From assembly GCF_023380245.1 (NCBI RefSeq), contig NZ_CP093365.1, forward strand, positions 744,001 through 808,000: a DNA stretch of 64,000 bases, written 5' to 3'. The stretch comes from Bombilactobacillus thymidiniphilus. Lineage in GTDB: Bacteria > Bacillota > Bacilli > Lactobacillales > Lactobacillaceae. This document shows, in pieces, positions 1-64,000 of this stretch. Position numbers and translations under genes: made by a program. The first letter of the stretch is position 1, and the number at the start of each line of letters is the position of its first letter. Under the pieces are notes generated by a model. That model was not told the origin of the DNA and made no database searches. It saw only the letters and a program-made list of their open reading frames with translations.

Positions 1-1
1 A

Positions 2-394
2 CCAAAATTTATTGCTTGGAGTAATAATCTTGGTGATTCCGGTATTTCTAAGACTCCTAATTTCATTGAACAAATCAATTCCGTTCTGATTAATTCCGGC
101 ATAACCACCAAAACTAGCACTGCTACCAGCGAATATAAGCAACTAGCCCGCAATTTGGGGTTGCACACAACCAGCACTAAAGCTCTAGCTCAGTATGCCA
201 AACAAAATGGTGCCGATGCTAACAATAGTGTCATCATCACTTATGAATTCAGTGATGTTCCACGTGAAACAAGATTTTTGCTGAAGCAATGGAACAACAA
301 TCGTTCTTATTACTATACTTTAATTTATGATCGCAACCAAAACAAATTCATCGACTTCCAAGTTGGCAAAAAGTTAATTTCACAAAATAAATAA
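2..394 (+). CDS. C-terminal part of an unrecognised protein (cut by window edge)
   Basis: The reading frame is open from base 2 to the TAA at 392-394, so the gene starts before the window and only about 130 C-terminal residues are visible. A TTG at 155 could be read as a start, but no ribosome binding site precedes it and the frame continues upstream without a stop, so an internal start is unlikely. The fragment is polar, rich in Asn, Thr and Ser, has no membrane segment and no motif I recognise. It carries a parS-like site inside the coding sequence (256-271) and another right after the stop (394-409). It converges on purA with a shared terminator between them. Function unknown. Confidence 0.7.
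   Translation, partial: PKFIAWSNNLGDSGISKTPNFIEQINSVLINSGITTKTSTATSEYKQLARNLGLHTTSTKALAQYAKQNGADANNSVIITYEFSDVPRETRFLLKQWNNNRSYYYTLIYDRNQNKFIDFQVGKKLISQNK
256..271. promoter_or_regulatory. parS: parS site (ParB/Spo0J binding)
   Basis: TGTTCCACGTGAAACA matches the Bacillus/Firmicutes consensus TGTTNCACGTGAAACA at every position. It lies within the coding sequence of the truncated left-edge gene, about 17 kb from the origin. ParB nucleates here and spreads to help origin segregation and SMC loading in related bacteria. Confidence 0.9.
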
Positions 395-409
395 GTTTCA
401 CGTGAAACA
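394..409. promoter_or_regulatory. parS: parS site (ParB/Spo0J binding)
   Basis: AGTTTCACGTGAAACA differs from the consensus only in the first base and holds the full 14-bp palindrome GTTTCACGTGAAAC. It sits between the stop codon of the left-edge gene and the terminator hairpin, 138 bp from the first site, so the two form a pair. Confidence 0.85.
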
Positions 410-441
410 AAAAGCTGAAATACTAAAATTTCAGCTTTTTT
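409..441. terminator. Bidirectional intrinsic terminator between left-edge gene and purA
   Basis: A perfect 13-bp stem (409-421 with 428-440) with a 6-nt loop has A-runs on the left and T-runs on the right, so it can end transcripts from both converging genes. Confidence 0.9.
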
Positions 442-446
442 ATTTA

Positions 447-1727
447 CTAAATATTTTTCAAAACAATTGTTTCATCGCGATTAGGACCAACAGAAACACT
501 CAAAAAATCTAGACCTGTCAGTTCTTTAATACGTGTTAAATAGTTTTTGGCTTCCTGAGGCCATTCAGCCAGATTGGTCTTTCCTCGCAAATCTTCTTGC
601 CAACCAGGAAGTGTTTCATAAATCGGCGCACATTGATCTACAATTGTCAGACTAGCAGGATATTCATCTAATACGTCGCCGTTCGGTAATTTATAACCTG
701 TACAAATTTTAATTTCTGCTAAACCACTTAACACATCAATACAATTCAAAGCTAAATCACTTACACCTGCCACACGCTTAGCATGTCGTAACACGACCGT
801 ATCCAACCAACCAATACGTCGCGGACGTTTAGTGACAACACCGTATTCATGGCCAGCTTCTCGGATATAGTCGCCATTTTCATCGTTCAATTCCGTTGGA
901 AAAGGACCATCGCCGACGCGCGAAGTGTAGGCTTTAGCAACACCTACCACGCGTTGAACCTTAGTTGGTCCCACTCCCAAGCCCGCCGTATAGCCACCGA
1001 CTGGATTAGACGATGTTACAAAAGGATAAGTACCGTGATCAACATCTAACATAATCCCTTGAGCACCCTCAAACAAAATTTTCTTACCCTGATCAATTTG
1101 GTCATTCAACAACTTAGAAGTATCAACTACATATTTTTTTAACTGTTGACCATATTCATAATATTCATTGTAAATATCCGCAAATTCTAACGGTTCACTA
1201 TGATAAATTTGTGTAAATTCGCGATTTTTCAATTCTAAATTCATTTTCAATTTGGCCGCGAAAACTTCACTTTCCAATAGATCAGCTATCCGAATACCAA
1301 TGCGCGCTGCTTTATCCATGTAAGCTGGTCCTATACCGCGATTAGTAGTCCCAATTTTATTAGCGCCCTTGCTCTGTTCTTGCAAACTATCTTGCTTAAT
1401 ATGATAAGGCAAAATAACATGCGCCCGATTAGAAATTTTAAAGTTAGTAAAATCAACGCCTTGCGCCTGCAATTTTTGAATTTCTGTGACCAATGATTGC
1501 GGGTTGAGTACCACACCATTACCAATCATCGTAATTTTATCAGCTGCTAAAATTCCAGAAGGCACCAAACGCATTTTATATTTTTGTCCATCAACTTCAA
1601 CAGTATGTCCGGCGTTATCACCACCTTGATATCGCGCAATTACATCACTATTGCGTCCCAAAAAATCAGTAATTTTACCTTTGCCTTCATCGCCCCATTG
1701 CATGCCAACTAGTACCACACCTGTCAT
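447..1727 (-). CDS. purA: Adenylosuccinate synthetase
   Basis: PurA (426 residues, normal length) joins IMP and aspartate with GTP hydrolysis to make adenylosuccinate, the first committed step from IMP to AMP in the cytoplasm. The N-terminal P-loop GDEGKGK follows the start closely ([12 protein letters not shown]), and the family motif [11 protein letters not shown] is present near residue 127. The C-terminal region carries the conserved [11 protein letters not shown] segment that contacts GTP and the base. Upstream there is a 67-bp gap to the next gene, enough for its own promoter; downstream it ends at a strong terminator. PurA next to dnaB is a common lactobacillar arrangement. Identification is secure. 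Confidence 0.97.
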
Positions 1728-1794
1728 TTTATACCACCCTTTATCAAAATTAAGTTCACCTCAATTTTAACAACACTGAACATTAATGACAATA

Positions 1795-2937
1795 TTAACC
1801 AATTAATTCGCATTTAGTAAAGTAAGTGTTCAAATAACCCCACGTTACAAGATCAATTTCCGCAAAATCACAAACTATTTCTTGTGTGATATTCGCAGGT
1901 AAATCGGTAAAAACAGCTAATTTGACTTTGGTAGCTGTTAAATTCAAGCAATAAGCTAATTGCGTTTGCATTTGTCCTTTAATTTGCAAGCGAAATGTAG
2001 CTTTAGTTTGCGCCAGTTGTGCAAAAACACTTGCCCACATATTTTTAGGATCCGCTATAAAATGATTATTCAAAACTGGCTGCACAAAATCGCCATTTTG
2101 CTTATGCTCATCTTCATAAATTTGCATCATTTGCAGATAATCAGCTATTGCGCCAACGTAAGCAATTGCCTTAATCTTCAGCAACACATAACCGCCAAAG
2201 CAACCCACGCTATCCACTAAACTAACCAAAACTTCTGTAGCAGTAACATTTTTGACTTGCCCTACAAAAAAATTATTACTATTTTCCCCACAATAAATAA
2301 TCAGCAATTGCGACTTAGCTTGCTCCAACATTTTCGGCAAAAATTTATTTTTTTTGAGTAGCACTGGCGCTTTATGCTCAGGTAAATTCTTAAAAAAAGC
2401 TGTTGCTTGCATCAATTGGCGTCCACCAAATTCTAGTGCCACGACTTTCGACAAATTAATAGTTTGCAATTGTCCAACACGCGCAAAATTAAAAGGATCA
2501 ATCACTGCAAATTGCAGGCGATCTGCAGTTAATTTCTGCAAATAAGCCTGCTGAAAAATATCGCCCGTATTCGCAACCAACAAAACTGCACTTTGTTTTT
2601 GAATGCAATCTTGCACGATTTGATCAAGCAAAGAAGCTTCATTTAAATTTGGCAAAGGATATAGCTGACCCTTTAATAGTTGCAAACGTTTCGCCAGAGC
2701 AATCCGCCCATGTAAACGTTTCACATCCACACTGGTCGCCGATAAATAAGCAATGCCGCTATTTTTAACTAATACATAGCCATCCAACATGCCATAATCA
2801 TTATACGTACGTAAAAGCACCCAGCGATCAGCAACAAAACACACTTCGCCCGTATACAAATCCTGCGTCCGTCGTAATACCAGATCAATTAACTGGTTAT
2901 TTCTTTTGGCGGCTTGCAACTGCTCATATTTGGTCAT
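1795..2937 (-). CDS. Unrecognised protein built from four repeated small-barrel modules
   Basis: This 380-residue cytoplasmic-looking protein belongs to no family I can name. Four stretches, roughly residues 28-80, 115-175, 220-275 and 325-375, share one pattern: a strand with a G or Q, then a T-A-(D/T)-x-(L/V) turn, a strand of alternating hydrophobics, a loop with Asp, and a paired strand ending in (I/V)xx(I/V)xxhxh. Modules 1 and 3 are closest (GMLDGYVLVKNSGIAYL against GCFGGYVLLKIKAIAYV). The pattern resembles an Sm-like beta barrel, which is inference only. It starts 3 bp after the dnaB stop and is surely cotranscribed with it. No signal peptide or membrane segment. Rich in Gln and Lys like its neighbours, so probably not a recent acquisition. 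Confidence 0.75.
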   Translation of the reverse strand: MTKYEQLQAAKRNNQLIDLVLRRTQDLYTGEVCFVADRWVLLRTYNDYGMLDGYVLVKNSGIAYLSATSVDVKRLHGRIALAKRLQLLKGQLYPLPNLNEASLLDQIVQDCIQKQSAVLLVANTGDIFQQAYLQKLTADRLQFAVIDPFNFARVGQLQTINLSKVVALEFGGRQLMQATAFFKNLPEHKAPVLLKKNKFLPKMLEQAKSQLLIIYCGENSNNFFVGQVKNVTATEVLVSLVDSVGCFGGYVLLKIKAIAYVGAIADYLQMMQIYEDEHKQNGDFVQPVLNNHFIADPKNMWASVFAQLAQTKATFRLQIKGQMQTQLAYCLNLTATKVKLAVFTDLPANITQEIVCDFAEIDLVTWGYLNTYFTKCELIG

Positions 2938-2940
2938 TAA

Positions 2941-4320
2941 CTATCCTTCCGTCAAAGGCGAGATTGAAGCAAATTTATTGTAAGATTTGACGAACAGCAG
3001 TTTCACAGTTCCCCGTGGTCCTGAACGGTTCTTGCCAATAATAACTTCCACTTCACCGACATCAGCATCATCTATTTCTTGATTTTCCTGTCCATCTTCA
3101 TCACCTTCATTATAATAATCTTCCCGATACAAAAAGGCGACTACATCAGCATCTTGCTCAATGGAACCAGATTCACGAATATCCGATAAAACTGGTCTTT
3201 TATCCTGTCGTTGTTCCACGCCCCGTGATAACTGTGATAAAGCAATAATTGGTACATGTAACTCTTTAGCTAATTTTTTCAATTGCCGGGAAATTGTCGA
3301 AACTTCTTGTTGGCGATTTTCTTGTCCTGTACCTTCAATTAACTGTAAATAATCAATAATAATCAAACCAATTTCGCCAGTTTCTTTCTCCAAACGACGA
3401 CATTTGGCACGCATTTCAGCCATTTTAATCCCTGGGGTGTCATCAATATAAACTGAAGTTTTCGATAAAATTCCCATCGCTACAATCAAATTATGCCATT
3501 CAGTTTCATCTAATTGTCCAGTTCGCAAATTGTTAGCATCAATACTGCCTTGAGCGCACAAAAGTCGACTTGCTAGCTGCTCAGCGCCCATTTCTAAACT
3601 GAAAATCGCAACTGTTTTTTGACTATGAACTGCCACATTTTCAGCCACATTTAATGCGAAAGCTGTTTTACCAACCCCCGGGCGGGCTGCTAAAATCACT
3701 AATTCATCAGCGTGTAAGCCAGCCGTAACTTTGTCCAATTCGCCGTATCCCGTTGATAAACCGGTCACCGCAGAATCTTCCTGTGCTAACTTATCAATAT
3801 TTTCAATAGTAGAATTCAAAACATCACTGATTTTCTGAAAACCATTATTCGACTGATTCTCACTGACACCCATAATTTGGCGTTCAGCTTTATCTAAAAT
3901 ATTGGTAACATCTTCACTTTGCTCGTCATAACTTTGCGCTACAATATCTGTAGCTGTATTAATTAAATTACGCAAAACTGCTTTATCTGCTACAATTTTG
4001 GCATAATAAGTCACATTAGCAGCTGTTGGCACAATTGTCGCCAATTCACTCAAGTAACTCACGCCACCCACATCATCTAACTGATTTTTGTCAGTTAAAT
4101 TATTTTTAACAGTAACCAAGTCAATTGCTTGATCAGCTTCGTTTAAGGCAACCATTGCCGCAAAAATCAATTGATGCGCATGCTGATAGAAAGAATCTGC
4201 CGCCAAATATTCCATGGCTTCAATGATTGCTTCCGGTCGCAACAAAATAGAGCCTAAAACTGACTGTTCAGCTTCTTTACTATTCGGAGGCATTCGCTGA
4301 ATAAGGTTGTCGTTGCTCAT
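2941..4320 (-). CDS. dnaB: Replicative DNA helicase DnaB
   Basis: DnaB (459 residues; called DnaC in Bacillus) is the hexameric helicase that unwinds DNA at the fork. The N-terminal domain (about 1-110) binds primase, the C-terminal RecA-like domain carries Walker A ARPGVGKT (about residue 212), Walker B LIIIDYLQLI and the late SDIRESGSIEQDAD motif typical of the family. The start is MSNDNLIQRMPPNS, preceded by a gap of 120 bp with its own room for a promoter after the lrgAB terminator. It is followed by the four-module protein with 3 bp between them. Confidence 0.97.
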   Translation of the reverse strand: MSNDNLIQRMPPNSKEAEQSVLGSILLRPEAIIEAMEYLAADSFYQHAHQLIFAAMVALNEADQAIDLVTVKNNLTDKNQLDDVGGVSYLSELATIVPTAANVTYYAKIVADKAVLRNLINTATDIVAQSYDEQSEDVTNILDKAERQIMGVSENQSNNGFQKISDVLNSTIENIDKLAQEDSAVTGLSTGYGELDKVTAGLHADELVILAARPGVGKTAFALNVAENVAVHSQKTVAIFSLEMGAEQLASRLLCAQGSIDANNLRTGQLDETEWHNLIVAMGILSKTSVYIDDTPGIKMAEMRAKCRRLEKETGEIGLIIIDYLQLIEGTGQENRQQEVSTISRQLKKLAKELHVPIIALSQLSRGVEQRQDKRPVLSDIRESGSIEQDADVVAFLYREDYYNEGDEDGQENQEIDDADVGEVEVIIGKNRSGPRGTVKLLFVKSYNKFASISPLTEG

Positions 4321-4396
4321 ATTTGAACCTCAATTTTCTAAATTACATATATATTATAAACACATTTATTAAGTAAACATTACCCTATTGCTATGT

Positions 4397-4427
4397 AAAA
4401 AAAAAGAGTATACCACTACTCTTTTTT
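4397..4427 (-). terminator. Intrinsic terminator after lrgB
   Basis: A 9-bp stem (4402-4410 with 4417-4425) and a long U-run on the minus strand lie just downstream of lrgB. It separates lrgAB from dnaB, so dnaB needs its own promoter in 4321-4396. Confidence 0.85.
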
Positions 4428-4442
4428 AAAAGATAATCTATT

Positions 4443-5171
4443 TTAAATATGCATCAAATGAGCGAACAGCGGCACGATCAAATTATTGACGACACCAATA
4501 ACAACAACAGCCACAGCTGCCATCGCTCCAGGAATCGAACCCAATTTAACCGCAAAGGCAGAACCAACCGTATGACCAGCTGTACCCATACCTAAACCTT
4601 CACCAATTGGATCCTTATCCAAACGGAACCATTTGATGAGCCATTTACCTAAAGCATAGATGATAACCGCATTCAAAATGCAGGCCATCGCTGTAACTGC
4701 TGCATTGCCACCAACGGCAGTTGACAATGGCAAAGCAATAGCAGTTGTTGCGGATTGACTGAGCATCGAAGCAGTACCTACGTGACTTAAGCCAACTAAT
4801 TTTGAGATTCCCGTAATCGCAAATAATGATACGATCGTACCAATAACCAAACTGAATAAAATCACGAAACCGTGTTTTTTAATGACATCATTTCTTTTAT
4901 ATAATGGCACAGCAAATGCAATCGTTGCTGGATTCAAAAACCAAAAGATCAAATCGCCACCGGGTTTATAAGCTTTTTGATAAAACTGTGCAGTAGTCAT
5001 CCCCATGCTATGCCCTAGCAAAGCTAAAACAACAATTCCCATAACCATTGCGAAAAACAAAGGTTGCAATAAGAAGAACCCATTAGTTTTGTCGAATAGC
5101 CACTGTCCTAAAACAAATAAAGCTAATGACAATAAAACGCCGAATAAAGGGTTTGAAAGTAAGATCATCAT
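4443..5171 (-). CDS. lrgB: LrgB family membrane protein (PftB-like)
   Basis: A 242-residue integral membrane protein of the LrgB/CidB family with about six to seven hydrophobic segments and the family stretch GTAGHTVGSAFAVKLG near residue 198. With LrgA it forms a two-part membrane system. Members were first linked to murein hydrolase export and autolysis; in Bacillus the pair PftAB moves pyruvate. The start codon follows the lrgA stop directly, so the two are translated together. The pair interrupts the usual rplI-dnaB adjacency and has its own terminators on both sides. Which of the two roles applies here is not decided by the protein sequence, but the cre site upstream favours a carbon-metabolism role. 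Confidence 0.88.
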   Translation of the reverse strand: MMILLSNPLFGVLLSLALFVLGQWLFDKTNGFFLLQPLFFAMVMGIVVLALLGHSMGMTTAQFYQKAYKPGGDLIFWFLNPATIAFAVPLYKRNDVIKKHGFVILFSLVIGTIVSLFAITGISKLVGLSHVGTASMLSQSATTAIALPLSTAVGGNAAVTAMACILNAVIIYALGKWLIKWFRLDKDPIGEGLGMGTAGHTVGSAFAVKLGSIPGAMAAVAVVVIGVVNNLIVPLFAHLMHI

Positions 5172-5606
5172 TTATTTATCCTCCTGCGATTGTTTTTCCA
5201 TGCCAGAATCATGATGGAACCATTTCTCACTCAAAAGCAACAATAAGCGCGTCGTATAAGCTGTCACCACGAGCAATACGATAGTAGCTAAAATGATCAC
5301 GATAACTAACTTGATCCCCTCATCATGCATGATTTTCAAGTTAGCTGCCAATGAGATTCCTGAAGGCACGAATAAAAAACCAATTAAGCCAATCATGGCG
5401 CCACCAAAAGAATCGACCCACTCAACTTTGATGATATGCAACGTTAAAAGCAAATACAACAACACCAAGCCCACAACTGCTGTCGGCAATGGGAAAGACT
5501 TTGGCATCGAATTGGAAATAAATTGCGATACAAATAATACAGCTGCATAAATCAGCATTTGAACTAATAAAGGTGCAGATTTTTTCTCTTGTGTCTCATT
5601 TTTCAT
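5172..5606 (-). CDS. lrgA: LrgA family holin-like membrane protein (PftA-like)
   Basis: A 144-residue protein of the CidA/LrgA family with four hydrophobic segments (about 14-32, 39-58, 69-88 and 98-124), the conserved LFVPSGISL element near residue 78, and charged ends. It is the first gene of a two-gene unit with lrgB. The ribosome binding site AGGAATAAAG precedes ATG closely. Its leader holds a cre site and a wide inverted repeat. No LytST-type two-component system is adjacent in the window. Confidence 0.88.
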   Translation of the reverse strand: MKNETQEKKSAPLLVQMLIYAAVLFVSQFISNSMPKSFPLPTAVVGLVLLYLLLTLHIIKVEWVDSFGGAMIGLIGFLFVPSGISLAANLKIMHDEGIKLVIVIILATIVLLVVTAYTTRLLLLLSEKWFHHDSGMEKQSQEDK

Positions 5607-5656
5607 AACTTTATTCCTTTCATGTAATCAACCCCACAACTTGATCTTTATGAATG

Positions 5657-5693
5657 TTTTCACAAAGACCATTTTAACCGATATTTGTGAAAA
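5657..5693. promoter_or_regulatory. Inverted repeat in the lrgA leader
   Basis: Arms TTTTCACAAA (5657-5666) and TTTGTGAAAA (5684-5693) are perfectly complementary with 17 bp between them. They lie between the lrgA start and the cre site, so they could form an operator or a leader hairpin. The half-sites resemble Rex half-sites but face the wrong way round for a classical Rex box. Confidence 0.45.
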
Positions 5694-5713
5694 AATAAAC
5701 AATTTCTCCTTCC

Positions 5714-5727
5714 TGAAATCGCTTTCA
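5714..5727. promoter_or_regulatory. cre site (CcpA) upstream of lrgA
   Basis: TGAAATCGCTTTCA fits the CcpA consensus TGWAANCGNTNWCA at all positions. It is 108 bp before the lrgA start, suggesting carbon catabolite control of lrgAB, as known for pyruvate-transporting LrgAB pairs. Confidence 0.75.
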
Positions 5728-5765
5728 GTATAAACCATTTTTTTTAAAAAATCGAATTTAGCTAA

Positions 5766-5797
5766 TAAAAAAATACGTAACTTTAATTACGTATTTT
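5766..5797 (-). terminator. Intrinsic terminator after rplI
   Basis: Stem AAATACGTAA (5771-5780) pairs with TTACGTATTT (5787-5796) around a 6-nt loop, followed on the minus strand by a T-rich run. It ends the gdpP-rplI transcript. Confidence 0.88.
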
Positions 5798-5808
5798 CTG
5801 TAACAAAT

Positions 5809-6261
5809 TTATTTTTCAGCAACATGCACACGAATCGTTGCTTCAATACCCGGATATAACTTTACAGGCACATTGGTGTAACCCAAAGCCTTAATCGGTT
5901 CAGCAAGTTCGATCTTGCGCTTATCAATTTCAATTTTGTATTGCTGTGCCAAAGCTTGTGCAATTTGTTTACTAGGAATAGAGCCAAATAAACGTCCATC
6001 ACTACCAGCTTTTGATGTTAATTCGACAACTGTTTCGTCTTTTTCAAGGACTTCTTTTGTCATGGTTGCTGCAGCAAATTCTTCGTCTTTTTCGCGTTGC
6101 TCAGCTTGTTTTTTACCATTTAGCTCGCTAACCGCCTTAGTTGTAGCCGCCTCAGCCTTGCCATTCTTAATTAAGAAATTGCGCGCATAACCGTCAGCCA
6201 CTTCCTTAACTTCACCGCGCTTACCCTTACCACGGACATCTTGCTTAAAAATTACTCGCAT
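5809..6261 (-). CDS. rplI: 50S ribosomal protein L9
   Basis: bL9 (150 residues) binds 23S rRNA with its N-terminal domain and spans to a C-terminal domain by a long helix. The start region [28 protein letters not shown] is the family signature. Two ATG codons are adjacent; the second (6261) has the better spacing (5 nt) from GGAGG and gives the usual N-terminus. The central helix is rich in Glu, Lys and Ala, and the C-terminal domain contains [10 protein letters not shown]. It lies 12 bp after gdpP and is cotranscribed with it, a widespread Firmicutes pairing. Confidence 0.97.
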
Positions 6262-6273
6262 CATTTCCTCCTG

Positions 6274-8307
6274 CTATGCCTCATCGTTCTCTTTTTTTCT
6301 ATCTTCTACTTTTTCCTGCACAATTTCAATCAATTCTTTTTTAGCTTGTGCGATCGTAACATCACTAAGTTGCGTGGCTGCATTAGACAAATGACCACCT
6401 CCGCCCATTTTTTCCATGATAACTTGCACATTCAAATTACCTAAACTACGCGCAGAAATCGCCACTTTGCCAGTAGCTTGTTTAGTAATAACAAATGATG
6501 CTTCAATGCCTGCCAGCATCAACAAAGTATCAGCAGCTTGTGCTGCAATGACCGCATCATAATTTTGATCTTCTTCGCCCGCACATAAAGCAATTCCTGG
6601 AGAAATAATATCTACTGAATCAATCAAATGATTGCGTTCAATGTAAGAATCAATATTCTCTTTCAGCAAATTTTGCATTTGCGTACCGTCAGCACCAACT
6701 GAACGCAGATAACTAGCTGCATCAAAAGTCCGTGTTCCTGTGCGCAAAGTGAAGGAATGCGTATCCACCGCCATGCCAGCTAACATCGCTGTAGCTTCCA
6801 ATTTAGATAGTGAATTAGTGGTTTGTGGTTGATATTCAATCATCTCCGTTACTAATTCACAAGCAGAAGAAGCATAAGGTTCAATGTAAGCCAAAACTGG
6901 ATTTTTCGGAAATTCTTCGCCACGACGATGATGATCAATGACGACAGTTTTAGTTGCCAATTTATCATACAATTCCGGACTCATCGTCATGGAAGGCTTG
7001 GAGACATCAACCATAATCAACATGCTGCGTTGATCGGCATTTTCAACCGCCCAATTAGGTTTCACAATATCTTTTTTTAAATTAGGATCTTCATGAATCC
7101 AGTCTAATAGCCGCAAAACATCAGTATGAGCATTAGTCCCATCAACAACTATTTTACAAACTTTATTGTTCAATTGTGCGATGCGATGAATTCCCAAACA
7201 TGCCCCAATCGAATCCATATCGGGCTTAGCATGTCCCATCACGTAAATGGTATCAACATGATTAAACAGATCACGCAAAGCTTGGCTAATCATACGCGCG
7301 CGCACTCGCGTTCTTTTCTCCATAGGATTGGTGTTTCCACCATAAAAACGTGCCTGCTCATCACCTTGACGAACAACAGCTTGATCACCACCACGTCCCA
7401 AAGCTAAATCCAAATTCTTTTGTGCATCCTGCGCTAATTCATTCAAATCGTTGCTGCCATAGGAAAAACCAATACTTACCGTCAACGGATAATTTTGTTG
7501 CGACGTTTCTCGTCGAATCTTATCTAAAATTTGAAAACCATCTTGTTCTACTGCTCGCAAAGAATAAGCATACGCAATAATAATAAAGCGATCGCTACTT
7601 ACCCTTTTCAAAAACATTGAATTCTGTCCTGCCCAGTCAGTTAGCTGATTGGTCACATAACTATTCAAATTAGAAAGATCACGATCAGCCATAGTTTGTG
7701 TTAACTCATCATAATTATCTAAAAATACTTGTCCAACAGCAATTTTTTCATCGGCATATTGTTGCTCAATGCGCATATGTTCAGTTACATCAGATAAATA
7801 AATAACTTGTAAAGTACTCTGAATGTAAACTTGAAATTGAGAATCACCAATTTTTAATATTTGCTTAGCCTTAACGTCCTTTGTATCTTGGTTCACTAAT
7901 TTATCTAATTGACCGCTGATCGTCGACAAACTATGCCCAATTAAATCCCTTTTGCCAAAATAATATTGCAAATTAGGATTAACCCACTCAATGGTGTGTT
8001 GCTTATCATTGTCATACAGCAGCATTCCAATAGGAATATCAATCATGGCTTCTTGTTCTCCCCGATTTTTACGAAAAGAAAGATCGTAAAGATATTTATT
8101 AGTCTGCTTAACAAAGTTATTCAGTGAATAAGCGCCTAAAATTGCAATCAAACAAATCACAATTGCTACGCACACTGCCATCAAAGGCTGTAGCATATAA
8201 GCTAGCACTACTAACAAGACAGTCAAGATTCCCACAATCACAAATCCAAACTTTAGCGGGCGATTGACTGCCAATAAGTGCCGCTTGGCTATTTTATTAT
8301 TTTCCAT
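6274..8307 (-). CDS. gdpP: Cyclic-di-AMP phosphodiesterase GdpP
   Basis: GdpP (677 residues) is a membrane-anchored enzyme that hydrolyses c-di-AMP to pApA and so tunes potassium and osmolyte transport and cell-wall stress. Two membrane segments lie at about residues 18-60, a PAS domain at about 85-175, a degenerate GGDEF domain at about 180-325 (it has SSDRF in place of GGDEF), then the catalytic DHH domain with GHAKPDMDSIGA near 358 and VIDHHRRG near 433, and a DHHA1 domain ending in MGGGGHLSNAATQ. All expected metal-binding motifs are present. It precedes rplI by a few bases. A gap of about 200 bp upstream contains the rpsR terminator and room for a promoter. Confidence 0.96.
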   Translation of the reverse strand: MENNKIAKRHLLAVNRPLKFGFVIVGILTVLLVVLAYMLQPLMAVCVAIVICLIAILGAYSLNNFVKQTNKYLYDLSFRKNRGEQEAMIDIPIGMLLYDNDKQHTIEWVNPNLQYYFGKRDLIGHSLSTISGQLDKLVNQDTKDVKAKQILKIGDSQFQVYIQSTLQVIYLSDVTEHMRIEQQYADEKIAVGQVFLDNYDELTQTMADRDLSNLNSYVTNQLTDWAGQNSMFLKRVSSDRFIIIAYAYSLRAVEQDGFQILDKIRRETSQQNYPLTVSIGFSYGSNDLNELAQDAQKNLDLALGRGGDQAVVRQGDEQARFYGGNTNPMEKRTRVRARMISQALRDLFNHVDTIYVMGHAKPDMDSIGACLGIHRIAQLNNKVCKIVVDGTNAHTDVLRLLDWIHEDPNLKKDIVKPNWAVENADQRSMLIMVDVSKPSMTMSPELYDKLATKTVVIDHHRRGEEFPKNPVLAYIEPYASSACELVTEMIEYQPQTTNSLSKLEATAMLAGMAVDTHSFTLRTGTRTFDAASYLRSVGADGTQMQNLLKENIDSYIERNHLIDSVDIISPGIALCAGEEDQNYDAVIAAQAADTLLMLAGIEASFVITKQATGKVAISARSLGNLNVQVIMEKMGGGGHLSNAATQLSDVTIAQAKKELIEIVQEKVEDRKKENDEA

Positions 8308-8462
8308 AAGCTCCTCTTTTTAGTTATCAACTAAATGTATTTTAACATATCATAATTATCTAATTGCCATTAAGGATAAAGGATCAAAGTCTGGCGCGAC
8401 ATAAAAATAGCGTTTTTACTAGCCGACATCTACTTAAATTAAATAAATTTACGTTATATGTA

Positions 8463-8498
8463 AAAAAAGAGCCCACCTCGTATAGGTAAGCTCTTAAC
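8463..8498 (-). terminator. Intrinsic terminator after rpsR
   Basis: AAGAGC and ACCT pair with AGGT and GCTCTT across a small internal loop, followed by a minus-strand T-run. It closes the rpsF-ssb-rpsR operon. The remaining 8308-8462 holds no gene. Confidence 0.85.
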
Positions 8499-8505
8499 TG
8501 AAGTA

Positions 8506-8742
8506 TTAATCTTCAGCAACAAATGGTAACAAGCCCATGACACGTGCACGTTTAATCGCAATTGTTAAACGACGTTGGTTCTTGGCGCTAGTTCCAGTCA
8601 CGCGACGAGGCAAAATCTTTCCTCGTTCAGAAATAAAACGCTTCAATAAATCAGTATCTTTATAATCAATATATTCAATATGATTAGCAGCAATGAAGTC
8701 AACCTTACGGCGACGACGACCACCACGACGTTGTTGAGGCAT
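8506..8742 (-). CDS. rpsR: 30S ribosomal protein S18
   Basis: bS18 (78 residues from the chosen start) binds with S6 at the platform of the 30S subunit. The sequence begins [16 protein letters not shown] and contains the conserved [20 protein letters not shown] segment. An upstream in-frame ATG at 8760 overlaps the ribosome binding site AAAGGAGTG, so the start at 8742 is chosen, 5 to 6 nt after that site. Last gene of rpsF-ssb-rpsR. Confidence 0.96.
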
Positions 8743-8769
8743 TAGTGACACTCCTTTCATTCTTAAATA

Positions 8770-9249
8770 TTAAAACGGTAAATCATCATCAGAAATATCA
8801 ATTGATTGCGTATTAGCAGCAAATGGATCATCGGAAACATTATTATTGTTATTTCCGTCATTACTACCGTAACTATCATTAGGGTCAGGCATCGGTGCAC
8901 TATTTGCACGATTTTGATTATTGTTTGCTGATTTGGGCTCCAATAATGAAAAATTATCAACTACCACTTCAGTAACGTATACACGTTGACCTTGTTGATT
9001 TTCATAATTTCGCGTTTGAATACGACCATCAATACCAACCAATGAACCTTTATGGGTAAAGTTAGCAAAGTTCTCCGCTGCTTTACGCCAAATTACACAA
9101 TTAATAAAATCTGCATCGCGCTCACCGTTAGCATTGGTAAACTGTCGATTGACAGCAACGGTAAAAGTGACCACAGCAGTTCCATTAGAAGTATAACGTA
9201 AATCAGGATCTCTAGTTAATCGCCCAACTAGAACACTTCGATTGATCAT
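8770..9249 (-). CDS. ssb: Single-stranded DNA-binding protein SSB
   Basis: SSB (159 residues) coats single-stranded DNA at forks and recruits repair proteins. The OB fold spans about residues 1-108 ([20 protein letters not shown] at the start), followed by an Asn/Ser/Asp-rich linker and the acidic tip DISDDDLPF that binds partner proteins. An in-frame ATG three codons upstream (9258) is too close to the AAAGGGAG ribosome binding site; the ATG at 9249 has 9-nt spacing. It sits between rpsF and rpsR, as in most Firmicutes. Confidence 0.96.
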
Positions 9250-9275
9250 ATCTGCCATCTCCCTTTGCCTTAATC

Positions 9276-9291
9276 TGTTTCACATGAAACA
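9276..9291. promoter_or_regulatory. parS: Degenerate parS-like site
   Basis: TGTTTCACATGAAACA differs from the consensus TGTTTCACGTGAAACA by one central base. It lies in the short gap between rpsF and ssb. The change breaks the central CG step, so binding may be weaker than at the other sites. Confidence 0.55.
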
Positions 9292-9302
9292 AATCAGTTC
9301 AA

Positions 9303-9599
9303 TTAATCTTCACGCTTGATGATCATATGACGTAAAATGTTGTCATCGATCTTAGAAAGACGATCAAATTCGTCAGTTGCACTTTGGTCATCAGCATTAA
9401 CATTGATAATGTGATAAGTTCCTTCAGTGTAACCACCAATTTCGTAGGCTAAACGACGTTTTTGCCAGTCTTTAGAATCAATCACATCTGCACCGTTATC
9501 TTTAAGAATAGTGTCAAAACGGTCAATCAAAGCCTTTTTATCTTCTTCAGAAATATCAGGCTTAATAATATATGTGATTTCATAATGTGTCTTGGCCAC
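9303..9599 (-). CDS. rpsF: 30S ribosomal protein S6
   Basis: bS6 (98 residues) pairs with S18 on the 30S subunit. Family features include [14 protein letters not shown] at the N-terminus and [11 protein letters not shown] in the middle. The start codon is GTG, 7 nt after a GGAGG site. First gene of rpsF-ssb-rpsR. The 5' region (9600-9722) could carry the S6:S18 autoregulatory hairpin known in other bacteria, but I did not see its CCG bulge, so I do not claim it. Confidence 0.97.
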
Positions 9600-9722
9600 A
9601 ATTATTACCTCCTTATGGACTAATGGAGAAACTTTTTACAGATTCCCAAGGAGTATTTAACTAATCTTACAGCTAATACTCACAGATCATCAGTTTAACA
9701 TTTTAATTTGAGAAATTCCAGT

Positions 9723-9785
9723 AAAAAAAGACTTTCCGTCATCTAAAAATCAAGCGCTACTTTTAGATTACGTAAAAAGTCTTTT
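9723..9785 (-). terminator. Intrinsic terminator after gyrA
   Basis: A long two-part stem (AAAAGACTTT with AAAGTCTTTT, and ATCTAAAA with TTTTAGAT) encloses a 10-nt loop and ends in seven T residues on the minus strand. It lies just after the gyrA stop. Confidence 0.88.
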
Positions 9786-9791
9786 AAATTT

Positions 9792-12266
9792 TTATTCTTC
9801 TAAATTTTTTTCTGTATCAGCTTCTTCTAAGTCTTCATGATCCACTTTAGCCATCGTCGATACAATTGAACCATCATCCAATTTAATCAAGCGAACACCT
9901 AAAGTTGCACGACTAGTAGTGGAAACATCTTGCACAGCAAAACGAATCATCACACCATTATTAGTCATGACCATGATGTCTTCATTGCCATGGGCTGTTG
10001 TGACGCCTGCTATTGGACCATTTTTAGTTGTCACGTTGGCAGTCTTAATTCCTTTACCGCCACGACCTTTAATTGGATAGTCGCTAGCTGGTGTTTGCTT
10101 ACCGTAACCTTTTTCAGAAATTACCAAAACAGTGCTGTCTGCTTGCAAAATAGCCGAGCCAACCACATAATCTTCAGGACGCAGACGAATACCACGCACA
10201 CCTGAGGCAGTCCGTCCCATATTGCGCACATCTGTTTCAGAAAAAGTAACTGCGTAACCTTGATGCGTTCCAATCAAAATATTTTGTTGACCGTCGGTTA
10301 ACATTACATTATCTAACGAATCATCATCGCGCAAAGTAATCGCACGCAAACCATTTTTGCGAATATTTTGAAATTCTTCAATCGCTGTACGCTTCACAGT
10401 ACCCTTTTTAGTTACAAAAAAGAGATATTTACCGTTTTCTTCACCATCGCGGTGTACGTGAACAACTGTTTGAATTTGCTCACCGGTATCAACACCTAGC
10501 AAATTAATAATCGGAATACCCTTAGCATTACGACCATATTCAGGAATTTCATAAGCTTTAGAACGGTAAATCTTGCCTGAGTTAGTGAAAAATAGCAGAT
10601 TATCATGCGTGGAAGTATAGATTAATTGCTCAATAAAATCATCATCATTGACACCCATGCCTTTAATTCCACGTCCACCACGATTTTGGATTTTAAATTC
10701 ATCTGCTGGCAAGCGTTTAATATAGCCATTATGAGTCAGCACAATCAAAACATTTTCTTCTTTGATCAAGTCTTCATCTTCAATACTCAAGACTTCACCA
10801 ACAAGCAATTCAGTACGCCGCTCATCGCCATATTTAGTCTGAATTTCAACTAATTCTTCATAAATAATTTGATCAATCCGCTCAGGTTTAGCCAAAATAT
10901 CTTTATAATCGGCAATTTTAGCCATTAAATCTTGATATTCTGACTCAATTTTATCGCGCTCTAAACCTGTCAAACGTACCAAACGCATATCTAGAATCGC
11001 TTGTGCTTGTTTGTCAGACAACTCAAATTGTGTGGTTAACGTACTTTTAGCAATTTCAGCCGTTTTGGAACCACGAATCACTTGAATAACAGCATCAATA
11101 TGATCTAAAGCAATCCGCAAACCATCAAGGATATGTGCCCGATTTTGTGCCTTAGTCAATTCAAATTGTGTTCGCCGCCGAATAACTTGTTCTTGATGCT
11201 TCAAGTAATATTGCAAAATTTCTTTTAGAGTTAAAACTTTAGGTGCGCCCTTAACAATTGCGACCATATTAAAACCAAAAGAAGTTTGCAAAGCAGTCAT
11301 TTTGTACAAATTATTTAAGACAACATTGGCACTCATATCACGCCGAATATCAATCGTTACACGCATACCGGTACGATCAGATTCATCAATTAAATTCGTA
11401 ATTCCTTCAATTCGATGATCACGCGCCAATTCCGCAATTCGTTCAATCAATTTAGCTTTATTAACCATGTACGGCAATTCCGTAATGATAATTTGTTCGC
11501 GTCCGCTCGGCTTCGTTTCAATATCCACTTTACCACGCAAAACAATGCTACCATGCCCTGTTTCATAAGCACGCTTAATACCAGCTTTGCCCATAACAAT
11601 TCCGCCAGTAGGAAAATCAGGACCAGGAATTGCTTGCATTAATTCAGCAATCGTCACATCTGGATTTTTCATCAGCATGTGAATGCCATCCACTACTTCT
11701 TTTAAGTTATGAGGGGGAATATTGGTTGTCATACCAACCGCAATTCCCGTAGCACCATTAACTAATAAATTCGGAAAACGTGCCGGCAACACAACAGGTT
11801 CGCGTTCGGTGCCATCATAGTTTTCCATAAAATCAATTGTGTCTTTATTAATATCACGTAGCATTTCAGTAGAAATCTTGCTCATGCGCGCTTCAGTATA
11901 CCGCATTGCCGCAGCAGGGTCGCCATCGACTGAACCGAAATTGCCGTGTCCGTCAGCTAGTACATAACGATAACTAAATTTTTGCGCCATCCGCACCATG
12001 GCATCATAAATTGCTGAATCACCGTGGGGATGGAATTTTCCCATAACATCACCGACAATCCGCGCTGATTTCTTATAAGGCTTTTCTGGCGTGACACCTA
12101 GTTCATTCATACCATATAAAATACGGCGATGAACCGGTTTGAGACCATCACGTACATCTGGAAGCGCCCGTGCCACAATAACACTCATTGCGTAGTCCAA
12201 AAATGAACTCCGCATTGTTTTGGATAAATCAACAGTCTGAATTCGACGGTCGTCTGTATTACTCAT
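9792..12266 (-). CDS. gyrA: DNA gyrase subunit A
   Basis: GyrA (824 residues) is the DNA cleavage and rejoining subunit of gyrase, which adds negative supercoils. The breakage-reunion domain fills about residues 10-490 with catalytic Tyr123 in AAMRYTEAR. The quinolone-resistance region reads HGDSAIYD with the sensitive Ser84 and Asp88. The C-terminal beta-pinwheel holds six repeats and the GyrA-box form [10 protein letters not shown] near residue 535. The tail is acidic. It follows gyrB by 21 bp and ends at a strong terminator. Confidence 0.98.
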
Positions 12267-12287
12267 GCACTAGTGACTCCTTTCAAA

Positions 12288-15343
<3,056 letters not shown>

Positions 15344-15553
15344 CTAAATAATTTCCACAATTATTTTTTCCGGTAATTCAATCTGATCACCTACACGCAA
15401 CTTTTTGCCCCGTCTAGTTTCTAATTCACCATTAACTTTAACTTCATTCTCTTGCAAATACCATTTGGCTTGACCACCAGTACCGATCATACCGATTTCT
15501 TTTAACGCTTGCGTCAAAGTAATGTATTCCTTCGCAATTTTAATCGTTTTCAT
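15344..15553 (-). CDS. yaaA: S4 RNA-binding domain protein YaaA
   Basis: A 69-residue protein consisting of one S4 RNA-binding fold, with the conserved segment GTGGQAKWYLQENEVKVNGE and a basic patch ETRRGKKLRVGD. YaaA-type proteins occupy this place between dnaN and recF in many Firmicutes and are linked to ribosome assembly. Separated from dnaN by a terminator, so a promoter must lie in 15554-15696; I could not fix its boxes. Confidence 0.93.
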   Translation of the reverse strand: MKTIKIAKEYITLTQALKEIGMIGTGGQAKWYLQENEVKVNGELETRRGKKLRVGDQIELPEKIIVEII

Positions 15554-15696
15554 TATCGCTCACATCCCTATTACAGTAGCATTAAATACAAGTACAATTA
15601 TAGCGTTTTTAACGGTAGATAGCAATTTAAAGGGGATTTTAGAGTTTTAACTGCTTCCGGGCAAAATAGCCGAAATAGGGTAAATCTGTCCTAAAC

Positions 15697-15741
15697 AAAA
15701 AAATAAGAGGCTAGACGTTAATGTCCATCCTCTTATTTTTT
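15697..15741 (-). terminator. Intrinsic terminator after dnaN
   Basis: AAATAAGAGG (15701-15710) pairs with CCTCTTATTT, extended inwards by GAC/GTC, with a T-run on the minus strand. It ends the dnaA-dnaN transcript before the S4-recF-gyrBA unit. Confidence 0.9.
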
Positions 15742-15743
15742 AT

Positions 15744-16883
15744 TTAAAATGTTCTAACTGGAGTAATTAGCTGAATAAAGTTCTCTTTATTATCACTTGG
15801 TTTCAAAGTGAATGGATGTAAAGCTGACGTAAATTCAACTTCAATTTTGGTATCACCAAAAGCTTGTAATGCTTCTTTTAAATAATCTGGATTAAATGAA
15901 ATCTCTAAATCAGCCCCGCTTAAAGCCTCCGTTGTCAAATTTTCTTCTACTGTACCAACTTCAGGGGAATTGCCATAAAGAGTTACTTTGCTGGCATTAA
16001 CATCAATAGCTAGGCGTACCACATTATTACGACTGGCATGCGATAACAAGGAAGCACGCTCGACAGATTGCAATAATGATTTTGCATCAAAAGTTAGCTG
16101 CGTGTCGGAACTCGTCGGAATCAAGCGATCCGTTCCTGGATAATTACCTTCCAATAACCGAGAATAAAATAATGTATTCTGGAATTCAAACAAAATTTGA
16201 TTTTCCGAAATTGAAATCTTAATTTCAGAATTGTCTTCAATTAAGCAATGTTCCAATTCTTTCAAACTGCGCGCCGGCACTACAATATCATAATCATTAT
16301 CACTTTGATTATTTACTTTTACAATGCGTTGCGCTAACCGATGACTGTCGGTTGCGACACCAAGCAATTTTTCAGCGGAAATTTTTAAATGGAGTCCTGT
16401 TAGGATGGGGCGATTTTCTTGTTTAGAAGCTGAGAATACAGTTTCATCAACTAGTTGGCGCAACATTTCAGCGGAAATACTTAATTTTTCATTGCTTTCA
16501 ACTTCAGGCAAACGAGGATAACTATTTGCATCCAAACCGTTAATAGTAAATTCAGTTTTACCAGACTTGATAATTGTCTGATTATTTTCCACAACATTCA
16601 ATGTAAACTGTTCACCTGGCAATTTCTTAATAATTTCATTAAAAAATCGAGCAGGTAAGACAATCGCACCAGTATTTTCAATGTGTAATTCATTGTCAGC
16701 ATCACTAACCGAGATAAATGTTTGTATTGAGATATCAACATCGCTACCTGTGATAGTCAAACCTTCTTGGCTCAATTCTAATTTGATACCGGTCAAAATT
16801 GGAATAGTAGTTTTAGTAGAAATTGCTCTTTGGACGTTACTAATTTTTTTGATGAATTGATTGCGGTTGATTGTGAATTTCAT
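15744..16883 (-). CDS. dnaN: DNA polymerase III sliding clamp (beta subunit)
   Basis: DnaN (379 residues) forms the ring-shaped dimer that tethers polymerase to DNA. Three clamp domains of about 125 residues each can be followed, with N-terminal MKFTINRNQFIKKISNVQRA and the C-terminal end QLITPVRTF typical of the family. The ribosome binding site AAAAGGAG lies in the AT-rich tract that also forms part of the origin. Cotranscribed with dnaA. Confidence 0.98.
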   Translation of the reverse strand: MKFTINRNQFIKKISNVQRAISTKTTIPILTGIKLELSQEGLTITGSDVDISIQTFISVSDADNELHIENTGAIVLPARFFNEIIKKLPGEQFTLNVVENNQTIIKSGKTEFTINGLDANSYPRLPEVESNEKLSISAEMLRQLVDETVFSASKQENRPILTGLHLKISAEKLLGVATDSHRLAQRIVKVNNQSDNDYDIVVPARSLKELEHCLIEDNSEIKISISENQILFEFQNTLFYSRLLEGNYPGTDRLIPTSSDTQLTFDAKSLLQSVERASLLSHASRNNVVRLAIDVNASKVTLYGNSPEVGTVEENLTTEALSGADLEISFNPDYLKEALQAFGDTKIEVEFTSALHPFTLKPSDNKENFIQLITPVRTF

Positions 16884-17054
16884 TTGGAGACTCCTTTTAT
16901 ATTAATTATTAATAAAACCTAGTAGTAATAGTAGTAGGTCCTGTTAAAACTGTGGATTACTTTAAAAACAGTAAATATAATAGATATTCAGCTGTGGATA
17001 ATTTGTTAATAAAATCTGAGGATAACTCGTACTTTATTCATTTTTATCCACAAG
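16884..17054. other. oriC: oriC part 2: unwinding region between dnaA and dnaN
   Basis: This 171-bp gap holds DnaA boxes: perfect TTATCCACA at 17044-17052 and its complement TGTGGATAA at 16993-17001, and one-mismatch boxes at 17017-17025 and 16951-16959. Next to these is a run of six trinucleotides TAG/TAA at 16920-16937 (on the dnaA-sense strand CTACTACTATTACTACTA), then an AT-rich tract up to dnaN. The order boxes, short G/C-containing spacer, DnaA-trios, AT-rich tract is that of the Bacillus basal unwinding system, so strand opening is expected here. Confidence 0.85.
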
Positions 17055-18413
17055 TTACTGTTTTAGAGTGCCCCGCAGGTTTGTGACGTCATGCTGTATA
17101 TTTAAATCAGATTCGAGTAATTTAGCAATTTTTTCACAGGAATGCAAGACCGTTGTATGATCTTTCCCGCCGAATTCTTGTCCAATTTTTGGCAAAGAAC
17201 TGTCTGTCAATTCTCTGGCTAAATACATGGCGATTTGGCGAGGCACAACAATTGTTTTAGTACGTCGCTTGCCTTTTAGGTCACCTACCGAAATCTTAAA
17301 ATATTTAGCGACGACGGTTTGAATTTTATCAATACTTAAACCAACTTGATGTTTGGCATCTTTTAAATCCTTCAAAGCTTCAGCCGCCAAACTAACGGTG
17401 ATATCCGAATTTTTCATTGTGGAATAAGCTTGAACGCGGACTAAAGCGCCTTCTAATTCACGAACATTACTATCAATTTGGCTGGCGATATAAGATAAAG
17501 CATCATCGGGAATTTCAAGATTTTCGGCAATTGCTTTTTTACGCAAAATAGCCGTTCTAGTTTCTAAATCAGGTGCAGTGATATCCACAGAAAGCCCCCA
17601 TTTAAAGCGTGATACTAATCGTTCTTGCAATTTGGGAATTTCATTAGGCAAGCGATCAGATGTTAAAACAATTTGTTTTTTAGTGTTATACAAAGTGTTG
17701 AAAGTATGGAAGAATTCTTCTTGCGTTCCCTCTTTATCAGCAAAAAACTGAATATCATCAACTAAAAGCAAGTCTACAGTCCGATATTCATTGCGAAATT
17801 CTTCTTGCGTACGATTTTGAATAGAATTGATAAAATCATTCGCAAACGATTCACTGGAAATATATTTAACATTAGCTTGGGGATTACGATCTAAGAGTCG
17901 GTGACCGATAGCTTGCATCAAATGGGTTTTCCCCAAACCGACACCGCCATAAATAAAAAGCGGATTATACATAGTTCCGGGTTCTTCAGAAACTACTAAA
18001 GCAGCGGCGTGAGCCATTTGATTGCCTGTTCCAGTTACAAAAGAATCAAACGTGTATTTACTATTTAAATGAGCTTTTTGTAAAGGCGACTCGGCAGGTT
18101 GCACTTTATTTTGATTGTCGCTGGTAGGTTGCGTCATTTTCTTTTCGACGTCTGAATTTAATAAAACAATTGGCACAATCTCTTGGTTACTGTATTCATA
18201 AGCAGCTTCCACAACTTTAGTGCTGATATTGCGCTCCCAATACTCTTTATGCAGTGACGATGGGACGGCAATATAGATATTATTATTTTCTAACTTAAGT
18301 GGTTTGGCGCTTTCGATCCAAGTTTGAAAACTGACTACTGCGAATTCTTTTTTAAATTTTTCCTGTAGAAAATTCCAAAAAGAATCTAGTTCGCCGTTGG
18401 TAATTTCAGGCAC
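17055..18413 (-). CDS. dnaA: Chromosomal replication initiator DnaA
   Basis: DnaA (452 residues) binds DnaA boxes and opens the origin. Domain I (about 1-85) has FQTWIES; domain II is a short Gln/Pro/Ser linker; the AAA+ domain has Walker A GGVGLGKT at 156-163 and Walker B LLLVDDIQFF near 220; domain IV holds the helix-turn-helix FGGKDHTTVLHS near 420. The start MPEITNGELDSFW has GGAGG upstream. It is flanked by box-rich DNA on both sides, allowing autoregulation. Confidence 0.98.
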   Translation of the reverse strand: MPEITNGELDSFWNFLQEKFKKEFAVVSFQTWIESAKPLKLENNNIYIAVPSSLHKEYWERNISTKVVEAAYEYSNQEIVPIVLLNSDVEKKMTQPTSDNQNKVQPAESPLQKAHLNSKYTFDSFVTGTGNQMAHAAALVVSEEPGTMYNPLFIYGGVGLGKTHLMQAIGHRLLDRNPQANVKYISSESFANDFINSIQNRTQEEFRNEYRTVDLLLVDDIQFFADKEGTQEEFFHTFNTLYNTKKQIVLTSDRLPNEIPKLQERLVSRFKWGLSVDITAPDLETRTAILRKKAIAENLEIPDDALSYIASQIDSNVRELEGALVRVQAYSTMKNSDITVSLAAEALKDLKDAKHQVGLSIDKIQTVVAKYFKISVGDLKGKRRTKTIVVPRQIAMYLARELTDSSLPKIGQEFGGKDHTTVLHSCEKIAKLLESDLNIQHDVTNLRGTLKQ

Positions 18414-18898
18414 AAAAAACTCCTCCGCTAAAACGTGTAATTATTAACTGTCTTATTCTAGCATCAATTAAAAAAGTTTTCCACAGGTTGAAATCTTAAA
18501 TTAACTATTGCATTATTCAGGTAAAAAAATCTTTGACTACTGTTGATAAATATTTTTGTTTTTTTAACAATTTAATTTTTCCACAGCCAAAAAATACAAG
18601 ATAAATTCTTATTACTAGGCAAATAGAAATAATTTATAGCAAGGGAATTCACTGCTGTGGAAAACATGTTGACAACTATGTTATTTGTTAATAAACGGGG
18701 ATTATCGCTGTGTATAAGTTTACTTGTTTATTTTTAACCACTTAGTTTTACATGAGTTTTCAACAAGTAAAAAAACAAAGAATTGCAAGCAAACACAAAA
18801 AAAATTTATTTTGAAAAAAAAGTATGTTAAACTATCAAAGTGATTATCATTAGAACAATTTTGTAAATAATCGATACTAGTTATGGAGGTGTTTATAC
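18414..18898. other. oriC: oriC part 1: DnaA-box region between dnaA and rpmH
   Basis: A 485-bp gene-free, AT-rich stretch at the point where gene direction flips. DnaA-box-like 9-mers with one mismatch to TTATCCACA (or its complement) lie at 18477-18485, 18541-18549, 18577-18585, 18656-18664 and 18709-18717, and a weaker one at 18757-18765. No perfect box is present here, unlike the dnaA-dnaN gap. The right end (18781-18840) is a poly-A-rich tract before the rpmH leader. Promoters for dnaA and rpmH must also lie here. Confidence 0.8.
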
Positions 18899-19039
18899 AT
18901 GACTACAAAAAGAACTTATCAACCAAAGAAACGTCATCGTCAACGTGTTCATGGTTTTATGAAACGGATGAGTACAAGCAACGGTCGCAAGGTATTAGCC
19001 CGTCGCCGTCAAAAAGGTAGAAAAGTTTTATCCGCCTAA
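18899..19039 (+). CDS. rpmH: 50S ribosomal protein L34
   Basis: bL34 has 46 residues, starting [20 protein letters not shown] and ending GRKVLSA, strongly basic as for the whole family. ATG at 18899 follows GGAGGTG with good spacing. It is the first plus-strand gene after the origin and lies ahead of rnpA, the universal arrangement. Confidence 0.97.
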
Positions 19040-19068
19040 ACCACTGAACTATTCAGTGGTTTTTTATT
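19040..19068 (+). terminator. Hairpin terminator between rpmH and rnpA
   Basis: CCACTGAA (19041-19048) pairs with TTCAGTGG (19052-19059) around a 3-nt loop and is followed by T6. It should reduce, not abolish, read-through, giving more rpmH than rnpA message. Confidence 0.85.
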
Positions 19069-19095
19069 ATGAAGAGGTTGGACGGTGTTATAGAG

Positions 19096-19434
19096 ATGCG
19101 TAAAAGTTTTCGGGTCAAAAAAGAACAAGATTTTCAAGCCGTCTTTAATCAGCATAATTCGGTTGCTAATCGAGCTTTTGTTTTGTATAAATTAGATAAG
19201 CCTGGACAAAAGCATTTTCGTGTAGGTATTTCTGTGGGTAAAAAGATCGCTCATACGGCAGTTTTGCGGAATCAAGTAAAGCGGTATATTCGCCAATCGT
19301 TGTTAGAATTGCGATCGGATTTGCCGGCAGAAGTTGATTTTTTAATTATTGCGCGACAACCTGCAACTAGTTTGGATATGGCAGAAACGAAAAAAAATCT
19401 GATACATCTTTTAAAATTAGGTAAAATGATTTAG
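19096..19434 (+). CDS. rnpA: Ribonuclease P protein component
   Basis: RnpA (112 residues) is the protein subunit that helps RNase P RNA trim tRNA 5' ends. The N-terminus [17 protein letters not shown] and the central basic helix [13 protein letters not shown] are family hallmarks. The frame extends upstream to an ATG at 19069, but that ATG has no ribosome binding site and abuts the terminator; the ATG at 19096 gives the standard N-terminus, though its ribosome binding site (AAGAGG) is distant. The start is therefore the less certain part. Confidence 0.93.
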
Positions 19435-19460
19435 AAATACTTTTTGAAGGAAATTAATTT

Positions 19461-20303
19461 ATGTCGAAAAAAAGCAAGAAGCGCTTTCTTTTAGTAGCAG
19501 TATTATTGATGTTTATCGTTGTCGTAAGCGGTTGTTCAAATATCAATCAACCAATTACGAAAAATAGCCCTGGTTTTTGGAATCACTACGTACTATATCA
19601 ATTTTCTCGCTTTATTTTGTGGCTTGCGCATCTAGTGGGCGACAATTATGGTTGGGCGATTGTCTTATTTACGATTATCGTGCGGATTATTTTGTTACCA
19701 TTGAATTGGTGGCAAACTAATAGCATGAAAAAGCAGATGGCTATTCAGCCGCAAATGAAAGCTTTGCAAAATAAATATTCTGCTAAAGATATGGATACAC
19801 AGCAAAAATTGCAAGCTGAAACTAAGAAGTTGTATGCTGAAGCTGGTGTCAATCCCTTTATTGGTTGCTTGCCGTTGGTTATTCAGTTACCAGTTATGTG
19901 GGCTTTATATCAAGCAATTTATCGTACGACACAATTGCGTGATGGTAGCTTTTTATGGATGTCTTTAGGTAAGCCAGATCCAATTTACGTATTACCGATT
20001 TTGGCTGCAATTTTCACTTTCTTGAGCACGTGGATTGCTAATTTATCACAGCCTGATCAACCACAATCAACTAAAATGATGATGTGGTTTATGCCAATTG
20101 TGGTTTTAATCCCAGCAATTAGTTTTCCGTCCGCTATTTCTGTATATTGGGTGGTTTCCAACGCTTTCCAAGTAGTACAAACACTATTTTTGCAAAACCC
20201 CTTTAAATATCGGCGTGAACAACGAGAGAAGCAAGAACAAGAAAAAGAACGTCAAAAAGCTTTACGCAAAGCGCGTAAGAAAGCTTATAAAAAGCACAAA
20301 TAG
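19461..20303 (+). CDS. yidC: Membrane protein insertase YidC (lipoprotein type)
   Basis: YidC/Oxa1 (280 residues) inserts membrane proteins alone or with Sec. A lipoprotein signal peptide ends in the lipobox VVSGC (Cys25). The core has about five membrane segments, the hairpin rich in Lys and Gln (about residues 90-130), and the conserved NPFIGCLPLVIQLPV region near 135. The C-terminus is a long basic Lys/Arg/Glu tail that can contact ribosomes. It lies between rnpA and jag, as in nearly all Firmicutes. Confidence 0.97.
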   Translation: MSKKSKKRFLLVAVLLMFIVVVSGCSNINQPITKNSPGFWNHYVLYQFSRFILWLAHLVGDNYGWAIVLFTIIVRIILLPLNWWQTNSMKKQMAIQPQMKALQNKYSAKDMDTQQKLQAETKKLYAEAGVNPFIGCLPLVIQLPVMWALYQAIYRTTQLRDGSFLWMSLGKPDPIYVLPILAAIFTFLSTWIANLSQPDQPQSTKMMMWFMPIVVLIPAISFPSAISVYWVVSNAFQVVQTLFLQNPFKYRREQREKQEQEKERQKALRKARKKAYKKHK

Positions 20304-20322
20304 AGGAGTAGCCAATAATTTT

Positions 20323-20985
20323 ATGACACAGTTTCAAGGAGCAACGATCCAAAAGGCGATTGCTCGCGGATTAGAAGAGTTAAATACATCACGAGAGCAA
20401 GTGTCGGTGGACGTTATTCGTGAAGGTCGGAATGGTTTCTTAGGTTTTGGTCGTAAGAGTGCGATTGTTGACTTGAATCCTATTGAAAGCGTGCAAAATA
20501 TTCTGCAGGAAACATCAGCGACTGAACAAATTGCCAAAATAAAGGATTATTTAACTGATATTTTGGCAGTTACTGGACGTAGCGAGGCTGTGGAATGTAA
20601 TCAGCAAGCCGATAGTTTGAAATTGGACATTATTACAGTTGATGATTATCAATCTTATTTGATTGGTAAACATGGAAAAAATATTAATGCATTGCAAACT
20701 ATCGTTCAAGAATATGCTTATTGTTTGGGCTTTCGGGAGCAACCAATTTTGTTAGATACTGGTGATTACCGCAAGCGTCGCCAAGAAGCATTGATTTCAC
20801 TATCAACCTTTAAAGCGGACCAAGTTTGTGCCACCAAGAAAGCTGTGTATTTGGATCCAATGCCAGCAGTTGAACGCAAGATTATTTACCAAAATTTGCA
20901 AGGACGTCAAGATATTACAGTGCGCACACACGGACGCGGTTTAGACAAATATTTAGTGATTCGTCCTTTTCGCCATGCTGGTTAA
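20323..20985 (+). CDS. khpB: RNA-binding protein Jag/KhpB
   Basis: A 220-residue protein with an N-terminal Jag_N domain (MTQFQGATIQKAIARGLEEL), a central KH domain with LIGKHGKNINALQTIVQEY near residue 113, and a C-terminal R3H domain (PAVERKIIYQNLQ). KhpB with KhpA binds RNA and affects cell division and wall growth in streptococci and lactobacilli. The ATG at 20323 follows GAGGAG; the frame also runs upstream into the yidC tail but without a start signal. Same transcript as yidC. Confidence 0.94.
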   Translation: MTQFQGATIQKAIARGLEELNTSREQVSVDVIREGRNGFLGFGRKSAIVDLNPIESVQNILQETSATEQIAKIKDYLTDILAVTGRSEAVECNQQADSLKLDIITVDDYQSYLIGKHGKNINALQTIVQEYAYCLGFREQPILLDTGDYRKRRQEALISLSTFKADQVCATKKAVYLDPMPAVERKIIYQNLQGRQDITVRTHGRGLDKYLVIRPFRHAG

Positions 20986-20991
20986 TTACTT

Positions 20992-21020
20992 TTGACAAAA
21001 TAGGTTAAGCAAGGTATATT
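20992..21020 (+). promoter_or_regulatory. Promoter of the mnmE-mnmG unit
   Basis: TTGACA (20992-20997) and TATATT (21015-21020) are separated by exactly 17 bp, a near-perfect vegetative promoter. It lies immediately after the khpB stop. Confidence 0.85.
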
Positions 21021-21044
21021 ACTTAGAAGATTATAAAAGTAGTC

Positions 21045-21093
21045 AAAGTGCTTTATATCTGAATTGTATATTCAGGTGAATTGCGCTTTTTTT
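21045..21093 (+). terminator. Terminator-like hairpin in the mnmE leader
   Basis: AAAGTGC (21045-21051) pairs with GCGCTTT (21083-21089) and CTGAAT (21059-21064) with ATTCAG (21070-21075), followed by a run of seven T (21087-21093). It lies between the promoter and the mnmE start, so most transcripts could stop after about 65 nt. It is an attenuator or the end of a small RNA. Confidence 0.7.
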
Positions 21094-21114
21094 GTGCTTT
21101 GAGGAGTAAATTAA

Positions 21115-22494
21115 ATGACGGAAATTACTGAATTTGATACGATTGCTGCGATTTCTACGCCTAGTGGTGAAGGAGCCATTGCAATTGTTCGGTTATCTGG
21201 TGAGCAAGCGGTGGCAGTAGCTAATAAAGTTACGCGTGGTTGCAATCTTACCAAAGTGGCTTCACATACGATTAATTACAGTCACGTCATTGATCCACAG
21301 ACACAAGAAGTGATTGATGAAGTGATGGTTTCAGTGATGCGTGCTCCAAAAACTTTTACGCGTGAAGATGTTGTAGAAATTAATACACACGGGGGCTTGA
21401 TGGCCACCAACCGTGTTTTGCAAATTTTGTTGAGTAATGGTGCACGACTAGCTGAACCTGGGGAATTTACTAAACGTGCTTTTTTGAATGGGCGCATTGA
21501 TTTAACACAGGCGGAGTCAGTAATGGATCTGATTCGTTCTAAAACTGATCGTGCAATGCAGCAAGCTTTAAATCAACTAGATGGCTCATTAGCTCATTTG
21601 ATCAAAAATTTGCGACAAGAAATTTTAGAAGTGTTAGCACAAGTGGAAGTTAATATTGACTATCCTGAGTATGATAACGATGAATTGACGCTGCAAATGT
21701 TATTGGAAAAAGCGCAACAAGTGCAATCTCAAATCCAGCAATTACTGAAAACTGCTAGTGAAGGACAAATTATTAATGAAGGTTTGAAAACAGCAATTGT
21801 TGGCAAACCTAATGTTGGTAAATCAAGTTTATTGAACGTTTTAGCGCATCAAGACCGCGCGATTGTTACTGATGTAGCGGGTACGACGCGTGATGTCATT
21901 GAACAATTGGCTAATGTTAATGGCATTCCATTGCAACTTGTTGATACAGCAGGAATTCATGAAACAGCAGATAAAGTTGAAAAAATTGGTGTGGATCGTA
22001 GTATGCAAGCGATTGATACGGCTGATTTAATCTTGCTAGTTTTAGATGGCAGTCGCTTTTTAAGCGCAGAAGATCAACAATTATTGCAACTCACAAAAAA
22101 TAAAAAACGAATTATCGTGGTCAATAAAGCGGATTTACCGCAGATCTTAGATCTAAAAACGATTGATTGTGATCCACAAGAAATTGTCCAAATTTCTGCT
22201 GTTGCTCAACAGGGAATCGACCAAATTGAGCAAAATATTCAACGATTATTTTTTACAGGAATTACTACGCAGCAAAATACGGCTGTTGTTACTAATGCGC
22301 GCCAAGTTGGTTTGTTAAAGCAAGCTCAACAAGCACTTAGTGATGTTGTTGCAGGCATTAAACAACAAATGCCTATTGATTTGGTGCAAATTGACATGAC
22401 AAATTGCTGGGATAAACTCGGTGAAATTACTGGCGAAAGTGCTCCCGATGAATTAATTACACAATTATTTAGTCAATTTTGTGTGGGAAAATAA
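21115..22494 (+). CDS. mnmE: tRNA modification GTPase MnmE
   Basis: MnmE (459 residues) works with MnmG to place the carboxymethylaminomethyl group on U34 of certain tRNAs. The N-terminal tetrahydrofolate-binding domain is at about 1-120, the helical domain surrounds a G domain (about 220-375) with [17 protein letters not shown] and NKAD motifs, and the C-terminal FCVGK contains the catalytic Cys. The start follows GAGGAG. It is 15 bp ahead of mnmG. Confidence 0.97.
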
Positions 22495-22509
22495 GGGTGA
22501 AAATTATTT

Positions 22510-24417
22510 ATGAAAGAATATATTTCTACTGAAAATTATGATGTTATTGTTGTGGGTGCGGGTCATGCTGGTAGTGAAGCAGCTTTAGCAGCTGCACGCA
22601 TGGGTCAAAAAACACTGCTGTTGACGATTAATTTAGATATGGTTGCTTTTATGCCTTGCAATCCTTCAATTGGTGGTCCTGCTAAAGGAATTGTGGTGCG
22701 CGAAATTGATGCTTTAGGTGGGCAGATGGCCAAAAATATTGATGCCACTTATATTCAAATGCGAATGCTTAATACGGGTAAAGGTCCAGCTGTTCGAGCT
22801 TTACGCGCACAAGCTGACAAAAATGAATACCATCAAGTTATGAAAAATACTTTGGAAAAAGAGCCTAATTTAACTTTGCGCCAGGCTATGGTGGAAAGAT
22901 TGTTGGTTAAAGATGGTAGTTGCTATGGAGTGGTCACGAACACTGGAGCGCAATATCAAGGGAAAGCGGTTGTTTTGACAGCGGGAACTTCTTCGCGGGG
23001 GAAAATTATTATTGGCGAGTTAATGTATTCTTCCGGCCCTAATAATTCGATTCCTTCAATTAAGCTTTCTGAAAATTTGGAGCAATTAGGCTTTCAATTG
23101 CAACGCTTTAAAACGGGAACACCGCCACGTGTGGATAAAAATACAGTAGATTTCACCCAGATGGAAGAGCAACCTGGTGATCAAACACCACGTACTTTTT
23201 CATTTGAAACGCCAATTACAGATTATTTGAAGGATCAAGTTTCTTGTTGGATGACTTATACTAATGAGCAAACGCACCAAATCATTCGAGATAACTTGGA
23301 TCGCGCACCAATGTTTTCCGGTGTTATTGAAGGTGTTGGTCCTCGTTATTGTCCTTCTATTGAAGATAAGGTGGTGCGCTTTGCTGATAAGCCTCGGCAC
23401 CAAATTTTTATGGAGCCGGAAGGTCGTCATACGCAAGAATACTATGTGGGTGATTTTTCAACTTCAATGCCAGAAGATGTGCAGCAAGAAATGCTACATT
23501 CGGTGGCTGGTCTGGAACATGCACAAATGATGCGCCCAGGTTATGCGATCGAATATGATGTGGTAGAACCTTGGCAATTGAAGCCGACTTTGGAAACTAA
23601 AGTAGTGGCTAATTTATATACAGCGGGGCAGATGAACGGAACTTCTGGTTACGAGGAAGCTGCTGGACAAGGTTTGATTGCGGGGATTAATGCTGCCTTG
23701 CGGGTGCAGGGCAAAGATCCGTTTATTTTAGGGCGTGATGAAGCTTATATTGGTGTGATGATTGACGATTTGGTGACTAAGGGAACCAATGAGCCTTATC
23801 GTTTGTTGACAAGTCGTGCAGAATATCGTTTGATTTTGCGCCACGATAATGCGGATGCCCGTTTGACACAAAAGGGTTTTGAGTTAGGATTGATTAGTTC
23901 TAATCGTCAAGAAGTTTTTGTTAAAAAGCAAGCCCAGGTAGCTGCAGAAATTAAACGTCTGCAACAGACGCGTATTAAGCCAAGTGCTGCTATTAATGAC
24001 TTTTTAGCTGGCTTAGGAATGAAACCGTTAAAGGATGGGATGCTGGCGGCGGACTTTTTGAAGCGTCCAGAAGTAAATTACGCAACTTTATTGCAATTCA
24101 TTGCGCCAGCACCTGAAAAATTGCCGATTGCGGTGACTGAGCAAGTTGAAATTGCTTTGAAATATGCCGGTTATATCAAAAAAGAAGCTGCCCAAATTGC
24201 TCATTTGCAGAAATTGGAAGCTAAAAAAATTCCAGAAAATTTGGATTATGATGATGTCAAAGGCTTAGCAACTGAAGCTTTACAAAAGCTGAAGAAGATT
24301 AATCCTACAACAATGGCGCAAGCTAGTCGGATTTCTGGGGTAAACCCAGCTGATTTAAGTATTTTAATGGTTTATATTCAACGTGGTCGTATTGCAAAAG
24401 TGAAAAAAGAAGCTTAA
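22510..24417 (+). CDS. mnmG: tRNA modification enzyme MnmG (GidA)
   Basis: MnmG (635 residues) is the FAD-dependent partner of MnmE. The dinucleotide motif [17 protein letters not shown] lies near residue 17, the family motifs [21 protein letters not shown] and [13 protein letters not shown] (near 377) are intact, and the C-terminal domain binds MnmE. The ATG lies 15 bp after mnmE. In many lactobacilli rsmG, noc, parA and parB follow; here the operon ends with a terminator that overlaps its last codons. Confidence 0.97.
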
Positions 24418-24443
24418 CTTCCTTAGAAGTCAAGCTTCTTTTT
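24404..24443. terminator. Bidirectional terminator between mnmG and nagB
   Basis: An 18-bp interrupted stem (AAGCTT and ACTTC with GAAGT and AAGCTT) with flanking A5 and T5 overlaps the mnmG stop codon and ends one base inside nagB. It serves both converging genes. Confidence 0.88.
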
Positions 24444-25143
24444 ATAATTTGGCAGCGGCAGCATCATCAATAATTACGGTAGCGTGTGGATGCTGTTGTA
24501 GGACGCTAGCGGGACAGTTTTCTGTGATGGGACCATTAACCATCTGCGCAATTGCAGTGGCTTTATCAGCTCCCCAAGCCATCAAGACAATTTGTTTACT
24601 AGGCATGATAGAAGCAATTCCCATAGATATAGCTTGTGTTGGCACTTGCTCGTTGTCCGCAAAAAAACGCGCATTAGCAGCAATTGTGGAATCTGTTAGG
24701 TCAGTTACATGGGTTTTTAAATTAAAGGACGTCTGCGGCTCATTAAAGCCGATATGACCATTTTGCCCAATTCCTAAAATTTGAAAATCGATCGGATTTT
24801 CGTCAATGATTTGATCATATTGTTTGGTGGCGTTTTGCAAATCAGGCGTAGCACCATCGGGGATAAAAGACTGCTTGAATTGTTTATAAGCAAACAATTG
24901 CTTTTGCATAAAATAGTGATAACTTTGTGGATCCTGTGGCGCTAGACCTACGTATTCATCGAGGTTAATAGTAGTAATATCTGTGAAATCTAAATCACTA
25001 GCAATAATTAATTTATATAATTCTACTGGCGTACTACCAGTGGCTAAGCCCAACACTTTGGCACCGGCTTGGAGATTTTGCGCTAACAAGTTAAAAGCTT
25101 TTTGACTGCCTTGTTGTGCATTTTTGACGGTAATTATTTCCAT
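24442..25143 (-). CDS. nagB: Glucosamine-6-phosphate deaminase
   Basis: NagB (233 residues, the short form) converts glucosamine-6-phosphate to fructose-6-phosphate and ammonia, feeding amino sugars into glycolysis. Motifs seen are GLATGSTPVELY near residue 33, NLDEYVGL near 66 and GIGQNGHIGFNEP near 123 with catalytic Asp, His and Glu. It stands alone, without nagA or nagR beside it. Its promoter carries two NagR-like operators, so amino sugar-6-phosphates should induce it. Confidence 0.96.
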   Translation of the reverse strand: MEIITVKNAQQGSQKAFNLLAQNLQAGAKVLGLATGSTPVELYKLIIASDLDFTDITTINLDEYVGLAPQDPQSYHYFMQKQLFAYKQFKQSFIPDGATPDLQNATKQYDQIIDENPIDFQILGIGQNGHIGFNEPQTSFNLKTHVTDLTDSTIAANARFFADNEQVPTQAISMGIASIMPSKQIVLMAWGADKATAIAQMVNGPITENCPASVLQQHPHATVIIDDAAAAKL

Positions 25144-25163
25144 GGGGAAACCTCTTATTCATT

Positions 25164-25206
25164 ATTGGTATAGTCCGATTATAAATAATTGGTCTAGACA
25201 TGTCAA
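25164..25206 (-). promoter_or_regulatory. nagB promoter with two NagR/YvoA-like operators
   Basis: On the minus strand TTGACA (plus-strand 25201-25206) and TATAAT (25178-25183) are 17 bp apart. ATTGGTATAGTCCGAT (25164-25179) differs in two bases from the NagR operator ATTGGTATAGACCAAT and overlaps the -10 box. A second copy with the core TGGTCTAGACA (25188-25203) lies within the spacer. Binding by a GntR-type NagR would block the promoter. Confidence 0.8.
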
Positions 25207-25214
25207 TAAGATAA

Positions 25215-25244
25215 ATAAAAAAGCCACTACATTAGTGACTTTCG
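25215..25244 (-). terminator. Intrinsic terminator after ndh
   Basis: AAAG-CACTA pairs with TAGTG-CTTT (one mismatch) around a 3-nt loop and continues into a minus-strand T-run. It separates ndh from the nagB promoter. Confidence 0.85.
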
Positions 25245-25254
25245 GTGATTATAA

Positions 25255-26439
25255 TTATTTTTTACGCAAACCTTTTAAACCGCCAACTTCAAACAAAACT
25301 TGCTCAAAGGAGAAACGTTTAGCCAATGATGCGACTGAACCCTTTAACTTCAAATGTGGTTTAGTTATTTCAGCAATTCCATGAGAAGGTCCTAAGGAAG
25401 CAATCGTACCCTTAGATTGATAGGAGAACTTTTGTTGTGGCTTATTCTCAAGATCAGCAGCAATATTTTCTGCAGCAACTGATGCTTGAGCCAAGGCTAA
25501 TTGACCAGTCGTTGGTAATGGACGATCAGTTTTTGGATCCATGGAAGCAGAATCATCACCAATAACATAAATATCAGGATGATCTTCGACATTTAAGTAA
25601 TCAGTAACGGTTACACGATTACGACGTGCATTGAAACCAGATTCTTTAATTACATCGCTACCACTAACTCCGACTGTCCAGATAATGGAGTTAGAATAAA
25701 TTCTTTGTTCTTCATCACTGTCGCCTTTCGTATAAACAACAGCATTAGGCTCGATTTTCTTGATTTTGGCACCAGTCATAATCTTGATACCATTTTTACT
25801 TAGAAAGTCGACTGCATATTGTGCCAAATCGGCATCAAACATCGGTAAAATTTGGGGTGCCATTTCAACACTAGTAATGTTAATTTCAGGCACATCATAT
25901 TTTGCTTTAAGAATTTTTGCAGTGTCGATCAATTCACCTAACAATTCAATACCAGTAAAACCAGCACCACAAACAACGATGTTCAAGTCATTAGGATCTT
26001 GTGATTGTTTATAGTTACGAATATTATCATTGATAACTTCGTAAATCTTCTCAGCAGTAGGGATATCTTGCAATTTGTAAGAGTATTGATCAGCCCCCTC
26101 CATACCAAAGTTTTCAGAACGAAAACCTAATCCTACGACAACAAAATCATAAGTCATAGGTTCGTGGTTAGAGAATTCAACTGTTTTATTTTCGTAATCT
26201 AGCTTAGAAACATCAGCTTGAATAAAGTTGACATTATCTGGCAAGACAGAACGAATATCGAAACTTATTTCATCAGCTTTAGCGGTTCCTGCAGCGACTT
26301 GATATAATTCAATGGATTCAACATGTTTAGTGTTACGATCAATCAAATCAATCTGCGTTCCTGCTGGAGCAATCTTTGCTAATTTTCTAGCAGCACCTAA
26401 GCCGGCATAACCAGCTCCCAAAATTACAATATGAGCCAT
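25255..26439 (-). CDS. ndh: Type II NADH dehydrogenase (NAD(P)/FAD oxidoreductase)
   Basis: A 394-residue flavoprotein of the NDH-2 family that passes electrons from NADH to quinone at the membrane without pumping protons. The FAD motif GAGYAGLGAARKL is at the N-terminus, the NADH motif VVCGAGFTGIELLGEL near residue 158, and the second FAD contact VIGDDSASMDP near 285. The frame extends 12 codons upstream to a TTG, but the ATG at 26439 follows AAAGGAAGGG and gives the usual MAHIVILGAG start. Together with cydABDC and the MenA-like gene it can form a minimal respiratory chain. Confidence 0.92.
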   Translation of the reverse strand: MAHIVILGAGYAGLGAARKLAKIAPAGTQIDLIDRNTKHVESIELYQVAAGTAKADEISFDIRSVLPDNVNFIQADVSKLDYENKTVEFSNHEPMTYDFVVVGLGFRSENFGMEGADQYSYKLQDIPTAEKIYEVINDNIRNYKQSQDPNDLNIVVCGAGFTGIELLGELIDTAKILKAKYDVPEINITSVEMAPQILPMFDADLAQYAVDFLSKNGIKIMTGAKIKKIEPNAVVYTKGDSDEEQRIYSNSIIWTVGVSGSDVIKESGFNARRNRVTVTDYLNVEDHPDIYVIGDDSASMDPKTDRPLPTTGQLALAQASVAAENIAADLENKPQQKFSYQSKGTIASLGPSHGIAEITKPHLKLKGSVASLAKRFSFEQVLFEVGGLKGLRKK

Positions 26440-26574
26440 AAAAACCCAATCCCTTCCTTTATGGTATGTAACCAACTATCTATTAGTATAAACTTAATTG
26501 TTTCATATGAAAATACATATCGTACTTTTTTTAAATAATTTTGGCAAAATTTGTGATTAATGATAGATGTTTTT

Positions 26575-26603
26575 TTGCGTAAGCGCTACCATCGTTTTAT
26601 AAT
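26575..26603 (+). promoter_or_regulatory. ackA promoter with overlapping cre-like site
   Basis: TTGCGT (26575-26580) and TATAAT (26598-26603) are 17 bp apart. CGTAAGCGCTACCA (26578-26591) matches 12 of 14 positions of the CcpA consensus and overlaps the -35 box and spacer. AckA is a known CcpA target in Bacillus; this position would favour repression. Confidence 0.6.
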
Positions 26604-26634
26604 TGGACTATCTTAAAGTTTGGGGGATATCTTA

Positions 26635-27828
26635 ATGTTAATCATGGCAGTCAATGCGGGCAGTTCTAGTCTAAAATGGCAGATTTATGATTTACCTGCA
26701 CAAAAGCAAGTTGCCCAGGGCGTTATTGAGAGATTAGGAACTGAAGCAGCACTCTTTAAAGTTAAATTTGGTGATGAGCAGGCTATTAACAAACAAGAAC
26801 CCATTACATCACACGAGCAGGCGGTAATTTTAATTTTAACGCGGTTGAAAGAATTGAAAGTTGTTGACCATCTAGCAGAGATTCGGGCCGTGGGGCACCG
26901 CGTAGTTTCTGGTGGTGAGCAATTTACTGAATCCACTAAAATCACGCCAAAAGTTATTCAACAAATAGATGGGTTAAGCGAGTTAGCTCCTTTGCATAAT
27001 CACATTGAGGCGTATTATATGCGTGTTTTTGCGAAATTATTGCCCAATGCTCAACAAGTTGCTGTTTTTGATACGTCATTTTATAGTACTTTGGAACCGG
27101 TTAATTATTTATATCCAATCGATAAGCGCTATTATGACGATTACCAAGTTCGTAAATATGGTGCACATGGTACGAGTCATCGCCATGTTATGCAACAAGC
27201 GGCTAACATGTTGCATAAAAAAGTACAGGATGTGAATTTGATCACGTTACATTTAGGGAGTGGCGCTTCCATTACCGCAATTGCCAACGGCCAAGCGATT
27301 GATACTTCAATGGGATTTACACCACTGGCTGGAGTAATGATGGGGACTCGTTCAGGTGACGTTGACCCATCTATTATTCCTTATATCATGAAAAAAGAGC
27401 GTATTACCGATGTTGCGACAATGATTCAAATATTAAATCAAAAATCAGGTTTGCTAGGAGTTTCTGGTGTTTCTAATGATAAGCGTGATGTTGATGAAGC
27501 TGCTGAACAAGGCAATCAGCGCGCTAAATTAGCACAGAAAATGTTTGTTAATCGCATTGTTAAGTATGTGGGCTCTTACTTAGCATTGTTACCTAAACAA
27601 GCAGATGCGCTTGTTTTCACTGCTGGTATTGGTGAGAATGATCCGCAATTACGAGCTGATGTTTGTGTAGCGTTAAGCCATTTAGGGGTTGAATTGGATG
27701 CCACTAAAAATAATGTGCGCGGAAAAGAAATGTTTATCAGTACTGCTGATTCACCTATTAAAGTATTACTAATTCCAACTAACGAAGAGTTAATGATTGC
27801 CAAAGATACCTATCGACTGCTAGATTAA
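26635..27828 (+). CDS. ackA: Acetate kinase
   Basis: AckA (397 residues) makes ATP and acetate from acetyl phosphate. The N-terminal VNAGSSSLKW phosphate motif, the middle HGTSHRHV motif and the LHLGSGASI segment are conserved. The frame extends five codons upstream to a TTG that overlaps the GGGGGAT ribosome binding site, so ATG at 26635 is chosen. A second ATG at 26644 is possible. Followed after 54 bp by an aldo/keto reductase. No pta gene is near. Confidence 0.96.
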   Translation: MLIMAVNAGSSSLKWQIYDLPAQKQVAQGVIERLGTEAALFKVKFGDEQAINKQEPITSHEQAVILILTRLKELKVVDHLAEIRAVGHRVVSGGEQFTESTKITPKVIQQIDGLSELAPLHNHIEAYYMRVFAKLLPNAQQVAVFDTSFYSTLEPVNYLYPIDKRYYDDYQVRKYGAHGTSHRHVMQQAANMLHKKVQDVNLITLHLGSGASITAIANGQAIDTSMGFTPLAGVMMGTRSGDVDPSIIPYIMKKERITDVATMIQILNQKSGLLGVSGVSNDKRDVDEAAEQGNQRAKLAQKMFVNRIVKYVGSYLALLPKQADALVFTAGIGENDPQLRADVCVALSHLGVELDATKNNVRGKEMFISTADSPIKVLLIPTNEELMIAKDTYRLLD

Positions 27829-27882
27829 TTAGAGATACTTTTGTAGTAATGTATTTGATAACTTTATTGGAGGAAATTATAT

Positions 27883-28803
27883 ATGAGTAATAATGTAAAA
27901 ATTGGTAAAAGTGATGTTGTGACTTCTGGGTTAGGTTTAGGTACGAATAAAGTCGGTGGACACAATTTGTTTGATAATTTAAATGATGAAGATGGTTATG
28001 CAGTGGTACGTGAAGCTTTAGATAGTGGGATCAGTTTGTTAGATACTGCTTATGTGTACGGTTTAGGCCGTTCTGAAGAAATTATCGGTGATGTACTGCA
28101 AGATTACGATCGCTCTAAAGTAGTGATTGCTACTAAAGCTGCACAAGACCCCAACAATGATTTACAAATTAATAATTCGCCAGAATTTCTCAAGCAAGCC
28201 GTTGATGATGCTTTGGCTCGGCTCAAAACAGATTATATTGATATTTTTTATATTCATTTTCCTGATGAAAACACACCAAAAAATGAAGCGGTTAAAGCTT
28301 TGAATGAAGTTAAAAAGACAGGTAAAATTCGTGCAATTGGCGTTTCTAATTTTTCACCAGAGCAGATTGAAGAAGCTAATGCTGATGGTTTAGTAGATAT
28401 TGTTGAAGATAACTACAGTTTGGTGCATCGTGAAGCTGAAATTAGTGAATTCCCTTATTTGCAAGCTAATAATATTTCTTTCGTGCCGTTCTTTCCGTTA
28501 GCTTCAGGATTATTGACCGGGAAATATGGTGCTGAAGAAGGAGCTAAATTCGATCAATTTAGTGCCGATGAATATTATAATATTTCCCAGGCAATTGAAC
28601 AGGTTCGCAAAATTGCCGAGGCCAAGCAAGCAACAGTTACGCAAGTTGTTTTAGCTTGGTATTTACAAAATCCTGACATTAGCGTGGTCATTCCGGGAGC
28701 GCGCACATCTGACCAAGTTAAGAGCAATGTGTCAGCTACTAAAGTTTCATTAACGGCACCTGAATATGATCAGATTGATCAATTGTTCCAAGATTTCAAG
28801 TAA
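27883..28803 (+). CDS. Aldo/keto reductase
   Basis: A 306-residue NAD(P)H-dependent oxidoreductase with a TIM barrel. The catalytic tetrad is visible: Asp in LLDTAYVYG, Tyr in the same motif, Lys in VIATKAA and His in IFYIHFPD. The late IPGARTSDQVKSN segment binds the 2'-phosphate of NADPH in this family. GGAGGAAA precedes the ATG. Substrate cannot be told from the sequence. Possibly cotranscribed with ackA. Confidence 0.9.
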   Translation: MSNNVKIGKSDVVTSGLGLGTNKVGGHNLFDNLNDEDGYAVVREALDSGISLLDTAYVYGLGRSEEIIGDVLQDYDRSKVVIATKAAQDPNNDLQINNSPEFLKQAVDDALARLKTDYIDIFYIHFPDENTPKNEAVKALNEVKKTGKIRAIGVSNFSPEQIEEANADGLVDIVEDNYSLVHREAEISEFPYLQANNISFVPFFPLASGLLTGKYGAEEGAKFDQFSADEYYNISQAIEQVRKIAEAKQATVTQVVLAWYLQNPDISVVIPGARTSDQVKSNVSATKVSLTAPEYDQIDQLFQDFK

Positions 28804-28806
28804 ATT

Positions 28807-28838
28807 AAAAGATCTACTTTAAATAGTAGATCTTTTTT
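28807..28838. terminator. Bidirectional terminator after the aldo/keto reductase gene
   Basis: AAAGATCTACT pairs with AGTAGATCTTT around a 6-nt loop with A and T runs on both sides. It serves the aldo/keto reductase gene and the converging prenyltransferase gene. Confidence 0.9.
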
Positions 28839-28843
28839 ATTGG

Positions 28844-29752
28844 TTAAATGAATAAACCTAAGGCAAAACAAAGGACTTGGGTAAGCGTGGCAATGAAGAG
28901 ATTTTTAATTGCTAGCGGAAAAGTTTGTTTTTTGATGTGCACAGCAAAAAATTGTTTCGTATTTTTAAATAAAATTGGCGTAATTAATAATGTTAATAGC
29001 AAAGTCCAAGGAGCAAAGTGACAAATAACAGCGACAATCAGCATAAAATAACCGATGATCCAAAAGCTGACATAAAGTATTAAGCTTTTGTGCACACCAA
29101 GATAACGCACAATTGTGTGCCGTCCTAGATCAATATCTTCTTGATAATCGCAAATATTGTTAGCGAGTAACAATGAAGCAATGGCGCAAGCTGACAAGCC
29201 AGAAGTCAACAAAATAGGTCCTATAAATTGCCAATCAAAAGGAACTTGTGGATAAACGTTGATTAAAACTGCCAGTAAAAAAATCATAAAGCCCATAGTA
29301 AAACCGGCAAAAAATTCGCCTAATGGTAAAGAATTTAAGGGTTTTGGACCACCGGCATATAGAAAGCCTACAGCAAAACAAAAAATGCCTAGAATTAATA
29401 ATAACCAGCCGACACGAATTACCAGCCAAATACCAATGATAGCAGCAATAAGCATTAGAGAGTAGTTAAGCCAACCAATTTTCTTAATGTTTAAATGATT
29501 GACACCAATAACATTCGTTTTTTGCCGAAAATCTTGGCTGGAAGTATGTTCAGCATTGCGATAATCCCAATAATTATCATTGATATCAACTGCCATGTTG
29601 AATAATAGCATCGCAACAAAGAATAATAATAAGTTCAACCAATTCAGCTGCTTATAATGGTAATAGGCATAACAAATTCCTAATAAAAAGGGGAAAATGC
29701 TGGCTGTTTTGGCTTTAATTTCGACTAATTCTAAAAAAACAGATAGTTTCAA
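28844..29752 (-). CDS. menA: MenA-like UbiA-family prenyltransferase
   Basis: A polytopic protein (302 residues from the chosen start) with about eight to nine membrane segments and the UbiA motif NxxxDxxxD, seen as NMAVDINDNYWDYRNAE near residue 55, plus a second Asp-rich site NNICDYQEDIDLGRHT near 195. MenA transfers a polyprenyl chain to 1,4-dihydroxy-2-naphthoate to make demethylmenaquinone. No other men genes lie in the window, so the naphthoate may be imported. The frame continues upstream over the divergent gene's start; I chose TTG at 29752 after GTGAGG, but the spacing is long and the start is uncertain. It is divergent from the polyprenyl synthase gene, its likely substrate supplier. 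Confidence 0.85.
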   Translation of the reverse strand: MKLSVFLELVEIKAKTASIFPFLLGICYAYYHYKQLNWLNLLLFFVAMLLFNMAVDINDNYWDYRNAEHTSSQDFRQKTNVIGVNHLNIKKIGWLNYSLMLIAAIIGIWLVIRVGWLLLILGIFCFAVGFLYAGGPKPLNSLPLGEFFAGFTMGFMIFLLAVLINVYPQVPFDWQFIGPILLTSGLSACAIASLLLANNICDYQEDIDLGRHTIVRYLGVHKSLILYVSFWIIGYFMLIVAVICHFAPWTLLLTLLITPILFKNTKQFFAVHIKKQTFPLAIKNLFIATLTQVLCFALGLFI

Positions 29753-29822
29753 AGTTTTTATAAACCTCACTTTAGTTTTTGATATACTATAATAGATTAT
29801 TATACATGAAAAGGTGTCGTAC

Positions 29823-30794
29823 ATGATTAACCCAATGTGGGCAAAAGCTCCAGAAATCAACAAACAATTAGAAGACGTGCAAGCTATCTTGTTGCAAAGA
29901 GTTGATCAATTAAATGATCCCATGGCAACATTAGTAAAAAAACAAGTTGTTAGCGGTGGCAAAATGATTCGTCCAGTCTGCTTACTAGTGTTTAGTAGTT
30001 TTGGTAATGCTAGTTATGAAACGCGGATTCAAGGCGCTGCTGCTATGGAAATTTTGCATCTAGCGACTTTGATGCACGACGATGTGATTGATGATTCCAA
30101 TTTGCGCCGCAATGTAGAAACTGTTCAAGTGAAATTGGGTGATCGCAACGCAATTTATGCTGGCGATTATCTGATGACTGTGTATTTTGAAATTGTCAGT
30201 AATATCTCTAATTCTCGGTCAGAAATTGTTTTGAATGCGTTTAGCATGGAAAAGATTTTGCGCGGTGAATTAGATCAACTATTGATTAATAATAATGTCA
30301 ATGCGACGGTTAAAATGTACTTACGTGAAGTGGCGGGTAAAACGGCGCAATTAATTGAATTGAGTGCCCAATATGGAGCATTGTTAACTAATGCTGATTC
30401 GTTAATTGTGCATCATGCTCGTTTTATTGGTCATAATTTAGGCATGGCTTTTCAGATTCAAGATGATATTTTAGATTATCTGGGAAATAAAAAAACAGGT
30501 AAGCCACAATTAGAAGATTTGAAAAATGGTGTTTACACAATACCACTGATTTTTGCTTTAGAAAATTCGTCCGGCGATCTGCGTGATTTCTTGACAGACA
30601 AAAAACAATTAACAGAAGCCGAAATTACTTATGTGGCTCAACAAGTTGTGGAATTAGGCGGTATTGCCGCAGCACAAGATTTGGCTAGTAAATATTCACA
30701 AAAGGCTTTGCGTTTAATTGATGAATTACCTCAAACTAAATATGCCCACTTGATGAAGTGGGTAGTAGAAAAATTATTAAAACGGCAACAATGA
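29823..30794 (+). CDS. Polyprenyl diphosphate synthase (long-chain)
   Basis: A 323-residue trans-prenyltransferase that builds the long isoprenoid tail of quinones. First Asp-rich motif HDDVIDDSNLRRN (near residue 81) and second motif QIQDDILDY (near 210) are both intact; small residues before the first motif (LATLMHDD) fit a long-chain product such as heptaprenyl or longer. ATG at 29823 lies 6 nt after AAAAGG; an upstream GTG in frame is less likely. Divergent from the MenA-like gene, so the two form a menaquinone-tail module. Confidence 0.92.
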   Translation: MINPMWAKAPEINKQLEDVQAILLQRVDQLNDPMATLVKKQVVSGGKMIRPVCLLVFSSFGNASYETRIQGAAAMEILHLATLMHDDVIDDSNLRRNVETVQVKLGDRNAIYAGDYLMTVYFEIVSNISNSRSEIVLNAFSMEKILRGELDQLLINNNVNATVKMYLREVAGKTAQLIELSAQYGALLTNADSLIVHHARFIGHNLGMAFQIQDDILDYLGNKKTGKPQLEDLKNGVYTIPLIFALENSSGDLRDFLTDKKQLTEAEITYVAQQVVELGGIAAAQDLASKYSQKALRLIDELPQTKYAHLMKWVVEKLLKRQQ

Positions 30795-30824
30795 TGATAG
30801 CAATCTTATATTAGAAGTTCATTT

Positions 30825-31478
30825 TTAGTCTTGAATAGTTAAAAAATCTTCCAGCGGCAATCTTTCAGCAATTATCTGATTGATTGGCGCTTTTTCATCT
30901 CGATAACCCAATCCAATTCCCATAATAATTTGTTCATCCGATTCAAAAGATAATTCCTGTCGCAAAATATCAGGATAGCACACAAATTGATAAGCCGGTA
31001 AAGAGGCAATTTTTTTAGCTTGAGCAGCTGTCAAGAGAGCTTCCCCAAAAGCGCCTAGGTCATACAGTGACCATTGGGAATATTTCCTGGGTAATGTCAT
31101 ATATACAATTGCTTGCGCATTGAAAAGAATTTGTCGATGATCATCAAATGTATTTGACCAATCATCACCTAAAGTATTTTTCACTTCGTTAAACCAATGT
31201 TGCATATGTGGTTGTGTTGTGGCAGGCCATTGTTTGCTGGGTAAAGTTGGCAAGTCGGGTTGCGCCTCTTTTTGTTGTTTTAGAGCTTTTTGGTGCGCTT
31301 GGCGGATGGCTTTTAAATGCTGACCTGTTGCGATATGCACTTTTTGAGGCTGGGAACTAACCCAAGAAGGAGCATGTTGAGCAATTTTGACAATTTCGAT
31401 TAGATCATCTTGAGGAATTTGTTGATTGGTGAATTGACGCGTGGATCTTCTGGTTATTAGAGCAGTTTTAGCATCCAT
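30825..31478 (-). CDS. Nitroreductase family protein
   Basis: A 217-residue FMN-dependent oxidoreductase-type protein. The N-terminal RRSTRQFTNQQIPQDDL is the FMN-phosphate binding motif of the family, and the C-terminal GIGLGYRDEKAPINQ is the second FMN contact. The physiological substrate is unknown; such enzymes reduce nitroaromatics, quinones or flavins. Stands alone between the polyprenyl synthase gene and cydC. Confidence 0.9.
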   Translation of the reverse strand: MDAKTALITRRSTRQFTNQQIPQDDLIEIVKIAQHAPSWVSSQPQKVHIATGQHLKAIRQAHQKALKQQKEAQPDLPTLPSKQWPATTQPHMQHWFNEVKNTLGDDWSNTFDDHRQILFNAQAIVYMTLPRKYSQWSLYDLGAFGEALLTAAQAKKIASLPAYQFVCYPDILRQELSFESDEQIIMGIGLGYRDEKAPINQIIAERLPLEDFLTIQD

Positions 31479-31702
31479 AAAAGCACTTCCTTAACATTTT
31501 AATGCTTATTGTAACGCTTACACTGAAGCTATGGAAACTTATACTATTTTATTATTAATTAAAATAAATGAAAAAACCGTCATGATATAAAGAGCAGTTT
31601 AGTCAAGAAAACAATGAATGCTTGTTAAACAAAATTAGTACAACAAGTACGTTCCTAATGTTCAATCTTCAAGGAACACAATATGACTTAATTAGGAATA
31701 AT

Positions 31703-31742
31703 AAAAAACGCGTAAGCCGAATTTTTGGCAGACACGTTTTTT
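31703..31742 (-). terminator. Intrinsic terminator after cydC
   Basis: On the minus strand AAAACGTGT-GCC pairs with GGC-ACGCGTTTT and runs into T6. The rest of the gap 31479-31702 holds no gene I can support; it must contain the nitroreductase promoter. Confidence 0.8.
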
Positions 31743-31743
31743 G

Positions 31744-33468
31744 CTATAAACCTTGGTCCATTTTATATAGTTCTTGAAAATGCTGATTGTCTTGGTAAAG
31801 TTGCTTAGGATTACCTTGCATTTCGATTTTTCCGTGATTTAAAAAGATAACTTGATCTACGTGATTAATTCCTTGCAAATGATGTGTTACCCACACAATT
31901 GTCTTATCTTTTAAAACTGTGAAAATAGTATTTAACAATTCATTTTCCGTTATTGGATCTAAACCAACCGTTGGTTCATCCAATAACACAATCGGTGCAT
32001 CTTGCAATAAGATGCGCGCTAAGGCAATTCGTTGCTGCTCACCACCAGAAAAACGCGCACCAGCTTCAGTAACGTTAGTTTCATAACCATCAGGTAATGA
32101 TTCGATTAATTCTTGTAAATGGACAGCTTTTAAAGCCTGCTTTACTTCTTCATCAGACTTGTGCGGATTACCTAAGCGTACATTATTCATAATAGAAGTG
32201 TTAAACAAAAACGGTTGTTGGTTCAAAAAAGAAAATAAATTTCTTTGTTCATCTCGCAAGGTGCGCACATTGATATCGTTGAGCGTTACACTACCTTTTT
32301 GTGGTTGCAAATCACCATTAACTAGCTGCAATAAGGTAGTTTTACCGGTTCCGCTGGGACCAATTAAAGCTAACTTTTGCCCACGATGCAAATTTTGTTG
32401 AAAATCCTTAATCAAAACGGGTGAATCAGCGTCGTATTCAAATTGCAAATTATTGATTTTTAAATTTTGGAATTGTTGTGGATCCAAATGAGCTTGCTTA
32501 GGCAAATCCTGCACAGTTGGCTGCAAATCATTTAAGCGCTGAATAGAATCTTTATACAAAGGATATTCTTCAAATCCTTGGCTAATTGGCAAAATTGCTT
32601 CACCAACAGGCGACACGGCTAATACAAATGCTGCCGTGTAATTAGCTTGCTCTACAGATCCAGTCAGCCGATAACTAGCGAAAAACATCAGCGTAATGAA
32701 AATACCAGCTAATACCACTTGTAATAAGAAATCACGGCACCAACGAAAATGATTACTGTGCAACTTAGATTGATTGAGTAATTGAACTTTTTGCTGCACG
32801 TTATCCTGAAATTGTTGCTGATTACCTGCCAAGATCCAATCATTTACACCTAGAATATTGTCAGTCAATTGCGTGTAAAGTTGATCTTTATAAGTTTTTT
32901 GTTTTTGTCGTCGACCAGCTTCAATTGCGGTTGATAATAGAGGCACTACTAGAATTTCTATTAGTAGCAGCATTGCAGTTATAAAAGCAAACCACCAATC
33001 AAAATATCCTAACCCAAGCGTGACCACGATTGCCAGCAATACGCCAACGACTGTCGGAAAAACCGTTCGCAAATAGAGGTTTTGTAGATGATTAATGTCT
33101 TCAGCTAATAATCCTAATAGATTGCCGGTACGATATTTTTCCGTGAAAAAAGCAGCATCGGTTTCCACTGTTTTATATAGGCGGGTTTGCAATTTAGAAG
33201 TGACTTTCAATACCCAATTATGGCTGCGTAAACGTTCCACATACTTGAAGACGGGACGCCCGATTCCAAAAGCTCGGGTCAGTAAGATGGCTGGATAAAT
33301 GAGCAAAATATTAAATGGATGAGTAGCTGATTTATCAATCGTGTAACCAGAAGTGAACATCAGTGCGGCACCACAAAAGATGGTGCAAACACCGAGAAAT
33401 AAAACAGTAACAAGTAAAAATTTATACTGTTTTAAATAGGGTTTTACCCAAGTGTCTTTTTTCCACAT
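31744..33468 (-). CDS. cydC: ABC transporter CydC (cytochrome bd assembly)
   Basis: CydC (574 residues) forms a heterodimer with CydD that is needed for cytochrome bd assembly, moving thiols or haem across the membrane. A six-segment membrane domain fills about residues 1-310 and the ATPase domain follows with Walker A GPSGTGKTT near 370, signature RFSGGEQQR near 477 and Walker B VLLDEPTVGLD. Its ATG overlaps the cydD stop by one base. It is the last gene of cydABDC and ends at a terminator. Confidence 0.93.
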   Translation of the reverse strand: MWKKDTWVKPYLKQYKFLLVTVLFLGVCTIFCGAALMFTSGYTIDKSATHPFNILLIYPAILLTRAFGIGRPVFKYVERLRSHNWVLKVTSKLQTRLYKTVETDAAFFTEKYRTGNLLGLLAEDINHLQNLYLRTVFPTVVGVLLAIVVTLGLGYFDWWFAFITAMLLLIEILVVPLLSTAIEAGRRQKQKTYKDQLYTQLTDNILGVNDWILAGNQQQFQDNVQQKVQLLNQSKLHSNHFRWCRDFLLQVVLAGIFITLMFFASYRLTGSVEQANYTAAFVLAVSPVGEAILPISQGFEEYPLYKDSIQRLNDLQPTVQDLPKQAHLDPQQFQNLKINNLQFEYDADSPVLIKDFQQNLHRGQKLALIGPSGTGKTTLLQLVNGDLQPQKGSVTLNDINVRTLRDEQRNLFSFLNQQPFLFNTSIMNNVRLGNPHKSDEEVKQALKAVHLQELIESLPDGYETNVTEAGARFSGGEQQRIALARILLQDAPIVLLDEPTVGLDPITENELLNTIFTVLKDKTIVWVTHHLQGINHVDQVIFLNHGKIEMQGNPKQLYQDNQHFQELYKMDQGL

Positions 33469-35189
33469 TATTGCTCACCTCGCATATGAGAAGTTAATTC
33501 ATAGAAAGGACCAGTATTCTGTTTTTGAAGTTGCTCAATGGGACCTTGCTCCACAATTTTACCCTGATCCATGACAATTACATAATCCATTTGCTGTAGC
33601 CAGTGCAAGCGATGTGTGGCAAAAATTACTAAATGGTTCTCGAATAAAGGCAACATCGTTTGTTTCAATTTATATTCGGTTTCAATATCTAAATGTGCTG
33701 TTGGTTCATCAAATAATAAGATGTGGCGCTGATTGGCTAGAAAAGCACGCGCTAGCATAATACGTTGCGCTTGTCCCCCCGAAATTCCACGTCCACCTTC
33801 ACCGACGAGCGTATCTAAGCCATCCGGCAAAGAAGCGATAAATTCTGTAAGACCAGCTTGCTGGACCGCCTTTTGTAAGGCGAGAGGGGCTGCTTTAGGT
33901 TGATAAAACAAAATATTATTAGCAATGGTATCACTAAATAAATGCGGTTTTTGTGGTAAATAAGTGACTTGATTTTGCCAGTTAATTTGCGCTAAATTGG
34001 GAATAACTTGCTCATTAACGATTACTTGTCCAGCATTTGGTGTTAAAAAACCGCCTAGTAAATCCAGCAAAGTCGATTTTCCAGAACCGGATTGGCCAAT
34101 GATAGCAATTTTTTGAAATCCGGCAAGTTGTAGCGACAAATCTTTTAAAGTCGGTTGTTGGTCATAATCAAAATCAATATGTTCTAAGGTAAGTTGACTT
34201 GTTTTGTTCCACGTGAAACTGTCAAGCTGCTTTTGCGGCGCAGTAATCGGCGTAGCAATTAATTCATTTACTGCAGTAAAAGCGTTTTTTCCGTTTAGAG
34301 TTGCATGATAATCACTGGAAAAATCACGTAAGGGCAAAAAATATTCGGGCGATAAAATTAGGGCAATTAAAGCCGGATAAAGGGCAATTCTACCATTCAT
34401 TAATCCCAATCCCAAAAAGACTGCCACAATAGCAATTGACAAAGTGGTAAACCAATCAAGGGCAAAAGTCGATAAAATAGCTACTCTGAGAGTGCTCATC
34501 GTTCTTTTTCGATAACTTTCACTAACACTATAAACATTATGAGCATACTGTTTACTTAATCCAAGCATTTTTAGAGTAGGTAAACCGCGCAACGCATCTA
34601 AAAAATGGTTGGAAAGTGTAACATACTCGCTGTACTGATTATCAGCTTTTCTCTGTGCTGCGTAACCCAAAATAATCATAAAGAGAATAATCACAGGAAA
34701 TACTAGGATCAAGATGATACCGGAAGTGTGATCTTGATAAAAAACAAAGCACAAAATTACCCAGGGAATAATGGCTAAATTCATAAATTTAGAGAGAATC
34801 AGATTGAAATAATCATGAACATCATCCATACCGTTCAAAACATTAGTAACAAGATTACCTGAACCTTTTTTAGCAGTCATTTGTAAACCGGCAGCATAAA
34901 TTTTAGCCAGTGATTGTTGGCGTAGATGTTCAGTCGATTTAGTGGCAAACCGATCTAACAAAATATCTTTTAACCAAGTCAACAAGTGACGCACTAAAAA
35001 GGCAATCACGAAAAATACCAACGGAATCAACATTAAATGCCAATTTTGGCGGTGCCAAAGGATAACTAATGATTCTGCTAAATATTTAGCCTGTAATAAA
35101 ATCGCAAATGCTTGCAAGATAGTTAACCCTGCAAGCATTTGAAAAAGCGACTTTACTCCAGGTAATTGGAATAAACGCTTATCTATCAT
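33468..35189 (-). CDS. cydD: ABC transporter CydD (cytochrome bd assembly)
   Basis: CydD (573 residues) is the partner of CydC. The membrane domain covers about 1-320; the ATPase domain has Walker A GQSGSGKST near 358, signature GISGGQAQR near 470 and Walker B LLFDEPTAHLD. It starts 5 bp after cydB and runs into cydC by a one-base overlap. A parS-like site is embedded in its coding sequence at 34205-34220. Confidence 0.93.
   Translation of the reverse strand: MIDKRLFQLPGVKSLFQMLAGLTILQAFAILLQAKYLAESLVILWHRQNWHLMLIPLVFFVIAFLVRHLLTWLKDILLDRFATKSTEHLRQQSLAKIYAAGLQMTAKKGSGNLVTNVLNGMDDVHDYFNLILSKFMNLAIIPWVILCFVFYQDHTSGIILILVFPVIILFMIILGYAAQRKADNQYSEYVTLSNHFLDALRGLPTLKMLGLSKQYAHNVYSVSESYRKRTMSTLRVAILSTFALDWFTTLSIAIVAVFLGLGLMNGRIALYPALIALILSPEYFLPLRDFSSDYHATLNGKNAFTAVNELIATPITAPQKQLDSFTWNKTSQLTLEHIDFDYDQQPTLKDLSLQLAGFQKIAIIGQSGSGKSTLLDLLGGFLTPNAGQVIVNEQVIPNLAQINWQNQVTYLPQKPHLFSDTIANNILFYQPKAAPLALQKAVQQAGLTEFIASLPDGLDTLVGEGGRGISGGQAQRIMLARAFLANQRHILLFDEPTAHLDIETEYKLKQTMLPLFENHLVIFATHRLHWLQQMDYVIVMDQGKIVEQGPIEQLQKQNTGPFYELTSHMRGEQ
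34205..34220. promoter_or_regulatory. parS: parS site inside cydD
   Basis: TGTTCCACGTGAAACT matches TGTTNCACGTGAAACA at all but the last base. It lies 17 kb from the origin on the right side, about mirror to the pair at 256-409 on the left. Confidence 0.8.
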
Positions 35190-35194
35190 ATTTT

Positions 35195-36208
35195 TTAATC
35201 ATTCACTTTCCCGTTGGAAGCCATACGTTTAGTAAATAGCGTATACGACCAAATGAAATAAGCCAAAACGATCGGCAACAAAACACAAACCACAATAGTC
35301 ATAATTCCTAGCGCCATTGGTGAAGAAGACGAATTAGCAACTAATAAATCATTAGCAGGATTATTTGCGATCATTACCCGTGGGAACAAGCCATTGAAAA
35401 TCAAAATGACAACGGATACCAGAGATAAACCGCTACCAGCTAAACTCCAACCTTCATGATCTTTCCACGTGCCCCAAGCGCCCATTAATGACATTAAAAC
35501 AATCAATAAAATAATAATGGTGCTTGAGATTGGTTTCTTTTGGAAGAAGTCAGTTTGGAAAATTACCAGTAACGCAACAACTACTTCACCGACAAATAAA
35601 ATCGGATATAAAATTTTGTTTAAATTGCGTGCACGCTCTCTTAAGACACCGGTAGTCGTCAAACGCGTGTAATTTAGACCATGGATTAATGATAGCAATA
35701 CACCAGCAATTCCACCAACAATGGAAAGCCAATTGATAATATCAAAGAAAGCTAAATGTGCATCGCCTTTTGCATTAATTGGAATACCTTGAATCATGCT
35801 GAAAAAGATAATACAAAGCATTAAAGGTGCCAATAAGCTACCAACGACGAACACGATATACCACAAATTACGTGCACGGTGCGTCTCTGCATGTTCAACG
35901 AACTCGAATGAAACACCACGTAAAATTAAACCAGCTAAAACTAGTAAGAACATAATATAGTAACCAGAAAATAAACTAGCATACCAGAGTGGAAAAGAGG
36001 CGAACATGGCACCACCAGCGGTGACCAGCCAGGTTTCGTTAGCAACCCAGTGTGGGCCGATGATTTCTAGCATTGTAGACTTTTCTTCATCATTGCGCGC
36101 AATAATTCCAGCTGCCATACCAACACCAAAGTCGAAACCTTCTAGGAAGAAGAAACCGGAAAATAAAACACAAATTAAAATGAACCAGAGAAATTGTAAA
36201 GCAGTCAT
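35195..36208 (-). CDS. cydB: Cytochrome bd ubiquinol/menaquinol oxidase subunit II
   Basis: CydB (337 residues) has about eight to nine membrane segments and starts MTALQFLWFILICVLFSGFF; the typical FLEGFDFGVGM motif follows near residue 22. It pairs with CydA in the quinol oxidase. Its ATG overlaps the cydA stop by one base, so the two are translationally coupled. Confidence 0.95.
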   Translation of the reverse strand: MTALQFLWFILICVLFSGFFFLEGFDFGVGMAAGIIARNDEEKSTMLEIIGPHWVANETWLVTAGGAMFASFPLWYASLFSGYYIMFLLVLAGLILRGVSFEFVEHAETHRARNLWYIVFVVGSLLAPLMLCIIFFSMIQGIPINAKGDAHLAFFDIINWLSIVGGIAGVLLSLIHGLNYTRLTTTGVLRERARNLNKILYPILFVGEVVVALLVIFQTDFFQKKPISSTIIILLIVLMSLMGAWGTWKDHEGWSLAGSGLSLVSVVILIFNGLFPRVMIANNPANDLLVANSSSSPMALGIMTIVVCVLLPIVLAYFIWSYTLFTKRMASNGKVND

Positions 36209-37671
36209 TAGTTAAAAGCCTCCTTTGAAAAAGGATCAGCAGTTTTAGCAGTTTGTTCAGTAGCGTCAGGCCCTTCAACAGCAGCTAAACCTTTGTGCAT
36301 TGTTTGGCGACAATAATAAATCATAACGCCACCTAAAATAGCAAACAATAAGAAGTATAAAATATTACTAAAGATTAATTCACCAGCTGTTGTGGTGGCA
36401 GAAACAGCATCAGCAATTGTATAAAGTCCATAAACAATCCATGGATAACGACCTAACTCGGTGATTAACCAGCCACAGGTGTTTGCAACAATCGGTGCCC
36501 ACATCAGTAAACCTAAAACATATAAGAACCAACGTTGCTTTTCGATTTGGAATTTTTTGCTACGTGAGAAATAAATTCCAACAAGGGCAACCAAAATAAA
36601 CAGAGCTCCAAAGCCAGCCATAATTCTAAAACTCCAGAAGATAGTGGTTGTTGGCAAGTAATAGTCTTTAATGTCACGAATACTTTTACTCTTATTGTGA
36701 TCAAATTTTTGTTTTAATTCTTTATTTAGAGTATTCATACCTTTAATGCCACCTTCAGGCTTGTGATAAGCTAATAGACTCAGCATATAAGGCACGGAAA
36801 TCTCATGTTTTACTTTATGATCCTTGGTATCAAATGAGGCGACAATTTTCCAAGAAGCAGGTGAGCCGGAATCTTCGTATTCACCTTCTGTAGCAGCAAA
36901 TTTCATTGGTTGATCTTGAATGATTTGTTGTGTCTGGTAGTCACCCGCGATTACCACACCAAAGGAAGATACTAAACCGATCCATAAAGAAAAGTACATT
37001 GATTTTTTGAAGAATTTAGTATCTTTTTGCTTGCGAATCAAGGCCCAAGCACTCATTCCGATGATTACAAAAGAAGCTAGAACAAAAGCACCCAAAATTA
37101 AATGAGGAAAAACCCGCCATAATTGAGGATTGCTAATGATATCGCTGAAACTGGTCATTTGGACCCGATGAGTTTTAGCATTAATGGTGAAACCTGTCGG
37201 ATGCTGCATAAAGCTATTAGCTGTTAAAATCCAAATAGCAGACAACATCGTACCAATAGAAGTTAACCAAATGAAGATGGCATGGATTCCGGGCTTAAAT
37301 CGATCCCAAGTAAACATCCAAACGCCTACAAAAGTCGATTCTAGGAAGAATGCAAGCAGCGCTTCAATAGCTAACGGTGCTCCAAAAATATCACCCATAA
37401 ATCGTGAATAATTTGACCAATTCATTCCAAATTGGAACTCTTGAATTAAACCGGTAACGATTCCGACGGCAAAACTTAATAAGAATATTTTGCCCCAAAA
37501 TCGTGCCATCTTGTTATATATTTCATCTTTTTTAATGGCATAAATCGTTTCCATAACGGCAACGATGAAGCCCATTCCAATCGAAAAAGGAACAAAGAAG
37601 AAATGAAAAATTGTTGTCATGGCAAATTGAATCCGTGCTAATGACAAGACTGATATACCTAAACTGAACAT
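36208..37671 (-). CDS. cydA: Cytochrome bd oxidase subunit I
   Basis: CydA (487 residues) carries the three haems and oxidises quinol, reducing oxygen to water. About nine membrane segments are visible. His23 in IFHFFFVPFSIGMG fits the conserved haem ligand near the N-terminus. The conserved GRxPW motif reads GRYPWIVYG near residue 420. Length fits the short Q-loop type of Firmicutes. No haem synthesis genes are near, so haem is probably taken up, as in other lactobacilli. First gene of cydABDC. Confidence 0.96.
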   Translation of the reverse strand: MFSLGISVLSLARIQFAMTTIFHFFFVPFSIGMGFIVAVMETIYAIKKDEIYNKMARFWGKIFLLSFAVGIVTGLIQEFQFGMNWSNYSRFMGDIFGAPLAIEALLAFFLESTFVGVWMFTWDRFKPGIHAIFIWLTSIGTMLSAIWILTANSFMQHPTGFTINAKTHRVQMTSFSDIISNPQLWRVFPHLILGAFVLASFVIIGMSAWALIRKQKDTKFFKKSMYFSLWIGLVSSFGVVIAGDYQTQQIIQDQPMKFAATEGEYEDSGSPASWKIVASFDTKDHKVKHEISVPYMLSLLAYHKPEGGIKGMNTLNKELKQKFDHNKSKSIRDIKDYYLPTTTIFWSFRIMAGFGALFILVALVGIYFSRSKKFQIEKQRWFLYVLGLLMWAPIVANTCGWLITELGRYPWIVYGLYTIADAVSATTTAGELIFSNILYFLLFAILGGVMIYYCRQTMHKGLAAVEGPDATEQTAKTADPFSKEAFN

Positions 37672-37684
37672 ATCTTCACACTCC

Positions 37685-37740
37685 TTGGTAATGATACCAA
37701 ATATCTTAATTGCTTTAGTTAATGGTTTATGGTATGTACC
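37685..37740 (-). promoter_or_regulatory. Inverted repeats in the cydA leader
   Basis: TTGGTAATGATACCAA (37685-37700) is a 6-bp inverted repeat with a 4-nt loop; on the minus strand its 3' arm runs directly into the AAGGAG ribosome binding site. A second palindrome GGTATGTACC is at 37731-37740, and the 13-mer TTTATGGTATGTA (37726-37738) recurs upstream of ndh at 26458-26470. These may be operator or leader structures; the binding factor is unknown. Confidence 0.45.
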
Positions 37741-37822
37741 ACGCCACTTATATTACTTTAACATAAAAAAAGCATAATAATAATTTTTTGTGATGTAAAT
37801 AATTAAATATGAATTTTGGCTA

Positions 37823-37855
37823 AAAAAAAGCGACAACCAATTGTTGTCGCTTTTT
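37823..37855. terminator. Intrinsic terminator after the repeat-rich membrane protein gene
   Basis: AAAGCGACAAC pairs with GTTGTCGCTTT around a 5-nt loop, with A8 on the left and T5 on the right. It ends the minus-strand gene at 37972. The stretch 37856-37971 holds no supported gene. Confidence 0.88.
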
Positions 37856-37971
37856 CGGAGGAGTAAGGATGTGAATACAATTTATATGGTGTAGAAAGCG
37901 TTTATAGCCAACTACGATTACAAAGTCTAAGACTCATTTATGACTAAATTGTGAAAAAGGAGTGTTAAAAA

Positions 37972-38757
37972 TTAGTATTTTGATCTGTAATCATAATTAT
38001 TTGATTGCTGATTGCTTTGCGGTTGAGTTTTAAAACGCCGCCGTGTTGATTGGTTGTTGATATTAGTATTTTTCTTTGGTGTAACAGGTTGTTGAGGTGG
38101 TTGCTGGTAGTTATTTTGTGGCGCAACGGGTTGTTGAGGTGGTTGCTGGTAATTATTTTGTGGTGCGACAGGCTGTTGAGGTGGCTGTTGATAGTTATTT
38201 TGTGGCGCGACAGGTTGTTGAGGTGGTTGCTGGTAATTATTTTGTGGCGCGACAGGCTGTTGAGGTGGCTGTTGATAGTTATTTTGTGGCGCAACGGGTT
38301 GTTGAGGTGGCTGTTGATAATTATTTTGCGGCGTAACAGGTTGACCATTATTGTCATAATAACTGTTGCTATGGGCATTGCCGTATTGATCTACTGAAGG
38401 CTCTACTAAATAACGAGTCACCAGCGAAGCGATAATGACAGCAATTCCAATAATAATACCAATCCAAGACCAGACCATAATTCCTGGAAATCGCAGTGCA
38501 TTAATGATTCCCATTGCACCACCGAGCAATAAAATTACGAAACCAACGACAGATGGCACAATACTTGGACTAGAACTGCAAACAATATAGACTGTGCCAA
38601 CCACTAAAAAGGCTAAAGCTACTAGAATACTCGTTGTACTGCCTAAGTCAGCGTAGCCTAATAATGCTTGCAGAAAACTATCAAATTTAAATTGAATAAC
38701 AATAATTATTGCCATAAGTATTAGTGCAATACCACTAATTATTTTGGTTAATTTCAC
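37972..38757 (-). CDS. Membrane protein with Pro/Gln-rich tandem repeats
   Basis: A 261-residue protein with about four membrane segments in residues 1-115 and a cytoplasmic or exposed tail. From about 137 to 222 the tail repeats a 14-residue unit QQPVAPQNNYQQPP six times, then a shortened seventh copy, and ends in a basic Asn/Arg/Gln stretch. I do not recognise the membrane domain. The repeats resemble flexible proline-rich linkers of wall-spanning or adhesion proteins but no anchor motif is present. The corresponding 42-bp DNA units are very similar, so copy number may vary between strains. Monocistronic with its own terminator. Confidence 0.8.
   Translation of the reverse strand: MKLTKIISGIALILMAIIIVIQFKFDSFLQALLGYADLGSTTSILVALAFLVVGTVYIVCSSSPSIVPSVVGFVILLLGGAMGIINALRFPGIMVWSWIGIIIGIAVIIASLVTRYLVEPSVDQYGNAHSNSYYDNNGQPVTPQNNYQQPPQQPVAPQNNYQQPPQQPVAPQNNYQQPPQQPVAPQNNYQQPPQQPVAPQNNYQQPPQQPVAPQNNYQQPPQQPVTPKKNTNINNQSTRRRFKTQPQSNQQSNNYDYRSKY
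38083..38334. repeat. Six tandem 42-bp units coding the QQPVAPQNNYQQPP repeat
   Basis: Units start at 38083, 38125, 38167, 38209, 38251 and 38293, with a partial seventh at 38335. Units 3 and 5 are identical over all 42 bases, and unit 4 resembles unit 2, so an 84-bp two-unit block was probably duplicated recently. Because 42 is a multiple of three and no stop codon occurs in any frame, several spurious open frames appear on both strands. Confidence 0.95.
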
Positions 38758-39050
38758 AGATAAAACCCCCTAAACAGGAATAAACTAGCAAAAAATCAAT
38801 CCTGCTTTTAATTAATAGTGCATAACTATATTTGATACTATTTACATCATTTTAACGCAAACAGTTATAGGACACCAACGTTAAATGCGTAAATTTTAAA
38901 TAACTTATTTTTGTGCTAAAAATGTCACGCATTGTGATCATTTTGATTGTTTTTATGGGTTAATTAACAATTATTTTTAATTTACCATTGCATAAAAATT
39001 AACCAAGAATTAGAATGAGATTAATTTTTATGATTTGGAGGGAAAGGTGG

Positions 39051-40658
39051 ATGATGAAGAAGTTATATTTACTTGGTTTGGTATTTTGCAGTGCATTTAG
39101 TTTAGCTGCGTGTGGACACCAATCTGCTAATGATAAACACGAAATTTCGATTGCTTCGCGCGCTGAATTAAGTACGGCAGATGTTTCTTTAGCAATGGAT
39201 AATGAATCAGCTGAAGTGGCTGAACAAGTCAATGAAGGTTTGTATGACTTTAACGCTAAGGGGCAAATCGTGCCTGCTTTAGCTAAAGGACAACCGCAAG
39301 TCACTAATGGTGGGCAGACGTACACGATTAATCTAAAGCATGATGGCAAGTGGAGTAATGGCAAACCAGTCACTGCTAATGATTTTGTATATGCATGGCA
39401 GCGCACAGTATCACCTAAAACTAAGTCACAGCAAGCTTATTATTTAAATAATGTGCAAAATTATCAGCCAATTAACAAGGGACAAATGTCGCCGGATAAA
39501 TTGGGGATTAAGGCACTGGACAAGTATCAATTACAAATTCAGTTGAATCATCCAGCACCATATTTCTCTTCAATTCTAGCAATGAGTGCTAGTTTTCCTT
39601 TGAATAAGCAATATGTTGAGGCACAAGGCAAGAAGTATGGGACAGATGCTGATCATACTTTATATGATGGACCTTTTACTTTGGCTAATTGGGATGGTAC
39701 AAGCGATACTTGGACTTATGTCAAGAATAAGTATTATCGTGATAAAAAGCATGTTCATTTAGATAAAATCAATGTTGCGGTTACTAAAAGTCAAAATACA
39801 GGTGCTTATCAATTTGAATCTAAAGAGCTAGCGTTAGTGCCATTAATGGGTTCAGAAATTAAAGATCAGGCGCAAAACAAAGATTTATATGTGCGTAAAG
39901 TGCCCGCTACTATGTATCTGGAATATAATACACAGAAAAAATTATTCAGTAATGAACAAGTGCGCCAGGCCTTTTCTAAATCTTTAGATTTGAAGCAGTT
40001 GACAGGAAAAGTACTGCAAGATAAGTCAACACCAGCGACAGGATTTGTGCCAATGGGCTTTAAAAATTCACAAACGGGAGTTGATTTTGCCAAACAGGCA
40101 GGACAGTTAACACAATACGATCCCCAAGAAGCTCGTCAGTTATGGCGTAGTGGTTTACGGGAATTGGGCATGAAGTCCGCTAAATGTACAATTTTATCTA
40201 GCAATGACGATAATTCTAAGAAGATTGATGAATTTATCCAATCCAATTTAGAAAAACACTTGCCTAACTTACAAGTTTCGATTAAATCAGTACCGTTCAA
40301 TAGCCGGTTGACAGCAGCGAAATCTGGTGATTTTGATGTTATTTTAAACGGATGGACGCCAACTTATGCTGATCCAACAGACTTTTTAAACTTGCTGCAA
40401 TCAGATAACAGTAATAATGATGGTAAATTTAAAGATAGTCAATATGATCAACTTTTAGAAACAGCAAATAATCAATACGCTAGCGCCCCTGCTAAACGCT
40501 GGGAAACGATGCAAGCTGCCAATCGTTATGTGGTGGACAAAGCACCGCTTACACCCCTCTATTATTTATCAGAAGTTTATTTAATTAGCCCGAAATTGAA
40601 GGGTGTTGTTATGGGACCAATGGGCTTTCCATATTATAAGAATGCCAACTGGCAATAA
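39051..40658 (+). CDS. oppA: Oligopeptide-binding lipoprotein (OppA type)
   Basis: A 535-residue solute-binding protein of family 5 (SBP_bac_5). The lipoprotein signal ends in LAAC (Cys about 22), followed by a linker and the family core with the motif SNGKPVTANDFVYAWQR. It binds peptides outside the membrane and delivers them to an Opp permease. No oppBCDF genes are adjacent, so it must use a permease encoded elsewhere. The start at 39051 lies 9 nt after GGAGG; 39054 is an equal alternative. An upstream ATG in frame at 39030 lacks a binding site. First gene of a peptide-use cluster. Confidence 0.93.
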   Translation: MMKKLYLLGLVFCSAFSLAACGHQSANDKHEISIASRAELSTADVSLAMDNESAEVAEQVNEGLYDFNAKGQIVPALAKGQPQVTNGGQTYTINLKHDGKWSNGKPVTANDFVYAWQRTVSPKTKSQQAYYLNNVQNYQPINKGQMSPDKLGIKALDKYQLQIQLNHPAPYFSSILAMSASFPLNKQYVEAQGKKYGTDADHTLYDGPFTLANWDGTSDTWTYVKNKYYRDKKHVHLDKINVAVTKSQNTGAYQFESKELALVPLMGSEIKDQAQNKDLYVRKVPATMYLEYNTQKKLFSNEQVRQAFSKSLDLKQLTGKVLQDKSTPATGFVPMGFKNSQTGVDFAKQAGQLTQYDPQEARQLWRSGLRELGMKSAKCTILSSNDDNSKKIDEFIQSNLEKHLPNLQVSIKSVPFNSRLTAAKSGDFDVILNGWTPTYADPTDFLNLLQSDNSNNDGKFKDSQYDQLLETANNQYASAPAKRWETMQAANRYVVDKAPLTPLYYLSEVYLISPKLKGVVMGPMGFPYYKNANWQ

Positions 40659-40674
40659 TTAAAGGAGCAAAATA

Positions 40675-41517
40675 ATGAAAATTTATATTTCAACAGATGT
40701 GGAAGGATTAGCTGGAATTACCGATTGGAACATGGAAACACAAGATAGCGCCGAGTTCAGAAAGCTTTATAACCAACAAGTCGCTTGGGTTTTGCAAGGT
40801 ATTCAAGCCTCGCGTAATAATGAGCAAGTAGATACGATTTTGATTTCTGATTCACATGCTAAGGGGAACAACTTAAATTACAATTATTTATCCGATATTG
40901 ATGAACGAATTTCTTTAATCAATGGCTATCCACGCGAAGATTACATGATGAGTGGTTTGGATTCATCATTTGATCAAGTATTTTTCGTTGGTTATCATTC
41001 TGGCATTGGTAAAACGCATGGCAATATGGATCATGGTTATAGTGCACGTTCTGCTTATAAATTGTGGATTAATGGTGTTTATCAAAATGAAACCACAATT
41101 AATGTTGCTTATGCTAATGAATTAGGTGTGCCTGTGACGCTAGTTGTGGGTGATTCCGCTTTAGAAGAACAATTAGTGCAAGATAAGATGTATTTGACAC
41201 CTAAAATTGTGGTAACTAAGAAATCATTAGCGCGTTATGCAGCTATGAGTTATCCACGAAAATTAGTTCGCGAACAAACAATTGCAGCAGCTGAAGCTGT
41301 GGTTAACGATCCGAGCGCTTACAACAAAATGGCACCTTTAGCTGATAGTTTTACTTTGAAGTTGCAACTAGCCAATACCGCACAAGCTGATGTAATTGAT
41401 CAATTGCAAGAAGTTAAGCGTTTAGATGGGCGCACAGTTGAAGTGCAATGTCCATCAATGAAATCTTTACTCAATGAAATTATTGGTTTGGTTACTTTAG
41501 GTGGCACGCAAGCTTAG
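40675..41517 (+). CDS. dppA: D-aminopeptidase DppA (M55 family)
   Basis: A 280-residue zinc peptidase of family M55 that cleaves N-terminal D-amino acids such as D-Ala from D-Ala-D-Ala. The metal ligands fit Bacillus DppA: Asp8 and Glu10 in TDVEGLAG, His61 in SDSHAKG, His108 in GYHSG and Glu139; His115 sits in the catalytic position in THGNMDHGYS. It follows oppA by 16 bp and precedes the M42 peptidase, so imported or recycled peptides are its likely substrates. Confidence 0.9.
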   Translation: MKIYISTDVEGLAGITDWNMETQDSAEFRKLYNQQVAWVLQGIQASRNNEQVDTILISDSHAKGNNLNYNYLSDIDERISLINGYPREDYMMSGLDSSFDQVFFVGYHSGIGKTHGNMDHGYSARSAYKLWINGVYQNETTINVAYANELGVPVTLVVGDSALEEQLVQDKMYLTPKIVVTKKSLARYAAMSYPRKLVREQTIAAAEAVVNDPSAYNKMAPLADSFTLKLQLANTAQADVIDQLQEVKRLDGRTVEVQCPSMKSLLNEIIGLVTLGGTQA

Positions 41518-41552
41518 TTTTACAAACAATGGGATAAGGGGAAAGATAAAGC

Positions 41553-42638
41553 ATGAATGAGCAACAAGAGATTGAGTTAATTAAGAAATTTTCAAATTTA
41601 AGCGGTGTTGCTGGTTTTGAAATGGATGTTGCGAAATTTTTCCAACAACAAGTTAAGGCCTACGGCAAGACGCACATTGATGGCATGTTCAACAGTTATG
41701 TGGAGCGGCGGCAAAACACTGGTGATCGAACGGTTGTTCAATTAGATGCGCATGCTGATTCTGTGGGTTTTATTACGCAAGCTGTGCGTCCTAATGGTTT
41801 GCTTAAATTTGTGCCCCTAGGTGGCTGGGTGCCAACTAATATTCCAGCGATGAAGGTTCGTGTTCGCAATCGGGTTGGGCAATATATTAAAGGTGTGGTC
41901 GCCACTAAGCCACCGCATTTTATGACGACTGCCGAACGCAATGCGGTGCCTGTAATTGCAGATTTATCAATTGATGTGGGTTCAACTAGTCGAGAAGAAA
42001 CGATTAATGATTTTCAAATTGATACAGGCTGCCCAATTTTTGTTGATGTGGATTGTGAATATTTCCCAAGTACACGAATGTTTTTTGGTAAAGATTTTGA
42101 CAACCGAGTGGGAGCTGCAGCTTTGGTATCTGTGCTAGATCAATTAGATGGTCAAGATTTAGAGGTTGATGTTTCTGTGGCTTTATCAACGCAAGAAGAA
42201 GTGGGTACGCGCGGAGCTCAAGTAACAGCGCGTAATATTGATCCTGATGTGGCAATTGTATTTGAAGGTTGTCCATGCGATGACACATTCAGTCCGGAGT
42301 GGCTGGCGCAAACTGGTTTGAAGCGTGGTCCAATGCTACGAGATATGGATACTTCTTTTATTGCCAATCCTTTTTTTGAGCAGTATGCTGATGATTTGGC
42401 TACAGCTAAACAGATTCCGCATACACGTTCTGTGCGGACAGGTGGTGGCGTGAATGGTGCACCAATTTTATATTATCGTGGTGCACCAACAATTGTTGTG
42501 GGTATTCCGGTGCGTTATGAACACACGGCATATAATTGGGCTAATTTGGATGATTTTCAAAATGCAGTACGTTTGGTTTCGCAAATTATTGCTTCTTTGG
42601 ATGAAAAGACGATTGCTAGTTTTAAGTGTGAATCTTGA
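41553..42638 (+). CDS. M42 family metallopeptidase (aminopeptidase)
   Basis: A 361-residue cytoplasmic peptidase of the M42 family (glutamyl aminopeptidase/endoglucanase-like). Metal-binding motifs are DAHADSVGF near residue 66, KDFDNRVGAAALVSVL near 176 and the catalytic Glu pair STQEEVGTRGAQ near 212. The C-terminal GGGVNGAPI is also conserved. It probably trims short peptides from OppA-fed import. Same operon as dppA. Confidence 0.9.
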   Translation: MNEQQEIELIKKFSNLSGVAGFEMDVAKFFQQQVKAYGKTHIDGMFNSYVERRQNTGDRTVVQLDAHADSVGFITQAVRPNGLLKFVPLGGWVPTNIPAMKVRVRNRVGQYIKGVVATKPPHFMTTAERNAVPVIADLSIDVGSTSREETINDFQIDTGCPIFVDVDCEYFPSTRMFFGKDFDNRVGAAALVSVLDQLDGQDLEVDVSVALSTQEEVGTRGAQVTARNIDPDVAIVFEGCPCDDTFSPEWLAQTGLKRGPMLRDMDTSFIANPFFEQYADDLATAKQIPHTRSVRTGGGVNGAPILYYRGAPTIVVGIPVRYEHTAYNWANLDDFQNAVRLVSQIIASLDEKTIASFKCES

Positions 42639-42691
42639 AAAATTAGCACAAATTAAATCAATCAGTTATTATAATTTTTGAGGTGAAAATT

Positions 42692-43456
42692 ATGAAAATT
42701 GGTTTAATTGGTGCAGGGCGTATCGGTAGTGCTGTTGTAAAAGGATTGTTGAAATCTGGCATAGTACCTACTGATATTTTAGTAAAAAATAGCCGTCATA
42801 AAACTGCAGAAAAATTAGTAGATCAATATGAATTAACACTGGTTAATGATGACCAAAAATTTCAAGATTGTGCAGTTGTTTTAATAGCAATTCATGGTGA
42901 TGCTGTTTTACAAGTAGTACACAATTTGGCTGATGTATATCACGGAATCATTGTTTCCTTTGGTGGTGGTGATATTGAAGCTATTAATCAACAAATTGCG
43001 CCGGCAAGTTTTGTGTTAGCTACACCAAATACAGCAGTGGAAATTTCCCAGGGAATAGTTCCCGTGAGTTTTGCGGCGACAGAAAGTGATACTAACAAGT
43101 CAATAGTAGAAAAATTATTTGAACGTTTGGGACAAGTTTATGTTGTCAACCCCGAACTACAAGGAGCCTATGGCACTTTAGCAGGATGTACACCAGCCTA
43201 TTTAGCGGTAATGTTAGATGCTTTGAGCGATGCAGGGGCATTGACAGGTATTTCCCGTGCGCAAGCCGATAAAATTATTAAGCAAATGGTTTTAGGTACT
43301 GCGCAATTGTTGCAAGAAACTGATCTGAGCTTTGGTGAGTTGAAGGATTACACGGCAACTCCTGGTGGTTCAACAATTAAGGGGGTAGTTGCTTTAGAAG
43401 AAAATAACTTTCGCAATGCGGTAATTAAAGCAGTGCAAGCTGCAAATGGCAAATAA
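42692..43456 (+). CDS. proC: Pyrroline-5-carboxylate reductase
   Basis: ProC (254 residues) reduces pyrroline-5-carboxylate to proline with NAD(P)H. The dinucleotide motif is LIGAGRIGSAV at the N-terminus; the signature TPAYLAVMLDALSDAGALTGI is near residue 160 and TPGGSTIKGV near 222. The upstream GTG (42683) overlaps the GAGGTG binding site, so ATG at 42692 is chosen. proA/proB are not here. Last gene of the oppA-dppA-M42-proC cluster. Confidence 0.9.
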   Translation: MKIGLIGAGRIGSAVVKGLLKSGIVPTDILVKNSRHKTAEKLVDQYELTLVNDDQKFQDCAVVLIAIHGDAVLQVVHNLADVYHGIIVSFGGGDIEAINQQIAPASFVLATPNTAVEISQGIVPVSFAATESDTNKSIVEKLFERLGQVYVVNPELQGAYGTLAGCTPAYLAVMLDALSDAGALTGISRAQADKIIKQMVLGTAQLLQETDLSFGELKDYTATPGGSTIKGVVALEENNFRNAVIKAVQAANGK

Positions 43457-43484
43457 AAAACCTCTTAGTTAAGAGGTTTTTCTA
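43457..43484 (+). terminator. Intrinsic terminator after proC
   Basis: AAAACCTCTT pairs with AAGAGGTTTT around a 4-nt loop and ends in T5. It closes the oppA-proC cluster. Between it and the next terminator (43485-43592) I see no gene. Confidence 0.9.
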
Positions 43485-43592
43485 TATTCAATGATGTTTT
43501 AAGATTTAACGTGGATCAGTTTAGTCTGCTGTCCAATATATCAAGTTATTGCGAATACATTATTTTTCGCGCAATTGTTATTGATTTATAAA

Positions 43593-43622
43593 CAAAAAGA
43601 CACTTTTAAGGTGTCTTTTTCT
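43593..43622 (-). terminator. Intrinsic terminator after the MacB-type transporter gene
   Basis: AAAAAGACAC pairs with GTGTCTTTTT around a short loop with flanking A and T runs, adjacent to the minus-strand transporter stop at 43624. Confidence 0.88.
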
Positions 43623-43623
43623 A

Positions 43624-45930
43624 TTATTCGGAGCGTAATGCCGTTGCGGCATCTTTTTTGGATGCCATTTTAGCAGGAATATGTCCCCCTAACACAGTTA
43701 AAATAGTGCTGATAATAATTAAAACGATAGCATGTACTGGGTTTAATTGAGCAACATTATTGAGTCCGGTCAAGCTTGTTAGTAAAACATTGGCTGGCAA
43801 AGTAAATAGCCAGGCGATGAGAACACCAAGAATGCCAGAACCTAATCCTAATAAAGTGGTCTCAGCATCAAAGACGCGGGTAATGTCTTTTTTGCGAGCA
43901 CCTAAAGCGCGCAAAACACCGATTTCTTTGGTTCGCTCAATTACTGAAGTGTACGTAATAATGGCAATCATGATCATAGATGTTACTAGAGAAATGGCTG
44001 CAAATCCGATCAATACATAAGTTATTGCATCCATTAATCCACCAGTGATGCTTGTGATACTGCCAGCTAGATCCATGTACATGACTTGGTTACTGCGATT
44101 TCTATGCTTATTATACTTATCTAAATAACGTGTAATATTCTTCTTGTCTTGGAAATTATTCGGATAAATTTGAATAGAACTTGGCATCGTATTTGCACCT
44201 AAAGTAGTCATGATTAGTGCATGCTGTATACCTTTAAGCGGCTGCCCTGTAATCACATTGGTATCACTTTTGGCTTGTTGTACAGCAATTTGTGAATCTT
44301 TGTTAGTATTCACAATCTCTTTAGTTAGCTGATCGCTATAAGCTACACCACTAGTTAGTAAACCTGTAGAATTTTGCGATTTACTGCGCATAATACCTAC
44401 AATTTTTAAATTAATAGTCTTACTGGAATGTGCCATCTGCTCATAATTAGAATTAGGAGCGAAATTACCAATTGGTGATTGTGTGTAAAAATCATCGTTG
44501 GCGATTAGTTGAATCTTGTGATTCAATATTTTATCAGGATTGATGGTTTGTTTATTTTTAAATTGAAAACCTAGATTTTTGAGGGAATCGAGGTTGAGAT
44601 GATTTTTTTTATCAGTAATTAAGATGATTTCATTATTATTAGTAGGATAGCGCCCAGCCAAAACATGATAATTCTTTTTTAGAAAAGTTTGTTTACCATT
44701 ACGATCGACCGGAAAGACATTCCCACTACTATTTAGAGCGCTATCTGAACTGCTATCAGTGCTTGTGGCAAAAGAGACGGTCTGATAATGATTGTGAACT
44801 TTTCGAATCAGATTCATACCAGTGGTATAGGTATACGCGATATTTTTGCTATCCGATTTTTTAATTTTATGGATATAATCGACATATTTTGGTGTAATTT
44901 TATTAATATGTTGCGCTGCTGTAAGTGGATTGGCTTGTGCGACTACCTTGGATCCCTTGACAGCAGTGTCATCACTATTATCACTAGCTAAGGCTTTTTG
45001 ATCGGCAGTAACTTGTGAAATGGTGATCGGCATTTGTGCTAGCGCTTCAGATTGCGTCGAATTGATTTGCTTTTGAAAACCATTAGACAAGGATAAAACT
45101 ACCCCAATACTGATAATTCCGATACTGGATGCGAAAATCGTTAAAAAAGTACGCCCCTTTTTAGTTTTAATGTTCGTGAATGACAACTTGAGAGCCGTCC
45201 AGAAACTCATTTTGGTACGTTGGGGATTGAAATGGGGTTCTTCGGAAGGCTCTTGATAAGGATTAGAATCATTAGTGATTTTGCCATCTGAAAACTCAAT
45301 AATTCGATCAGAATATTGCTTGGCAAGTTGAGGATTATGGGTAACCATGATGACAAGTCGTTCTTTGGCTAAATCTTGGATCAGATTCATGATTTCTTCG
45401 CTAGTTTTGGTGTCTAAAGCGCCAGTAGGTTCATCAGCTAACAAAATTTGGGGATCGTTGGCTAGTGCCCGTGCAATTGCAACTCGCTGTAATTGACCAC
45501 CTGATAATTGACTAGGCTTTTTATTGATGTGATCTTTTAAGCCCACACGTTCTAGTGCTTGTTGCGCTTTGACTTGCTTGGTAGCATTAGAAACACCACT
45601 TAACGTCATACCCAAAGTGACATTGTCCATGATGCTTAAGTGGCTGATAATATTATAATTTTGAAAAATGAAGCCTACGGTATTGTTGCGATAAGCATCC
45701 CAGTCTTTATCTTTGAAAGTAGAGGTTGATTTGCCATCAATAATTAGATCGCCGGCATCATAGCGATCTAAACCACCAATAATGTTGAGCATCGTAGTCT
45801 TCCCGGAGCCTGATGGACCTAAGATTGAAACGAATTCTTTGCTACGAAAAGCGACAGATACATCATCCAAAGCTTTGGTAGTCGTGTCACCTACGGTAAA
45901 ATATTTTTTAATGTTTTTTAGTTGGAGCAT
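43624..45930 (-). CDS. MacB-type ABC transporter (ATPase fused to permease)
   Basis: A 768-residue fusion. The ATPase domain (about 1-235) has Walker A GPSGSGKTT near 40, signature LSGGQLQRVAIARAL near 145 and Walker B LLADEPTGALD. The permease starts near 265, with one membrane segment, a large outside domain of about 330 residues, then three membrane segments with the FtsX/MacB core RTKEIGVLRALGARKKDI. This type exports peptides or lipids, or drives envelope mechanics, but substrate is unknown. An in-frame ATG five codons upstream overlaps the GGGGGAAAG site; ATG at 45930 is preferred. No regulator or accessory protein lies beside it. Confidence 0.9.
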   Translation of the reverse strand: MLQLKNIKKYFTVGDTTTKALDDVSVAFRSKEFVSILGPSGSGKTTMLNIIGGLDRYDAGDLIIDGKSTSTFKDKDWDAYRNNTVGFIFQNYNIISHLSIMDNVTLGMTLSGVSNATKQVKAQQALERVGLKDHINKKPSQLSGGQLQRVAIARALANDPQILLADEPTGALDTKTSEEIMNLIQDLAKERLVIMVTHNPQLAKQYSDRIIEFSDGKITNDSNPYQEPSEEPHFNPQRTKMSFWTALKLSFTNIKTKKGRTFLTIFASSIGIISIGVVLSLSNGFQKQINSTQSEALAQMPITISQVTADQKALASDNSDDTAVKGSKVVAQANPLTAAQHINKITPKYVDYIHKIKKSDSKNIAYTYTTGMNLIRKVHNHYQTVSFATSTDSSSDSALNSSGNVFPVDRNGKQTFLKKNYHVLAGRYPTNNNEIILITDKKNHLNLDSLKNLGFQFKNKQTINPDKILNHKIQLIANDDFYTQSPIGNFAPNSNYEQMAHSSKTINLKIVGIMRSKSQNSTGLLTSGVAYSDQLTKEIVNTNKDSQIAVQQAKSDTNVITGQPLKGIQHALIMTTLGANTMPSSIQIYPNNFQDKKNITRYLDKYNKHRNRSNQVMYMDLAGSITSITGGLMDAITYVLIGFAAISLVTSMIMIAIITYTSVIERTKEIGVLRALGARKKDITRVFDAETTLLGLGSGILGVLIAWLFTLPANVLLTSLTGLNNVAQLNPVHAIVLIIISTILTVLGGHIPAKMASKKDAATALRSE

Positions 45931-46003
45931 CTTGCTTTCCCCCATTGGTAGATAGTTATTAGTGAAGTAATTGTATCATTTTTTAGTTACAAGATAAGTA
46001 CAA

Positions 46004-46038
46004 ATAAAAAATGACTCACTTTTTTCAGCAAGTCATAA
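46004..46038 (-). terminator. Terminator after the LXG cassette
   Basis: On the minus strand ATGACT and AGTCAT form a 6-7 bp stem with a 14-nt loop, followed by T6. It is 10 bp after the last DUF4176 gene and ends the eight-gene cassette. Confidence 0.7.
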
Positions 46039-46047
46039 TGGAACTTT

Positions 46048-46353
46048 TCAATCATCGACTGACAATTTGTCGTAGCCGGAAGCTTGAACTAAATCTTCGT
46101 AATTATCCGCAAATTCCAATTCTTCATCGTCGCGGTAACCGAGAAAAATTAATTCCGCGATATCTTCATGATTGAAAAAGCACAATTCATTACTATCCTG
46201 CAAGCCCGCTGGATAAATTACGGAAGAATAGTCAAAATAACCGGTTTGTTCTTCAGTTTCGTATAGAGCAGCGCGATTAATGATCATGACGGGAGTGCCG
46301 TTGCCATTTTTGAGGGTGACGATCGAGCCAATTGGTAAAATTTTATCTTGCAT
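46048..46353 (-). CDS. DUF4176 domain protein (copy 2)
   Basis: A 101-residue acidic protein with the DUF4176 pattern LPIGSIVTLKNG at the N-terminus, PVMIINR in the next strand, a YPAG turn, FNHEDIAELIFLGYRDDEE and a Tyr/Glu/Asp-rich end. DUF4176 proteins regularly accompany LXG toxins and type VII secretion genes; their role is not established. The frame extends 15 codons upstream into the neighbouring gene, but AAGGAG precedes the ATG at 46353. Last gene of the cassette. Confidence 0.85.
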   Translation of the reverse strand: MQDKILPIGSIVTLKNGNGTPVMIINRAALYETEEQTGYFDYSSVIYPAGLQDSNELCFFNHEDIAELIFLGYRDDEELEFADNYEDLVQASGYDKLSVDD

Positions 46354-46366
46354 AGTAAATTTCTCC

Positions 46367-46705
46367 TTAGTTTTCTGGATTAGTGTCTGAATCAGCAACC
46401 GGAATTGTCAATTTAGGATACTTAAAAGTTGCCTTGATATCATCGTAATTATTTTCAAATTCCAATTCTTCAGCGTCGCGATAACCGAGAAATAAAATAT
46501 CGGCAATATCTTCTTGATTGAAATAATACAATTCTTGACCATCGCCGTCTAAACCTTCCGGATAGAGCACGGACGAATAGTCAACGTAGCCGAGGCACTT
46601 GTCTTTTTCGTAATATAAAGGTGTGCGGTTGATAATCATGACTGGCACGGCGGTACTTTGTTGCAAGGTTACGATGGAACCGATGGGTAAAATTGTGTCA
46701 TTCAT
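46367..46705 (-). CDS. DUF4176 domain protein (copy 1)
   Basis: A 112-residue paralogue of the next gene, with LPIGSIVTLQQS, PVMIINRTPLYY, YPEGLDGDGQELYYFNQEDIADILFLGYRDAEE. Roughly half its residues match copy 2, so they arose by duplication. It begins 13 bp after the third membrane paralogue and is part of the same transcript. Confidence 0.85.
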   Translation of the reverse strand: MNDTILPIGSIVTLQQSTAVPVMIINRTPLYYEKDKCLGYVDYSSVLYPEGLDGDGQELYYFNQEDIADILFLGYRDAEELEFENNYDDIKATFKYPKLTIPVADSDTNPEN

Positions 46706-46718
46706 TGTGGGAGCCTCC

Positions 46719-47384
46719 TTAATATTTGATGTTGTATTTCTTTTTAACGATGTGGCGTTCTAAGACCATTATTAATAAATATAAAAGTAGAGCAATTACA
46801 AAGATAAACATTATGCTAAAAGTCAGTAAACTACTCAGGCTTTTTTCGTTAATTAATAAAATAAAACAACAAGACATCATAACGCCAGCGCCTATCCAAG
46901 CCATTATCATCTTCTTTTTGTACTCTTTTGTGAATGCAGCTGTTCCCTTTTTAGACTTCATTGTGACTACTAATTTTATAGAGCTTCTTTGTTCGTTTAC
47001 AGCAGACTGAATGTACTGTTGCACTTGTTTCATATCAGTTACATCTGTATCAATAACGCCTGCGCGTTCTACCTGTTTTTCGATAAAAAATTGACATAAC
47101 AAAGCACAAACTATTGTAATAACTAGATAAAATAATAGTATTTTAAAAAAATCATGACGGTATTTCAATGGCTGAATACGCGTACTATACTCACTTGATG
47201 ACCTTATGAATTGACTGTATGCGTAGGGTGAAGCTGCAACTACAGAACCGATAACTATAATGACGGCTGCCAGCTTGCTGATACTTTCAGGTAACTTATA
47301 AGTCATAAAACGTTTACTGGCAAAGTCATACATCAACCGCGCATCTTTACCATCGCCAAACCAAACTCTTGTCAATACGGACAT
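46719..47384 (-). CDS. Tandem membrane paralogue 3 (candidate immunity protein)
   Basis: A 221-residue membrane protein, the most divergent of three paralogues. It starts MSVLTRVWFGDGKDARLMYD, has two hydrophobic segments near residues 36-55 and 78-101, a soluble middle part, and two more near 162-210. It lacks the NIDINSED tail of the other two and ends KKYNIKY. Family not recognised. Its place after an LXG toxin with a membrane-active-looking end makes a membrane immunity role likely by inference, comparable with the multi-copy TsaI (DUF443) proteins that protect against TspA in Staphylococcus. Confidence 0.75.
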   Translation of the reverse strand: MSVLTRVWFGDGKDARLMYDFASKRFMTYKLPESISKLAAVIIVIGSVVAASPYAYSQFIRSSSEYSTRIQPLKYRHDFFKILLFYLVITIVCALLCQFFIEKQVERAGVIDTDVTDMKQVQQYIQSAVNEQRSSIKLVVTMKSKKGTAAFTKEYKKKMIMAWIGAGVMMSCCFILLINEKSLSSLLTFSIMFIFVIALLLYLLIMVLERHIVKKKYNIKY

Positions 47385-48062
47385 TCAATCCTCCGAATTA
47401 ATATCGATGTTGTATTTTTTTTCGATGATGCGACGTTCTGATATTACTAATACTGAATATATAAGCAATGCCATTACAACAACAAAAATTAAGCTAGAGG
47501 TAATCATGTCTACCATTTTTGTCGTATTTATTAATAAGCAAAAACAAATAATCATCATTATTCCACATCCGATACCAACCAAGCTCATTTTTCGACTATA
47601 TTCTTTTTTGAATTCAGATGTTCCATTTTTAGCATTAATTGTAATTACCGATCTAACAGAATTTCTTTGTATATTTACAGCAGCGTGAACATATTTTTGA
47701 ATTTTTTCCATATCAGTTACATTAGCGTCAATGATACCAGCTCTTTCCACTTGCTTTTCAATAAAAAATTGAAAAAATATAGTGATGATAAATATAATCG
47801 CCAAATATATTAACAATATTTTCCACAAGTCAGGTCGATATTTCATTGGTTGGATTTTGTCACTATATTCACTGGATGATCTGATAAGTTGACTAAAAGC
47901 ATATGGCGATGCTGCAGTAGCAGCTCCTATAGCCATAATTACCATTGCCCATTTACTAATACTTTTGGGTAATCTGTAGGTAATAAAACGTTTGGTAGCA
48001 AAGTCATACATCAACCGCGCATCTTTACCGTCGCCAAACCAAACTCTTGTCAATACGGACAT
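47385..48062 (-). CDS. Tandem membrane paralogue 2 (candidate immunity protein)
   Basis: A 225-residue paralogue with the same four-segment layout. Residues 1-86 are almost identical to copy 1; residues 87-225 differ at about half the positions, except the shared end YNIDINSED. It begins directly after the stop of copy 1. The junctions to the neighbours (47331-47416 and 47996-48094) are nearly identical DNA, a sign of tandem duplication. Function inferred as for copy 3. Confidence 0.75.
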   Translation of the reverse strand: MSVLTRVWFGDGKDARLMYDFATKRFITYRLPKSISKWAMVIMAIGAATAASPYAFSQLIRSSSEYSDKIQPMKYRPDLWKILLIYLAIIFIITIFFQFFIEKQVERAGIIDANVTDMEKIQKYVHAAVNIQRNSVRSVITINAKNGTSEFKKEYSRKMSLVGIGCGIMMIICFCLLINTTKMVDMITSSLIFVVVMALLIYSVLVISERRIIEKKYNIDINSED

Positions 48063-48740
48063 TCAATCCTCCGAATTAATATCGATGTTGTATGTTTTTT
48101 CAACGATGAAGCGTTCTAAAAAAATCAGAATGGCATATAATATGAAAACAGCTAAAATTATGAACATTAGACTAGTGGTGATTAATCCATTGATGCTATT
48201 TTCGTTGATTAATAAGTGGAATCCATACGCTAACATTAATAAAATCCCTAACCATACCAAAAACATTTTACGTACATATTCTTTCAAAAACTCAGTAGTT
48301 CCAACTTTAGATTTAAAAGTAAATGATACTGTAAGAGGATCTCTTTGCCCCTTTATGGCAGCGTGAACATATTTTTGAACTTGTTCCATATCAGCTACAT
48401 CAGCTTCAATGGCGCCAGCGCGCTCTACTTGTAGCTCAATTATAAATTGGCAGATTAGTGTACAAATAATGATAATTACTAAATAAATTAACAATATTTT
48501 CCACAAGTCAGGTCGATATTTCAGTGGTTGGATTTTGTCACTATATTCACTAGATGATCTGATAAGTTGACTAAAAGCATATGGCGATGCTGCAGTAGCA
48601 GCCCCTATAGCCATAATTGCCATTGCCCATTTACTAATGCTTTTGGGTAATTTGTAGGTCATAAAACGTTTAGTGGCAAAATCATACATCAACCGTGCAT
48701 CTTTACCATCGCCAAACCAAACTCTTGTAAGAACTGACAT
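48063..48740 (-). CDS. Tandem membrane paralogue 1 (candidate immunity protein)
   Basis: A 225-residue paralogue that starts one base after the LXG gene stop. The frame extends 28 codons upstream into the LXG gene, but the ATG at 48740 follows TTGGAGTG, a ribosome binding site formed by the last LXG codons, and gives the MSVLTRVWFGDG start common to all three copies. Membrane segments lie near 38-60, 80-102, 165-180 and 190-212. As the copy translationally linked to the toxin gene, it is the first candidate for the cognate immunity protein. Confidence 0.78.
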   Translation of the reverse strand: MSVLTRVWFGDGKDARLMYDFATKRFMTYKLPKSISKWAMAIMAIGAATAASPYAFSQLIRSSSEYSDKIQPLKYRPDLWKILLIYLVIIIICTLICQFIIELQVERAGAIEADVADMEQVQKYVHAAIKGQRDPLTVSFTFKSKVGTTEFLKEYVRKMFLVWLGILLMLAYGFHLLINENSINGLITTSLMFIILAVFILYAILIFLERFIVEKTYNIDINSED

Positions 48741-48741
48741 A

Positions 48742-50121
48742 TTACACTCCAAAAAATTTATCTGTTTTTTTGTTGATGGCTGAGCCCAATGAATCTCCTT
48801 CTTTTCCTCCAAAGTATCCACCAACTACTGAGCCTACGGCTGCTCCGATACCTCCGCCTATAGGTCCACCTAACGCTGTTCCCACTGCACCTAACACTAA
48901 AGCACCTGCTTCGGAGCCCACATCTGCACCTGCAGAACTAGCGACTGTTTTAACAGCTGTGTGCTCGGTAGCAATGGCGGCTGCTTTACCAGTATTGCCG
49001 CCACTACCACCATGTCCCTTTCCTTTTAATTTTTGAAAATCAGTATTCCAGTCAATGGCTGTGCCCAAATAGCCAGCGTATTTGCCAGCTTTAGCAAGCT
49101 TTCCAGCCCATCTGAATTGCTTATTATTCGATAAATCATTATGGACTTGACTGTGGGAGTAAGTTTTAATATTAAACTTGCGTTCTAAACTATAAAAAAT
49201 GATGTTTTTAGAATTTTTTAAAGCTGCTTTTTTACTAAATTTGCCATCTTTCATAAGCAGATTTTTAATAGTACTTTCGCTGACTAAACCACGGGTAGAG
49301 CGACCAATAAATTTACCATTCTTGGCTTTTTTAAGAATACCCCAACTCTTCAACGCTAGGATTGCAAAGTCATTAATATTTTTGATGACTTTTTTGTCTT
49401 CCTTGCTGTTTACATAGGAAATTGCCAAATCTAAAGCTAAATCGTCAGAAATGTTAATTCCCTGCTTTTTTAAATAAGCTTTACATTCGTCCGCATATTT
49501 TAATTCGGCATCTTCTACTTCAAAGCGCTTTTTACCGTCTAACTTAGAATCACTGCCGGCTTTCACATCGGCTTCCACGCTCACCAACCGCTCAGAAACA
49601 TCTTCCAGCTTTTTGCTGACTTTTTGATTATTGAAGTTGGCTAGATCATTCAATAATTTAGTAATAAACTGGCTTTCTTCTTGGAGCTGGCGCTCGGCAT
49701 CGTCGTCTAATTTGCTGACATTGGCACCTTCATCGGCGGCATCCGCCAGCGCCCGGTTCATTTGTTGGCGCGCTTCACTTAATTGGCGCTGCACTTTCTG
49801 TAAATCGCGTTGTAAATCCTGCAAAACGTCACTATTGATGATTGCGGTCGGACTATTGTCGACGTTTTGAGAAAATGATTCTAATAACTTGCCGTATTGC
49901 GTTACGAGTTCGGCAGTGCTTTTCTGTAAATCAGCAGTGCCTTTTTGGTGCACACGCTTGGTATAATCTAAAATACTTTTTTGAGCAGTACCTTGAAAGC
50001 CCGCTGTTTGGGGCACCGCCATCATTTTGCCGCCCACATCTTTGAGGCTAGCTTCTAGCGTTTTGGCTTGCGCTTTGAGTTCGTCGTGATTGGCGACGAG
50101 TTGTGCCATATTGATTTTCAT
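48742..50121 (-). CDS. LXG-domain type VII toxin with glycine-zipper C-terminus
   Basis: A 459-residue protein. Residues about 1-200 form the helical LXG domain (MKINMAQLVANHDELKAQ start, long heptad-rich helices), the part recognised by type VII secretion. A middle region (about 205-370) has no catalytic motif I know. The last 60 residues (399-459) are Gly/Ala-rich with GxxxG-like spacing (GALVLGAVGTALGGPIGGG, then GAAVGSVVGGYFGG), a glycine-zipper pattern found in membrane-depolarising LXG or TspA-type toxins. ATG at 50133 is possible, but GGGGG precedes ATG at 50121. It follows two small helical partners and precedes three membrane paralogues. Confidence 0.85.
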   Translation of the reverse strand: MKINMAQLVANHDELKAQAKTLEASLKDVGGKMMAVPQTAGFQGTAQKSILDYTKRVHQKGTADLQKSTAELVTQYGKLLESFSQNVDNSPTAIINSDVLQDLQRDLQKVQRQLSEARQQMNRALADAADEGANVSKLDDDAERQLQEESQFITKLLNDLANFNNQKVSKKLEDVSERLVSVEADVKAGSDSKLDGKKRFEVEDAELKYADECKAYLKKQGINISDDLALDLAISYVNSKEDKKVIKNINDFAILALKSWGILKKAKNGKFIGRSTRGLVSESTIKNLLMKDGKFSKKAALKNSKNIIFYSLERKFNIKTYSHSQVHNDLSNNKQFRWAGKLAKAGKYAGYLGTAIDWNTDFQKLKGKGHGGSGGNTGKAAAIATEHTAVKTVASSAGADVGSEAGALVLGAVGTALGGPIGGGIGAAVGSVVGGYFGGKEGDSLGSAINKKTDKFFGV

Positions 50122-50132
50122 TATTTCCCCCA

Positions 50133-50408
50133 TTACTTGCTGAAATTCTTACCGGCTTGGATATCCGCTTTAGTGAAATCTTTGCTTACTTTAGTAAATT
50201 GCTCAGTGTCATTATTGGCTAATTTCTGGTATTTGCCTACTGCTGAACTAATCTGTTTGGCTAAACTGACGATTTCAGTGAAAGGTTTCAAATCGGTACC
50301 ACGGATATCAGTGGCGGTCAATTTGGTACTCGCTAAATCACCGACTGCACTCTTGGCAGTGCTGACGTTATCGTTAAAGTCATCGGTGACGATCTTGATG
50401 CTGCTCAT
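50133..50408 (-). CDS. Small helical LXG partner (YwqI/DUF5344-like)
   Basis: A 91-residue predicted helical protein, rich in Ala, Lys, Thr and Ser, with MSSIKIVTDDFNDN at the start. Size, layout and place between a YwqH-like protein and an LXG toxin match YwqI of Bacillus. Such proteins bind the LXG domain and form the type VII secretion signal. It overlaps the gene before by 4 bp and the alternative LXG ATG by one base. Confidence 0.75.
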   Translation of the reverse strand: MSSIKIVTDDFNDNVSTAKSAVGDLASTKLTATDIRGTDLKPFTEIVSLAKQISSAVGKYQKLANNDTEQFTKVSKDFTKADIQAGKNFSK

Positions 50409-50716
50409 TGGTTGGTCGCCTCCAATTGGGTGATTTGGTTGTTTAAATTGTTCAATTGGGTGGTGATAGCTTGATTATTGGTGGTTGTTTTAGTGCCGTA
50501 ATCAGTAATTTTGGTACCGGTTTTGCTGTACTTTTCTTGGAATTTGTTGCATTTTTGCCCTTGCCAATTGTTTTTTTGCCAATATTTGGTGAGTTTGCCA
50601 AAAGATGTTTGCACATCAGTCACCGATTGTTGCGCCTTGTTGACTTTGGTTTGGGCGCTAGTTAAACGTTCGCGCTTGCCTTTGAGCTTCTTGATTTCGG
50701 CATCGTTTTTCCCCAC
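50405..50716 (-). CDS. Small helical LXG partner (YwqH/DUF5082-like)
   Basis: A 103-residue coiled-coil protein with a Lys/Gln/Asn-rich composition. The segment FGKLTKYWQKNNWQGQKCNKF holds a W-x-G-like turn (NNWQG) as in WXG100-related proteins, flanked by two long helices. First gene of the cassette, with its promoter in the AT-rich 50717-50845. Matches YwqH in length and place. Confidence 0.75.
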   Translation of the reverse strand: MGKNDAEIKKLKGKRERLTSAQTKVNKAQQSVTDVQTSFGKLTKYWQKNNWQGQKCNKFQEKYSKTGTKITDYGTKTTTNNQAITTQLNNLNNQITQLEATNQ

Positions 50717-50848
50717 TAAATTAACCCCTTTATATATAAATATTTGTTAATATTTGAATAATCTTAATCTAAATGTAAACATTCCCCCAGTTAAAACACA
50801 GAATATAAGTACCATATAAACTTAGCATTAAATTGTTATTTTGCAAAG

Positions 50849-50884
50849 CACAAAAAAAGTGCTCCATTCGAGGAGCACTTTAGA
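50849..50884 (-). terminator. Intrinsic terminator after the oxidoreductase gene
   Basis: AAAGTGCTCC (50856-50865) pairs with GGAGCACTTT (50872-50881) around a 6-nt loop and a minus-strand T7. It separates the LXG cassette promoter from the operon at 50887-53744. Confidence 0.9.
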
Positions 50885-50886
50885 TC

Positions 50887-51750
50887 TTAAGACCACCACA
50901 ATTTAATTAAGGCTTGTGTTCCCAGATCACCGTCTTGCTTATCGTTAACTAGTTGCTCATATAATTGTTCGGCTTGTTTAGTAGCTGGCAGATTGAGTTG
51001 CATTTGTTGGGCAGTATCTAAAGCAATCCGCAAATCTTTTAAGAAATGCTTGCTGAAAAAGCCCGGCGAATAGTCTTCTTTTAGAATGCGCGGACCGTAA
51101 TTTGCTAGACTCCAGTTGGCAGCACTACCAGCACCTACAGTCTGCAAAACATCCGGCAGATTTAAGCCAGCGGCGCGTGCGTAAACGAGCATTTCACATA
51201 AACCAGTCATGGTACCCGCGATCATAATTTGGTTAGCCATTTTCGTGTTTTGTCCTGCACCAGCTGCGCCAAAGAGATGAGCTGACTGACTAAACATGTT
51301 AAAAATAGGCAGTACTTTTTCAAAAGTCTTCTCCGAACCACCAATCATAATGGTTAATGTGCCTTTTTGGGCGCCAATATCACCACCTGACACAGGTGCA
51401 TCCAAGACTTGCGCACCTTTTTCTTGACCGTAATTAAAGATCTTTTGCGCCAAATCAGGTTTGGAAGTAGTGAGATCGACTAGGATTTTGTCTTGCACAT
51501 TAGCTTGAAAAATACCACTTTCACCAAAGTAAACTTGTTCGACGTCTTGGGGAAAGCCTAACATGGTGAAGATTAACTCACTGTGCTCCACAATTTCTTG
51601 CGGATTAGGACACCAAGTAGCACCTTGCTCCACTAAATTATCCGTCTTTTTTTGCGTGCGATTATAAACCCATAATTCTTGTTTGTTATGCAATAGATGT
51701 TGTGCGATAGCGTTGCCCATCACGCCTGTACCGATAAAACCAATTTTCAT
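50887..51750 (-). CDS. 3-hydroxyisobutyrate dehydrogenase family NAD(P) oxidoreductase
   Basis: A 287-residue beta-hydroxyacid dehydrogenase. The dinucleotide motif GFIGTGVMGNAIAQHLL is at the N-terminus, DAPVSGGDIGAQKGTLTIMIGG near residue 118 is the substrate-binding signature, and the catalytic Lys sits in GAGQNTKMANQ near 170. Substrate may be 3-hydroxyisobutyrate, tartronate semialdehyde or a similar short acid. Its ATG overlaps the kinase gene by 4 bp, so it is the last gene of a three-gene operon. Confidence 0.9.
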   Translation of the reverse strand: MKIGFIGTGVMGNAIAQHLLHNKQELWVYNRTQKKTDNLVEQGATWCPNPQEIVEHSELIFTMLGFPQDVEQVYFGESGIFQANVQDKILVDLTTSKPDLAQKIFNYGQEKGAQVLDAPVSGGDIGAQKGTLTIMIGGSEKTFEKVLPIFNMFSQSAHLFGAAGAGQNTKMANQIMIAGTMTGLCEMLVYARAAGLNLPDVLQTVGAGSAANWSLANYGPRILKEDYSPGFFSKHFLKDLRIALDTAQQMQLNLPATKQAEQLYEQLVNDKQDGDLGTQALIKLWWS

Positions 51751-52553
51751 TTTGGAGCCTCCCCATGATTGATAGGACCAAATTGATGTCCCACCGCAAT
51801 TTGATGTTGAATCGCTTGCTGTGTATAGAGCTTGGCTATTTGGATACTAGTACGCATGTTGTGACCCAGAGCTAGCTGTGCGGTAATGCAAGCAGACAAA
51901 GTATCACCCGTGCCATTAGTGTGATCGGTTGCCACAAAGTTGCCCGCCAACCACATTTCTTGGCCATCAGCCAGCAAAACATAATCTTCTACGATTTCTT
52001 GGCGATTATCATCATGTTTCCCCTTAATTAAAACATTTTTGGCACCTAATTGTTGTAATTTTTGGGCCGCCAGCTGAATTTCTGCTTTGTCAGCCAAGTG
52101 TAATCCTGTTAATTTTTGCGCTTCATAAAAGTTAGGCGTAATTAAAGTGGCCAAGGGTACTAATTCTTTGATTAAACTTTGGTAAGCAGCTTCTTCCAAT
52201 AATAAAGCTTGATGCTTGGTGATAATTACAGGATCCAAAACAAAATTTGACCACTGATATTTTCGAATATTGGTTGCTACGCATTCAATCGTAGCTTGGT
52301 CGCTTAACATACCTGTTTTGAATGCTTGGATGGAAAAATCATCTGCCAACGTTTTAAATTGTGCTGTGATGAATTCAGGCGTCATCGTTACACTGTCAAA
52401 AATACCATAAGAATTGCCAGCCACAGCAGCGGTTAAAATCGACATACCGTAAACTTGTTGTTCTTGAAAGGTTTTTAAATCTGCTTGCGCTCCCGCACTG
52501 CCGTCGCAATCTGAACCGGCAATAGTGACAACTTGAGGAAATGAATTAATCAT
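51747..52553 (-). CDS. pdxK: Pyridoxine/hydroxymethylpyrimidine kinase (PdxK/ThiD type)
   Basis: A 268-residue ribokinase-fold enzyme that phosphorylates pyridoxal, pyridoxine or hydroxymethylpyrimidine. The N-terminal motif TIAGSDCDGSAGAQADLKTF varies from the usual GSDSSGGAGIQADLKTF, and the catalytic loop is TNGTGDTLSA with Asp. It lies between an MFS transporter gene (3 bp) and the dehydrogenase gene. PdxK and ThiD activities cannot be told apart by sequence here. A transporter for the vitamin next to its kinase is plausible. Confidence 0.85.
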   Translation of the reverse strand: MINSFPQVVTIAGSDCDGSAGAQADLKTFQEQQVYGMSILTAAVAGNSYGIFDSVTMTPEFITAQFKTLADDFSIQAFKTGMLSDQATIECVATNIRKYQWSNFVLDPVIITKHQALLLEEAAYQSLIKELVPLATLITPNFYEAQKLTGLHLADKAEIQLAAQKLQQLGAKNVLIKGKHDDNRQEIVEDYVLLADGQEMWLAGNFVATDHTNGTGDTLSACITAQLALGHNMRTSIQIAKLYTQQAIQHQIAVGHQFGPINHGEAPK

Positions 52554-52556
52554 AAT

Positions 52557-53744
52557 TTAAGCCTCCGTCTCCAAGCGACTAGCGCGTTTTTGTAAATTAG
52601 TAACTACTAGGAAGATAGCAATCACCGCGCTTAAAGCAATCATCGCTTCAAAAGTACCAATTAAAGTATCTTGATTGAATAATGGTGCGGTAAATTTAAA
52701 GAACCATGCCGAAAAGGCAAAGCCTAAACTTGTTAGTGCGGAAAATGTCCCCATGACAATAGGGTATACCTTGGCAGAAGCCAGATTGGATAATAAAAAG
52801 GGCACAGTAATTAGTGTCACAGAACCACCTGTTCCGATGAGAAATGCTCCCAAGGCACTCGACCAGAAAGCATGGAAGAAAATAAATAGAGAAGCACCTA
52901 CCACGATTGCTCCAAAACCAGCTGCCAATAAATAGTTGCCAAAAGTCTTTCGGTATAGACTAATCAAAATTCCGGCGACAATGGAAGCAGCGCGAACAAA
53001 AAGTAACGCTTGTCCAGAAGTGCTGGGACCGCCAATTTGGTATTGATGTAAGTAAATAGCCATTTTGTTGGACATTACAGCAACTAAGATTTCCACAAGC
53101 ATAGAAATCACAATTAAGCTGATGATTAATGTCCAGTGATTACGTGATGTGTGGGAAGTTTGTTGACTATTAGTATCTGTAGGATGCGTGTCCGGTACAA
53201 AGAGCCACGCTAAAATTAAAGCAACAATTGTGATCCCATAAACATAGTAATTATGCACCCAACTGATATTGGCTAAAAAGCCTCCTAGCACAATCCAGAC
53301 CATCGCAAAACCATCTTCTAAAGCGACATTGAAACCGAATTGATTAGAGCGACGCTCACCTTGGTAGGAAGCAGCCGATAAACTGGGCAAAACAGTGGTA
53401 ATAGCACCACTACCAAAACCAACGATCAGAGCAAAAAAGATCAATTGTCCGACACTTTGGTGAATGAAAATCGGTAATAAACCACCAGCTGCTAATAAGG
53501 TTAAGCCAATGACTGCAGCTTTTTTATAGGTGATTTTAGTCAAAATAAAACCAAATATAAATGAAGCGATCATTGAAGCAACGTCACCAATTGAAGCAAT
53601 AGATTCCACTTGTGTCGGATCAGCGTGGGGGAAAGCTTGCTGAATTTTCACAATGGAAGGCGCCATGACTGAGTCTAAGCGCGTGACAGTGGTTAAAGCA
53701 ATAATACCTACTAAAATTGATAAACGATTCTTGGTCAAATGCAA
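52557..53744 (-). CDS. MFS transporter
   Basis: A 395-residue transporter with 12 predicted membrane segments split 6+6 and a hydrophilic loop near residues 192-205. The N-terminal half holds TRLDSVMAPSIVKIQQAF. Start is TTG at 53744, 7 nt after AGGAGG. Substrate unknown; because the gene is followed by a PdxK/ThiD-type kinase in the same operon, vitamin B6 or a pyrimidine precursor is a candidate. Confidence 0.85.
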   Translation of the reverse strand: MHLTKNRLSILVGIIALTTVTRLDSVMAPSIVKIQQAFPHADPTQVESIASIGDVASMIASFIFGFILTKITYKKAAVIGLTLLAAGGLLPIFIHQSVGQLIFFALIVGFGSGAITTVLPSLSAASYQGERRSNQFGFNVALEDGFAMVWIVLGGFLANISWVHNYYVYGITIVALILAWLFVPDTHPTDTNSQQTSHTSRNHWTLIISLIVISMLVEILVAVMSNKMAIYLHQYQIGGPSTSGQALLFVRAASIVAGILISLYRKTFGNYLLAAGFGAIVVGASLFIFFHAFWSSALGAFLIGTGGSVTLITVPFLLSNLASAKVYPIVMGTFSALTSLGFAFSAWFFKFTAPLFNQDTLIGTFEAMIALSAVIAIFLVVTNLQKRASRLETEA

Positions 53745-53777
53745 AATGATTCCTCCTAAAAATACTGTTACAATAAA

Positions 53778-53812
53778 AAAAGACTACCCCAGTTGTTGGA
53801 ATAGTCGCAATA
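53778..53812 (-). terminator. Intrinsic terminator after the Bax1-I gene
   Basis: GACTATTCC and GGGGTAGTC pair (two G-U pairs) around a 7-nt loop, with T7 on the minus strand. It lies just upstream of the MFS gene, so the MFS promoter must be very near 53745-53780. Confidence 0.75.
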
Positions 53813-53827
53813 ATTTAGCTCTCGGGT

Positions 53828-54535
53828 TTAATTATTATCATTACCTAATGACAAAATGCTCAACAGAATATTGATGAAATCTAGAATCAAATCTACTGAA
53901 GCATATAGTGCCAGAGCTCCCAAATTGCTGTCTTTATTTTCCGCATAAAGGTACTTCAAGTTTTGTGAATCAAAAGCAATATAGCCCATGAAAACAATAA
54001 TTGTCAAAATATTAACAACCATACCCATAAATGAGTTATGCAACAAGAATACATTTACTAAAGAAGCAGCAAGGATTGCAATTAATCCCCAAAATAGTGT
54101 TTTTTGCCAAGTCATTAAATTGGTTTTTGTAAAATAGCCGTAAGCTGCTAAAGCTACGAAAATAACAGCGGTTAAAGCGACCGATTTAACAATAGCTGAG
54201 GCTGAATATAATACAAAAATAGGTACGCCCAGCACTGAAAAAGTGGCTATAAAGCCCAAATAAAATACGAAAGTCAAAAAGTAAGATCGATCCACAAACG
54301 CTCTACACAACATGATGAACACCAGACTAACGGCGATAATTGCGACCCCCGAAAGAAACGGATGGTGATTGGCTGTCTGCAGCAAAGAAAGCATTAGAGC
54401 TTCATGAACCATAAAATATTTAGTCAAAGCAGCAGCACAAAGCAGCCAAAAAGCGATTCCTAAGCCACTGTATAAATAAACTAATGATGTGAATTTAGAT
54501 AGTTGAGTGCTATCTGTTTTTTCGATTGTTTGCAT
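53828..54535 (-). CDS. Bax inhibitor-1 family membrane protein
   Basis: A 235-residue protein with seven membrane segments of the Bax1-I/YccA type, ending in the conserved ALYASVDLILDFINILLSIL near residue 205. The family includes pH-dependent calcium leak channels (YetJ) and regulators of membrane proteases. Single gene with a terminator. Confidence 0.88.
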   Translation of the reverse strand: MQTIEKTDSTQLSKFTSLVYLYSGLGIAFWLLCAAALTKYFMVHEALMLSLLQTANHHPFLSGVAIIAVSLVFIMLCRAFVDRSYFLTFVFYLGFIATFSVLGVPIFVLYSASAIVKSVALTAVIFVALAAYGYFTKTNLMTWQKTLFWGLIAILAASLVNVFLLHNSFMGMVVNILTIIVFMGYIAFDSQNLKYLYAENKDSNLGALALYASVDLILDFINILLSILSLGNDNN

Positions 54536-54645
54536 TGAACTCCCCCTTAATATATCTATTAAAACATATTTTATACTATTGTGAAAGGCTAGTGAGTGAA
54601 TAGAAGTTGTGTGTTTTTTTTAATAAATTAGTATTTTGTATGCAA

Positions 54646-55281
54646 TTACCAAATGTCATACTGTGAATTTTGCGGACTCCAATGTGTTTGTTCAATAAAG
54701 TGGCGCAAATCTGCTATTTTGTGAGCTTGGAATAACTTTAAAATGCTGGCATGTTCTTGGTTTGTTGCTTGCAATAAATCGGTGATAACTTTAGGTTGCA
54801 GGCGTGCATAATTCTTACCAATAAAACTACGCTTTTTGTTCAATAAATCGCGTTTCAATAAATCGTTGGGGCATTTAGCTAAATAAACGTTGTGAAACTG
54901 TTCTTGCAGCTCATTATATTTAATGAACAATTCGTTGCTAATCGCGGAATCCATGCTATCAACAAGAAAATTCATGGTGGCATAATCTTTTTTTGTCAAA
55001 TACGGACTAGCCAAAGCGGCTATTTTACCGTCTAATAAACCGATTAAAGTATATAATTCTTGGCTATCTTTTTGGGTGTAATATCTAATCTTAAAACCTT
55101 TGTGAGCTTGTCGAACTAGAACACCATCAGCCTCTAATTGCAACAGTGCTTCGCGAATAGGGGTGCGACTGGTGCCTAATTGTTCGGCTAAAGACTGCTC
55201 AGTCAAGTGTTCGCTACGCTGAATTTTGCCCAGTACAAGTTGTTGGGCAATAAAATTGTATACAGTATCCTTTAATGTCAT
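54646..55281 (-). CDS. GntR-family transcriptional regulator (FadR/FCD type)
   Basis: A 211-residue regulator with a winged helix at the N-terminus (LTEQSLAEQLGTSRTPIREALLQLEADG near residues 24-51) and a helical FCD effector domain. It is divergent from arcA, separated by 326 bp, so it is the likely local regulator of the arginine deiminase operon or of itself. Effector unknown. No arginine repressor gene of ArgR type is adjacent. Confidence 0.88.
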   Translation of the reverse strand: MTLKDTVYNFIAQQLVLGKIQRSEHLTEQSLAEQLGTSRTPIREALLQLEADGVLVRQAHKGFKIRYYTQKDSQELYTLIGLLDGKIAALASPYLTKKDYATMNFLVDSMDSAISNELFIKYNELQEQFHNVYLAKCPNDLLKRDLLNKKRSFIGKNYARLQPKVITDLLQATNQEHASILKLFQAHKIADLRHFIEQTHWSPQNSQYDIW

Positions 55282-55344
55282 AGATAACTAACCTTTCTGA
55301 TTAAGTAATGTCAAATCCAGATTATTGTAAGTTTTGTCACTAAA

Positions 55345-55407
55345 AAAAGCAGTTGTTTGTTGTCGACGGACCGAGGAGACATATCCTATAAAGGATGAGC
55401 TGACTTT
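55345..55407. other. Candidate structured element between gntR and arcA
   Basis: AAAGCAGTT (55346-55354) can pair with AGCTG-CTTT (55398-55407), enclosing a TGTC/GACA hairpin (55361-55381) and an ATCC/GGAT hairpin with loop TATAAA (55383-55396). This would be a three-way junction. It lies upstream of the arcA promoter, so it belongs either to a leader of gntR or to a separate RNA. Not matched to any known class by eye. Confidence 0.3.
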
Positions 55408-55467
55408 GATTTGTTAGAAAAAAATTATTTAGTGCATTATTACACAAGTCGAAACAGCCACTTCTTT

Positions 55468-55481
55468 TGAAAGCGATTACT
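55468..55481. promoter_or_regulatory. cre site (CcpA) upstream of arcA
   Basis: TGAAAGCGATTACT matches the CcpA consensus at 13 of 14 positions. It lies about 54 bp upstream of the arcA -35 box. Carbon catabolite control of the arginine deiminase operon is known in lactic acid bacteria. Confidence 0.65.
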
Positions 55482-55534
55482 CATGCCTACAATTATAAAC
55501 TTTTAATATACGCAAGAATGCATTAATTGTGCAG

Positions 55535-55562
55535 TTGACACACTTTTAGTGCATGCTAATAT
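55535..55562 (+). promoter_or_regulatory. arcA promoter
   Basis: TTGACA (55535-55540) and TAATAT (55557-55562) are 16 bp apart, with an extended -10 (TGC before TAATAT). The 9-mer TTAGTGCAT occurs inside the spacer (55546-55554) and again at 55429-55437, a possible operator pair for the GntR-type regulator. Confidence 0.75.
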
Positions 55563-55607
55563 TTAGCTGTAATTCATTGAAAGCTAACATTTGGGGAGTG
55601 ATTAGAA

Positions 55608-56837
55608 ATGACAGAACCTGCAATCCATGTAACATCCGAAATTGGACCGTTAAAAACAGTGATTTTGAAACGGCCCCAGGCAGAAATTGAAAATATTACG
55701 CCGGACACTATGGAGCAATTATTATTTGATGATATTCCATATTTGCCCATTGCTCAAGCTGAGCATGATGATTTTGCACAAGTATTGCGTGATCATGGTA
55801 CAAAAGTACTTTATATGAACGAGTTAGCTGCGCAAGCTTTGACGGATCCGCAAATAAAAGCAGCATTTTTACGGCAAATGTTGCAAGAATCCGGTTTTAA
55901 TAAAGGAATTGTGTATGAGCAGCTATATGATTACTTACTAAATTTATCAGAACAAGCGATGGTGGATAAATTAATCGCTGGTGTGCGCAAAAAAGAATTG
56001 AATATGGAAAAATTGACGTTGCGTGATTTGGCAGAAGATCGTGCGAATCCTTTCTTGATTAATCCAATGCCCAATTCATACTTTACGCGTGATCCGGCAG
56101 CCGCTATCGGTGATGGTTTGTCTATCAACCATATGACTTTTGCTGCGCGACAACGCGAATCGCTATTTATGCAATATATTATTCAATATAATCCTCGCTT
56201 TAAAGGGCAAAATGTACCAGTTTGGCGTGATCGCAACCATCAAAGCCATATTGAGGGTGGCGACGAATTAGTTTTGAGTGATCATGTGTTAGCAATTGGT
56301 TTATCACAACGGACAACCGCTAGTGCTATTGAGGACATTGCAGGCAATTTATTTAAGAATAGTGCCTATGACACAGTTTTGGCAATCAGTATTCCGCATA
56401 ATCACGCTATGATGCATTTGGATACTGTTTTTACCATGATTAATTATGATCAATTCACAGTGCATCCAGCAATTTTGAATGATAATGCGCAATTGGATAT
56501 TTATATTTTGACACCTGGAGTTAATGGAACTATTAATATTAGCTATAGAAATGATTTGAAAAACGTTTTAAAAGAAGTTTTACACCAATCAAGCATTGAT
56601 TTATTGCCTACTGGCGGTGGTGATGCAGTTGTAGCTCCTCGTGAGCAGTGGAACGATGGTTCTAATACGTTAGCGATCGCGCCTGGTGAAGTAGTCACTT
56701 ATGATCGCAATTATGTCTCTAATGAATTGTTGCGTCAACACGGGATTATCGTGCATGAAGTACGTTCAAGTGAATTATCGCGTGGTCGAGGTGGTCCGCG
56801 TTGTATGTCGATGCCGATTGTACGTGATGATCTTTAA
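55608..56837 (+). CDS. arcA: Arginine deiminase
   Basis: ArcA (409 residues) converts arginine to citrulline and ammonia, the first step of the arginine deiminase pathway. Conserved parts include the start [29 protein letters not shown] near residue 163, [11 protein letters not shown] near 216, [11 protein letters not shown] near 265 and the catalytic Cys in [10 protein letters not shown] near the C-terminus. GGGGAGTG precedes ATG. First gene of arcABDC. The ammonia raises internal pH and the pathway yields ATP. Confidence 0.97.
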
Positions 56838-56858
56838 AATATGAGGGGGAAATGAATT

Positions 56859-57914
56859 ATGGATTTACGATTTAATGGTCAACAAATGAGTCTTTTGCAA
56901 GGACGGAGTATTTTGGCAGAAACTTCAATGTCGCCAGCAGAAATGCAATATTTAGTGGATTTTGGTCTACATTTAAAATATTTAAAACGGCATAATATTC
57001 CACATCGTTATTTGGAAGGCAAGAGTATTGCGCTGATTTTTGAAAAAGCTTCGACGAGAACACGTTCTTCTTTTGTCACCGCAGCAGTCGAAATGGGTGC
57101 TTATCCGGATTATTTAGGTAAGGATGATATTCATTTGGGCGTCAAAGAATCTGTGGAAGACACTGCTAAAATCTTGGGTAGTATGTTTGATGGTATTGAA
57201 TTTCGTGGTTTTAAACAACAAACGGTCGATGATTTAGCTAAGTATTCTGGAGTACCTGTTTGGAATGGCTTAACTGATGAATGGCATCCCACTCAGACGA
57301 TTCCGGATTTGATGACTTTGAAAGAAAACTTTGGCTATTTGAAGGGTTTGACACTTACTTTTGTGGGTGATGGACATAACAATGTTGCTAATTCCTTGTT
57401 AGTGGGTGGCTCCATGCTAGGCGTTAATGTTCATATTGTAGCGCCAAAATCATTGTTGCCAGATTCTAAAAAAGTTGATTTAGCGCAAAAATATGCTGCT
57501 GAAAGTGGCGCAAAAATTATGATTACTGATGATATAGATAAAGGAGTTCGTGGTTCTAACGCAATTTACACTGATGTTTGGGTTTCGATGGGTGAAAACG
57601 ATTGGCAAGAGCGCATCAAATTACTTCATCCGTATCAAGTAAACATGGATCTAATGAAAAAGACACAAATGCCAGACGATCAGTTGATTTTTATGCACTG
57701 TCTGCCAGCTTTTCATGATGCAAGCACCGAATATGGGCAAAAAATTGCCAAAGAATATGGAATTACTGAAATGGAAGTTACTGATGAAGTGTTCCGGAGC
57801 CAGTATTCACGCGTTTTTGAAGAGGGTGAAAATCGCAAACACGGTATTAAAGCGATTATGGCAGCAACTTTAGGTGATTTATTTATTCCTGAGCTGACTA
57901 CTTTCAAAAAGTAG
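56859..57914 (+). CDS. arcB: Catabolic ornithine carbamoyltransferase
   Basis: ArcB (351 residues) splits citrulline to ornithine and carbamoyl phosphate. The carbamoyl phosphate motif STRTRSSF is near residue 65, [11 protein letters not shown] near 142, DVWVSMGE near 240 and the ornithine loop HCLPAFHD near 280. Length fits the catabolic type. It follows arcA by 21 bp. Confidence 0.96.
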
Positions 57915-57939
57915 GCTTTAAAGGACACAGGAGAATGAT

Positions 57940-59358
57940 ATGGCTTCTAAGAAAGGAATTAGCAAATGGGGACTAACAGCTTTAATTGTTAGTTCTTCAA
58001 TCGGTACTGGAATATTTGGTATTACGAGTGATTTAGCACAGGCAGCAGCAACTGGTCCAGCATTATTAGCTTGGCTGTTTTGTGGAATTGGGATTTATGC
58101 GCTAGTGCTGTCTTTAAATAATTTAGCTAAAAAAAGACCCGAATTAACTTCAGGGATTGTTGGCTACGCCAAAGCTGCATTAGGACCATTGAGCGGATTT
58201 ATTAGTGGCTGGGGCTACTGGCTATCAGCTTGGCTTGGCAACATCGCTTTTGCAACGATGCTAATGAGTGCGGTAGGTTCATTTATTCCGTTATTCAAAG
58301 GTGGACAAAATTTACCTTCTATTATAGTGGCAATTATTTTAGTTTGGTTGCTAGCATGGTTAGTCAATCAAGGTGTGGAAAGCGCTAGCTTTGTAAATAT
58401 GATTGTCACAGTCTGTAAACTAATTCCCTTGTTGGTATTTGTAATTATTATGGGCTTGAGTTTTAAAATGGGCGTGTTTACTGCTGATTTTTGGGGGAAT
58501 ATGGCTAATAACTTGCTCCATGGCGGCAAAACGGTGAGTGTTTTTGAGCAAATGAAGCAAAGTGTCATGATTATTATGTGGGTCTTCATTGGTATTGAAG
58601 GCGCCAATGTTTTGGCAAACCGTGCTAAGAAACCTAGTGATGCACAAAAAGCAACAATTATGGGTTTGGCAACATTGATCTTGATCTACGTGTTTGCTTC
58701 TATGCTACCTTACGGCGTGCTAACACAATCTCAGTTGGCACATATGAGTCAACCGGCTATGGCGAATATTTTGCAAACTGTCGTCGGTTCTTGGGGACGA
58801 ATTATGCTTAATGTTGGACTCATCATTTCGACGTTGGGGGCTTGGCTTTCATGGACTTTATTGCCCGTAGAAACCACAGTCTTAATGGCGAAAGAACAGA
58901 CTTTGCCATCTTATTGGGGTAAATTAAATGCTAAAAAGTCGCCTACTATTTCACTAATAATTACTGGTGGCATGCAAACTTTATTCTTATTCACTTTGCT
59001 GGCAACCAAGTATGCTTATAACTTTGCTTACACGCTAGCTACTGCTGCTATTTTATTATGTTATTTGCTAGTTGGCGTGTACCAAATGAAATATTCTTAT
59101 CAGCAACGTGATTGGTGGCAATTCATTATTGGTATAATTGCTGCTGGCTTCCAGTTATTAGCAATGGTTTTAGCAGGTTGGCAGCAAGTCTTATTGACCA
59201 GCATTGCCTATTTGCCAGGCTTTTGTTTTTATGCATTAGCCTGCAAAGAATATGGGCATAAAATTACGAAAATAGAAAAATTAGTGATGACGCTAGTTGT
59301 CTTTTTGGCACTGATTACGATTGGATTGTTAATTAAAGGCGTCATCAAAATCAATTAG
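57940..59358 (+). CDS. arcD: Arginine/ornithine antiporter
   Basis: A 472-residue APC-superfamily transporter with 12 to 13 membrane segments and the N-terminal motif SSSIGTGIFGI. ArcD exchanges external arginine for internal ornithine, so no energy is spent. It stands between arcB and arcC, after AGGAGAATG. The order A-B-D-C is common among lactobacilli. Confidence 0.93.
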   Translation: MASKKGISKWGLTALIVSSSIGTGIFGITSDLAQAAATGPALLAWLFCGIGIYALVLSLNNLAKKRPELTSGIVGYAKAALGPLSGFISGWGYWLSAWLGNIAFATMLMSAVGSFIPLFKGGQNLPSIIVAIILVWLLAWLVNQGVESASFVNMIVTVCKLIPLLVFVIIMGLSFKMGVFTADFWGNMANNLLHGGKTVSVFEQMKQSVMIIMWVFIGIEGANVLANRAKKPSDAQKATIMGLATLILIYVFASMLPYGVLTQSQLAHMSQPAMANILQTVVGSWGRIMLNVGLIISTLGAWLSWTLLPVETTVLMAKEQTLPSYWGKLNAKKSPTISLIITGGMQTLFLFTLLATKYAYNFAYTLATAAILLCYLLVGVYQMKYSYQQRDWWQFIIGIIAAGFQLLAMVLAGWQQVLLTSIAYLPGFCFYALACKEYGHKITKIEKLVMTLVVFLALITIGLLIKGVIKIN

Positions 59359-59371
59359 TTGGAGGGAGCAA

Positions 59372-60316
59372 ATGACAAAACAACGTATAGTGGTTGCTTT
59401 GGGTGGCAATGCTATTTTGACTAAAGACCCGACTGCGAAAGCACAACGGCAAGCCGTACAAAAAACAGCACAAGCTTTAATTAATTTTGTGAAAAATGGT
59501 GACGAATTGGTTGTGACACATGGAAATGGTCCTCAAGTAGGCAATTTATTGTTGCAGCAATTAAATTCTAATAGTGCGCAAAATCCAGCAATGCCACTTG
59601 ATACTGTGGGTGCCATGACGCAGGGAAGCATCGGTTATTGGCTACAAAATGCGCTGCAGGAACAATTAGCTAATAACGCGATTACAAAGTCAGTTTTGAC
59701 AATTGTTACGCAAACAATTGTGGCAAGTGATGATCCGGCTTTTGAACATTTGTCTAAGCCAATTGGACCGTTTTATACAAAAGAACAATTAACAGATATT
59801 CAAAATAAATATCCTAATTGGACCTTAGTAGAAGATGCTGGGCGTGGATATCGACGGGTAGTGGCTTCACCTAAACCGCAGCGCATTCAAGAAGCAGCAG
59901 CTATCAAGCAGGTGGTCGATGCAGGTATGATCCCGATTGTGTCAGGTGGCGGAGGTATCCCCGTGGTTGTCAAAGGCGATCAGCTGATCGGTCAAGAAGC
60001 AGTCATTGATAAAGATTTCAGTGCTGCCAAAGTGGCGGAATTGGTTGATGCAGATCGCTTACTAATTTTAACTTCGGTTAGCAATGTGTTTCGTCATTAT
60101 GGCACTGCTGACCAGCAAGCATTGACCCAAGTTAAAGTCAAGGAATTGCAAAAATATATTGCTCAAAAAGAATTTGCTGCTGGCAGTATGTTGCCAAAAG
60201 TGCAAGCGGCACTAGATTTTGTACAGCATAGTGGCAAAGAAGCGGTAATTGGTTCTTTAGCTGATGTTACACAAATTATTGCTGGTCGAGCGGGTACTAT
60301 AATTCAACCAGACTAA
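59372..60316 (+). CDS. arcC: Carbamate kinase
   Basis: ArcC (314 residues) makes ATP from carbamoyl phosphate and ADP, the energy-yielding step. The N-terminal ALGGNAIL and THGNGPQVGNLLLQ motifs, the middle PIVSGGGGIPVV, and EFAAGSMLPKVQA near residue 270 are conserved. It is 13 bp after arcD and ends at a strong terminator. Confidence 0.96.
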   Translation: MTKQRIVVALGGNAILTKDPTAKAQRQAVQKTAQALINFVKNGDELVVTHGNGPQVGNLLLQQLNSNSAQNPAMPLDTVGAMTQGSIGYWLQNALQEQLANNAITKSVLTIVTQTIVASDDPAFEHLSKPIGPFYTKEQLTDIQNKYPNWTLVEDAGRGYRRVVASPKPQRIQEAAAIKQVVDAGMIPIVSGGGGIPVVVKGDQLIGQEAVIDKDFSAAKVAELVDADRLLILTSVSNVFRHYGTADQQALTQVKVKELQKYIAQKEFAAGSMLPKVQAALDFVQHSGKEAVIGSLADVTQIIAGRAGTIIQPD

Positions 60317-60349
60317 ATAAAAAATCCTACCTAAGGTAGGATTTTTTTA
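60317..60349. terminator. Bidirectional terminator between arcC and the lysine permease gene
   Basis: AAATCCTACC (60322-60331) pairs with GGTAGGATTT (60335-60344) around a 3-nt loop, with A and T runs on both sides. It overlaps the last codon of the converging permease gene. Confidence 0.92.
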
Positions 60350-61789
60350 GCGATCGCTGGAAACATCAATGTCTTTTAAAGGGATAATCTTGGTGTGATT
60401 TTTCCATTTATAAGCAAAATATAAAATTAATACTAATGGAACACTAATATAGGTAACACCAATTTGTTGCCAATCCCATTTGACAAAAGCTTCGATATTT
60501 TGTCCTCCAATAACCACAATACATAAAATTAAAGCGATGATTGGTCCAAGCGGAAATAATTTAGCATGATATTTTAGTTCGCTCAAGTCATGTCCTTGAA
60601 GTACGAAAGCTTTGCGGAAACGGTAGTGACTCAAGGCAATACCAATCCAAGCAATAAAACCGGTTAAACCTGAAGCAGCTACTAGCCACATATAAATTTT
60701 ATCGCCAAAAATGCTAGTAGCAAAAGTTATTAATGAAACGACCGTTGTGGCAATTAAAGCAGCTAACGGAATGCCTTGTTTAGTAGTTTTAGCAAAAAAT
60801 TTAGGTGCGTAATTGTCTTTAGCTAAGGCATAAAGCATTCTAGTGGAAGCATAAGCACCAGAATTAGCTGATGATAAGACGGAAGTTAGCACCACGGCAT
60901 TCATTAAACCAGCCGCAAAAGCTAAGCCTGCACGTTTGAAAACGAGAGTGAATGGTGAAACAGCAATGTTACCGTTAGCAGCACTGAGTAGATTAGGACT
61001 AGTATAAGGAATTAAAGCTGCAATAACGAAAATAGATAAAATATAGAATAATAAAATGCGCCAGAAAACATCTTTAATTGCCTTAGGGACTGCCCTAGAA
61101 GGATCTTCTGATTCGCCTGCTGTTACACCAATTAATTCTGTTCCTTGGAATGAAAAACCAGCAATCAAAAAGACACTCAAAATAGCTGGAAAACCGCCGA
61201 CAAAAGGTGCTTTTTTGTAGGTGAAATTCTTCAAACCAATTGCTGGTTGAGTCATAATGCCAAAAATCATCGCAAAACCAATAACTAAGAATATAATTAC
61301 TGTAATTACTTTGATTAATGATAGCCAATATTCAGTTTCACCGAAAGTCGAAACTGTTAAAGCATTGATTAAGAAGATGACGACTAAAACCAATAAGCTC
61401 CAAATCCAGCCGGGAGTGTGTGGCAACCAATATTTGATTAATAGTGCGGCAGTTGAAATGTCCACTGCCACCGTAATGGCCCAATTAAACCAATAATTCC
61501 AGCCCATTGCAAAACCCAAAGCTGGATCAACATAGCGTGCATTATAAGTTGCAAAAGAACCGGAAACTGGCAAATTAGTTGCTAGTTCACCTAAGCTGGT
61601 CATTAAAAAGTAAACCATGATTCCCATAGCCGCATAAGCGATCAATCCGCCTCCTGGGCCTGCTTGTGAAATTGTTGATCCTGAAGTCATGAATAAGCCG
61701 GTACCAATACAACCACCTAGGGCAATCATCGACACATGGCGTGTCTTGAGATTGCGCTGAACCTGATGGTCAGTGTCTTGTTGTTGCAT
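60347..61789 (-). CDS. lysP: Amino-acid permease, probably lysine-specific (LysP type)
   Basis: A 480-residue APC-family permease with 12 membrane segments, the N-terminal motif GGCIGTGLFMTSG and GELATNLPVSGSFATY, and the family loop ASSACELVTE absent. The upstream leader is a lysine riboswitch, which makes lysine the probable substrate. The frame runs 24 codons upstream to 61861, across the riboswitch terminator, but AGGAGG precedes the ATG at 61789, which starts MQQQDTDHQVQ. Converges on arcC with a shared terminator. Confidence 0.9.
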   Translation of the reverse strand: MQQQDTDHQVQRNLKTRHVSMIALGGCIGTGLFMTSGSTISQAGPGGGLIAYAAMGIMVYFLMTSLGELATNLPVSGSFATYNARYVDPALGFAMGWNYWFNWAITVAVDISTAALLIKYWLPHTPGWIWSLLVLVVIFLINALTVSTFGETEYWLSLIKVITVIIFLVIGFAMIFGIMTQPAIGLKNFTYKKAPFVGGFPAILSVFLIAGFSFQGTELIGVTAGESEDPSRAVPKAIKDVFWRILLFYILSIFVIAALIPYTSPNLLSAANGNIAVSPFTLVFKRAGLAFAAGLMNAVVLTSVLSSANSGAYASTRMLYALAKDNYAPKFFAKTTKQGIPLAALIATTVVSLITFATSIFGDKIYMWLVAASGLTGFIAWIGIALSHYRFRKAFVLQGHDLSELKYHAKLFPLGPIIALILCIVVIGGQNIEAFVKWDWQQIGVTYISVPLVLILYFAYKWKNHTKIIPLKDIDVSSDR

Positions 61790-61832
61790 GAAAAATCCTC
61801 CTAGTTTTAGAAGAAACCTACAGACGATTAAA

Positions 61833-61858
61833 GCCCCTTTGCTAATAAGCAAAGAGGC
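61833..61858 (-). terminator. Riboswitch-controlled terminator before the permease gene
   Basis: On the minus strand GCCTCTTTGC pairs with GCAAAGGGGC (one G-U pair) around a 6-nt loop, then TTTAAT. It lies between the lysine riboswitch and the permease start and is the probable transcriptional off-switch, with a short T-tract. Confidence 0.75.
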
Positions 61859-61872
61859 CACTGATTGACAAT

Positions 61873-62048
61873 CGTAGATAGCACTCCGTGATGTTATTTG
61901 ATCACGACAGTTTCAGATCTCTTAAATCTGAACCCAACAGACTTTTGTAACAGCAAAAGTTGTTTCGGCTGAAAATCCTTTAGTTTAGTATCTGCAGTGC
62001 TGCTACACCTCAACTAAATTACTAATAAGTTCAGCAACCTCTTCTTTG
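61873..62048 (-). ncRNA. Lysine riboswitch (L box)
   Basis: The minus-strand RNA holds the L-box landmarks in order: AGAGGTTGC and GAACTTATTAGTA at the 5' side of the junction, then AGCCGAAAC, a P4-like GTTGGGTT region, and near the 3' end CTGTCGTGATC followed by ATCACGGAGTGCTATCT, matching the conserved CUGUC...GGAGGGCUAUCU part of P5/P1. It should fold lysine-bound into a terminator-on state for the permease gene. Confidence 0.85.
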
Positions 62049-62222
62049 ATTTATTACTAGAAATTAATTTTAAATTAATTTTGCCAAAAGTCAACTATCT
62101 TATGACGATTACCAGTATAATTTAGGAAAATTAATTGACGTATGCTAAGAAAGTGCATTAGACTTATTATTGTATAGTATATAATATTCGTGGCTGTGTT
62201 GTAATAAAGGGGGAACCATATT

Positions 62223-62420
62223 ATGGATAAAATGGAAATTTCTGCTGCTGTTCAAAAGGCAATTAGTGAAGAATACGATGTGATGGCGCAGAATTTGGCT
62301 GAACGCTTATCTGAAGCTGTTTCGGTTAATTTCAACGACTTAAATGAAAATTTAGTGGCGACAATGTATAGCGAATTAGAACAAACTTTGAAACCAGCTA
62401 TTTTGCGACAATTATACTGA
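62223..62420 (+). CDS. Small acidic protein of unknown function
   Basis: A 65-residue protein, mainly helical by composition (Met/Glu/Ala/Leu-rich), without membrane segment or known motif. AAAGGGGG lies 9 nt before the ATG, and AT-rich DNA with TATAAT-like boxes precedes it, so it is likely expressed. Stands alone upstream of an ECF S component gene, from which it is separated by 101 bp. No function can be named. Confidence 0.6.
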   Translation: MDKMEISAAVQKAISEEYDVMAQNLAERLSEAVSVNFNDLNENLVATMYSELEQTLKPAILRQLY

Positions 62421-62521
62421 TTTTTTGTGTAATTTTATAAAGAGCGGTTACATACGTAACTCGTTGTTGTTGTCGTGGATTAGTATAATAGTTTGTACAT
62501 TGTAAACGAGAGGTGAATAAG

Positions 62522-63115
62522 GTGAACAAAGGTAAAGCTTATAAAATAGCTATTCGAGCAATTTTAATTGCAATCATTATCATTCAAACTATGACGCCTT
62601 TTTTAGGTTTTATACCTTTAGGCATTATTAATATCACAATTGTGCATATTACAGTTATTGTCGCGGCAATTGTTTTGAGCCCAGCAGATGGGGCTTTAAT
62701 TGGCTTAATTTGGGGACTGGGAACAATGTTGCGAGCCTATACCGCGCCAACATCTCCGCTGGATACATTAGTATTTACTAATCCCATTATCGCAGTTTTG
62801 CCTCGTGTTTTAGTAGGCTATTTTGCAGGGATTACTTATCGATTTTTCAAAAATAAATTTCATAAAGCAGTTTTAAGCATGACGATTGCGTCCGTCGTAG
62901 GGACGTTGACGAATACAGTATTTGTTTTAGGCTTGATGCGAATTATGTATGCTTCAGCTATGGCTTCTTCTTATGGTACTAGCGTTAGTTTGTTGAATAA
63001 AACAATTATGGGAGTCGTAGCTTCTAACGGCATACCAGAATTAATTGCAGCAGTAATCATCGTACCAATTATCTGTAGTGCACTGTTCAAAGCTAATAAA
63101 TTTTTACGAACGTAA
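62522..63115 (+). CDS. ECF transporter S component (vitamin-binding)
   Basis: A 197-residue integral membrane protein with about six membrane segments, N-terminal AIRAILIAIIIIQTMTPFLG and the segment ITVIVAAIVLSPADGALIGLIWG typical of the S-component fold. Pantothenate or another vitamin is possible by general similarity; the substrate is not fixed. It needs the EcfA1-A2-T module encoded elsewhere. A GTG at 62522 after GAGAGG is the chosen start; a GTG at 62513 overlaps that site. No riboswitch was recognised in its short leader. Confidence 0.85.
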   Translation: MNKGKAYKIAIRAILIAIIIIQTMTPFLGFIPLGIINITIVHITVIVAAIVLSPADGALIGLIWGLGTMLRAYTAPTSPLDTLVFTNPIIAVLPRVLVGYFAGITYRFFKNKFHKAVLSMTIASVVGTLTNTVFVLGLMRIMYASAMASSYGTSVSLLNKTIMGVVASNGIPELIAAVIIVPIICSALFKANKFLRT

Positions 63116-63136
63116 TCTTAATAAGGAAGGTTAGAT

Positions 63137-64000
63137 TTGTCACTTTTTTTCACCGTATTATTAATGATCATTGCAACAGTTGTTGCTAATATTTTATATT
63201 CACTGTATTCCAAAATTCCACTAGCTTTTTACCAAATTGGCTTGGGGTTTGCTATTTCGTGGTTTCCGCAATTTTCCCATTTTCAATTGAAATCGGAAAT
63301 TTTTTTTCTAGTAATTATAGCGCCATTGATGTTTCAAGAAGGCAAGAATACTGACTATAAAGTACTTAAAAAGAATTTGAAGAATGTTATTTCGTTGGCT
63401 GTTGTTTTAGCACTTGTGACAATCATTGTCGGCGGTGCTTTAGTGCATTTTTTGTGGGCAGCATTACCCTTGTCTTTGGCTTTTGTTTTATTGTCAATTT
63501 TGGCACCAACTGATGCTGTTGCAGTGTCATCGATTACTTCTAACGTCGAAGTTCCTGAACCGGTTATGAATACACTGGAAAATGAATCCCTATTCAATGA
63601 TGCTTCTGGTTTAGTAGTAATGAACTTAGCTTTGCTATCTTTTGCAACTGGCAAGTTTCATTTGTGGAGCAGTATTGGGAATTTTTTGTTTGTTTTTATT
63701 GGCGGTGTTGTTGTTGGAGCTTTACTAGGATTTATATTTGTTTCTCTACAAATAATCTGTCAACGTCATTTGTTTGATTCAACTTCGATAATGGTTCCCT
63801 TAAATGTCATGACCCCCTTTTTAGTTTATTTGATGGCAGAAGAACTACATATGTCTGGTATTTTGGCAGTAGTAGCTGCGGGTGTTGTGCAGGGCATTTA
63901 TCGCAAGCGTTTGTTATTGACGTCTTCATCACATCAAATGATATTGTCCTCTACATGGGATATAATTACTAATTTATTAAACGGTTTTGTATTTGTCTTA
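63137..64000 (+). CDS. Na+/H+ antiporter, N-terminal part (cut by window edge)
   Basis: The frame starts at TTG 63137, 6 nt after AAGGAAGG, and stays open to the window end (288 residues seen). It is a CPA1-type cation:proton antiporter with many membrane segments. The conserved ion-site motifs LAPTDAVAVSS near residue 130 and ENESLFNDASGLVV near 155 (family pattern with Asn-Asp) are present. The gene follows the ECF gene by 21 bp. The TTG start and window edge explain why it may be missed in simple scans. Confidence 0.9.
   Translation, partial: MSLFFTVLLMIIATVVANILYSLYSKIPLAFYQIGLGFAISWFPQFSHFQLKSEIFFLVIIAPLMFQEGKNTDYKVLKKNLKNVISLAVVLALVTIIVGGALVHFLWAALPLSLAFVLLSILAPTDAVAVSSITSNVEVPEPVMNTLENESLFNDASGLVVMNLALLSFATGKFHLWSSIGNFLFVFIGGVVVGALLGFIFVSLQIICQRHLFDSTSIMVPLNVMTPFLVYLMAEELHMSGILAVVAAGVVQGIYRKRLLLTSSSHQMILSSTWDIITNLLNGFVFVL

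Follow-up and report, generated by a model that had tools for sequence, protein, structure and literature searches.

A predicted basal unwinding system with an altered platform DnaA box between dnaA and dnaN of Bombilactobacillus thymidiniphilus

In the accessible parts of the literature cited here, the basal unwinding system (BUS) is described as a DnaA box with at least three DnaA-trios within 16 nt, and the systems of Enterococcus faecalis, Staphylococcus aureus and Listeria monocytogenes are reported to unwind in vitro (PMC8287927). The BUS of Bacillus subtilis (incC) comprises DnaA boxes #6 and #7 and six trios (PMC10721633), and its distal box is active only from 44 bp outward, with helical phasing that lasts for about three turns (PMC6669920). 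Asn187 of B. subtilis DnaA grips the middle adenine of the trio (PMC10721633), and DnaD of the same organism binds the strand opposite the trios, where at least two TnnT are required (PMC10201434). The origins of B. subtilis, with a box cluster on either side of dnaA (PMC6669920), and of Helicobacter pylori, also with two box clusters (PMC8235120), are bipartite. In Escherichia coli, the box consensus is TTATnCACA and low-affinity boxes bind DnaA-ATP cooperatively (PMC5742627); Arg399 of DnaA reads the TTA part in the minor groove (PMC5742627, PMC4588119).

The BUS element of the dnaA-dnaN gap analyzed here is of the canonical kind already described in the accessible parts of PMC6669920 and PMC8287927, and what is new is its altered platform box. 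Among the literature matches listed, no report of such a box was found, and no study of the origin of this genus by title or abstract opening; the single match listed for DnaA-trios together with Lactobacillus concerned a plasmid.

The dnaA-dnaN intergenic region

The window is the whole 64-kb stretch of DNA that was analyzed. On re-reading of the sequence, the coordinates and letters given for 16884-17054 in the preliminary description of this locus proved correct. The region shows the following features, in window coordinates:

15744-16883, minus strand: dnaN, by gene order and tblastn of the translation against relatives
16895-16919, minus strand: putative AT-rich unwinding tract, by composition and stability
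16920-16937, minus strand: run of six consecutive DnaA-trios, CTACTACTATTACTACTA on the dnaA-sense strand
16938-16941, minus strand: GGAC linker (the "GC-rich" gap), by sequence
16942-16950, minus strand: second box in tandem, GTTTTAACA, degenerate (4 mismatches) and corresponding to B. subtilis box #7
16951-16959, minus strand: platform (trio-proximal) DnaA box TAATCCACA, 1 mismatch, A at position 2, equivalent to B. subtilis box #6
16993-17001, minus strand: DnaA box without mismatch, some four helical turns (42 bp) upstream of the platform box
17004-17012, minus strand: weak DnaA box TTATTAACA, 2 mismatches, by box scan
17017-17025, minus strand: DnaA box TTATCCTCA, 1 mismatch, by box scan
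17044-17052, plus strand: distal DnaA box, perfect, in inverted orientation to dnaA and 93 bp from the platform box on its upstream side
17055-18413, minus strand: dnaA, 452 aa, GTG start, identified by alignment with B. subtilis DnaA
18414-18898, no strand assigned: upstream DnaA-box cluster without a trio run, putative second origin part, with one-mismatch boxes at 18477 (plus), 18541 (minus), 18577 (plus), 18656 (minus) and 18709 (minus)
18899, plus strand: start of rpmH, named from gene order and by eye

The nearest named relatives found for the DnaA protein belong to Alkalibacterium (68%), Agrilactobacillus (64%) and Lactobacillus (57%), which points to the order Lactobacillales. In the direction of dnaA (minus strand), the 171-bp gap between dnaA and dnaN contains an inverted perfect box, four forward boxes, the degenerate tandem box, GGAC, the six trios and the AT tract. 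On the complementary strand, which is the one read by DnaA, all six trios are 3'-GAT-5' or 3'-AAT-5', and the first of them lies 13 nt from the platform box. When the 171-bp gap was shuffled 20,000 times, neither four boxes nor six trios were ever reached; a run of six trios is expected 0.003 times per window. Furthermore, a box with at most one mismatch within 16 nt of at least five [CT]TA trios was absent from all 300 dinucleotide shuffles of the 64-kb window, and the real window has a single such place, counted twice through two overlapping five-trio starts.

These box and trio statistics, together with the anatomy, bear out the preliminary proposal of a trio unwinding element arranged as in Bacillus. 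The proposal had also set two perfect and two near-perfect boxes beside the trios: all of them are present, but only the one-mismatch box at 16951-16959 adjoins the trios, the perfect boxes sitting further upstream. In addition, the proposal overlooked that the trio-adjacent box is itself atypical, with A at position 2.

The gap shares with the B. subtilis BUS the box, the degenerate tandem box, the GC gap, the AT tract and the number of six trios (PMC10721633), as well as a further forward box at the box #3 position, about 44 bp upstream in B. subtilis (PMC6669920). It differs in its platform box, which is TAATCCACA, and its spacer of 13 nt compares with 12 nt in the Bacillales loci L006-L008 and L010-L023 (B. 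subtilis itself not among them). Where the accessible text of PMC8287927 asks for a box with at most two mismatches at 0-16 nt from the first trio, TAATCCACA shows one mismatch at 13 nt; at least three trios with a central adenine (NAN) are called for and six are found, and the optional second tandem box with at most four mismatches corresponds to GTTTTAACA, with four. The DnaA arginine finger and the trio-reading residues are present as R269, and I195 and N192. The BUS of E. faecalis, S. aureus and L. monocytogenes has the same predicted elements, strand separation being demonstrated there and predicted here (PMC8287927). By our own count, the best box has three mismatches in two of the seven genomes of the genus (L082 and L085), so that these would be missed and the published criteria undercount.

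We consider it very probable that the origin is bipartite, with the 171-bp gap as its unwinding half, functioning as a BUS. The sequence anatomy of the gap, its conservation, its uniqueness and the aligned trio- and box-reading residues of DnaA are direct observations; one point against this reading is the weakness of both the platform box (1 mismatch) and the tandem box (4 mismatches).

Conservation of the box-trio unit across the order

The genus is represented by seven genomes (G000-G006), that of the window included. In all seven the trio 18-mer is identical beside dnaA, with exactly one exact match per genome, which is the conservation in close relatives that had been proposed as a check on the element. 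When two mismatches are allowed, two genomes of the genus show further matches elsewhere and the backwards 18-mer, used as control, matches five times in the window's own genome and one to five times per genome across all seven; the exact match alone therefore carries information. Across the genus, 18 of the 18 trio columns and six of the nine platform-box columns are invariant, compared with none of 33 before the box and one of 28 after the trios; the flanking sequence is saturated, with 35% pairwise identity. All seven genomes have six strict trios, a number equaled or exceeded in only four of 135 other units (4/109 and 0/26), and L233, which is below the unit threshold, likewise has six.

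The wider survey started from 119 dnaA loci out of 398 genomes (60 + 19, plus 40 picked across genera from the best-scoring rows), of which 116 contain the box-trio unit according to an anchored search for box and trio core; L109, L121 and L139 are below threshold. An added set of 12 genomes of a distant genus (g2) and 23 genomes of 18 genera not previously covered gave 26 passes out of 35, with three g2 genomes and five others below threshold and one locus without dnaN. Taken together, the unit passes in 142 of the 154 genomes across the order, to which E. faecalis also belongs, and in 78 of the 83 genera; the threshold is loose, 26 of the 109 first-set units outside the genus carrying fewer than four strict [CT]TA trios. 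At a slightly lower threshold, 80 named loci, which partly overlap the other sets and are not all independent, gave 52 passes and 13 failures, nine gaps being too short and six loci lacking a dnaN neighbor. Among the 116 units, with spacings of 11-14 permitted in the search, the box-trio spacing is 13 nt in 102 (all seven of the genus included), 12 in 13 and 14 in one, whereas the distance from the trios to dnaN ranges from 39 to 276 nt; the trios are therefore anchored to the box rather than to the gene. The tandem-box position also holds conserved columns across the 102 spacer-13 units. Two gaps depart from the general pattern: that of L122 (G033) has no DnaA box with at most one mismatch and retains a trio-like run, and that of L140 (G041) has no CTA-type trios, with a ATAATAATAATAATA repeat 14 nt after a perfect box instead.

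Box architecture was surveyed in 62 genera, one genome per genus, chosen by fewest box mismatches and hence biased toward good boxes. An inverted box recurs near -84 relative to the platform box, and forward boxes near -43/-44 and -55: 49 of the 62 genera have an inverted box at -80 to -88 (27 of these at -84), 43 have a forward box at -41 to -46 and 37 have one at -52 to -57, and no forward box was found between -40 and -25 in any of them. These recurrent positions are a conserved architecture with steps of roughly one helical turn, and fit the distance and phasing rule of the B. subtilis distal box. The genus of the window differs from most genera examined in its inverted distal box, found at -80 to -88 in none of the seven genomes and at -89 to -95 in four, about one helical turn further out.

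Position 2 of the platform box

All seven genomes of the genus carry A at the second base of the platform box, whereas all 126 units of 76 other genera carry T (109/109 in the first set and 17/17 from 15 further genera). The choice of box, made by lowest mismatch count within spacers 11-14, gives T a slight advantage. Positions 2 and 8 are the only platform-box bases otherwise invariant; position 1 varies within the genus (T in three, A in two, C and G in one each). The view that the change is unique to the genus had to be rejected: in g2, whose DnaA is 40-43% identical to that of the window, A stands at position 2 in 9/9 units above threshold and in 3/3 below it (4 mismatches). The platform boxes of g2 (L217-L228) read TAATCCCCN or CAATCCCCC; they carry A at position 2 and C at position 7, with two to four mismatches, and all 12 loci show five strict trios. 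L139, the sole g2 genome in the first survey, fell out of it because it has no box at 11-14 nt; its best box, GAATCCACA, lies 4 nt from the trios and again has A at position 2. Since a distant genus carries A at the same place, the T-to-A change is rare and recurrent.

Across 397 genomes of the family, a paired pattern test, which reaches only origins that combine a 13-nt spacer, a TYCACA box and good trios (roughly half of the family), detected the A form in 14 genomes, seven of them being the genus at its origin. The other seven matches lie away from the origin, six by comparison with the presumed origin places and that of G515 by fetched DNA, which shows no dnaA or dnaN match in the surrounding 6 kb. 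Of the 397, 187 show the T form, one of them belonging to the genus but with its match away from the origin. The test missed g2 because the boxes of g2 differ at position 7 as well. The 52 wider units have T at position 2 in 48 cases, C in two, and A and G in one each. Outside the order, L032 (Firmicutes MAG UBA3930) has the box TAATTCACA, with A at position 2, and an identical six-trio 18-mer, a possible case of convergence.

Quite possibly, if a little short of probably, the A is inherited drift without functional meaning. It may go back to a single event within the genus, position 1 has drifted too, and a T:A to A:T swap preserves the minor-groove acceptors and so may matter little there. 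Furthermore, box mismatches and trio number are uncorrelated (rho -0.04, p 0.74, 62 genera), which, with g2 having A without six trios, also led us to reject a rule by which weaker boxes go with longer trio runs. On the other hand, the position-2 column is invariant in 7/7 genomes amid saturated flanks, T is kept in every unit of the 76 other genera, and the same change appears in all nine g2 units above threshold; it is for this recurrence in a distant genus that drift is rated lower.

Readers of the unit and site of opening

The dnaA-sense strand of the trio block shows five TnnT steps, where at least two opposite the trios are required in B. subtilis (PMC10201434, accessible part), and is a possible DnaD recognition element. 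That the CTA/TTA block is kept mainly as such an element, or jointly by DnaD and DnaA, is conceivable but on balance unlikely. The five TnnT, the 18 invariant columns and the presence of a DnaD-domain protein in all seven genomes of the genus agree with it, but the block stands at a constant 13 nt from a DnaA box, which points to DnaA as the reader. Any trio run creates TnnT steps automatically, so the sequence does not tell the two readers apart.

Residues N192, I195 and R269 of the DnaA protein align with N187, I190 and R264 of B. subtilis DnaA, the numbering of the solved chain being taken as that of the protein. N192 and R269 are the same in 7/7 genus proteins and 112/112 others, and I195 in 7/7 and 97/112. 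The box-reading residue aligned with E. coli Arg399, R384, is R in 7/7 and 112/112, a mapping for which we assume that chain 1j1v begins at residue 374. Under a strict filter, no genus-specific residue was found in DnaA domain IV. Under a relaxed one, 14 positions from residue 355 on differ in the genus, two of them flanking the Arg399 equivalent, and the statement that the DnaA reading head is unchanged is too strong. R383 is found in six of the seven genus proteins, with K in 100/112 elsewhere; N385 in six of seven and N in 6/112 elsewhere, the window's own DnaA having T385; C426 and L423 in 7/7, against 11/112 and 10/112 elsewhere, respectively. As neighbors of the Arg399 equivalent and other domain IV residues differ, DnaA specificity may have shifted slightly.

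The TTA part of the box is what Arg399 reads, so the change at position 2 may lower box affinity. The fixed T-to-A change hints that, compared with most relatives, occupancy of the platform may lean more heavily on cooperative DnaA-ATP, in the manner of E. coli low-affinity boxes (PMC5742627, accessible part). A more specific version holds that, in the genus and in g2, the platform was converted to and kept as a low-affinity site (NAATCC..., T2 to A) that gates firing by ATP; firing would then proceed through cooperative DnaA-ATP assembly, aided in the genus by the six trios and the shifted distal box, and such a platform in a Gram-positive BUS would resemble the low-affinity sites of E. coli oriC. 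We regard this version as tentative and rather doubtful, and have left its rating unchanged, since the recurrence of the change speaks for it and the neighboring DnaA residues against it. The missing correlation between box mismatches and trio number, and g2 with its A but five trios, also weigh against it.

It is unlikely that, instead, the DnaA of the genus has slightly changed its specificity, making NAATCCACA a good box and the platform not weak. The differing residues beside the Arg399 equivalent (R383, N385), together with C426 and L423, would suit this explanation, and so would L085, where TAATCCACA occurs twice upstream of dnaA, so that the genus DnaA may accept it. However, the Arg399 equivalent itself is R throughout, the other TCCACA sites of the genus origins keep T at position 2 in 30/34 cases, the same share as elsewhere (800/896), and the window's own DnaA has T385 instead of N.

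Loss of a replication regulator as an explanation for the weak platform was rejected, as YabA and ParB are present in all seven genomes of the genus. Overall, YabA was found in 57 of 60 genomes (54 above the curated cut-off) and ParB in 59 of 60, the sole genome without a ParB match being that of L122 (G033), whose assembly is 91% complete and in which YabA is present. A strong second ParB-family match is also found in 7/7 genomes of the genus, and two ParB-family genes, ParB and probably Noc, lie close together at G000:C1:820813-822947, about 12.8 kb past the end of the window. In addition, four parS-like 16-mers lie around the origin (256-271, 394-409, 9276-9291 and 34205-34220), with one or two mismatches to the parS consensus, and none of 100 shuffles reached four.

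On the other side of dnaA, the upstream cluster consists of five boxes with at most one mismatch (three TTTTCCACA, one TTATACACA and one TTATCAACA), of which TTATACACA matches the E. coli consensus TTATnCACA (PMC5742627, accessible part). None of 3000 shuffles of 18414-18907 reaches five such boxes, the shuffles giving 0-3. The earlier statement that this region has only degenerate boxes is true at 9/9 identity but misleading in view of this clustering, and setting the upstream side aside on that ground fails. Box clusters beyond chance thus stand on both sides of dnaA (gap, 0/20,000 shuffles; upstream, 0/3000). No run of at least four strict trios was found within 500 bp upstream of dnaA in the five genus loci that hold this DNA, the other two loci beginning at dnaA; a second trio element upstream was accordingly rejected, and opening there is disfavored.

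Among all 20-bp segments of the window, 16898-16917 has the lowest duplex stability (rank 1 of 63,981), and the gap is less stable than the upstream region at 20, 30 and 100 bp, but at 50 bp the two are alike (rank 103 for the gap and 85 for the upstream region, of 63,951), so AT-richness alone does not locate the opening. The cumulative GC skew of the window has its minimum at 16790 and is flat over 16900-18900; hence it does not separate the two halves of the origin. An origin that opens upstream of dnaA (18414-18898), with the gap motifs only accessory or titrating, would accommodate the five upstream boxes and the equal 50-bp stability, but it is very improbable given that strict trio runs are missing from that side in 5/5 loci and that it is the trio block that stays invariant within the locus. 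With a trio run found in the gap only and a second cluster upstream, the comparison supports what had been predicted for this locus, and a bipartite origin opening downstream of dnaA appears well supported by sequence. Regulation of dnaN transcription or translation by the trio block, instead of replication, is suggested by its place in the dnaN leader but is scarcely credible, since the distance to the dnaN start varies over 39-276 nt at a nearly fixed box spacing and the region's promoter-like matches, 12 in number and near chance (9.3, sd 2.8), all fall outside the gap.

The locus is best read as a functioning BUS whose platform box is specific to the lineage and perhaps weaker. On the model of B. 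subtilis, E. faecalis, S. aureus and L. monocytogenes, the gap would be occupied by DnaA, separate its strands and load the helicase. Assisted by the two boxes lying 42 and 93 bp upstream and by the cluster ahead of dnaA, DnaA on the platform box 16951-16959 would nucleate a DnaA-ATP oligomer; this would grow over the six trios 16920-16937, each subunit holding the middle adenine of a trio via N192, the equivalent of B. subtilis Asn187, and separate the strands into the AT tract 16895-16919, where the helicase would load. Since the opposite strand bears five TnnT, the one block may serve both helicase-loading routes, through DnaA trios and through DnaD TnnT.

The likely opening site of the chromosome of a lactic acid bacterium is thereby placed at base resolution. 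The altered platform box is of modest interest unless its affinity proves regulatory; if the platform is indeed a low-affinity site, a TTATCCACA platform should need less DnaA and show a weaker ATP requirement for binding than TAATCCACA. Two genera in which one otherwise invariant platform base is swapped, with trios and spacing retained, amount to a natural experiment and allow a direct test of whether the affinity of the platform governs initiation control in a BUS origin.
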